Virus record (IMG/VR): IMGVR_UViG_3300043431_000314
Span: 1 to 33,305 of that record
DNA from: a virus
DNA length: 33,305 nucleotides
Strand: one strand, 5' to 3'
The notes beneath the pieces are model-generated. The model was not told the DNA's origin. It ran no database searches and saw nothing but the letters and a program-made list of their open reading frames with translations. How positions within the stretch are numbered: the stretch's first letter is position 1; each line of letters begins with the position of its first letter. A program made the position numbers and the translations under genes. This document shows positions 1 to 33,305 of this stretch, piece after piece.

Positions 1-1530
1 TTGTCATACGCTCAACCTATGGCTACTGACGCGAAAGACAAACCAAACTACAAGCTGCCCGCTTACGAAGAGCAATTGCCCGCGATGAACGTTATGCGCG
101 ATGTGCTCGGCGGATCCGAGGCCGTGCGCGCAAAGGGCGAAACATATCTGCCCAAAGGCCCGCTCGAATTGCCGGAATCTTTCGCGGCGCGATTGGCTGC
201 GGCTGCGCTGTTCCCGGCGACCAAGCGCACTTGGACGGGGTTTCTCGGCTTGCTGTTCAAGGATGAACCGACGCTTGGCGAAGATGTGCCGCAATCCATT
301 GCAGGCACGGAAGGCGACGGCGAGACGGTCGAAGGGCTGAAAGAAAACATTGACCTGCAAGGCAATAGCTTGACCGAGTTCGTCAAGGAAACGGCAGGCA
401 ATGCGCTACGCGATGGGCACGCGGCAATCGTGGTTGAAATGCCGCCTGCGGTCGTGCGTGAAGACGGACAGCCCGCGACGTTGGAAGATGAGCGACGGGC
501 AGGCTTGCGGCCGTATTGGGTAATGTATGACAAAAAGCAAATCATTAACCCGCAGTACGAAGTGCGCGACGGCAAGACCGTGCTTTCAATGGTCGTCTTG
601 GAAGAGCACACGATGGAGCCTGACGGCGCGTTCGGATCAAAAGCTATAGAGCGCTATCGGGTCTATCGTGACGTGAATGGCACAATTACTTCGCAAGTAT
701 TCACAGAAACGGAAGGCGAAGGCAGCGAAAAAGAGTTTATCGCTGGGCCGGAAGTGCGCATCGCTAATCAAGACGAAATCCCTATCAGCCCAATGTATGC
801 GCGCAAGACGGGGCGCTTCAAATCTGAGCCGCCTTTGCTTGGAATGGCAGAGGAAAATCTAAGGCATTATCGCCTGCGTTCAACGCTTGAAAAGCTGTTG
901 ATGCACTCGTTTCCTGTGACGATCTCAAAAGGCGATTTGCGAGAGCTTGGCGTACCAGAAGGCTCGAATCAAAACCTACGCTTTTCGCCCGAAGCTGTAT
1001 TGACGCTGCCTGATACGCCAGAAGCGACCGCGTTTCTACTTGAGCCAAAGGGAACAGGCATTGCGCCGCTACAAGCTGAAATCAAAGAGTGCGAAAGCCG
1101 TATGGCGCGTCTCGGTCTTTCGTTACTTGAGCCTGCGCAGCAAAGCGGCAAAACGAACACGGAAGCCGCGACGGATGAAATGGAAGAACAAAGCGAGCTT
1201 GATTTCTTCCGCGAATCAATCAAGGACTGCGTTGAACGTGCGTTGATGTTCACGGCCAAATTCATTGGCGAGCCAACGGGCGGCAGTTATGAATTGAAAT
1301 CGGCAATGGCGAAGCGCAAATTTACGCCCGCGAAACTTGCAGCGTTCTCGCAGATGGTAACCGATAGGCAATTCCCGTTGCGTGACTTCTTGCTGATGCT
1401 CGTTGAATCGGGCGAGGCGCAAGAGACGTTCGACGTTGACAAGGCGCTGGTTGTACTTGAGAACGCAGCAACGAAAGCGGCGGAACGTCAACGCGGCATT
1501 TTTGACGCAGGCTTTACGCCGGGGGCTTAA
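1..1530 (+). CDS. portal protein (DUF4055-like), possibly cut at its 5' end
   Basis: Probable portal protein, the dodecameric ring at the capsid vertex through which DNA enters and the tail attaches. The 509-residue product has the charge-rich mixed alpha/beta character of DUF4055 phage proteins, including a segment near residues 130-150 (ETAGNALRDGHAAIVVEMP) and a long helical C-terminal part. Its place directly before a gp7-type head protein, scaffold and coat supports the call. The frame is open to the window edge: TTG at 1 or ATG at 19 could be the start, or it may lie further upstream. Terminase would be expected to the left. Confidence 0.8.
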   Translation: MSYAQPMATDAKDKPNYKLPAYEEQLPAMNVMRDVLGGSEAVRAKGETYLPKGPLELPESFAARLAAAALFPATKRTWTGFLGLLFKDEPTLGEDVPQSIAGTEGDGETVEGLKENIDLQGNSLTEFVKETAGNALRDGHAAIVVEMPPAVVREDGQPATLEDERRAGLRPYWVMYDKKQIINPQYEVRDGKTVLSMVVLEEHTMEPDGAFGSKAIERYRVYRDVNGTITSQVFTETEGEGSEKEFIAGPEVRIANQDEIPISPMYARKTGRFKSEPPLLGMAEENLRHYRLRSTLEKLLMHSFPVTISKGDLRELGVPEGSNQNLRFSPEAVLTLPDTPEATAFLLEPKGTGIAPLQAEIKECESRMARLGLSLLEPAQQSGKTNTEAATDEMEEQSELDFFRESIKDCVERALMFTAKFIGEPTGGSYELKSAMAKRKFTPAKLAAFSQMVTDRQFPLRDFLLMLVESGEAQETFDVDKALVVLENAATKAAERQRGIFDAGFTPGA

Positions 1531-1562
1531 AGTGCGGTAAGATTGGCGCGGAGGAACCAACT

Positions 1563-1712
1563 ATGTTTACTTTTGGAGCGCATTGCAAATTATCCGATCC
1601 GCCAAAGCTGCCATTTTGGGTGCGGTGGATTTCGGGAGCACCGCGCAATGCCGAAAAGCCTGTAAATATTGGCGGGCTTGCGCGATTGCTGCGAAAATTT
1701 ATAAATGCCTGA
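1563..1712 (+). CDS. small phage protein, 49 aa
   Basis: Short gene between portal and head-morphogenesis genes, beginning MFTFGAHCKL. It has a good ribosome binding site (GGAGGA at 1550-1555) eight bases before the ATG. Its last eight bases overlap the start of the next gene, which suggests translational coupling. The product is basic towards its C-terminus (RLLRKF). No family is recognised. Confidence 0.6.
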   Translation: MFTFGAHCKLSDPPKLPFWVRWISGAPRNAEKPVNIGGLARLLRKFINA

Positions 1713-2694
1713 CATCTACCAAATAGCCGAACAGCACCGACGCCAATTGCTCGCACGCGATGAGGCGGCACGCGCACGCATCGCGGCGTCCTATGAGCAA
1801 ACACGCGCACGCCTTGAACAACTTGCAGCCGAAGTTGCGCAGCGCATCGCCACAGCCAAAGAGAACGGGGAAACGATCAGCCGCGCTTGGCTCTATCGGC
1901 AGGAAAGATACAAAGCCTTAATTGCGCAAGTTGAACGTGAAATTGACCAATGGACGCGGCAGATTGTCGCGCCCATGGTCGAGTTTGGGCAAGGGCAGGC
2001 CGCATCACTTGCGACGATCCATGCACGCGATTTGATTATTGAAAGCCAGCCGCTTGATGTAACCCTAAACATTCGCCGCTCTGCTTTTGGTCGTTTGCCA
2101 GTTGGCGCAATCGAAAACCTTGTGGGCTTTACCGCCGGCGGCTCGCCATTGTCGGCGCTGTTGAATGGCTACGGCGCGACGAGTGCTGACTTGGTTACGC
2201 AAGCGTTGATTGCAAATCTCGCATCGGGCAGAGGCCCGCGTGTGGCAGCGCGTGAGATTGCGAAGATTTTGGATCAACCACGCTGGCAGGCTGAAAGATT
2301 GGCGCGCACTGAGATGTTGCGGAGTTATCGCGAGACAACTTTAGAAAATTACAAGGCGAATGGGATTGGGCAATGGGAATGGCTTTGTTCAAGATCACCT
2401 AGAACTTGCGCCGCATGTTTGTCGCAAGATGGCGAATTGTTTCCGGCTACAACGCCTATGGCCTCTCACCCCAACTGCCGCTGCGTTCCAATTCCAGTTA
2501 TCGGCAATCGCCGCACGCGGCAGACTGGTGCCGAATGGTTCGCGCTGCAATCCGATGAATTGCAAAACAACACGCTCGGCAAGGCCAATGCTGAGTTGTA
2601 CCGCAGCGGGGAAGCCGGCCTTGCGGATTTCGTTGCATTGAAACGCTCTGAGAAGTGGGGCGACAGCTACGTGCAGACGGGGTTTAATCGGTAG
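1705..2694 (+). CDS. head morphogenesis protein, SPP1 gp7 family
   Basis: Minor head protein of 329 residues. The family is known to bind the portal and to be packaged in small numbers in the procapsid. The N-terminal 120 residues are helical. The diagnostic C-terminal module is present at about residues 196-263: an ARTEM segment, then CSRSPRTCAACLSQDGELF, then HPNCRC, the Cys/His pattern of SPP1 gp7/Mu F-type proteins. The start overlaps the preceding 49-aa gene by eight bases. Location directly after the portal is typical. Confidence 0.87.
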   Translation: MPDIYQIAEQHRRQLLARDEAARARIAASYEQTRARLEQLAAEVAQRIATAKENGETISRAWLYRQERYKALIAQVEREIDQWTRQIVAPMVEFGQGQAASLATIHARDLIIESQPLDVTLNIRRSAFGRLPVGAIENLVGFTAGGSPLSALLNGYGATSADLVTQALIANLASGRGPRVAAREIAKILDQPRWQAERLARTEMLRSYRETTLENYKANGIGQWEWLCSRSPRTCAACLSQDGELFPATTPMASHPNCRCVPIPVIGNRRTRQTGAEWFALQSDELQNNTLGKANAELYRSGEAGLADFVALKRSEKWGDSYVQTGFNR

Positions 2695-2700
2695 GCTTGC

Positions 2701-2958
2701 TCACGCTTTCCCGCCTTCCGATCTTGGCAGCTTGTAATCAATGCCGCGCCGGATCGCGCTTAGCTGCTCTTGCTTTTGCGGGTGGCCCATAATTTCGTGG
2801 TCTTTGCCTGTGATTTGTCGGTAAATCCCGTTGGCCGCTTCGCGGTGCTCCCATCGCGTGCCGATTGCGCCAAGTCCGTCGTTAATTTCCGAATTTAGCC
2901 AGCGCAAAAGCAGTTCTTGTTGCTCAGTTGTGAGTGTAATTTGTATTTGATTGCTCAT
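2701..2958 (-). CDS. small protein on the opposite strand, 85 aa (moron candidate)
   Basis: The only minus-strand gene within the structural block. It starts MSNQIQITLTTEQQELLLRW, with AAAGG upstream of the ATG on the minus strand. The product is hydrophilic, mostly helical, with no signal peptide or membrane segment. It ends six bases from the stop of the plus-strand head gene, so the two are convergent. An independent gene inserted in a late operon with its own promoter fits the 'moron' pattern, but function is unknown. Confidence 0.65.
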   Translation of the reverse strand: MSNQIQITLTTEQQELLLRWLNSEINDGLGAIGTRWEHREAANGIYRQITGKDHEIMGHPQKQEQLSAIRRGIDYKLPRSEGGKA

Positions 2959-2977
2959 AGGTTTGCCTTTCTAGCCC

Positions 2978-3006
2978 ATTCTACCAGTCCTAGTCCATCA
3001 CGCCAA
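2978..3006 (-). promoter_or_regulatory. possible promoter for the reversed 85-aa gene
   Basis: On the minus strand TTGGCG (3001-3006) is followed 17 bases later by TAGAAT (2978-2983), matching four and five of six sigma70 positions. The predicted transcript start is only about 13 bases before the ATG at 2958, which is tight. Confidence 0.3.
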
Positions 3007-3093
3007 AAATAAAAAAATCTCTTTCCTTACTATCCGCGCTCGTTAGGCAGGATGCCTAGCCAAAACCAAACCAACTGAGGGAGTCAGTTACCA

Positions 3094-3834
3094 ATGCCAG
3101 TAGAACAAATCTTTGACACGAAAGAAGCAGCGCCGGAATTCCTGCGCGACCATTTAACGGAAACAGACGGGAAGTTTGTTTTTCGTGCCGAGCTTTCCAA
3201 CGAAACCGCCGGATTGAAATCCGCGCTCAAAGCCGAACGCGACGCAAAAAGCGCGCTCGAAAAGTCTTTGAAAGGCTACGAAGGAATTGACGCCACCAAA
3301 GCCCGCGAACTGCTCACGCAGCAGCAAAAGGCCGAGGAAGACAAGGCGAAAGCAAACGGCGAATGGGAAAACTGGAAAGCGCAAATGCAGGCAACCCACG
3401 AAGCCGAGAAGCGAGCGCTTGAGGACAAGCTGAGACAGGCCGAGACGGATTACGAAACGGAATTCGTTGACGCAAAGGTCACGGCGGAAATCGCAAACGC
3501 AAAAGGCCGCCCGCGACTGTTAAAGCCTTGGCTGGGCGCGAAGTCGGTTCTTGAAAATGGGCAGCGTGCAATTCGCATTTATGACGATAAGGGCAACCTT
3601 CGTTACGGCAAAGACGGCGCGCCAATGACGGTAAGTGAACGACTGGCAGAGATGAAAGCTGACCCCGAATTTATGGTTGCGTTTGAGGGATCAGGCGCAG
3701 GCGGCAACGGGGCGCACAACACGCCAAACAGCAGCAATACGGGTGCAAAGACAATCACTCGTACAGCACTAGACCAATTATCACCGAACGACCGTTCGGC
3801 TTTCTTTAGAGACGGCGGCAAGGTTTCGGATTAA
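3094..3834 (+). CDS. capsid scaffolding protein
   Basis: Likely internal scaffold that guides coat assembly and is then removed. The 246-residue product is highly charged. A long coiled-coil segment covers about residues 40-135 (many Lys/Glu/Ala), followed by a short globular part (GRPRLLKPWLGAKSVLE) and a low-complexity Gly/Asn/Ser linker before a basic tail (RSAFFRDGGKVSD). Scaffolds interact with coat through such basic tails. It lies immediately upstream of the coat gene. GAGGGAG lies about 13-20 bases before the ATG. Assignment rests on context and composition, as scaffolds diverge quickly. Confidence 0.75.
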   Translation: MPVEQIFDTKEAAPEFLRDHLTETDGKFVFRAELSNETAGLKSALKAERDAKSALEKSLKGYEGIDATKARELLTQQQKAEEDKAKANGEWENWKAQMQATHEAEKRALEDKLRQAETDYETEFVDAKVTAEIANAKGRPRLLKPWLGAKSVLENGQRAIRIYDDKGNLRYGKDGAPMTVSERLAEMKADPEFMVAFEGSGAGGNGAHNTPNSSNTGAKTITRTALDQLSPNDRSAFFRDGGKVSD

Positions 3835-3854
3835 CCAAATAGAGGACATTCACA

Positions 3855-5003
3855 ATGGCGAATACAATTTCCGCAATCCTCCCAACTATTTACGAAGCCG
3901 CTGATATTGTGGCGCGTGAGTTAGTCGGGTTTATTCCTGCCGTTTACAAGAATTCAACCGCCGAACGAGCGGCGAAAGATCAAACCATCACTTATCCGGT
4001 TGTTGGCGCAATGGCTGCGGCTGATGTGACGCCCGCCGCAACGAGTTCGAGCGGCACTGATCGCACGATTGGCTCCGGCTCAATGACGATCAGCAAAAGC
4101 CGCAAGGTCACGTTCAATTGGACAGGTGAAGAGCAAACCGCGCTCAGCAATGGCGACAAATCGCAATACGGCAACGTCGTGCGCGATCAGTTTGCGCAAG
4201 CTTTCCGCACCTTGACCAACGAAATTGAGGCCGACTTGTGGGCTGCGGCTTACAAAGGCAGTTCGCGTGCTTACGGCACAGCGGGAACCACGCCTTTTGG
4301 CACGGCTGGCGATTTGTCCGACTTTGCGGGCGTTCGCCAAATTCTTGATGACAACGGCACGCCGAAAAGCGATTTGCATTTGGTTGTGGGCAGCGCGGCA
4401 ATGGCAAAGCTGCGAGGCATTCAATCGGTACTGTTCAAGGTCAATGAGTCGGGCACGAGCGATTTCTTGCGCAATGGCGTTCTTGGTCAAGTCATGGGCT
4501 TGAATATCCATGATAGCTATCCCATCGGCGTGCATACGAAAGGCAGCGGCGCAAGCTACTTGCTCAATGGCGCTTTAGCCGTCGGTAGCACTTCCTGCAC
4601 CGTTGACACTGGCTCTGGCACGATCTTGGCGGGCGACATCGTGACGTTTGCGGGCACTTCGACTAAGTACGTCGTTAATTCGGCCTTGGCTTCCAACGTG
4701 TTCACTATCGGCACTCCTGGCTCACTCGCCATCGAGGCCGACAATGACGCTGTGACGGTTGGCAATAACTACACGCCGAACGTTGCCTTCCACCGCAACG
4801 CGTTGCACTTGATTACGCGTGCGCCCGCGATGCCTGCGGGTGGCGATAGCGCGGATGACGTTTACATGTTCACTGATCCGGTAAGCGGCATTTCGTTTGA
4901 AATCGCGCTGTACCGTCAGTATCGCCAGTTGACCTATGAGGTTGCGGCGGCTTGGGGCGTTGACGCGGTGAAACCTGATTTCATTGCCACCTTGATTGGC
5001 TAA
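3855..5003 (+). CDS. major capsid protein (HK97 fold, probably P22 gp5-like)
   Basis: Shell-forming coat protein of 382 residues. The N-terminal part (ADIVARELVGFIPAVYKN, then ITYPVVGAM) resembles P22-gp5-type coats. A beta-rich insertion at about residues 235-310 (CTVDTGSGTILAGDIVTFAG) resembles the inserted domain of that group. The C-terminus (ISFEIALYRQYRQLTYEVAAAWGVDAV) is typical of HK97-fold coats, with the conserved A-domain strand near the end. It follows the scaffold gene and is closed by a strong terminator, consistent with high expression. Confidence 0.87.
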   Translation: MANTISAILPTIYEAADIVARELVGFIPAVYKNSTAERAAKDQTITYPVVGAMAAADVTPAATSSSGTDRTIGSGSMTISKSRKVTFNWTGEEQTALSNGDKSQYGNVVRDQFAQAFRTLTNEIEADLWAAAYKGSSRAYGTAGTTPFGTAGDLSDFAGVRQILDDNGTPKSDLHLVVGSAAMAKLRGIQSVLFKVNESGTSDFLRNGVLGQVMGLNIHDSYPIGVHTKGSGASYLLNGALAVGSTSCTVDTGSGTILAGDIVTFAGTSTKYVVNSALASNVFTIGTPGSLAIEADNDAVTVGNNYTPNVAFHRNALHLITRAPAMPAGGDSADDVYMFTDPVSGISFEIALYRQYRQLTYEVAAAWGVDAVKPDFIATLIG

Positions 5004-5009
5004 ACCTAC

Positions 5010-5038
5010 GGGCGGGCGTGAAAGCGCCCGCCCTTTAT
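5010..5038 (+). terminator. rho-independent terminator after the coat gene
   Basis: A perfect 9-bp GC stem (GGGCGGGCG at 5010-5018, CGCCCGCCC at 5025-5033) with a six-base loop is followed by TTTATTC. It begins seven bases after the coat stop codon. It may separate abundant coat transcripts from the connector genes, with partial read-through. Confidence 0.88.
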
Positions 5039-5054
5039 TCCTTCTGCGAATCCT

Positions 5055-5216
5055 ATGGAAATCCCAACAATTTCAGTGACGAGCGTTGATCCTGCCTATC
5101 ACGGCGGCGAAGCGTTCACGATTAACGAAAGCGACTTCGACCCGGCGCAGCATAAGCGCGTGGACGAAGCCGAAAAGGCAGAGGCGGCAAAGCCTGTTAG
5201 CAAAGCTAAGAAGTAA
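5055..5216 (+). CDS. small head protein with an INESDFDPAQH motif, 53 aa
   Basis: Short gene starting MEIPTISVTSVDPAYHGGEA. The segment FTINESDFDPAQHKRV followed by a Lys/Ala/Glu tail matches a type of small protein often found between coat and connector genes of tailed phages. Its role is unknown. The stop is followed directly by the ATG of the next gene, pointing to coupling. No strong Shine-Dalgarno sequence is visible. Confidence 0.7.
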   Translation: MEIPTISVTSVDPAYHGGEAFTINESDFDPAQHKRVDEAEKAEAAKPVSKAKK

Positions 5217-5762
5217 ATGGCAATCACGCTCATCACCACAGTTGGCGGCAGCACGTCGGACAGCTACGCGAGCGCCGATGAATTCGACACGTTTCTAAAG
5301 CGGCGTCGGAATGGTGATGACGTGTTGAATATGAGTCCTGATAAGAAAGCGCAAGGCCTATTGGAAGCGATGACGTTTCTTGCGCCGCTGCATTGGCCGG
5401 GTTCAGTTGTTTCAGCAACGCAGGCATTGGCGCATCCGCGCTATGGCTTGCCGAAGCCGAACAGCGAAAGCTTGGATTATTACTCGGAAAGCAGTCAAAG
5501 CAATCTCCCGATTTATTACGAAAGCACAGAGATTGCACCGCCTGTCAAAAACGCTCAATGCGAACTGGCGTATTTGATCTTGAGCGAGCAATTCAACACA
5601 GACGAAAGCGAGTCGGCGGCAATTCAAAGCTTTTCGGCTGACGGCGTTTCGGTCAACTACGCCACAGGTGCGCGCACGCGCTCAAAGTCCGGTCAATTGC
5701 CGCCCTCGGTTGGGCGCATTCTTGCGGGCCTCGTGATGGGCACGCAATTCAGGTTGGGCTAA
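5217..5762 (+). CDS. head-tail connector (DnaT-like phage protein family)
   Basis: Probable adaptor protein that docks on the portal ring. The 181-residue product has the pattern of the phage family annotated 'putative DnaT-like': an opening SYASADEFDTFLKRR, a mid helix (GLLEAMTFLAPLHWPG), and a turn with a regularly placed Pro (ALAHPRYGLPKPN). Members typically occupy this place, first after coat, and are thought to be head-tail adaptors rather than DNA-binding proteins. The stop overlaps the next start by one base (TAATG). Confidence 0.72.
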   Translation: MAITLITTVGGSTSDSYASADEFDTFLKRRRNGDDVLNMSPDKKAQGLLEAMTFLAPLHWPGSVVSATQALAHPRYGLPKPNSESLDYYSESSQSNLPIYYESTEIAPPVKNAQCELAYLILSEQFNTDESESAAIQSFSADGVSVNYATGARTRSKSGQLPPSVGRILAGLVMGTQFRLG

Positions 5763-6130
5763 TGGCAACGCCTTTGCTGAGCAAGAACGTGCTGAACACG
5801 ATGCGCCGCGCACTGTACGGGCGCACGGCAGTTCTGCGGCTTTATCGCTTGCCGACGGGCGCGGAGCCTGAGTTATTGGCAACGATTACTGATGGTTGGT
5901 ACGTGCAACGGCAGGCGTACACGAAGGGCAACGAATCGGAGCCGAAACAGAGCCTTTTGCACTTGGCAAAGCTTGCGGTAGCAGAGGCGGAATTGCACGA
6001 GGCGTCACGGGCAGAGATTGACGCGAACGGCGAAACGTTCACGTTTAACTTTTCGGACGTTGCACCAATGCAGCAACTAGGCTCGGGCTACATCGTGCCG
6101 CTTCTGCAAGTGAGCGCGACGACGGACTAG
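5762..6130 (+). CDS. probable head-closure/stopper protein, 122 aa
   Basis: Small protein between the adaptor and the HK97 gp10-like neck protein, the usual place of the head-completion stopper. It begins MATPLLSKNVLNTMRRALYG. The middle contains PKQSLLHLAKLAVAEAELHEASRA, and the C-terminus (GSGYIVPLLQVSATTD) is beta-like. No family is recognised from sequence, so the role rests on gene order. It overlaps the upstream gene by one base. Confidence 0.6.
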   Translation: MATPLLSKNVLNTMRRALYGRTAVLRLYRLPTGAEPELLATITDGWYVQRQAYTKGNESEPKQSLLHLAKLAVAEAELHEASRAEIDANGETFTFNFSDVAPMQQLGSGYIVPLLQVSATTD

Positions 6131-6134
6131 GGCG

Positions 6135-6488
6135 ATGGAAGTCACGATCACTGTTGACCAAAACGCAATTGATAGCCTCATCCGCGAAGCGGCTGGCTCG
6201 TTGATAAAAGAAGTCACGTTCGGCATCGAAAGAGAAATGAAGCTTTCGTTTGCTGAACCGAAAAGCGGCAACGTGCGCCGCAGTGATGGGCACATCGCGT
6301 CGGCACGCGGGGAAGCGCCCGCCGTTGACACAGGCTTTTTGACGAATTCGATTTTGACAGAAATGACGGGGCCGCTTGAAGGGCTTGTCACAGTCGGCGC
6401 GGAGTACGGCTTTTTCCTTGAGGAAATGCTTGATCGCCCGTTTGTTGAACCTGCGATTGATAAGGCAATTGAGGCGGCGTACAGCTAA
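6135..6488 (+). CDS. HK97 gp10-like tail-completion (neck) protein
   Basis: Neck protein of 117 residues. The motif SARGEAPAVDTGFLTNSI followed by VTVGAEYGFFLEE and RPFVEPAIDKA is the classic HK97-gp10/lambda-Z-type pattern (G-x-APxVDTGxLxxSI, VGxxY...LE, RPFLxPA). Such proteins join the completed tail to the head. The start lies four bases past the previous stop. The stop overlaps the next start (TAATG). Confidence 0.85.
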   Translation: MEVTITVDQNAIDSLIREAAGSLIKEVTFGIEREMKLSFAEPKSGNVRRSDGHIASARGEAPAVDTGFLTNSILTEMTGPLEGLVTVGAEYGFFLEEMLDRPFVEPAIDKAIEAAYS

Positions 6489-6973
6489 TGGACTACGACG
6501 TTCACGAAACCAAAGCGGCAATCAAAACGGTGATCGAAACGTGTGCGCCAAAGGCTGCGGTTTTTGATTGGTGGGTGTTGGGCGATGACTACAAAAAATG
6601 GCCGTCATTGCTGCGCTCGTCAAGTGATTTGGGAAGCAACAACAAGCCGCGCACGCACGGCTACGTGGTTGAGTTTGACCGGGCTTTGCCCTCATTCAAT
6701 TCACGGCTTGGCGGTGGCGACACGCAAGAATGGATTTTTAAGATTGTCGGCTTGCACTATCACTTGGTCGCCACGACCGATCATTCAAGCCAGCTCTTTT
6801 TAACGGAAGTATTCAAGATTGCGGACGTGTTCAAACGCGAGCCAACGGCAGAAATGGCACTGCCCGCGGCTGTCAATCTGACGCAATCGTACACATTCAA
6901 ACATATGGCGGGGCCGCTCGGTGACGAGATGTGTCATCAGCTTTTAGCAGAGTTACGAATCAGACAATGCTAG
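6488..6973 (+). CDS. probable tail terminator protein, 161 aa
   Basis: Located between the gp10-like neck gene and the tail tube gene, where lambda-U-type tail terminators lie. They form the hexameric ring that ends tail polymerisation. The sequence is alpha/beta (YVVEFDRALPSFNSR, WIFKIVGLHYHLV) and of the right size. No specific motif was recognised. Overlap by one base with the upstream gene suggests a shared transcript. Confidence 0.62.
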   Translation: MDYDVHETKAAIKTVIETCAPKAAVFDWWVLGDDYKKWPSLLRSSSDLGSNNKPRTHGYVVEFDRALPSFNSRLGGGDTQEWIFKIVGLHYHLVATTDHSSQLFLTEVFKIADVFKREPTAEMALPAAVNLTQSYTFKHMAGPLGDEMCHQLLAELRIRQC

Positions 6974-6986
6974 GTGAGGTAAACAA

Positions 6987-8066
6987 ATGGCAGACGTAGC
7001 ATACAGATATTTTACAGAGTACTTGAGCAAAGCGCCCGAAAGTACTTTCAACACGTCAAGCACGACGGCGGCGGATTACGTGCGCGTCACTGCGCAAGAT
7101 GCGCTTGAGCCAATCTTGCCGAAAATGCGGCAGATCAAGCGCGGCGATTTGCTCGGTTCGAGCGCTTCGGGTTTGGCGAAAGTTTGCAACGATTACTGGA
7201 CGCATCCAGGCATTCCTATTGCCGACGAGTTGACCGATTTTGACGGCTTCGCGGGCAAGCTCGCGTTTCGCGCTTTGGGCGGCACGCCTGCCAATACGCC
7301 ACTCGACAGCACGGCAGAGCAGTGGGATTGCGCACGCTTGGCGGATACGGTTGCGGCTGGCGACCAGTTGCCGGGAACGTCGGTTATTTCGCTGCTTGGT
7401 TCGGCTTCTTACCGCTTTTCGGGCTGCGTCACTGAGTCGTTTGAGATGATGCAGGAAGGCTCGCGCCCTGTGAAATGGAAGGCCAACTTGGTGGGCACAG
7501 GCAAGCACGCGCACCCACATGGCGTTTCTTCGATTGTCACGACTGAACCAACGCAGAAATGCCCATACGGCCAATCGTCAAAATTCATTTGGACAGATGC
7601 CGCATCAAGCACGGTTGATTGGTCGAGCACGGGCCGCGTGCGCGGTTGGGGCATCGGGTTTAAGCACAATTTGATTCTGAACGACGAGCGCCAAGGTGAC
7701 GGCACGAGCACGCCCACGAGCGGCGGTACGGCTTATCACGTTGGACGCATTCGGCGCGGCAAATTTGAAGTTACTTCGGCTTACGTGAAGCTTGCGATGG
7801 CCGCAGCGGACGTTGCCGAATGGATCGAAGCCAGCAAATCAAGCATTTACACAGATGTGACGTGGCGTGCGCAAGGCGCGTTGATTACAGGCTCAATTTA
7901 TGAACGCCTGCAATTCGTCGCAGCCTCTGCGGTGATTGATGCCGAGAATATCAGCATGGAAAACGAGAACGATTTGACCGTGCTCAATATCCCGCTGCTT
8001 GTTCTCAATAACAACATTGCCGCGCAGGTTATCAACCAAACAGCAAGCGCAACGGGGTACGCATAA
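6987..8066 (+). CDS. major tail tube protein
   Basis: Probable tube subunit of 359 residues, beta-rich, with a GGTP/SGCVTESFEMMQEGSRPVKW segment and a C-terminal NENDLTVLNIPLLVLNNN typical of two-domain phage tube proteins (Phage_tube_2 type). It has a good ribosome binding site (AGGTGAGG before 6987). It is followed by the frameshifted chaperone pair and the tape measure, the fixed order of long flexible tails. It is larger than lambda V, which suggests an extra domain on the tube surface. Confidence 0.82.
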   Translation: MADVAYRYFTEYLSKAPESTFNTSSTTAADYVRVTAQDALEPILPKMRQIKRGDLLGSSASGLAKVCNDYWTHPGIPIADELTDFDGFAGKLAFRALGGTPANTPLDSTAEQWDCARLADTVAAGDQLPGTSVISLLGSASYRFSGCVTESFEMMQEGSRPVKWKANLVGTGKHAHPHGVSSIVTTEPTQKCPYGQSSKFIWTDAASSTVDWSSTGRVRGWGIGFKHNLILNDERQGDGTSTPTSGGTAYHVGRIRRGKFEVTSAYVKLAMAAADVAEWIEASKSSIYTDVTWRAQGALITGSIYERLQFVAASAVIDAENISMENENDLTVLNIPLLVLNNNIAAQVINQTASATGYA

Positions 8067-8070
8067 ACCT

Positions 8071-8259
8071 ATGGCAAAAGAAAATCCGAAGCAAAACGAA
8101 GAAGCAACGGCGGTCGAAGTGCTGCCCGTTGCTGAGCCGAAAGCGGCAACCACTGCGCCACTCGCGAAGCCGTTGGGCGCTATGACGTGGGAAGAAGAGT
8201 GCGCCTATTACAAGGCACGCCGTCCGCAAATCTTGGGAGAAACGAAAGATGCAAAATGA
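8071..8259 (+). CDS. small tail-region protein, 62 aa
   Basis: Start chosen at ATG 8071, five bases after the tube stop. The frame opens further upstream but would run into the tube gene. The product is a Lys/Glu/Ala/Pro-rich disordered N-terminal half followed by an ordered end (MTWEEECAYYKARRPQILGE). It overlaps the next gene by 11 bases. It could act with the tail-assembly chaperones, but function is unknown. Confidence 0.6.
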   Translation: MAKENPKQNEEATAVEVLPVAEPKAATTAPLAKPLGAMTWEEECAYYKARRPQILGETKDAK

Positions 8260-9013
8260 TGCGGATAACACAGCGCCGGGCGCACTGTGCGCTTTAGATT
8301 GGCCTTTTTATAACGTCACTTTTGCCTACAACGACGGGGAAGTGACGCACCGGTTGAGACGCCCGCAGCGCCAAGCACGCGACGGCAACGATTTTGTCAA
8401 TGAGGCGGTCAAGTTCTTTGCTCTGACAAAGAGCGAGACATTTATCAAGAACGGCAAACGGCGCACGCCTGCGGCAAGCGACGACGCCACGCACAATTGG
8501 CTTTATGACCGACTGATTAAAGACGTGCAAGGCTTTGAAATGCCGTTCGGTGATGGCTTTTGTGATGAGCTAAACGTTATCTACAAAAAGCAAGCGCTCA
8601 ACGCTATGGCGGCTTATCGCGTTGAAATCTTGCACGAGAAGACGCGCCGCACGATGAAGGGCGGGTCATACGTTGTTAAAGCTTGGCACGGGCCGGAAAG
8701 CGCTGAGCATCTTGTCGGCGAATTCACTTTTGATTTCTGGTCGGAGGCAACGAAAAGCGCGTACAAGCGCAGCATTTCAATTGTTGAAGAGCGGAAAGGT
8801 GAAGAAGTTGTCGAAACCGTTGATATGTCAATGTTCGAGTACCTAAAAGTATTCGACGCCTGCATTCAATCGGCTACAGGCTGCGGCGTGACAGTTGGCG
8901 ACGAGGTACGCCCGGCAACGGTTGCCGAATTGCGCGAGCATGCTGACGATTTTCTAAAGCTGCGCATCGCCGTGCTGCTTGTCACTCAATGGGAGCGCGT
9001 GCAGGGAAAATAG
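8249..9013 (+). CDS. tail assembly chaperone, G-like
   Basis: First half of the lambda G/GT-type chaperone pair that coats the tape measure while the tail tube polymerises. It is 254 residues long and lies between tube and tape measure. The gene ends in GGGAAAA then TAG, a canonical slippery heptamer with its stop codon directly after it. A -1 slip enters the frame of the next ORF. It contains no recognised enzyme motif. The product is longer than lambda gpG (140 aa). Confidence 0.8.
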   Translation: MQNDADNTAPGALCALDWPFYNVTFAYNDGEVTHRLRRPQRQARDGNDFVNEAVKFFALTKSETFIKNGKRRTPAASDDATHNWLYDRLIKDVQGFEMPFGDGFCDELNVIYKKQALNAMAAYRVEILHEKTRRTMKGGSYVVKAWHGPESAEHLVGEFTFDFWSEATKSAYKRSISIVEERKGEEVVETVDMSMFEYLKVFDACIQSATGCGVTVGDEVRPATVAELREHADDFLKLRIAVLLVTQWERVQGK

Positions 9014-9315
9014 CCGGGGCGGTGGAAGATTGCTTGATGGCTTCGTACCGCAAGCAAAGATACACGCCGCCCGAAGAGGCAGGGGAATCATTTGTGACAG
9101 CGTTATGTGAGCGCGCCGCAGACTTGGCGGTCGAAGCCGAGATTGGCGGCGCGTTCGTTTATCAGCTTCCTTTGTTGTCTGTGTGGGAATGGATCGGCTT
9201 GCGGGCATTGCGCAACGCAAAGAACAAGCTGAAAGACGAGGAAGCGGCAGCGGACGCAGAGCGCAGGGAAGCGGAACGGCAGCGGGCGGAATTGGCCGCG
9301 AGGTTGGGCGGATAG
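8989..9315 (+). CDS. tail assembly chaperone, T-like extension (by -1 frameshift)
   Basis: Second half of the chaperone pair, in the -1 frame relative to the G-like gene. It can be read as its own ORF from ATG 8989 or 9037. A slip at 9004-9010 would instead join 254 residues to 101 residues translated from 9010 on, giving about 355 aa. The T part has a helical, Glu/Arg-rich C-terminus (NKLKDEEAAADAERREAERQ). It stops one base before the tape measure ATG. No good ribosome binding site precedes either ATG, which favours production by frameshift. Confidence 0.75.
   Translation: MGARAGKIAGAVEDCLMASYRKQRYTPPEEAGESFVTALCERAADLAVEAEIGGAFVYQLPLLSVWEWIGLRALRNAKNKLKDEEAAADAERREAERQRAELAARLGG
9004..9010 (+). 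promoter_or_regulatory. programmed -1 frameshift slippery site
   Basis: Heptamer G GGA AAA in the zero frame, followed immediately by TAG. It differs from the lambda G/T slippery sequence (GGGAAAG) in the last base. A 7-bp hairpin (TTGCTTG 9030-9036, CAAGCAA 9051-9057) lies 19 bases downstream, farther than usual stimulators. Confidence 0.8.
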
Positions 9316-12300
9316 ATGCCAGGAAAAGAAATCACAATTCGCGTGGTGTTGGATGATCGGGACGCAAAGCTTCCGAACGTCAACAAAGCCAAAAACGACC
9401 TTGCAGATTTCGGCAATAGTGCGCGCTCGGTTGGCCTCGCGCTGACAGCTGGCATTACGGTGCCGCTTGGATTGATTGCAAAAGAAGTGCTGCGCGTTGG
9501 GACTGAATACCAAAACTCGATGAATCTGTTTCAGGCCAACACGCGAGCGACAGCCGCCGAAATGGTTGCAGCCGGAAACAAAGCCAAACAATTAGGCGCG
9601 GACTTGTCATTGCCGACGACTTCGGCGGGCAACGCTGGCAGGGCGATGAATGAACTTGCCAAGACGGGCTTGAACGTCCAACAGGCTATGGACGCGGCAC
9701 GCGGCACGCTTTTACTGGCAGCAGCCGCGCAAATTGACGAAGCACGCGCCGCAGAGATCACAGGGAACGCGCTCAACACATTCAGCCTTAGAGCGGAAGA
9801 ATCGGCCCGCGTGACTGATTTACTCGCGGCCTCTGCCTCCGCATCATCCGCTGAAATCACGGACATTGCGCAAGCGATGCAGCAATCAGGCGCATCGGCA
9901 GCGGCGCTCAAAATCCCCATCGAAGATTTAGTCACAGGCTTGGGCGAAATGGCGAACGCTGGCATTAAGGGCAGCGACGCGGGCACGTCGTTCAAGACGA
10001 TGCTGGCAGCACTCACGCCAAACACGGATAAAGCGGCAGTTGCGTTGAAAGAATTGGGAATCAATGCGTTTGATTCTGAGGGGCGTTTCGTCGGGCTTAA
10101 GACCGTAATCGAGCAGGCGCAGCCCGCGCTTGCCCGAATGACTGACGAGCAAAAGGCGCTCGCCATTGAAACGGCATTCGGCAGCGATGCGCAACGCGCC
10201 GCAAACATCTTGCTCGGCAAAGGCGTTGAAGCCTGGGACTCAATGTACACGGCTGTCAACAGAGCAGGCGCAGCGCAAGACTTGGCAGCGGCACGAACAA
10301 AAGGACTCACGGGCGCGTGGGAGGGCTTGAAAAGCCAATTGGAAACGGGCGCGATTGTGCTTTTTGAGCGCATGTCGCCGACGCTCGAAAAGATTGTGCG
10401 CGACTTGGCGGAGTTCGCGTCAAGCACGATTGATTCAGCCACAGCTTTTGCGAAAGCCAATCCGGGCTTGGCAGATTTTGCGATTAAGTTGGGCGTTGCG
10501 CTTGCAGCTATTGGGCCGTTGGCATTGGGCATCGCGGGCGTTGTCTCCGCTATTGGCTTGCTGAGCGGGCCTGCGCTGGCAATCGGCGGCGTATTGCTCG
10601 GCATTGGTGCCGGGGCTGCGGCTGCATCGGCTGCGCTTGGCGCGATGAGCGGATCATACAAAGAGCTTTCAGGCACGACAGCCGCGCAGGTAATCGAATC
10701 ATACAAGCTTGTTGATGTGCATAAAAAAGAGATTGCAAACCTTGAGACGTTGGCGCGCAAGGGCTACGAGCAAGGCGACAGTTACAAGCAAATCCTTGAA
10801 ACCTATAAAAACCTTGATCCAGTTTCACGCGCTCGCGTTGATTTGCTTATCAGTGAATCGAAAGAAACGGGCGAACTGACAAAGCTTTCGCATTCATTGA
10901 TTCAAGTTAAAAAGGAATTGCTTGAGCAGGACAAGCAGGCGGCAAAAATCCAGCTTGCTCAGCTTGCAAAAGACTTCTTTACAGCAACGGAAAACCTCGC
11001 AAAAGCTCAAGAAAAGGTGGCAGAGTTAGGCCGGAGCTTTGATTCGCTCACAAAATATGTGCGCGATTATCAGGAAATGCAGCGGCAAGGAAAGCTTTTG
11101 ACCGAGGATCAATTGATCGGACTCGACAGCGCACGTCAGCAACTTTCCGCGTTGCCGAAGCAATACGCGGACGCGACAAGCGAAGCGCGCAAATATCAGG
11201 CGGAAGTCAAAGGCACGGGCGAACAACTGCACATCTTGTCGGAAGCGCTGGGCGTGTCGAATCGCGAGATCGTACAGAACGCGCAAACATTGGGCGCTGC
11301 GTCTGGCGATATGGTTGATTCGCTGAATGCGCTGTCTCGCGCAGGCGTGCAAGGCGCGGACGCGGCGCGCAAGTTCTCGGCGGCATGGGTTGACGCGCAA
11401 GAGGAAGCGAAGAAAGCAGGCAAGGCGATCGGGCAGGATTTAGTTTCCGGCTTCGTTGTCGGCATCAGTAGTTTTAAGGGCAAGTCGCTTGATGCTGTTA
11501 CACAATGGATGAAGGACGCTAACACGGCGATGCGCGCCGAAGCTCGCGCCAAGTCGCCAGCCGAAACCACAATTGAACTCGCAAAAGACATTGCCGATGG
11601 TTTGATTGTGGGATTCAAGGCTAAAGCTTCGGACGTGGCAAAGGCGACGCGTGAGCTTATCAAATCTGCTCTTGATGATGTCCGCACGGCATCAGCGGAA
11701 GCGGTTGCATTGGCTAACGCCTCGTTGAAAACGCTGCAATATCTCAAGCAGGCGGAAGATGCGCGAGAGTTTATCGAAGCTCTCACGGAAATTCGCAAGC
11801 TACGCCGCGAGATTGGGCAGGATGAAACGACCGCAATTCCGCGCACACGTGAACTTGCGTTACTCACGCGGCAAATGCTGCAAGAGCAAGCGCGCAACTT
11901 GGCGGACGTTAAAAAGAAAACGGAAGAACAAGCCACCGCGTTACTTGACTTAACCGAGAACACAGGCGACTTGCTCAACGCTGAATTGAGTCTGGCGCGT
12001 GATCGCCGCAATTGGGCGGATCAGCAAACGCAACGTTGGCTTGAATCGCAACGCCAAACAGAGCAAGTCATTCAAGGCATCTCACGCGAGCAGCGAATCC
12101 GCAGCGCGGCAATTCAAGAGGCGGTGCTTGGGCAGCGCAAATTAGCAGATGAAATCATTAGCACGCGGGCCGCAATCGAAAACATCAGCATTGGCAGCAT
12201 TGAGCGCATTAAGCTTGCCGAACTGAATGCGCGCCTTGAAATCTTGCAGGCTGATGACAAAGCGCGTCAAAGCATCGTTGCATCGCGTGTCTACATCGCC

Positions 12301-13536
12301 GATCAAACCGTATTCCATTCTGACCGCGCAACCGCGTCCATTCTCGGTCACTTGGCGAAACAGAAGGGCGTGACGGAATCCGTAGCGGACGCGTTCATTG
12401 GCCTTTATGACAACGTGTTCGGCAAGCTGAATGGTCTCATTGACGGATGGACAAGCAAGCTCGGCATCTTTGGCGATTTTGTCGGCACCATATTCAAGGG
12501 CATCGTAAACAACATCGCAAACAACGTTCTTGGCTCACTGTTTGGGCAGAACGGCTTGCTGTCTGGGATCGTGAATCGCATAGGCGGCACGCTCGGCAAC
12601 GTGTTGGGCGGGATCCTCGGCACAGGTGGCGGCGGCGCGGGCGGTGCGGCTGGTGGCATTGGAAACATCGTCGGCGGCATCTTGGGCATCGGCGGCGGTG
12701 CGACAGGCGGCGCAACAAGCGGTGTACTTGGTGGCATCCTTGGCGCGTTGGGCATTGGCGGTACGGCTTCGATTGCGGGCGGCACGACGGCGCTGGCAGG
12801 CGGCGCGGTTGGTCTTTCGACTATCGGCGCGGGCGCGGCTGGCTTGTCTGGTATCAGCACGACAACCGCACTCGGCACGGCGGCAGGCGCGGGTACGGGC
12901 GGCATTGGCGGCGTTCTCGGCAGCATTGGCGCGTTTGCAACTTCTGGCCTCGGCATTGCAACGTTTGGCATCGGCACAGCGGTTGCGGTTATCGGCACGT
13001 ACTTGCTCAAGCGCGCAAAACAGCGCCGCAACGATGAGGAAGCGTCGGGCGTTGCGTTACAAGATGCGGTTGATCTCATCAAAAACACAGCGTCAGAAAT
13101 TGACGCGGACAAGCTGCGCTTCGGCACGGATGCTGACTCTCAGACGCTATTGAATGACGGCATTCTTGGGCCGTTCAAAAACTTCATAAATACGCTGAAA
13201 ACTGCCAGCGTGCGTGATTCGCGCCTTACCAACCAAGTGCGCGACTTGGAAAACCTTTACAATGAGCTTGTCGGTGCGGCTATCAAAAGGCAACAAGAGC
13301 GCCTTGCGGCGGCAGCGGCAAATCCAACCACGACCACAACAGGCACGACGGGCACAAGCGATCCGTTCGCGGGCTTCACGGCTACGCCAACGACGATCAG
13401 CCTTGACTTAGTTGTGAGGCTTGAGCAGGGAACGGACGCGGCAACGAAGGCGTTCGTGGTGAGCGCGAAAACGAAGGAAGGCCGCGACGTGGTTGTCGAA
13501 ACGGTCAAGATTGCGGAAAGCAACGGGGAACTATAA
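9316..13536 (+). CDS. tail tape measure protein, TP901 family
   Basis: Sets tail length and is threaded inside the tube. It is 1406 residues long. The TP901-type core at about residues 55-260 is clear (LGADLSLPTTSAGNAGRAMNEL, QQSGASAAALKIPIEDL, GIKGSDAGTSFKTMLAAL). A hydrophobic stretch follows at about 385-445, then long coiled coils (470-1000), then a Gly-rich segment with many GG/GI repeats at about 1075-1240. No lysozyme or peptidase domain was seen. At about 0.15 nm per residue it predicts a tail near 210 nm. ATG directly follows the stop of the chaperone gene. Confidence 0.95.
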   Translation: MPGKEITIRVVLDDRDAKLPNVNKAKNDLADFGNSARSVGLALTAGITVPLGLIAKEVLRVGTEYQNSMNLFQANTRATAAEMVAAGNKAKQLGADLSLPTTSAGNAGRAMNELAKTGLNVQQAMDAARGTLLLAAAAQIDEARAAEITGNALNTFSLRAEESARVTDLLAASASASSAEITDIAQAMQQSGASAAALKIPIEDLVTGLGEMANAGIKGSDAGTSFKTMLAALTPNTDKAAVALKELGINAFDSEGRFVGLKTVIEQAQPALARMTDEQKALAIETAFGSDAQRAANILLGKGVEAWDSMYTAVNRAGAAQDLAAARTKGLTGAWEGLKSQLETGAIVLFERMSPTLEKIVRDLAEFASSTIDSATAFAKANPGLADFAIKLGVALAAIGPLALGIAGVVSAIGLLSGPALAIGGVLLGIGAGAAAASAALGAMSGSYKELSGTTAAQVIESYKLVDVHKKEIANLETLARKGYEQGDSYKQILETYKNLDPVSRARVDLLISESKETGELTKLSHSLIQVKKELLEQDKQAAKIQLAQLAKDFFTATENLAKAQEKVAELGRSFDSLTKYVRDYQEMQRQGKLLTEDQLIGLDSARQQLSALPKQYADATSEARKYQAEVKGTGEQLHILSEALGVSNREIVQNAQTLGAASGDMVDSLNALSRAGVQGADAARKFSAAWVDAQEEAKKAGKAIGQDLVSGFVVGISSFKGKSLDAVTQWMKDANTAMRAEARAKSPAETTIELAKDIADGLIVGFKAKASDVAKATRELIKSALDDVRTASAEAVALANASLKTLQYLKQAEDAREFIEALTEIRKLRREIGQDETTAIPRTRELALLTRQMLQEQARNLADVKKKTEEQATALLDLTENTGDLLNAELSLARDRRNWADQQTQRWLESQRQTEQVIQGISREQRIRSAAIQEAVLGQRKLADEIISTRAAIENISIGSIERIKLAELNARLEILQADDKARQSIVASRVYIADQTVFHSDRATASILGHLAKQKGVTESVADAFIGLYDNVFGKLNGLIDGWTSKLGIFGDFVGTIFKGIVNNIANNVLGSLFGQNGLLSGIVNRIGGTLGNVLGGILGTGGGGAGGAAGGIGNIVGGILGIGGGATGGATSGVLGGILGALGIGGTASIAGGTTALAGGAVGLSTIGAGAAGLSGISTTTALGTAAGAGTGGIGGVLGSIGAFATSGLGIATFGIGTAVAVIGTYLLKRAKQRRNDEEASGVALQDAVDLIKNTASEIDADKLRFGTDADSQTLLNDGILGPFKNFINTLKTASVRDSRLTNQVRDLENLYNELVGAAIKRQQERLAAAAANPTTTTTGTTGTSDPFAGFTATPTTISLDLVVRLEQGTDAATKAFVVSAKTKEGRDVVVETVKIAESNGEL

Positions 13537-13539
13537 GCA

Positions 13540-16395
13540 ATGGCGCGTGAGATGCCGGCGGGCTTGCTGGCTTATTTAGAAAAAGGCTTCGCGGAATCGC
13601 ATACTACGGCGGTGCTTCAAATCGAAGCGATTGCCGGACAGCCGCGCTTTTTCTATCTCGCAACGGCGGGCGTTGAGATTGACGGCGCAACGTATACAGC
13701 ACGACTGGCACCGGACGGCGCAACATCGGTGCTGCGTCAATCATTGGGCGCTGCCACGGATCGCGCTGAGATTGTGATTGCAGACGCTGACAACGGATGG
13801 CTTGATACGCTTGGCGAGTACGCGCCATACCTTGACGGCGCACGCATTGACATTGGGCGACTGTGGGTAAATCTCGACAGCGGCCAGCAGTGGCACAAAG
13901 TCTTAATGCGCGGCGTTGTCACAGGCACGAGCATTAACGATGCGCGCACGGTGCTAACGATTGCGAATGAGAATTATGCAGTCGGTGCGATTGGCGGCGG
14001 ACGCATTGCTGCGCGTGAGTGCCAATGGATATTCAAATCGCGTCAATGCGGTTACACGGGCGGCGAAGAAACGTGCAACAAGCTTTACGATGACGCGGGT
14101 GGGTGCGATGGCCGCAGCAATCAGCACAGGTACGGCGGCTTTGTTCAGATTCAAGGAATCAGCGCGATTGACGGCACGGCGGGCAACTCTTTACCGCCTG
14201 TGTTTGTTTCGCCCTCCGTGGTTGATGGTGGCACGAGTTCAGGCGTTGCCGCGACAGATAGAGCGGCGCTGCAAGCGTTGATTGACGCGCTGTATTCGGC
14301 AGGCGGCGGCACGCTGCAACTGCGCAGCAATGAATACAAAGTTGATTCAACGGGGTTAGTGCTCAAGGACAATGTGCGAATCGTTGGGGCCGGAATGGGT
14401 CGCACGATTTTGAGCAGCACGGCAAACGCGCCGATCTTAAAAGTTGGCACTACGGCGTTCAATGCGTGCGTTGCTGATTTGACAATCAAGGGCAGCGTGA
14501 GCGCAGGCAGTTCGCAGATTGGCTTGCAAATCGAAGGAAGCGGCGAATATTGGGGCTTTGAGGCGCGCAATCTTTGGATTCAGGATTGCGGCGATCACGG
14601 CATTTGGGTGGGCGATAATCCTTTCAGCGTCGTCATTGATAACATTCACGTTTCAAACTGCGCCGATTATCCCTTTTTGATTTACGCGCCGAATAATCCC
14701 GGCGTGGTTTTGCGCAACTGCTACGCGCACACGCTGCGCACTGGTGCCACGGTTGGGTTCAGGATCAAAGCAGGCCGCGTGTTGCTCGACAACTGCAACG
14801 GGACAGACAACGTGCCTGTGATTAGCGGCACACGCTGGGGCGTCGTTGGCCGCAAAAACGGCGTAGACGGTGACAGCACGGACAGCGGCGCAGACGTTGA
14901 ATTGCGTCATTGCAACATTGAAAGCTTTGACGATTACGGCTTGCTCGTTTATCACGCGTCGTCAATTAACATAAACGGCATCACGCATTTTGCGGGCACG
15001 GGCAACGCCAACCAGGTAGGCATTCAGTTTGATTTGGCGGGCGATGGCTCCGCGTACTTTTCGCAATATCTGCCATTCGGCACACTTGCCGATACAGTCA
15101 ATTTCGCAGACGGCATAACCGCGTACAAGAACTCGCAGCCGATTCACGCCAACGGATTCGCACCGATTCAAACCAATGGGCAGGGGCCGTATGCGGGCGG
15201 GCCTGCGAATCCCAAAATCGGCACGTTTTACAACGATACGACATCTAAGACAGAACGCCTCCCACGCGCCGACGGCGGGCGTCAGATTCGCACGATCACA
15301 GCAACCACGACGATTTCACCAGCCGCAGCGCCTGAGTTAATTCTATGCAATCACACGGCAGCAATTGACCTCACTTTGCCTAATGCTTTGTGGTTTGCGC
15401 GTGCGTCTTATTCAATCGAGCTAAAAGACATCTCATCAGCGGGCGCGAGCACTTACAACATCAGCTTGAAAGCCACGGGCGGCACGGTTGAAAACGTTTC
15501 AACGTACACGTTCGCCGTGTCGGGCGGCGGAATAATCCTTCAGCCGGACGGCTCAAGCAACTGGATGATCGTAGGCGGCTCAACGTGTGTGCCTTTATTC
15601 GATGACGCAGGCAACGGGCGCGTGACGAACGTGCGACGCTACGCCGCGCCGACTACGGCCATTGGCGCGCCCGCGTTTTCGTTCACAGATCAATACGGCA
15701 TGGGCATCACGCGCATCTCTGACCGCATCATGGGATTTGCGACGGAGACGACTACGGGCGCGGGCGGAGTTGAGGCGCTGCGCATTGACGGGTCAAGCGG
15801 CACAATTAAGTCACAGTTTAGTGGAACCGTGGGCATTGGCATTACCGCGAGCGCGACCATCCCGCTCGTAATGTACAGCACAACGGGTCAGGTCTTTGAA
15901 AGCAACACAGACCTGGCGGCGGGCAACGCGTTTATGCTTTTGCAGCATTACGGCTCATCGTCGGGCGGTGGCGCGGGTTTTTTAGCGCGGGCAGCAAACG
16001 GCACTTACGCTTCACCGACGGACTTATCGGCAGGCGACCGCATGGGCTTCGTCATATTTGGCGGCTACGCGGGCGGTGCGATGCGTAACGTAGCGGCGAT
16101 GAATGCGCTGGTGGGCACTGGCACAATCAGCGGTTCATCACTTCCGTCTTATTTGCAGTTTATGACCACGCCGGACGGTTCGGTGTCGCGGGTTGAGCGC
16201 GTGCGAATTGACCAGAACGGCGACTTCCTAATGCGCAATGCTGGCTCCACGACCATGACGATCACATCTAACGGCGCGATAAAACTCGCGTCATTGGCGG
16301 ACGCAGACGCGCCAAATAGTTCGCTGTATTTTTCAACTACTTCATCAAAGCCAGCATGGAAAGACGCGGGCGGCACGGTGAATAACCTTTACTAA
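13540..16395 (+). CDS. tail tip protein: gpL-like N-terminus fused to a beta-helix tailspike
   Basis: Fusion protein of 951 residues. Residues 1-205 resemble lambda gpL-type tip proteins, ending in four cysteines (C161, C170, C179, C189) with the CGYTG sequence after the second. In lambda gpL the equivalent cysteines hold an iron-sulphur cluster. Residues about 227-530 carry the pectate-lyase-3-like start DGGTSSGVAATDRAALQALI followed by GGGTLQL and repeated short strands of a right-handed beta-helix. The remainder is fibre-like, with beta-rich low-complexity repeats. It probably links the tail tip to receptor binding or surface glycan recognition. No catalytic residues were assigned. Confidence 0.8.
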   Translation: MAREMPAGLLAYLEKGFAESHTTAVLQIEAIAGQPRFFYLATAGVEIDGATYTARLAPDGATSVLRQSLGAATDRAEIVIADADNGWLDTLGEYAPYLDGARIDIGRLWVNLDSGQQWHKVLMRGVVTGTSINDARTVLTIANENYAVGAIGGGRIAARECQWIFKSRQCGYTGGEETCNKLYDDAGGCDGRSNQHRYGGFVQIQGISAIDGTAGNSLPPVFVSPSVVDGGTSSGVAATDRAALQALIDALYSAGGGTLQLRSNEYKVDSTGLVLKDNVRIVGAGMGRTILSSTANAPILKVGTTAFNACVADLTIKGSVSAGSSQIGLQIEGSGEYWGFEARNLWIQDCGDHGIWVGDNPFSVVIDNIHVSNCADYPFLIYAPNNPGVVLRNCYAHTLRTGATVGFRIKAGRVLLDNCNGTDNVPVISGTRWGVVGRKNGVDGDSTDSGADVELRHCNIESFDDYGLLVYHASSININGITHFAGTGNANQVGIQFDLAGDGSAYFSQYLPFGTLADTVNFADGITAYKNSQPIHANGFAPIQTNGQGPYAGGPANPKIGTFYNDTTSKTERLPRADGGRQIRTITATTTISPAAAPELILCNHTAAIDLTLPNALWFARASYSIELKDISSAGASTYNISLKATGGTVENVSTYTFAVSGGGIILQPDGSSNWMIVGGSTCVPLFDDAGNGRVTNVRRYAAPTTAIGAPAFSFTDQYGMGITRISDRIMGFATETTTGAGGVEALRIDGSSGTIKSQFSGTVGIGITASATIPLVMYSTTGQVFESNTDLAAGNAFMLLQHYGSSSGGGAGFLARAANGTYASPTDLSAGDRMGFVIFGGYAGGAMRNVAAMNALVGTGTISGSSLPSYLQFMTTPDGSVSRVERVRIDQNGDFLMRNAGSTTMTITSNGAIKLASLADADAPNSSLYFSTTSSKPAWKDAGGTVNNLY

Positions 16396-16397
16396 TT

Positions 16398-16796
16398 ATG
16401 GCTGAATTCATTTTACCAATAACGCAGGGCGACACGATTTCTTACGGCTGGACGCTGAAAGAGACGACCACGACGATCGCGGCGGCGACGCCGATTGATT
16501 TGCAAGGCGCGACAATCTTGATCGAGATTCGCCCGCGTGTTGCAATGCACGACGCGCCCGCGGCTGCGATCATGGCATTTGGAACGGCTGACGGAACGGT
16601 TGTTGTTCCGACGGATGATGACGGCAAGGTTGACGTGGTGTTTACCGATGTCACAGCGGCGACAGGCACGCGCAATCCGGCGCTTGAGAATTGCATTTTC
16701 GATATCCAAGTGACGTTTCCCGATGGCACGGTTCAGACGTTTCCAAAAGACGGGCCACGCGGCGAAGTCGCATTTACGAAGGATGTGACACTATGA
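16398..16796 (+). CDS. baseplate/fibre-attachment protein, BppU N-terminal-like
   Basis: Short beta-sandwich protein of 132 residues. The pattern TQGDTISYGWTLKE, PIDLQGATILIEIRP and FDIQVTFPDGTVQTFPKDG resembles the N-terminal domain of baseplate upper proteins, which anchor fibres to the tip. It lies between the tailspike fusion and the tail fibre and overlaps the fibre gene by four bases (ATGA). Confidence 0.6.
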   Translation: MAEFILPITQGDTISYGWTLKETTTTIAAATPIDLQGATILIEIRPRVAMHDAPAAAIMAFGTADGTVVVPTDDDGKVDVVFTDVTAATGTRNPALENCIFDIQVTFPDGTVQTFPKDGPRGEVAFTKDVTL

Positions 16797-18664
16797 GCAC
16801 TGTAATCGTTCAAGAGGGAACGCGCACGGTCGTCATTGAGCAGGGGCGGCGCGGGCTGACTGGCACAACGAACGCATCTGAAATCACGAGCGGCACGCTT
16901 GCGCTCGCGCGTGGCGGCACGGGCGCGTCGTTGGCCGATCCGAACGCTGACCGCATTTTATTTTGGGATGACTCGGCAAGCACGACAGCGTTTCTTTCGA
17001 TTGGCACGGGCTTGTCAATTAGCGGCACGACGCTAAACGGCACAGCGGCGAGCGCGTGGGGCACGATCACGGGCACGCTTTCAGACCAGACCGATTTGCA
17101 GAGCGCGTTAGATTTGAAAGCAAACACATCAGCACTCCCCACAGCCGCAAACCCCACAGCGGCGGGCGTCGGGCTAACGGCGATCAATGGCAGCGCGGCA
17201 ACATTTATGCGCTCAGACGGTGCGCCCGCGTTGGACGTTTCGATTGCGCCGACGTGGACGGGTAAGCACACTTGGACGCCTAGCGGCACGACTAACTATT
17301 TGCAAGTTGGCACAATTGCAACCAATAGCGTTGACCCTGCAATAAATATCGGGCGCGACATCACAAGCGGCACGGGCAATAGTCACGCATTTAGCGATTC
17401 AACCAACTTTGCGCGACCCGTCAACGGCACGGCTTACAACTCGTTTGACGCGAGAATTACCATAGGTGGTACGGCTGATTTAGACCATTATGCAGCCTTG
17501 CAAGTCGCGCCCGTGTCTACGAACACAGGCACGATGTCGAACTTTTACGGGCTTTACAGCGCGTGGACGGCATCAGCTGGCACGGTAACAAATAGTTACG
17601 GCGTTTATGTTGCGCCGCATAGTTTGACAGGCAGCGCGGCGGTGACAAATCGCTACGGAATCTTCATAGGCTCCGGCGCTGGCACATCGTCAACGTGGGC
17701 AATCTACAGCCCCGGCCCCGGCAATACGCAATTAGGCGGCAAGCTTGCGATTGGCGGCGCGTCTATCGGTTCGGAGGCATTGACCGTTACAGGAGTCGCA
17801 CGGTTTAGTGGGCAGGTTTACGCCGATCAACCCGGTGGAGGCATTCGCGTGAAAGCGGACGGCACAAACTCGCTTGACGGAATGTTTTATGCGGATGTTT
17901 CGGGAAATCACTATTTAAGTAATTACACTGGCACACGCGGACTGAAAGTTACAGCGGCGGGTAACATTGAAACAATTGCGTCAGGCAACAATCTTGGCAT
18001 AAATACAACCGCGCCGACTGCGCAAGTTCAAATTACCTCAAGCACAGCGGGCAAGACGGCGCTTTTATTTAAGAGCGCCGATTCTACGACGCAAACAATG
18101 GTAAGCGGACGCAGAGCGGACAATACTGAAATGTTTGCTATTGCCGCAAACGGTGCGGCAATTTTTGGCGGTGGCGCAAGTTCGGCCACAGCCTCGCAAA
18201 TCGTAATGTACTCAAGCGGCGTCATGGGCTTTTCGAGCGCGGGCGCAACGGGATTTGCGACTACCTGCGACACGTCCTTTCATCGGGCAGCCGCCAACGT
18301 CTTTCGTGTTGGCAACGGTTCGACAGGCGCGGGCAGCCTTATCATTGGCACAAGTAGCCATTCAATCGGGACAAGCGGTGTTGGTGTTTTAGCGATAGGA
18401 AACGGCACGGCCCCGTCAACCTCGCCCGCTAATACGATTCAGATTTACGCCGAATCAGGCGAGGCTAAAGTGCGCGACGCGGCGGGCAATATCACAACCT
18501 TTTCGCCGCACAATTTTTCAGCAATACCGGGCGGGCCCTCGGAGCCTATGGCGTGGGCATATCATTCAAAATGCGACGACAGGACTATTAACGTTGACAT
18601 GCTGCGTGTCGTGCGACTGCTTGAGCAAATGACAGGCGAGCAACTTGTTTTTATTGAAGAATAG
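16793..18664 (+). CDS. tail fibre protein, 623 aa
   Basis: Start taken at ATG 16793, which overlaps the previous stop. The frame opens earlier, but only inside the preceding gene. Gly/Ser/Thr/Ala-rich fibre repeats include LALARGGTGASLADPNADRI and GTLSDQTDLQSALDLKAN, typical of phage tail fibres. A late segment (ESGEAKVRDAAGNITTFSPH) leads to a charged helical tail (NVDMLRVVRLLEQMTGEQL) that could act as a trimerisation or terminal-helix module. Likely host recognition. Confidence 0.85.
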   Translation: MSTVIVQEGTRTVVIEQGRRGLTGTTNASEITSGTLALARGGTGASLADPNADRILFWDDSASTTAFLSIGTGLSISGTTLNGTAASAWGTITGTLSDQTDLQSALDLKANTSALPTAANPTAAGVGLTAINGSAATFMRSDGAPALDVSIAPTWTGKHTWTPSGTTNYLQVGTIATNSVDPAINIGRDITSGTGNSHAFSDSTNFARPVNGTAYNSFDARITIGGTADLDHYAALQVAPVSTNTGTMSNFYGLYSAWTASAGTVTNSYGVYVAPHSLTGSAAVTNRYGIFIGSGAGTSSTWAIYSPGPGNTQLGGKLAIGGASIGSEALTVTGVARFSGQVYADQPGGGIRVKADGTNSLDGMFYADVSGNHYLSNYTGTRGLKVTAAGNIETIASGNNLGINTTAPTAQVQITSSTAGKTALLFKSADSTTQTMVSGRRADNTEMFAIAANGAAIFGGGASSATASQIVMYSSGVMGFSSAGATGFATTCDTSFHRAAANVFRVGNGSTGAGSLIIGTSSHSIGTSGVGVLAIGNGTAPSTSPANTIQIYAESGEAKVRDAAGNITTFSPHNFSAIPGGPSEPMAWAYHSKCDDRTINVDMLRVVRLLEQMTGEQLVFIEE

Positions 18665-18676
18665 AGAAGGGAACGA

Positions 18677-18880
18677 ATGAACATCGAACAAAAGAAAGCA
18701 GAAATTCAAAGCGTAATGAGAAACGCGCAAGCTGAGTTTGAAAACGTCGGCAAGCAAATTGCTGAGCTAAGCCAGCGGCAACAGTATTTGCGCGAGGTTT
18801 ATCTACGCGCAGAAGGCGGGCTGGCTACGTTGGCAGAACTCGAAGCAGCACCAGAACAGGCAGCGACCGCGACAGTATAA
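18677..18880 (+). CDS. small coiled-coil protein, 67 aa
   Basis: Follows the fibre gene with a clear AAGGGA ribosome binding site. The product is a single amphipathic helix with heptads (MNIEQKKAEIQSVMRNAQAE, then GKQIAELSQRQQYLREVYL). It could be a fibre chaperone or small tip-associated helix. No family recognised. Its stop is two bases before the next start. Confidence 0.65.
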   Translation: MNIEQKKAEIQSVMRNAQAEFENVGKQIAELSQRQQYLREVYLRAEGGLATLAELEAAPEQAATATV

Positions 18881-18882
18881 CT

Positions 18883-20307
18883 ATGCCGAACATCCGACCA
18901 ATAACACGAGGCATTGACACGGGCAATTACACCGCGCCGACGCGATCACTCGGCGCGGGCGGCAACGCCAGCGGCGCACGCGCATTGCCTACACGCGGCA
19001 CGGCGGAAGAACTTGCACCTGTAGGCGGACAACCGTTGGCGCTGCCTTTCGGCAAGCACCGCTTTGACGGCGGGCAGATGATCTTTCGCAAGTACGCAAC
19101 GGGGAATTCTCGCTTTGCAACGGCCTTGGGCGATGGTGGCGAAAAAGGCTGGAATGCGATAACCGCAGCCTATTACGCGGGGCAAGCGTTGAGCGTTTCG
19201 CCGGACAGCACGACGGCGGGCTATCGCTTTCATCCTGGCACGCTCTCAACAGGTCTTGCAGATTCGGTGCAGGGGCGTGATGCGTTCTTTACTGACGCGC
19301 TGACCTACAGCGGCACGGCATACGCGGCAGTTTTGTTGCCTGCGGAATACGCGACAGAGGACACGCCGTACAAGTTCTCGTGCGTAGCTGAGTGCGCGCT
19401 CGTGCCTGATTACGATCAGACGGGGAATCTAACGGGCTGGTCATATTCGACAAACCCGGCGCGGATCGCGGCTTATGGCATTTTCGTTGATACGGCGGTG
19501 CGTTTGGCCTCGCTTGGCGTTGTGCCGACTGACGCGGTATTTCCGCTCTATTTGCAACGCCGGGTAGATTGGACGTCGTGGTGGCGGCTGCGGAACATTT
19601 GCGACGAAACGATCTCTTGGAACGACGGCACGAGCACGCGAGACATCAAGCGGTTCGAGTGCAACATTATCTTCACGCAATCGGTGAAGCTTGACCAATT
19701 CCTTGATGCCGTGCTCGCAACGTGCGCAAGTTATTGGCAGGATGACGCGGGGCTGATTAAGTTCGTGACGCCGTTTGACGTGACGCCCGTGCATCATTTC
19801 AGCGACGGGACGGACGGCTTACGCTGCAACGTGTTCAGCGATTACGGGCTTGAGCCTGCGGACTTGAATACAAAGCTGCGCAACGTCGTGGCAACGTTTG
19901 GCGACGCAGATACAGATTTGCTTGATGAAAGCCAAGTGCAGTGGCGTGACGAAAGGTTAATTCAACGCTTCGGCGAATCGCCCGCGGCTGTGCGTCGGTT
20001 CCCGAATATGAACGGATCGCAAGCACAGCGATTGCTTGAACGCCAGATGCGGCTTGAGACGCAATTCACGGGCATTCTGCGGCTCACAGGCCACGGCGAT
20101 TCAATGCACGTGCTGAAAGGCGACCGCGTGACAGTCACAAACGCCCGCGCCAAGTGGCTAAATGAATTGTGCCTTGTGCTGAGCGTGGACAACGAAAACG
20201 CCGAACGCACGCCGGACAAAAATACGTTCACGGTGCAGAAGCTCGACGGCGACTTATACCGCGACGATTGGCATAGGCCAATGCAGCGCGCAATCGCTCC
20301 GGCGTAA
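18883..20307 (+). CDS. tail tip/hub protein, gpJ-like core
   Basis: Probable central hub of the tail tip, 474 residues. The middle (GWSYSTNPARIAAYGIF, then FECNIIFTQSVKLDQFLDAVLATCASYWQDDAGLIKF) has the pattern of lambda gpJ and related hub proteins: 'NPA...' followed by a conserved helix and the 'DG/DAGxIxF' strand. Residues about 330-440 (LNTKLRNVVATFGD, RLTGHGDSMHVLKGDRVTV) fit hub domains. It lacks the long fibronectin-like extension of gpJ. That part may be replaced by the separate spike and fibre genes. Confidence 0.72.
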   Translation: MPNIRPITRGIDTGNYTAPTRSLGAGGNASGARALPTRGTAEELAPVGGQPLALPFGKHRFDGGQMIFRKYATGNSRFATALGDGGEKGWNAITAAYYAGQALSVSPDSTTAGYRFHPGTLSTGLADSVQGRDAFFTDALTYSGTAYAAVLLPAEYATEDTPYKFSCVAECALVPDYDQTGNLTGWSYSTNPARIAAYGIFVDTAVRLASLGVVPTDAVFPLYLQRRVDWTSWWRLRNICDETISWNDGTSTRDIKRFECNIIFTQSVKLDQFLDAVLATCASYWQDDAGLIKFVTPFDVTPVHHFSDGTDGLRCNVFSDYGLEPADLNTKLRNVVATFGDADTDLLDESQVQWRDERLIQRFGESPAAVRRFPNMNGSQAQRLLERQMRLETQFTGILRLTGHGDSMHVLKGDRVTVTNARAKWLNELCLVLSVDNENAERTPDKNTFTVQKLDGDLYRDDWHRPMQRAIAPA

Positions 20308-20321
20308 AGGGAAGAGAAGCT

Positions 20322-21950
20322 ATGCCAATCAAAGTAAACCCGCAAAATCTCACAGGCTATCCCGGCCAAACGCTCACATTCGACTTGCGCTCGGCTGGTA
20401 GCGTCGTGCCTTCGTGGAAAAGCATCACGGGCGGCACGCAGGACGCAGCGCGCACGTTGACGTACACGAGCGGCGGGTATGTTGAGGGAAGCGGGCTTTA
20501 TCAGCTTTTCGAGACGAACAACGGGCAATTCTCATACACGTTCAACTCGCGCAATCTGCCAACCACGGGCGGCAGCCTGGCGTTCACGTTTCAATCACTG
20601 ACGGAGCCGGATCACTATTTGACGCTCACAATGCCGCCTTCGGGCGTGATGACGCTAACGAACATCGCGCCGGACGGGGCGACGTGGAAAGTCTCAGGCA
20701 CGACATACAGCTATGTCATTGGATCGGACGGCACGACAGAAACGAAGAACCTGACGGCAACCAGCATTTCGGGCCTGAGCGGGCAGAGAATGACGGTTGA
20801 GATTATTCCGCTTGTTGGAATCAATATTCAAATCAGCACGCATATTCGCATTGAATGGCGCGTGGGTTTCGCGTCGGGCCTTGGCTTATTCGCGGGGCCG
20901 TTCGCTTACACGGTGCGTATGACATCGCCGTCGGTCAGCACGCCGCCCTTGCTCGTTGCGCCTGAGTTGATAGGGGATTGGCGACCGGGTTCGGCAACAT
21001 CCTGGACGCTCGATTCAGACAGCGGCACGCAATTGACGCTACCATCAAGCACGAGCTACCAAAACAATCTTGGCGTCGGCACTTCCACCTTGCCCGGCAC
21101 ATATCGCATCACGGCAGCGCAGGCCGCAATCGGCGGCAGTCAGCTTGACGACGCAGTTGCGGTGCTGACGATTCCAAGTTTTACAGTTAATAGCCCGGCG
21201 AATGTCACAATGCAGCCGTCAGAGGTAAAGCGATTCACAACGAACTTTGATGACATCGCAGGCGCGCAACCGACGCGAACGCCATCAAGCGGCACGTTCA
21301 ACGGGTTGAATTACACCGCGCCGTCATCATCAGGCACTTACACGCTCACATTCGTTGCAGCGGGGCAGACACGAATTGTCACGGTTACGGTTGAGCCATC
21401 GCTAACGCCGCTGTATGAGTACGTCATCCCTGGCGAATCAATCACATTCACCACGACAATGAGCGGCACGATTACATGGCCGTCAACGCTTGGCGGGAAT
21501 TCGCTCACAGGTTCGGGCGCGTCGCGTGCGTGGGTCGTGCCTAATGCAATCGGCGCAATGTTCCAGCTTTCGATCACGAACGGCGCGGACGTAATCAACC
21601 GTGACTTAACTGTGCTCGAATCGTTCCCGCATCGCTGCCAAATTCCGCTTGATTCTGAGCGCGGCAAGATGTCAGTTATTGAATCGCTGTCGGACGGCAC
21701 GCCGATTGGGCGCGTGAAGCGCAGAGGGAACAGAGCGACGGAAAGTTTCACGCTCAACGTTGCTGGCTTGACCGCGACCGAGTTGGACGAATGCACTACG
21801 TTCCTCGATAAGTACGATCCGCAGGGCAGATTCATTTTTGAGGACACGGCGCGCACGAAACGCTTTAGCGTGCGGCAGGCAGGGAAGGCGAGGATTCAAG
21901 TGCGAACGCCAACGGATTGCGCAATCTCAGTGCCTGTGACCGAGGACTAG
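20322..21950 (+). CDS. Ig-like tail protein with a gpM-like C-terminal domain
   Basis: The 542-residue product begins with beta-rich domains (residues about 1-440) resembling repeated Ig/Big-type folds (VNPQNLTGYPGQTLTFDLRS, FTVNSPANVTMQPSEVKRFT, YEYVIPGESITFTTTMSGTI). The C-terminal 100 residues (RVKRRGNRATESFTLNVAGL, then TELDECTTFLDKY, GRFIFEDTARTKRFSVRQ) resemble minor tail proteins of the gpM type, which assemble the tip. It has a GAGAAG ribosome binding site. Domain boundaries and the gpM link are inferred from pattern only. Confidence 0.65.
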   Translation: MPIKVNPQNLTGYPGQTLTFDLRSAGSVVPSWKSITGGTQDAARTLTYTSGGYVEGSGLYQLFETNNGQFSYTFNSRNLPTTGGSLAFTFQSLTEPDHYLTLTMPPSGVMTLTNIAPDGATWKVSGTTYSYVIGSDGTTETKNLTATSISGLSGQRMTVEIIPLVGINIQISTHIRIEWRVGFASGLGLFAGPFAYTVRMTSPSVSTPPLLVAPELIGDWRPGSATSWTLDSDSGTQLTLPSSTSYQNNLGVGTSTLPGTYRITAAQAAIGGSQLDDAVAVLTIPSFTVNSPANVTMQPSEVKRFTTNFDDIAGAQPTRTPSSGTFNGLNYTAPSSSGTYTLTFVAAGQTRIVTVTVEPSLTPLYEYVIPGESITFTTTMSGTITWPSTLGGNSLTGSGASRAWVVPNAIGAMFQLSITNGADVINRDLTVLESFPHRCQIPLDSERGKMSVIESLSDGTPIGRVKRRGNRATESFTLNVAGLTATELDECTTFLDKYDPQGRFIFEDTARTKRFSVRQAGKARIQVRTPTDCAISVPVTED

Positions 21951-21974
21951 GCGCGCAGAGTTTTAGGCAGGGAG

Positions 21975-21997
21975 TAGCGGGGCAACGTGCGCCGCTA
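21975..21997 (+). other. hairpin after the tail block
   Basis: TAGCGGGGC (21975-21983) pairs with GCGCCGCTA (21989-21997), with one mismatch. It lies 25 bases after the Ig-like gene and before the phosphoesterase gene. There is no T-run, so it may only mark weak termination or RNA processing. Confidence 0.3.
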
Positions 21998-22021
21998 GGT
22001 TATTGATGTCTCATCCATCAA

Positions 22022-23254
22022 ATGGCGAAAACACAAGCATTTACTTTAGGCCATTTGGCCTTTATTGCCGCGCAGTTTAACGGCAATCAATCGCAAACGG
22101 CTGAAACGCTTGGCATCCATCGCGATTCAGTCAGCAAGGCAGTCAAAGCGCAACGCAAGGGGCAATTGCAGGGCGTGCAGCCAATGCCGCTTTCCGAGCA
22201 ACCCGCAACGCAGCCAGCGGAGCCAGCACCGCCAGCCGCTCCGCCTGAGCTTGTCAAGGCAGACCGCAGGCACGCGAGCGTATCAGCCGAAATCAAAGAC
22301 TTACGCACGAAATACAAAGAAGCTATTGAACAGCTTGGCCTAAGTGAGCAGCGGCTTTCATTGTTGGAAGGCTACGGCGATTCGTCAAAGATCAAACCGA
22401 TCGCAATCAACCGCAGCTTAACAGGTGGGCAGGCAGCGGCAATTATCCAGGCAACCGACTGGCACATTGAGGAACGCGTAGACCGTCACTTAGTCAACGG
22501 CCTCAACGAATACAATCCCGAAATCGCACGCAAACGCTCGGCCAATTTCTTTAGCAACGCTTTGAAGCTCGTGCGCAAAGAGCGAAAAGATGTGGCAATT
22601 GAAACGCTGATATTGCACATAGGCGGCGATATAATAACGGGGTATATTCACGAAGAATTGGTCGAATCAAACTTTCTCAGCCCAACAGAATCCATTTTGC
22701 TTGCTCAAGAATTTTTGATTGGCGGCATCAAGCGGCTTCGTGATGATGGCAACTTCAAAACAATCCGCGTTGTCTGTAATTACGGCAACCACGGGCGCAC
22801 GACGCCGAAGATTCGCGTTTCAACAGGGCATCAGAATAGTTACGAATGGCTGCTTTACAAGCTTATGGCACGAGATTTTGCCGACGATCCGGTTGTGCAA
22901 TTTCAAGTAGCTGATGCTTACGTTGAATACGTTGACATCTTCGATTATACGCTGCGCTTTCACCACGGGGATGCTATCAAGTACGGCGGCGGCATCGGTG
23001 GTGTAACAATCCCGCTCATCAAGTACATTCATCGCTTGAACGGGCAACGCCACGCGCAAGGCGATTTCATTGGGCATTATCACCAGCTTACGCCTTACAA
23101 CCGCGCCTCCAAGTTTGCGATCAATGGCAGCTTGATAGGCTTCAATCCCTACGCGCTGCGCATTGGCGCATCACCTGAGCCGCCTCTGCAAAACTTTCAG
23201 CTTGTCGCGGCAGGGAAGGGCTTCACCGTTCACGCTCCGATCTTCGTGGAGTAA
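22022..23254 (+). CDS. HTH-containing metallophosphoesterase
   Basis: Calcineurin-like phosphoesterase, 410 residues. Metal-site motifs appear in order: ATDWHIE (D146, H148), HIGGD (D203), CNYGNHGR (N256, H257), FHHGD (H314, H315, D317) and GHYHQ (H352, H354). The N-terminal 45 residues form a helix-turn-helix (QTAETLGIHRDSVSKAVKAQ), followed by a Pro/Ala linker (52-75) and a coiled coil (83-117). The combination suggests a DNA-directed nuclease or phosphatase, but substrate is unknown. The start lacks a clear Shine-Dalgarno sequence. It follows the tail genes, so it is probably transcribed late. Confidence 0.85.
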   Translation: MAKTQAFTLGHLAFIAAQFNGNQSQTAETLGIHRDSVSKAVKAQRKGQLQGVQPMPLSEQPATQPAEPAPPAAPPELVKADRRHASVSAEIKDLRTKYKEAIEQLGLSEQRLSLLEGYGDSSKIKPIAINRSLTGGQAAAIIQATDWHIEERVDRHLVNGLNEYNPEIARKRSANFFSNALKLVRKERKDVAIETLILHIGGDIITGYIHEELVESNFLSPTESILLAQEFLIGGIKRLRDDGNFKTIRVVCNYGNHGRTTPKIRVSTGHQNSYEWLLYKLMARDFADDPVVQFQVADAYVEYVDIFDYTLRFHHGDAIKYGGGIGGVTIPLIKYIHRLNGQRHAQGDFIGHYHQLTPYNRASKFAINGSLIGFNPYALRIGASPEPPLQNFQLVAAGKGFTVHAPIFVE

Positions 23255-23256
23255 CA

Positions 23257-23691
23257 ATGCCGCTCAAGTTCACGCAAGGCACGCCGCAAATGCTTCGCAA
23301 GCTTGCCCGCTTGTGGTGGCGTCGCGTTGGCGCGCAAGAGTGGACGTTGCAAATCAGCGTGAAGCCGGAAACAGAATTCGCGGCAACGAATGAATCCAAA
23401 GAATACGCATTGGCTTATCTTTCAGTTCGCCACGTATTGCAGCCATACATTGATGCGCAAGTTTCAATCAACGAATACACGTTGACGCGAGACGAGGGCT
23501 TTATTCGTGACACTTTAGTTCACGAGATGAGGCACTTGCATTACGCGAAGATTGCCGAGTTGATGAAGTTTTTGTATGAGTCGAAGCACAGCGCAACGCA
23601 AGACATCGCGCAAAAGCTGATTGCCGATTTGGTGGAAGAAATGATCGAGCGCGATGTGGCGTTGTTTCGGGAGGCGTACAGAGGGAAATAA
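23257..23691 (+). CDS. zinc-metalloprotease-like protein (HExxH), 144 aa
   Basis: Begins two bases after the phosphoesterase stop, probably co-transcribed. Residues 84-97 read RDTLVHEMRHLHYA: H89-E90-x-x-H93 is the zincin motif, in a helix, with Glu residues further along (E101, E127, E128) that could supply the third ligand. It is short for a known peptidase and has no signal peptide, so it would act in the cytoplasm. The family is not recognised and peptidase activity is inferred from the motif. Confidence 0.7.
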   Translation: MPLKFTQGTPQMLRKLARLWWRRVGAQEWTLQISVKPETEFAATNESKEYALAYLSVRHVLQPYIDAQVSINEYTLTRDEGFIRDTLVHEMRHLHYAKIAELMKFLYESKHSATQDIAQKLIADLVEEMIERDVALFREAYRGK

Positions 23692-23790
23692 CCCAATTAT
23701 CGAAGTCCAAGAAGGTATACCGAGTGCGTCTGATAAACAATCTTATGGGTAAATCCGAAAATCATAAATGATACTTATAGGCAGAATCGC

Positions 23791-23804
23791 GGCGCATCCG
23801 CGCC
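23791..23804. other. hairpin in the convergent gap
   Basis: GGCGC-ATCC-GCGCC lies in the 155-base gap (23692-23846) where plus-strand late genes meet minus-strand genes. It lacks a T-run on either strand. A role as bidirectional terminator is possible but weakly supported. No gene was seen in the gap. Confidence 0.3.
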
Positions 23805-23846
23805 AGTTCCACGCGTGAAACCTATTCGCCCGTGGTAAGGGTGGAA

Positions 23847-24038
23847 TTATGCAGCCCACAATTCCGGCTGCGATTTTGCCATCTCATCAATCAGCGCAAC
23901 GTAAGCCCGATGCTCAACGAGCGCCCGCGTGCGACAGATCAGCCAGAGTTCGTCATCTGTTGGCTTGCCGTGTGCATCGAACGCGCCGCCGCATTGCTCG
24001 TACAGCATCGCGGCAAGTTCGGCTAATTCGTCGTTCAC
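23847..24038 (-). CDS. small protein, 63 aa, end of the minus-strand block
   Basis: Last gene of the minus-strand group. The GTG start at 24038 overlaps the stop of the 59-aa gene (GTGA). The product begins MNDELAELAAMLYEQCGGAF and is helical and acidic in its first half, with DELWLICRTRALVEHRAYVA following. No family recognised. Confidence 0.65.
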   Translation of the reverse strand: MNDELAELAAMLYEQCGGAFDAHGKPTDDELWLICRTRALVEHRAYVALIDEMAKSQPELWAA

Positions 24039-24214
24039 GCGGCCTCCGCCAATTGCTCAGCTTCTACCATTTCGGCCTCCGCCAAGATCGCTAAAATATC
24101 GGCGTCGTCATTCGGATTGTCGGATTCGATCAGGCTCAAAAGTTGCTCAAGCTGTGCGTCGTAATCCGGTTGCGCGTCCTCTGTTAAGGTTGAGCTCAAT
24201 TGCACGTCTGACAT
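24035..24214 (-). CDS. small acidic protein, 59 aa
   Basis: Strong start: AGGAG lies eight bases before the ATG on the minus strand. The product is very acidic (MSDVQLSSTLTEDAQPDYDA, then QLLSLIESDNPNDDADILAI and an Ala/Glu-rich helix), with almost no basic residues. Small acidic early proteins of phages often mimic DNA or bind host proteins, but nothing specific points to that here. Coupled to the next gene by a four-base GTGA overlap. Confidence 0.75.
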   Translation of the reverse strand: MSDVQLSSTLTEDAQPDYDAQLEQLLSLIESDNPNDDADILAILAEAEMVEAEQLAEAA

Positions 24215-24652
24215 TTCGATCTCCTAATCTTTCGATTTTCTGCGCGGCTGCAATCGTAAATGCCCGCACTTCTTTATTCAAAACCACATCAGGCACTAGG
24301 CCCGCTTCCTTGTCCGCTTTTGTCGCTCGGCACCACTTGCCGCCCTTGAAAACGTGCAATCTTTTCCACAGGGCGCGCACGTCCGCGCTTGTCGTTTTCC
24401 ATTCGGTGCGCCATTCGCACGGCAGCGTTTTGCCTGTTGGTGCGGGGTTTTGGTGCACGCTGGTGCGCGTTTTTGGTGCGATTGCAAGCAAAGGGGTTAC
24501 GGGTTTCGCCACTGGTGCACGCACTGGTGCGGTGTCTTGGTGCACAGCTTCGGCGCCAACGCTCGGCACCAAGTGCAACTTTTGGTGCGCGGCTTGGTGC
24601 GGCACTGGTGCGGCGTTGCTTGGTGCGGAGTTTTCCACAGGCTGCGGCCCGG
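24147..24652 (-). CDS. uncertain open frame without ATG, across the repeat region
   Basis: The 438 bases between the genes at 24653 and 24214 hold one long open minus frame. Inside it there is no ATG. Candidate GTG/TTG starts have no clear ribosome binding site, and the frame runs 68 bases into the 59-aa gene. The first half is Ala/Pro/His/Gln-rich because it translates the TGGTGC repeats. The second half (ALWKRLHVFKGGKWCRATKA, PDVVLNKEVRAFTIAAAQ) looks more protein-like. It may be a degenerate gene or a real one with an unusual start. The main content of this stretch is probably the repeat array. Confidence 0.3.
24362..24370 (+). promoter_or_regulatory. DnaA-box-like site (TTTTCCACA)
   Basis: Matches the relaxed DnaA box TTWTNCACA. 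A second identical copy is at 24631-24639, same orientation. The two bracket the YTGGTGCR repeat array. Confidence 0.5.
24438..24626 (+). repeat. YTGGTGCR repeat array (11 direct copies)
   Basis: Copies of TGGTGC start at 24438, 24451, 24461, 24474, 24513, 24525, 24538, 24583, 24595, 24606 and 24621. Each is preceded by T or C and followed by G or A. They form groups of 4, 3 and 4 with 10-15 base spacing inside groups and 39 and 45 between groups. Inverted copies (GCACCA) are at 24566 and 24330. The copies fall in all three reading frames, so the DNA sequence, not a peptide, is conserved. Confidence 0.85.
24631..24639 (+). promoter_or_regulatory. DnaA-box-like site (TTTTCCACA), second copy
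   Basis: Identical to the site at 24362-24370 and on the other side of the repeat array. An AT-rich stretch lies just beyond it (about 24736-24796). Confidence 0.5.
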
Positions 24653-24868
24653 CTATTCCGGCGGTGGAAGTGTCTCGCCGATTACCTGCCCAGCCTTGCT
24701 GAACAGGACTGATGCCCGCTCCGTTATCAGTGCCGACATTGCAAAAACTGCCAGTAAGCAAAACTTCATTTTTTGCATCACCGTCCAAGTTTTTACTTGA
24801 CGCAGCACCGGGATTAATTCTTGCGGAATGCCGAATGTTCGCATTACCCGAAGTGTCAAAGTTGCCAT
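24653..24868 (-). CDS. small membrane-associated protein, 71 aa
   Basis: Clear ribosome binding site (GGAAGGGGAG) before ATG 24868. The product starts MATLTLRVMRTFGIPQELIP and contains one hydrophobic helix at about residues 34-46 (MKFCLLAVFAMSALI), with a short C-terminal part ending ETLPPPE. It could be a single-pass membrane protein. It follows a two-helix membrane protein gene and may belong to the same lysis- or envelope-related set. Function unknown. Confidence 0.68.
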   Translation of the reverse strand: MATLTLRVMRTFGIPQELIPVLRQVKTWTVMQKMKFCLLAVFAMSALITERASVLFSKAGQVIGETLPPPE

Positions 24869-24916
24869 GCCGCTCCCCTTCCCTTTCGGGTGTTTCTAAT
24901 GTTTCTGCTTCGTCGC

Positions 24917-25075
24917 CTACATGTGAACTCCGGCCAGCAGGTTGATTGCCGCTATTGCCGCAAGAATCGCGATGACGAGCCTCCACGCCGTCATCTTCCT
25001 GGCTGTCTTGTCGCTGAAAATCCATAGCGCCACTAACAGGCTGAACAGCCCCGCCACTATCGCAAATGTGTTCAT
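24917..25075 (-). CDS. two-helix membrane protein, 52 aa (holin-like size)
   Basis: ATG 25075 is preceded by GGAAGGAAT. Two hydrophobic helices are evident: AIVAGLFSLLVALWIF (about 5-20) and LVIAILAAIAAINLLAG (about 33-49), joined by a basic loop (SDKTARKMTAWR). This size and topology fit a small holin, antiholin or membrane anchor, but no endolysin is visible in the window to confirm a lysis cassette. A longer frame across the same bases was rejected on composition. Confidence 0.7.
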   Translation of the reverse strand: MNTFAIVAGLFSLLVALWIFSDKTARKMTAWRLVIAILAAIAAINLLAGVHM

Positions 25076-25099
25076 AGTTATTCCTTCCAGCCCGGTCTT

Positions 25100-25642
25100 T
25101 CACCGGGCCTGATCTTTTGGGACTCGTGCCCGTGCTGTTCCAACCGCGAAAAACACGAGCGATAGAGCAAGCTCAATAAACCCCAGCAACGCAGCAATCG
25201 TGGCAACCTCGTCACCGAACGCTTTGTCAAGTTTGCTGGCTTGCGTCGCACTTAGCCCAATTTGGTGCGCAATCGTTTTTGAGGTCGTTTTGCTGGCTGC
25301 ACTAACCCCTGCCTCAAATTTCTTCACCTGCGCCAAATTGAATGACTCGACGCCCGCCGCCTTTGCGCCGTTGTGGATCAGATAACCAGCGTTGCAGGCC
25401 ACGGCAATCGCTAAGACGATTTTCATCAGCGTTTCGCCCTTCACTTCGACGTGGAAGAAAAACAGGGAGACGCAGCCCGCAATGAAGGCAGAGGCAAAAA
25501 CCCACGCGCCGAGCTTCGGCCCGTAAGTCTGGAACGCGGCCCAACCGATTGCGCCAACCAAGACGGCGTGAATGAGAATAAACAAGCTCCACTCGAAAAG
25601 GGAGCGCTTCGTTGTCGTTTGTGAGGTCTTTTCGTTTTCCAT
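25100..25642 (-). CDS. four-helix membrane protein, 180 aa
   Basis: Integral membrane protein. Hydrophobic segments lie at about residues 17-37 (LFILIHAVLVGAIGWAAF), 46-64 (WVFASAFIAGCVSLFFF), 72-92 and 146-167 (ALLGFIELALSLVFFAVG). Between the third and fourth helix is a hydrophilic Ser/Thr/Lys/Ala-rich loop of about 50 residues (QVKKFEAGVSAASKTTSKTI). It has a good AGGTGGAATT ribosome binding site. No family recognised. Its neighbours are also small membrane proteins, so a lysis or superinfection role is conceivable. Confidence 0.72.
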   Translation of the reverse strand: MENEKTSQTTTKRSLFEWSLFILIHAVLVGAIGWAAFQTYGPKLGAWVFASAFIAGCVSLFFFHVEVKGETLMKIVLAIAVACNAGYLIHNGAKAAGVESFNLAQVKKFEAGVSAASKTTSKTIAHQIGLSATQASKLDKAFGDEVATIAALLGFIELALSLVFFAVGTARARVPKDQAR

Positions 25643-25667
25643 AATTCCACCTGTGAGGTCGTCCGTT

Positions 25668-25868
25668 TTACTTTGCCTTAGCTTCCTGCCATTGCATTTC
25701 TACTTTATCAACGCGAAACCCGGCTCGCTGCATTGATGACCATTCGCTTTTCCAGCACTCGCAAGCGGCTTTGATGGCCTCTTTGCGCGTGCCTCGCGTC
25801 CAATCCGTAATGATCCACTCTGACCGCTTACCTTGCATTACGATTGCCCAAGCTATTTGCACTCTCAC
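25668..25868 (-). CDS. small protein, 66 aa
   Basis: GTG start at 25868 chosen because it overlaps the previous stop (GTGA) and has GGGGGTGG upstream. An earlier start would run through the neighbouring Cys-rich gene. The product reads RVQIAWAIVMQGKRSEWIIT and then TRKEAIKAACECWKSEW: Trp-rich, alpha/beta, ending in KVEMQWQEAKAK. Function unknown. Confidence 0.65.
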   Translation of the reverse strand: MRVQIAWAIVMQGKRSEWIITDWTRGTRKEAIKAACECWKSEWSSMQRAGFRVDKVEMQWQEAKAK

Positions 25869-26047
25869 GCCGCCACCCCCTTTGCTTTCGCCGCCCGCGT
25901 CAAGCGCGCAACGTAGTTTTTGACAATATGCACGCGCACGCATTTGCACGTGCGGCTTATCGCCGCGCCGTGGTTCGCGTGAACGTGCGCGCTGTATTTG
26001 TGCTGTGTGCCGCAAGGGCAAGTGAAGCTGTGTTTATTTTGGCTCAT
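25865..26047 (-). CDS. small Cys/His-rich protein, 60 aa
   Basis: Start at ATG 26047, overlapping the end of the upstream gene by 14 bases in a junction repeated elsewhere in this operon. The N-terminus has CPCGTQHKYSAHVHANHG and later CKC, a plausible zinc site of Cys and His, followed by a basic tail (ARLTRAAKAKG). Possibly nucleic-acid binding. No family recognised. Confidence 0.65.
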   Translation of the reverse strand: MSQNKHSFTCPCGTQHKYSAHVHANHGAAISRTCKCVRVHIVKNYVARLTRAAKAKGVAA

Positions 26048-26360
26048 CACTCACCCCCTGCGCAGACTCAGCGGGGGCCGTAGCCAATAGCGAAGTCATA
26101 GCCCCATGCCGTTCGCGCAGTCGTTTTTCTATTTCAATAAATTTGAGCATCAAGTCTTGCAACGCTTTGAGAGTGACAACCACACGCGCTGTTTCTATAG
26201 CGGTTTCCCGTTTAAGCTCAACGCGGCCATCATCTAACCCGCCCGCTTTAACGGTGTAAGCAAATTCTGCTGTGTTAATAATCAACTCAATCGCAGCCAG
26301 CGGCTTGCCCTCGTCATCAAGCCAATAATCGTTTTCACCGAGCGCGACGATTTGTTTCAT
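26034..26360 (-). CDS. early-region protein, 108 aa
   Basis: Start at ATG 26360, coupled to the previous gene by ATGA overlap with GGAGG nine bases upstream. The first half is beta-rich (MKQIVALGENDYWLDDEGKP, AIELIINTAEFAYTVKAGG). The second half is helical (ALQDLMLKFIEIEKRLRERH). No family recognised. The last codons (AQGVSDE) are encoded by the junction repeat shared with the 69-aa gene. Confidence 0.7.
   Translation of the reverse strand: MKQIVALGENDYWLDDEGKPLAAIELIINTAEFAYTVKAGGLDDGRVELKRETAIETARVVVTLKALQDLMLKFIEIEKRLRERHGAMTSLLATAPAESAQGVSDEPK
26044..26063 (-). repeat. gene-junction repeat, copy 1
   Basis: Minus-strand GCGCAGGGGGTGAGTGATGA. It serves as the 3' end of one gene, the ribosome binding site and start of the next. 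It differs from copy 2 (26548-26567) at one position. Confidence 0.7.
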
Positions 26361-26551
26361 TGTGTTGCCTCCTGCGCTTCCGCTTCGCCTTTGTCGCGCT
26401 TGCTCCACATCAGAACAAGCTCAGCCTCTACAAATTCGGGCGATTGCCGCCAATGCTCAAGGCCTGTGCCAGACTCGCCCGCGAATTGGTCAACAAACCA
26501 GCCAAGCAACCGCAGTGCTTGCTCGTGCGCCGTTTCGGGCTGCTTATTCAT
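26357..26551 (-). CDS. early-region protein, 64 aa
   Basis: ATG 26551 lies in the second junction repeat, eight bases inside the upstream gene. The product begins MNKQPETAHEQALRLLGWFV, helical, then VEAELVLMWSKRDKGEAEAQ. The stop overlaps the next start by four bases. Function unknown. Confidence 0.68.
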   Translation of the reverse strand: MNKQPETAHEQALRLLGWFVDQFAGESGTGLEHWRQSPEFVEAELVLMWSKRDKGEAEAQEATQ

Positions 26552-26753
26552 CGCTCACCCCCTGCGCGGCTTCGACTGCCGCTTTGAATGCCAGGATGCG
26601 CTCATCGGCGATCTTGCGATAAATCTTTTGATATTTTGGCGTAATCTTTTGCCAGTATGAAAACTCTTGATTTCGGTCGCCGTCGGAAGCAATGCAGAAC
26701 GCCACGTATTCCCGCAACCAATGCGTTTGCTCGAATGATTTCAATTGCTCCAT
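26544..26753 (-). CDS. early-region protein, 69 aa
   Basis: Starts MEQLKSFEQTHWLREYVAFC, two bases after the previous stop with GGAGGAAG upstream. Aromatic- and Lys-rich helical centre (FSYWQKITPKYQKIYRKIAD). It ends in the same AAQGVSDE peptide as the 108-aa protein because of the shared DNA junction. Function unknown. Confidence 0.7.
   Translation of the reverse strand: MEQLKSFEQTHWLREYVAFCIASDGDRNQEFSYWQKITPKYQKIYRKIADERILAFKAAVEAAQGVSDE
26548..26567 (-). repeat. gene-junction repeat, copy 2
   Basis: Minus-strand GCGCAGGGGGTGAGCGATGA, near-identical to 26044-26063. The shorter form GGTGAGCGATGA also forms the start region of the replication initiator (30884-30895). Confidence 0.7.
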
Positions 26754-26755
26754 TG

Positions 26756-27040
26756 CTATACTTCCTCCGCTTTGGCGATGGCTGCACGTGCTGCGTTGAA
26801 CAAGTCTTCCCAGCTCGTGACGCCCATTCCGTCCGCGTCATCCATTGCGACTAAGCCCTTACACGCTTCCAGTAAATCCAGCGCAGCCGCGAATAAGTGA
26901 GCATTGGCGCGGTCAAAGCTTTCCGCGAATCCACAAGTCGCAACTTTCATTGAACCCGTTAATCCGCAATCGCCCCAAACCTCATAGCCGCCTTTGCGAA
27001 ATTCAACGCGGCAGTTTTTTGTGTGTTTCGTTTCGCTCAT
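26756..27040 (-). CDS. early-region protein, 94 aa
   Basis: Start taken at ATG 27040, which overlaps the stop of the small membrane protein gene (ATGA) and has GGGGGTAG upstream. The product reads MSETKHTKNCRVEFRKGGYE, with three more Cys-containing short strands, then helices (SFDRANAHLFAAALDLLEAC, SWEDLFNAARAAIAKAEEV). The later part resembles small phage proteins of unknown function that end in 'AL...AIAKAE'. No function assigned. Confidence 0.7.
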   Translation of the reverse strand: MSETKHTKNCRVEFRKGGYEVWGDCGLTGSMKVATCGFAESFDRANAHLFAAALDLLEACKGLVAMDDADGMGVTSWEDLFNAARAAIAKAEEV

Positions 27041-27195
27041 CTTGCTACCCCCAACAAGCACAGCACGACGACAGCCGCCACCAAGTACCAAACGGGCAGC
27101 GCGGGCGCGTCAGTCTGCGCAAGATTAAAGTTTCGGTGTCGCACGATGCGACACTTTTGATCGAGTTCTATTTTTCTGTGTGCAGGTAAAGACAT
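27037..27195 (-). CDS. single-pass membrane protein, 52 aa
   Basis: Starts at ATG 27195 with GGAGG about ten bases upstream. A basic N-terminal half (AHRKIELDQKCRIVRHRNF) is followed by one strong membrane helix (WYLVAAVVVLCLLGVA, about 36-51), so the N-terminal part probably stays in the cytoplasm. It contains the palindrome at 27136-27154 within its coding sequence. Function unknown. Confidence 0.68.
   Translation of the reverse strand: MSLPAHRKIELDQKCRIVRHRNFNLAQTDAPALPVWYLVAAVVVLCLLGVAR
27136..27154. promoter_or_regulatory. palindromic operator-like site GTGTCGCA-CGA-TGCGACAC
   Basis: Perfect 8-bp half-sites separated by three bases, the geometry of a dimeric regulator site. The same half-site (GGTGTCGC) occurs in the long inverted repeat at 31001-31107 near the initiator promoter. 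It lies inside a small coding sequence. Confidence 0.55.
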
Positions 27196-27218
27196 GGTGA
27201 GGTGTCCTCCGGTTATTT

Positions 27219-27249
27219 ACACGACGCAGTTGTTCAGGCTGCGCCGTGT
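27219..27249. terminator. hairpin between RusA and the membrane-protein gene
   Basis: ACACGACGCAG (27219-27229) and CTGCGCCGTGT (27239-27249) pair over 11 bp with one G-U possible. The plus-strand side is followed by TTTGTGGTTTTC, the minus side by TAAATAA. It may partially end the RusA transcript. The rest of 27196-27362 holds no gene. Confidence 0.45.
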
Positions 27250-27362
27250 TTTGTGGTTTTCAGATACACTCCCAAAGTCCAAGAATTTCACAAAATGAAA
27301 TATTTGGTCTCTGGAAAAAATGAAAGAACAGTCAGAGCGGGTCAACCGCCCTCTATCGCCAC

Positions 27363-27746
27363 TTACGCGGCAATCTCGTTTAGCGGCTCAAGCTGAACCG
27401 CGCAATATTCGTCTGCCACTTTCGCGCCGCGTTGCAACACGATCCGATCAATCACCGAATCGTCAAAGCCCAATGTTTTCGCCAGCGCATCGGCCAAAAG
27501 CTTCACGCGATTGTCAATGTCCCGCTTACCGCCGCGATTGAAATAGAACGTCAGCGAAAGTGAAAGCCTTGCGCCTTCCTGGTACTTCCACTTTTGAACG
27601 TGCGCCATGACCATTGCGAACTTGGCAGCTTCCTCTTTGAACTTCCGCGCTTCGTTCGACAGGCACCGCCCGCCACGACCACGCAAGTTGATATATGCGT
27701 GGTTCGTGGTTGGCGGCATTGGGCAACGAAAAGTGAGTGATTTCAT
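27363..27746 (-). CDS. rusA: RusA-type Holliday junction resolvase
   Basis: Endonuclease that cleaves four-way DNA junctions left by recombination or replication. The 127-residue product starts MKSLTFRCPMPPTTNHAYIN, the usual RusA opening (P-x-PPxxNHxY). It carries the catalytic set: KRDIDNRVK (D76, D78, K82) and GFDDSVID (D95/D96), matching D70, D72, K76 and D91 of E. coli RusA in spacing. Start taken at ATG 27746 with AGAGGA upstream. The open frame runs earlier into other genes. It probably works with Bet and the replication genes upstream in the same transcript. Confidence 0.92.
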   Translation of the reverse strand: MKSLTFRCPMPPTTNHAYINLRGRGGRCLSNEARKFKEEAAKFAMVMAHVQKWKYQEGARLSLSLTFYFNRGGKRDIDNRVKLLADALAKTLGFDDSVIDRIVLQRGAKVADEYCAVQLEPLNEIAA

Positions 27747-27753
27747 AATTCCT

Positions 27754-27948
27754 CTAGGCCGCAATCGCTTCACGCTCTCGCGCCGTTTCGGAGCACGAGA
27801 GCACGATGAATAATGGCTTGCGTTCTCGCGTTTCATATTGCTGCCCGCACATCGGGCAAACGTAGACGAACACCTCAACCAGCCCGCTAATGCTGCTTTT
27901 GTGCTTGATGAATTTGGGCGTTCGCATTTGGCCTTTGCAGTAGTCCAT
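27754..27948 (-). CDS. small zinc-finger-like protein, 64 aa
   Basis: ATG 27948 overlaps the previous stop (TGATG), with GAGG upstream. The product has a single clear CPMC pair (VFVYVCPMCGQQYETRERKP), plus Cys near the N-terminus and later (SCSETARERE), consistent with one zinc ribbon. Function unknown. Confidence 0.68.
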   Translation of the reverse strand: MDYCKGQMRTPKFIKHKSSISGLVEVFVYVCPMCGQQYETRERKPLFIVLSCSETAREREAIAA

Positions 27949-28166
27949 CACTTTGCTACCTCCTCAAATTCGCATAAGGTTAAATCAAGCCCGCTTTCGT
28001 AAGCCGTGCCGCAGGCGTTGCAAATCGCGTCAACCGTGCCCGATTCAGCGCGTTGCAGTATCAGCGTGTTGCAGTGCAAAATCTCAAACCACTCGTCATC
28101 GCCTTCCATTTTGGCGATTTGCTCAAACGATGCGCCGCCACAAGGGCATGTAATTACTTCGCTCAT
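27948..28166 (-). CDS. small zinc-ribbon-like protein, 72 aa
   Basis: Two Cys pairs, CPCG near residue 7 and CNAC near residue 50, with acidic residues between and after. This spacing fits a zinc ribbon. The start overlaps the previous stop (ATGA). Possibly a small regulator or adaptor. No family recognised. Confidence 0.7.
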   Translation of the reverse strand: MSEVITCPCGGASFEQIAKMEGDDEWFEILHCNTLILQRAESGTVDAICNACGTAYESGLDLTLCEFEEVAK

Positions 28167-28378
28167 TTTGCCACCTCAACAGTCACGTTCACCTTGACCA
28201 CTTTTGCGCGCTTGCCTGCGAACATTAGCGCGAATTTCGCACGCGGAATCCTTGCGTCGGCGCGGCTGAACGCGAGCACCGGGCGCGGATTCCGTAGCAG
28301 GTCGTGCAATGCGAATTCCTGCGCTTTCGTTTTCTTGTCGGTCAGCAAGATGGCGTATGCGGTGATCGTGTTTTTCAT
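28163..28378 (-). CDS. small basic protein, 71 aa
   Basis: Start at ATG 28378, overlapping the 57-aa gene by four bases. Begins MKNTITAYAILLTDKKTKAQ. Lys/Arg-rich with a beta-like end (RAKVVKVNVTVEVAK). It could bind nucleic acid. Function unknown. Confidence 0.68.
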   Translation of the reverse strand: MKNTITAYAILLTDKKTKAQEFALHDLLRNPRPVLAFSRADARIPRAKFALMFAGKRAKVVKVNVTVEVAK

Positions 28379-28548
28379 TTCGCCGCCTCTCGCAAGCACC
28401 CTTCCGTGCTCGTGCCTTGTATTGTTTCGCCTCGAAACGTGTAGTAGATCACGCCAAACACGGCGCTGATTGCTTCGATCTTGACGGCGTGCATCTTCGC
28501 GCCGTCGTAGAATCGCACCCGCTGGCCTATGTGGTATTTCGTGCTCAC
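28375..28548 (-). CDS. small protein, 57 aa
   Basis: GTG start at 28548 with GGAGG nine bases upstream and a four-base overlap with the previous gene. The product (STKYHIGQRVRFYDGAKMHA, then FGVIYYTFRGETIQGTSTEG) looks like a small SH3-like beta barrel. Function unknown. Confidence 0.68.
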   Translation of the reverse strand: MSTKYHIGQRVRFYDGAKMHAVKIEAISAVFGVIYYTFRGETIQGTSTEGCLREAAK

Positions 28549-28730
28549 GCTGCCACCTCCGCAGCTTCCGCTTGCGGGTTCACTTCGAGCACAGTTATGC
28601 GCGCCGCTTGCGGGTTCGCTTCACGCGCTGCCATTACAGCCAAGTTGACCATTTCGCTCATGCTCGTGACAGGCACTTCATAGCGCACGGTCTTGCGTTC
28701 GGTAATTTCTATCTGAGCTTCAAAAGTCAT
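28545..28730 (-). CDS. small protein, 61 aa
   Basis: ATG 28730 lies 11 bases inside the end of the helicase gene, with GGGAGA upstream. Starts MTFEAQIEITERKTVRYEVP, followed by a helix (MSEMVNLAVMAAREANPQAA) and a short strand. It fits a one-domain beta-alpha-beta accessory protein. Function unknown. Confidence 0.68.
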   Translation of the reverse strand: MTFEAQIEITERKTVRYEVPVTSMSEMVNLAVMAAREANPQAARITVLEVNPQAEAAEVAA

Positions 28731-30096
28731 TGCCAATCTCCCTATTTTCAAACCAAGCGAATGTTGGCTCCCAATTGAGCGTGATTGTGCGCAAAGCGCC
28801 ATTGCGTTGCTTTGCAATGTTCCATTCTGCCTCTGTTTCGTCGGCGTTCTTGTCGTAGTAATGCTCTCGATGCGGAAAGATAACTACGTCCGCGTTTTGC
28901 TCCAATGATCCAGAATCACGCAGATCTGATAGCTGCGGCCTTTTGTTCGCGCGACTTTCATTCGCGCGGCTCAACTGGCTGAGCAAGATGTAGGGGATGC
29001 CAAATTGCTTAGCCAATGCCTTTTGATATTTCGTAATCCAGTCAAGCAAAACGTTATTATTGTCCGTGTGTCGTCCGCTGTACTGGCAAAAGCCTAAGTG
29101 GTCGCAAAACACAGCGTTGATCCGCTTATGCTTCCGTTCGATCTTGCGCAGAATTGCCCCTTGCGACTGAACAGACGCGGCATCTTGCCCGCCGTAAATC
29201 GTCAATGGCCATCCGGCAATGCGCGCCTGAGCATCGGCAAGCCGCGTCCATTCCTCACGCGTCAGTCGTTTGTTGCGCGCGCGCTGGCTGTCAACTTTGG
29301 CAATCCCGCAAGCCAAGCGCGCGGCGAACGACTCTGGCGACATTTCGAGCGAAAAAACTATGGTCTGTCCTTCGTCGTTAAATCGGCTTTCAGCTACGCC
29401 TTGCACGAGTCGCGCGGCTGCGCTGGTTTTGCCCATTGAGGGGCGCGCGCCTACCAGAATTAAATCTTCGCGCTGCATTCCGCCGAGCGTGTAATCAAGC
29501 GCATTCAGCCCGGTCGCCACGCCTAGAAACGGCTTTTCGCTGGCGTACAGTTCGCCAAGCTCGCGCAGGTAAAGCTCAACCGCTTCGCCGCCCGTGTAAC
29601 CTTCGCTAATCGTGCGTCCGGCTTCAATGTCGTCAAGGTCTTTGCGTAGCGTTGTGATCTGAGCATCCGGCAAAATTTCGTCATCAATCGCGCGCGTCAT
29701 TGCCGCATTGCTCGCGTTTATCAGCCTGCGCGCGGTGGATGCGTCAAGCACGAGCCTGATGTACGGCTCAACGTTCGAGAAACGCGGGCAACCATCGAAA
29801 AGTGAAGCGATGTAAGCCGCGCCGCCCACGCCGTCAATGTCACCCGTCGCGCGCAGTTCGTCACAAAGTGAAACAGGCTCAACCATTCCCGTCCGCTCGT
29901 GAAGCTTGCACATAGCGGCAAAAATCTTGCCGTTGCTTGGCACGAAGAAATCGCGCGCAGTCAGTCGCGCGGCAACTTCGCCAAGCACGAGATTGTCTAG
30001 CAGGATGATGCCTAGCAGCATTCGCTCCGCGTCCGTGTTGTGCGGGAGCGGTTTGTCTAAAACGTCTTTGAGTTGTGAGGATTTCGCGTTGCTCAT
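28720..30096 (-). CDS. replicative DNA helicase, DnaB family
   Basis: Hexameric helicase of 458 residues that unwinds DNA ahead of the fork. The N-terminal helical domain (HNTDAERMLLGIILLDN) has the standard DnaB opening. Walker A is GARPSMGKT (about 216-224), the SLEMS motif follows near 249, Walker B is INAVFCDHLG (about 326-335) and the late RDSGSLEQNADVVIF (393-407) matches DnaB motif 4. Start chosen at ATG 30096, which overlaps the initiator stop (ATGA). It is coupled to the initiator and would be loaded at the repeats inside that gene. Confidence 0.95.
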   Translation of the reverse strand: MSNAKSSQLKDVLDKPLPHNTDAERMLLGIILLDNLVLGEVAARLTARDFFVPSNGKIFAAMCKLHERTGMVEPVSLCDELRATGDIDGVGGAAYIASLFDGCPRFSNVEPYIRLVLDASTARRLINASNAAMTRAIDDEILPDAQITTLRKDLDDIEAGRTISEGYTGGEAVELYLRELGELYASEKPFLGVATGLNALDYTLGGMQREDLILVGARPSMGKTSAAARLVQGVAESRFNDEGQTIVFSLEMSPESFAARLACGIAKVDSQRARNKRLTREEWTRLADAQARIAGWPLTIYGGQDAASVQSQGAILRKIERKHKRINAVFCDHLGFCQYSGRHTDNNNVLLDWITKYQKALAKQFGIPYILLSQLSRANESRANKRPQLSDLRDSGSLEQNADVVIFPHREHYYDKNADETEAEWNIAKQRNGALRTITLNWEPTFAWFENREIGNDF

Positions 30097-30887
30097 TTTG
30101 CTTTTTGCTGACAGGTGCATTCTTCGGGCGGGTTCAATGCCACGCCGTTACGCTTGAAAATAAATCCTGAGCCATCACAGGCACAGGCGCGTTTCGCAGG
30201 CGTCGCTCGCGCGCTCTTTCGAGCCTGCCACGCTGCCACCGCTTGATCGTCTTTGCCGTTTTTCAACGCCCACCGCGCGCGATTGATCGCTTCCGCGTCG
30301 GTCACGCATTTGCCCATTTCACGGTGAAAGCTTTCGTAGGTTTGAAAATCGTACTTGCCAACGTTTGCGCTCCCGTCCCTAACCATTGCCGTCGCTGCTG
30401 CTGCGACCCGCTGATAGTGCTTCTGCTCAGCAGCAACGGTTAATATGGTTAATGGTTCTATGTCTATATATGCACCACTCGTTTTGTCACCCTTTGGCTC
30501 GATTTTGTCACCCTTTGATGGCTCGTTTGTCACCCTTTGCGGTTCAATAGGTGCGATTTTGTCACCCTTTGCTGTCACCCTTTCAGCGTCTAAAGGGTGA
30601 AGACTGTTGTCACCCTTTGCGACTTGCGGAAGTGCAATTGTGTAGCGCGTAAAATTACCTTTTCCGTTGCCGCGAACGATTAAAAGTTCGCCTGTTTTTT
30701 CCAGTTCTTTGATGTAGCGGATCAATGTGCGCTCTGAAAGATTGGCTTCGGATGAAATGAGTTCGTATCCGGCTGACGCTGTGAACGTATCCGCGCTCGC
30801 GTGCGTGGCAATGACCATCAGGACAAGCCGTGCCTCCGCTTTTGTGCGTGAATATTTCATTACTGATTCAACCGCCTGATAGCTCAT
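30093..30887 (-). CDS. winged-helix replication initiator (lambda O-like)
   Basis: Likely origin-binding protein of 264 residues. The N-terminal 85 residues form a helix-turn-helix (SRTKAEARLVLMVIATHASA, then SEANLSERTLIRYIKELEKT). Residues about 90-140 hold KGD repeats (VTAKGDKI, SKGDKI, PKGDKT), which are the translation of the DNA repeats, so the linker doubles as the origin. The C-terminal part has CACDGSG and CTC, a possible zinc site, and a helical middle (INRARWALKNGKDDQAVAAW). The stop is coupled to the helicase. GGTGAGCG precedes the ATG. Confidence 0.85.
   Translation of the reverse strand: MSYQAVESVMKYSRTKAEARLVLMVIATHASADTFTASAGYELISSEANLSERTLIRYIKELEKTGELLIVRGNGKGNFTRYTIALPQVAKGDNSLHPLDAERVTAKGDKIAPIEPQRVTNEPSKGDKIEPKGDKTSGAYIDIEPLTILTVAAEQKHYQRVAAAATAMVRDGSANVGKYDFQTYESFHREMGKCVTDAEAINRARWALKNGKDDQAVAAWQARKSARATPAKRACACDGSGFIFKRNGVALNPPEECTCQQKAK
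30438..30619. other. putative replication origin: iterons and AT-rich segment
   Basis: The core TGTCACCCTTT occurs directly at 30485, 30506, 30528, 30560, 30573 and 30608. Four copies share a 14-base form (TTTGTCACCCTTTG). One inverted AAAGGGTGA lies at 30592. Spacings of 21, 22 and 32 fit two and three helical turns. Next to it 30438-30472 is AT-rich (GGTTAATATGGTTAATGG and TCTATATATG), a likely melting region. The whole lies within the initiator gene, as with the lambda origin in O. Confidence 0.82.
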
Positions 30888-30919
30888 CGCTCACCTGTGA
30901 AGTGTCACCTAAAACGCAG

Positions 30920-30953
30920 AAAGCCCGCTCAGCGCAAAGGCTAAACGGGCTTT
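30920..30953 (-). terminator. terminator-like hairpin in the initiator leader
   Basis: AAAGCCCG and CGGGCTTT pair over 8 bp with an 18-base loop. On the minus strand CTGCGTTTTAG follows. Lying between the promoter and the initiator, it could act as an attenuator or end read-through from upstream. Confidence 0.5.
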
Positions 30954-31000
30954 AGACAAACAAAACCCGCGTAGCCGTTCCTTTACCGACTTCTGAAGTT

Positions 31001-31107
31001 GCGACACCTAAGAAGCGAACGCACCACGCGGGCACTTTGATTAAAATCGAATATGTAAAAGAAATCAAACGGCTTGCGGGCCGATGTTCATTCTTCTTAG
31101 GTGTCGC
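31001..31107. repeat. 15-bp perfect inverted repeat, arms 77 bases apart
   Basis: GCGACACCTAAGAAG (31001-31015) is the exact inverse of CTTCTTAGGTGTCGC (31093-31107). The right arm lies at the predicted transcript start. A third, degenerate site GTGTCACCTAA is at 30902-30912. The half-site also forms the palindrome at 27136. Confidence 0.75.
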
Positions 31108-31114
31108 TGAATTC

Positions 31115-31143
31115 ATAATAGCTAACTCGTGCCGCTTTGTACA
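31115..31143 (-). promoter_or_regulatory. promoter for the initiator-helicase operon
   Basis: On the minus strand TGTACA (31138-31143) and TATTAT (31115-31120) are separated by 17 bases, matching four and five of six sigma70 positions. The predicted start near 31108 abuts the operator-like arm at 31093-31107. Confidence 0.5.
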
Positions 31144-31193
31144 GAGAAATAACTTGCATTTAGTAACATAGACCACAAATTGCGGCGATTATG

Positions 31194-31436
31194 TTACTCG
31201 ACCTTCATCGCGTAAATTTCATCAGGCGAGGGCAAGCCTAACGTGCTCCATAAGTTATTGCGGATTGCGTGATCTATCGCCATAAGTTGCTTTGATTGTT
31301 CAAGCGTAATGACGCCTGAAACTGAAATACTGCATTCCGTAAAATCGGCGTAGCGACGATCTACCATCACCTCAAAAATAACGGCTTTACGCGCTATTGC
31401 CATTTCTTTGCATCGTTTCTTTTCTGCTCTATTCAT
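31194..31436 (-). CDS. early-region protein, 80 aa
   Basis: Begins MNRAEKKRCKEMAIARKAVI, basic, then beta-like (FTECSISVSGVITLEQSKQL) and a helical end (LGLPSPDEIYAMKVE). ATGA overlap with the upstream gene. Followed by the control region. Function unknown. Confidence 0.68.
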   Translation of the reverse strand: MNRAEKKRCKEMAIARKAVIFEVMVDRRYADFTECSISVSGVITLEQSKQLMAIDHAIRNNLWSTLGLPSPDEIYAMKVE

Positions 31437-31624
31437 AACTGATTTTCTCCATTCTCAAATAATCCAAACAGCGGCAAGTCCGGATCTCGCTCAACTTCCG
31501 CCAATGCTTCAGCGAGCGCCTTTTCAAGCTGTTCAATGCGTTCCCAATACTCATAAGCCGTCCACACGGGCGGATGCGGCGTGGCAAGTAGCTGAGTTAT
31601 TTCATCGTGGCGCGTGGCTTTCAT
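31433..31624 (-). CDS. small protein, 63 aa
   Basis: ATG 31624 follows the previous stop directly, with GGAAGGG upstream. Helical and acidic (WERIEQLEKALAEALAEVER), ending in PLFGLFENGENQL. Probably a small coiled coil. Function unknown. Confidence 0.68.
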   Translation of the reverse strand: MKATRHDEITQLLATPHPPVWTAYEYWERIEQLEKALAEALAEVERDPDLPLFGLFENGENQL

Positions 31625-31864
31625 TTACCCTTCCAACCCATACGCTGCCAGCGGTACGCCCGACAACGCGATCCACTTGATTACGCGGCGCGATTGCGCG
31701 TGTTTGTGCCGTTGATAAGCGGCGTAAGCTTGTCGCAGCGGGCAACACGAACGTTCAAAACCTTGGCAGTAACTCAACGTGCATTCAATGCAGATGCGCG
31801 CTTGAATTTCTTTTGTCCATCGCATCGGTTTAATAGGTGCAAGTTGCTGCTCTGAATAGCTCAT
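31625..31864 (-). CDS. small Cys-rich protein, 79 aa
   Basis: Cys residues in ICIECTLSYCQGFERSCCPL (about 24-42) could hold a metal. A basic stretch and a hydrophobic end (VIKWIALSGVPLAAYGLEG) follow. It lies four bases after the zinc-ribbon gene. Family unknown. Confidence 0.66.
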   Translation of the reverse strand: MSYSEQQLAPIKPMRWTKEIQARICIECTLSYCQGFERSCCPLRQAYAAYQRHKHAQSRRVIKWIALSGVPLAAYGLEG

Positions 31865-31867
31865 TAG

Positions 31868-32074
31868 TTACTTTGCCTTTTTGACTTTCGCCTTCCGTCT
31901 CGGCTCAACTAAATAAACCTGATAGTTGAATATCTTGTGCTCGCGGTCGCACTCGGGGCAGGTATGGAACAGCCATTCGTAAGCGTGCGCGGCAACGTAT
32001 GCGCCAAACGCGTATTCCTCGCCACATTCGCAAGTGAACCCTTTGGGAATCGGTTTTGCTATTTCAGTTTGCAT
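31868..32074 (-). CDS. small zinc-ribbon-like protein, 68 aa
   Basis: Two Cys pairs, CECG (about 15-18) and CPEC (about 39-42), are separated by a helical stretch, a classic zinc ribbon. The C-terminus is strongly basic (RRKAKVKKAK), suggesting nucleic-acid contact. AGGAG precedes the start within the TAGTTACTAA leader motif. Function unknown. Confidence 0.7.
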   Translation of the reverse strand: MQTEIAKPIPKGFTCECGEEYAFGAYVAAHAYEWLFHTCPECDREHKIFNYQVYLVEPRRKAKVKKAK

Positions 32075-32079
32075 AGTTA

Positions 32080-32232
32080 CTAACTCCTAACTCTTGCAAG
32101 CCTGTGCCTGTTACCGATCGGCCTTTGCGATAGCTGCGCGAAGCAATGGCCGCAAACTGGCTTCTGCCAGAATTTCGAGATAAAGAGCGCCAAGGAAAGC
32201 CCGCTGGCGTTGCATCGTGTGCATTTGTTCAT
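32080..32232 (-). CDS. small zinc-finger-like protein, 50 aa
   Basis: ATG 32232 has a strong AAAGGAGCAACACG leader and starts just after the terminator at 32256-32282. It carries CTRC and CGHC pairs (residues 4-7 and 27-30), a plausible zinc ribbon. The C-terminus uses AGG codons uncommon in neighbouring genes. A competing 62-residue frame (32111-32299, GTG start) crosses the terminator and lacks a good ribosome binding site. I prefer the zinc protein but not firmly. Confidence 0.5.
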   Translation of the reverse strand: MNKCTRCNASGLSLALFISKFWQKPVCGHCFAQLSQRPIGNRHRLARVRS

Positions 32233-32255
32233 CGTGTTGCTCCTTTGTGAAAATA

Positions 32256-32282
32256 ACGGGCGCAGTTGTAAGCCGCGCCCGT
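32256..32282 (-). terminator. rho-independent terminator, minus strand
   Basis: ACGGGCGC (minus, 32282-32275) pairs with GCGCCCGT (32263-32256) over 8 bp, with an 11-base loop. On the minus strand it is followed by TATTTTC. It would end the Bet and 122-aa transcript or attenuate read-through into the small zinc genes. Confidence 0.7.
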
Positions 32283-32392
32283 GCCTGTGAGTCTGCCACC
32301 GCTTTTCAGATTTTTGGATTAGTACCTCAGTGACTTCGTGACGCTCGCAGGATTGCTGCGGCCTAGTGCCGCTCAGGCAGGCGGCAATCTGT

Positions 32393-32761
32393 TTATTTAA
32401 GACTTGCCGTTTCATATTCAAGCATTGCCAGCGCTTGACGATGTTCGGCGCGCAACCGCTCAATGCGAGCTTCCAAAAACACACGCTCTTTTTTCGCTTC
32501 GGCAATGGCGACCTGTTGAGCTGCGCAGAATTCAGACTCCGCAACCAGGCGTTTCACTTCGGCCTTGCGCGCTGTCTCATTTGAAAAAACTGGCTTGCCT
32601 GCCTCATTCAAGGCGGCAGCAACGTTGGCCTCGGCGGCTGCAATAAAGCCGTCAAGCGATTCTTGAACGGCAATCTCTTTTGATTGCAGGTCGTGCAAAT
32701 CAATGCGGCATCGTTCGATAATTTCAGGGTAATTTTTCTCGGTTAAAATATTGGCGATCAT
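32393..32761 (-). CDS. coiled-coil protein, 122 aa
   Basis: Strong start (AGGAGCATT before ATG 32761). Begins MIANILTEKNYPEIIERCRI. The rest is almost entirely helical with heptads (QVAIAEAKKERVFLEARIER, EHRQALAMLEYETASLK). Its place next to Bet suggests a partner in recombination or replication, but no family is recognised. Confidence 0.75.
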   Translation of the reverse strand: MIANILTEKNYPEIIERCRIDLHDLQSKEIAVQESLDGFIAAAEANVAAALNEAGKPVFSNETARKAEVKRLVAESEFCAAQQVAIAEAKKERVFLEARIERLRAEHRQALAMLEYETASLK

Positions 32762-32795
32762 AATGCTCCTTTGTTAGTTACTAAGTTATTTCTTA

Positions 32796-32828
32796 CGGGC
32801 GCGATCATTCCCACGTTGACCGCGCCCG
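32796..32828 (-). other. hairpin after Bet
   Basis: CGGGCGCG (32796-32803) and CGCGCCCG (32821-32828) pair over 8 bp with a 17-base loop. It lacks a T-run. The arms resemble those of the terminator at 32256-32282. Together with 32762-32876 it fills the gap between Bet and the 122-aa gene. No gene was seen there. Confidence 0.45.
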
Positions 32829-32876
32829 ATGCGCGCAGCTCTCCCTGCCTGCTATCAGGCTTGCGGCGCAATGTTG

Positions 32877-33305
32877 TTAGCGATCCCCATGGTCTTGCAT
32901 TTCAGCGTCAAGCTGAGGGTTTTCGTTGGCTTCGACTTCGGCAATCAGCCCGTCAATGATCCCCTGCAAATCGTCGGCGGTGAATTGCTCAAGCCATTGC
33001 TGGAACGTGTAGCCGTTCTGTTCCGGTAAATCAGGAACGTTCTCTTTCATCCAAGCTGTCATGCGTGCTGGTGTGTTATATCCGGCGGTTTTGGCGACTT
33101 TTTTTAGCGTGGCGATTAGCTCGGCCTTACCTTCGTCAACTATTACAGGCTGCGCGGCTTTCGGAGCTTCACGCACGACCGTTGCTTCGACCGTCACGTT
33201 TTGCTCGTTGCCCATTTCTTCTTGCGTGTAAATGCCGCCAAGCTCGGCAGGGAAGGCTTTGCGCAGCGCCAGTGCTTCGGCGCATTTTGCCAGCATCAAG
33301 CGCGG
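32877..33305 (-). CDS. bet: phage recombination protein Bet (RecT/Red-beta-like), C-terminal part
   Basis: Single-strand annealing protein. The gene runs off the right edge, so the N-terminal half is missing. The visible part opens with [20 protein letters not shown] and IYTQEEMG, the strongly conserved C-terminal motif of phage Bet proteins. After it comes a linker (residues about 30-55) and a helical C-terminal domain ([40 protein letters not shown]). An exonuclease partner may lie upstream beyond the window. It probably works with RusA. Confidence 0.9.

Follow-up and report, generated by a model that had tools for sequence, protein, structure and literature searches.

Genome and gene layout

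The window, which is the whole stretch of DNA analysed, comprises the 33,305 bases of an IMG/VR virus record. A twin record of 48,268 bases (G001) is 100% identical to it wherever the two were compared, and window positions 6194-6320 are present at both ends of the twin, giving a 127-bp overlap. Once the 14.8 kb missing from the window is added from the twin, the phage closes as a 48,141-bp circle. The phage is temperate, with its late genes on the plus strand and its early genes on the minus strand, the latter running from about 33.3 kb down to 23.8 kb. Genes for a RecT-like protein, an O-like replication initiator (30093-30887, minus strand; HTH_36 and the PHROG annotation replication initiation O-like), a DnaB-like replicative helicase (28720-30120, minus strand; PHROG 19, E = 2.6e-79) and a RusA-like resolvase are found in the early block. 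The rest of the genome carries genes for an endolysin and a tyrosine integrase (L128 4671-5855, equivalent to genome 37863-39047), together with terL (genome 46.6-48.1 kb) and a terS candidate (L128 13111-13524). Positions 22022-23254, where the late genes end, encode an N-terminal HTH fused to a phosphoesterase/exonuclease-like domain (PHROG 284).

Where the early and late gene blocks converge at their ends, an array of TGGTGC hexamers is located within an orphan open frame of 318 codons (24147-25103, minus strand) whose GTG start overlaps the upstream stop codon (GTGA). The frame has no family match in Pfam or PHROGs. Apart from the twin record, neither a homologue of the frame nor a relative carrying the array region was found among phages, plasmids, and viral and genome contigs. 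A relative identified by its TerL (L131/G002, 71%) has the packaging and capsid side alone in common with the phage and lacks the array; a TerL scan of the genome contigs gave no match. The C-terminal 96 codons of the frame score as coding. A single-sequence structure model of these residues is of low confidence (pLDDT 62.6), and its fold matches are meaningless (E ≥ 2.2). Another frame in the upstream half of the 318-codon frame contains two small nested ORFs, each with a good ribosome-binding sequence. One encodes a putative membrane protein of 71 aa with a hydrophobic segment recognized by eye (24653-24868, minus strand), and the second (24917-25075) also encodes a small putative membrane protein.

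Organization of the TGGTGC array

The array consists of 11 exact direct copies of YTGGTGCR on the plus strand (24437-24627), the first at 24437-24444 and the last at 24620-24627. The hexamer cores start at 24438, 24451, 24461 and 24474 in the first group, at 24513, 24525 and 24538 in the second, and at 24583, 24595, 24606 and 24621 in the third, with successive core spacings of 13, 10, 13, 39, 12, 13, 45, 12, 11 and 15 bp. The original prediction of eleven copies in about 190 bases, in groups of four, three and four, is exact on recount. Its statement that the copies lie about one helical turn apart holds only loosely: spacings within the groups are 10-15 bp, but no phasing at 10.5 bp is seen (Rayleigh R = 0.31, p = 0.33), and the best-fitting period of 12.1 bp falls short of significance (p = 0.13). 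All copies share the same six core bases, and the Y and R positions on either side of the core show a bias. Column information is limited to these 8 bp, nearly all flanking columns being at random level.

Several inverted copies add to the earlier description. An exact inverted TGGTGC (GCACCA on the plus strand) lies between groups 2 and 3 at 24566-24571, and the inverted copies with one mismatch include a TGGCGC at 24553. An isolated inverted TGGTGC lies outside the array (24330-24335, minus strand), and a 17-nt repeat around it is shared with 24560-24576 (88%).

The array appears to be selected at the level of nucleic acid

Dinucleotide shuffling of the window (300 shuffles) produced no more than three TGGTGC copies per 200 bp. 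Shuffling codon order on the encoding strand gave at most five copies in 20,000 trials (mean 0.78), and synonymous resampling of the same strand at most six in 20,000 (mean 1.36). As had been claimed, the copies fall in all three frames of the minus-strand ORF, with the cores split 6/4/1. Because both codon-level nulls fall short of eleven, information stops at 8 bp and three frames are used, this one sequence supports selection on DNA or RNA and not on a peptide repeat. The idea that the DNA rather than a protein repeat is selected is thereby upheld at the nucleic-acid level. With five of its six frames open, the array stretch is of uncertain coding status; the nucleic-acid-level conclusion holds either way.

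An Ala/Pro/His/Gln-rich disordered linker, expanded by slippage and lacking a function at the DNA level, would be in keeping with the position of the array in an open frame, where six copies read as Ala-Pro and four as His-Gln, with the multiply open region and with the coding appearance of the 96 codons downstream. Such a linker is harder to reconcile with the use of three frames, with spacers that are largely unrelated, with conservation that ends at the 8-bp motif, and with the shortfall of both codon-level nulls. This protein-level or neutral reading retains some weight because there is one sequence alone to judge from, although we regard it as distinctly unlikely. Selection could also act on RNA. 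The eleven copies share one orientation and their complement lies on the presumed early transcript, in which YGCACCAR repeats might serve as protein-binding sites or as a sponge. The predicted RNA structure is no more stable than that of shuffled sequences (z = 0.31), there is no match in Rfam, no tRNA was found and no known binder was recognized, and we consider a role in the transcript very improbable.

Two further arrays mark a probable origin and a likely attachment site

An unbiased 7-mer cluster scan over the whole 48,141-bp circle revealed three strong arrays and little else, while ten Markov-model control sequences yielded one weak cluster at most. Besides the TGGTGC array, the scan recovered a cluster of six TTGTCACCC/TGTCACCCTTT iterons (30484-30621, plus strand; the six TGTCACCCTTT copies at 30485-30608) inside the O-like gene. 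This cluster, also described as six copies of TGTCACCC, is a lambda-like origin candidate. The separate repeats within the initiator gene mentioned in the original prediction are thus present, and their arrangement points to a probable lambda-type, primary origin. The TGTCACCCTTT repeats partly translate as KGDK in the O-like protein. The third array comprises five copies of GTTTCCG in two blocks 205 bp apart (genome 39208-39452; L128 6016-6260; placed at 39208-39444 by the scan), directly downstream of the integrase gene, and likely represents the arm-type sites of attP, judging by form and position. Both arrays, one in the O-like gene and one on the integrase side, are found at places where arrays of protein-binding sites would be expected. 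Because these places are taken, exclusion makes it unlikely that the TGGTGC array serves as main origin or as attP.

In several viral contigs, TGGTGCA arrays with a spacing of 10-12 bp adjoin an integrase gene, in some cases beside tRNA genes or tRNA-like ends. By analogy, the copies described here might be arm-type sites for the tyrosine integrase of this phage. Its integrase gene, however, lies 13 kb from them and is accompanied by a GTTTCCG array of its own. As it is GTTTCCG and not TGGTGC that lies beside the integrase gene, we rejected the assignment as attP, which appears highly improbable.

DnaA-box-like sites bracket a GC-rich array

The DnaA-box-like sequence TTTTCCACA occurs exactly at 24362-24370 on the left flank and at 24631-24639 on the right, both on the plus strand and both fitting the consensus. 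An identical site on each side of the array, as predicted, is therefore present, and the pair is the sole one: neither strand of the 48,141-bp genome contains TTTTCCACA anywhere else. The DnaA-box consensus TTWTNCACA has four matches in the whole genome, these two included. Predicted DnaA boxes adjoin the repeats here, as DnaA boxes do in plasmid-type iteron/DnaA-box origins. A role in replication finds its best evidence in these predicted boxes, although the argument is post hoc.

The base composition is less suggestive of an origin. The array is GC-rich (28-48% AT), and the nearest AT-rich 40-mer (67.5% AT) begins at 24739. Of the AT-rich sequence proposed just beyond one side, what stands is that the AT content rises modestly some 110 bp away; no AT tract adjoins the array. 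The array also lies near the cumulative GC-skew maximum, opposite to the expected position of an origin, an argument that is weak because phage skew also tracks gene direction.

An auxiliary or lytic-stage second origin, at which an initiator would bind the TGGTGC iterons and host DnaA the TTTTCCACA flanks, would account for the iteron-like density of the array and for its bracketing by two exact DnaA-consensus sites. However, the phage already has an iteron cluster in its O-like gene, the TGGTGC motif is shorter than usual iterons and unlike the O-gene iteron TTGTCACCC, and the array is GC-rich without an adjacent AT tract and near the skew maximum, not the minimum. A second initiator gene was not recognized, and Pfam and PHROGs searches of the orphan frame and its neighbours found no initiator family. 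We consider a second origin unlikely. The original prediction offered a replication origin or a multi-protein binding site; a binding site stands as the general reading, whereas an origin at this place is not supported, because an O-gene candidate exists and the array is GC-rich, unphased and near the skew maximum.

The hexamer recurs in arrays of other viruses

Viral contigs were scanned for TGGTGC clusters, and the family of the neighbouring gene was confirmed by Pfam in ten cases. Among the matches listed, most clusters are in-frame codon repeats, and those that are out of frame include exact tandem repeats and short arrays at 10-12 bp near integrase or primase genes. Tyrosine integrases are the neighbours in L147, L158, L165, L172, L138 and L178, and D5/primase genes in L145, L079, L164 and L174. 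Direct repeats resembling TGGTGCARAC, in two blocks, are found in L145 (about 3378), L146 (59-150), L164 (about 1111) and L079 (about 8107 and 8179); such arrays immediately downstream of D5-type primase genes are possibly of an origin type. In L246, GCACCA repeats with spacings of 12, 7, 12 and 13 (about 5381-5446) lie over the start of a terS gene and form a possible pac site. Among the loci examined, this phage and its twin record alone have eleven irregularly spaced copies in three frames. The recurrence of the hexamer suggests that arrays of such form are typical of protein-binding sites, and does not imply a shared binder. The literature on the motif and on phages with iterons or second origins yielded nothing usable.

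The locus L170 gave rise to the idea that the product of the HTH-exonuclease gene (22022-23254) might be the partner of the array. The pairing was dropped because the L170 protein gives no tblastn alignment, and L004, the only other relative, is arrayless across 8.6 kb.

A packaging-initiation site, at which the small terminase or an associated protein would bind the hexamers and start headful packaging, is a further candidate. In form the array resembles P1 pac, with grouped hexamers within a gene over a comparable length (PMC10028697), and the L246 array, built of the same hexamer, runs over the start of a terS gene. The circular assembly with its 127-bp overlap is compatible with circularly permuted DNA, but such an overlap may be an assembler artefact only. 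While the k-mer scan shows no other array near terS, the terS and terL genes (genome about 46.3-48.1 kb), the usual neighbours of a pac site, are some 22 kb from the TGGTGC array, and a link between the small terminase of this phage and TGGTGC is conjectural. We consider a pac-like site improbable as a specific assignment.

A putative multi-site binding platform

We propose, with a probability of roughly 0.6, that the array is a multi-site binding platform for a putative sequence-specific protein. Its eleven sites, with one or two inverted ones, would each bind the same protein, and the molecules loaded over some 190 bp would build a large nucleoprotein complex. Binding of a protein is what we infer from the pattern of copies; no cognate protein was recognized. 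The irregular, unphased spacing, unlike that of the integrase-side arrays of other viruses, speaks against such a platform. Its most likely jobs would be packaging initiation of the P1 pac type or auxiliary replication, which appear about equally likely, followed by a role in regulation where the gene ends converge. More tentatively, and with some doubt, the array might be a third dedicated nucleoprotein site that serves packaging or a second replication mode through its binder, possibly the C-terminal domain encoded by the orphan frame itself. If a protein does bind here, the phage would have a third DNA assembly site besides its origin and attP where none is expected, and the cognate protein may belong to a family not yet recognized.

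Comparison with known systems

Lambdoid phages carry their replication iterons in the O gene (PMC7466680). The TGGTGC array likewise has repeats within a gene-like frame that appear to be selected as DNA. In contrast to a lambdoid origin, it lies in the ORF at 24147-25103 and not in the initiator gene, its motif is shorter, it is GC-rich and no AT-rich tract adjoins the repeats, and the TGTCACCCTTT iterons of the O gene are separate from it.

The same hexamer is repeated about one helical turn apart beside the integrase genes of other viruses, in arrays that we infer from their position to be arm sites. The array of this phage differs in its irregular spacing, its distance of 13 kb from int and the presence of a separate GTTTCCG array at the integrase. 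The arrays next to D5-type primases (L145, L146, L164 and L079) also share the hexamer and the arrangement as direct repeats in two blocks. They have a spacing of 10-11 bp, are intergenic, follow a TGGTGCARAC-like consensus and belong to another replication module, and the likeness seen is one of hexamer and arrangement.

P1 pac spans 161 bp and contains seven TGATCA/G hexamers in two groups within pacA (PMC10028697). Its hexamers carry Dam sites, whereas the motif of the eleven TGGTGC copies contains no GATC. The array occupies an orphan frame a long way from the terminase genes, and is not in or next to a small terminase or pacase gene as P1 pac is. The two are nevertheless alike in that a grouped 6-bp motif extends over about 160-190 bp inside a coding sequence or, in the case of this phage, an open frame of uncertain coding status.
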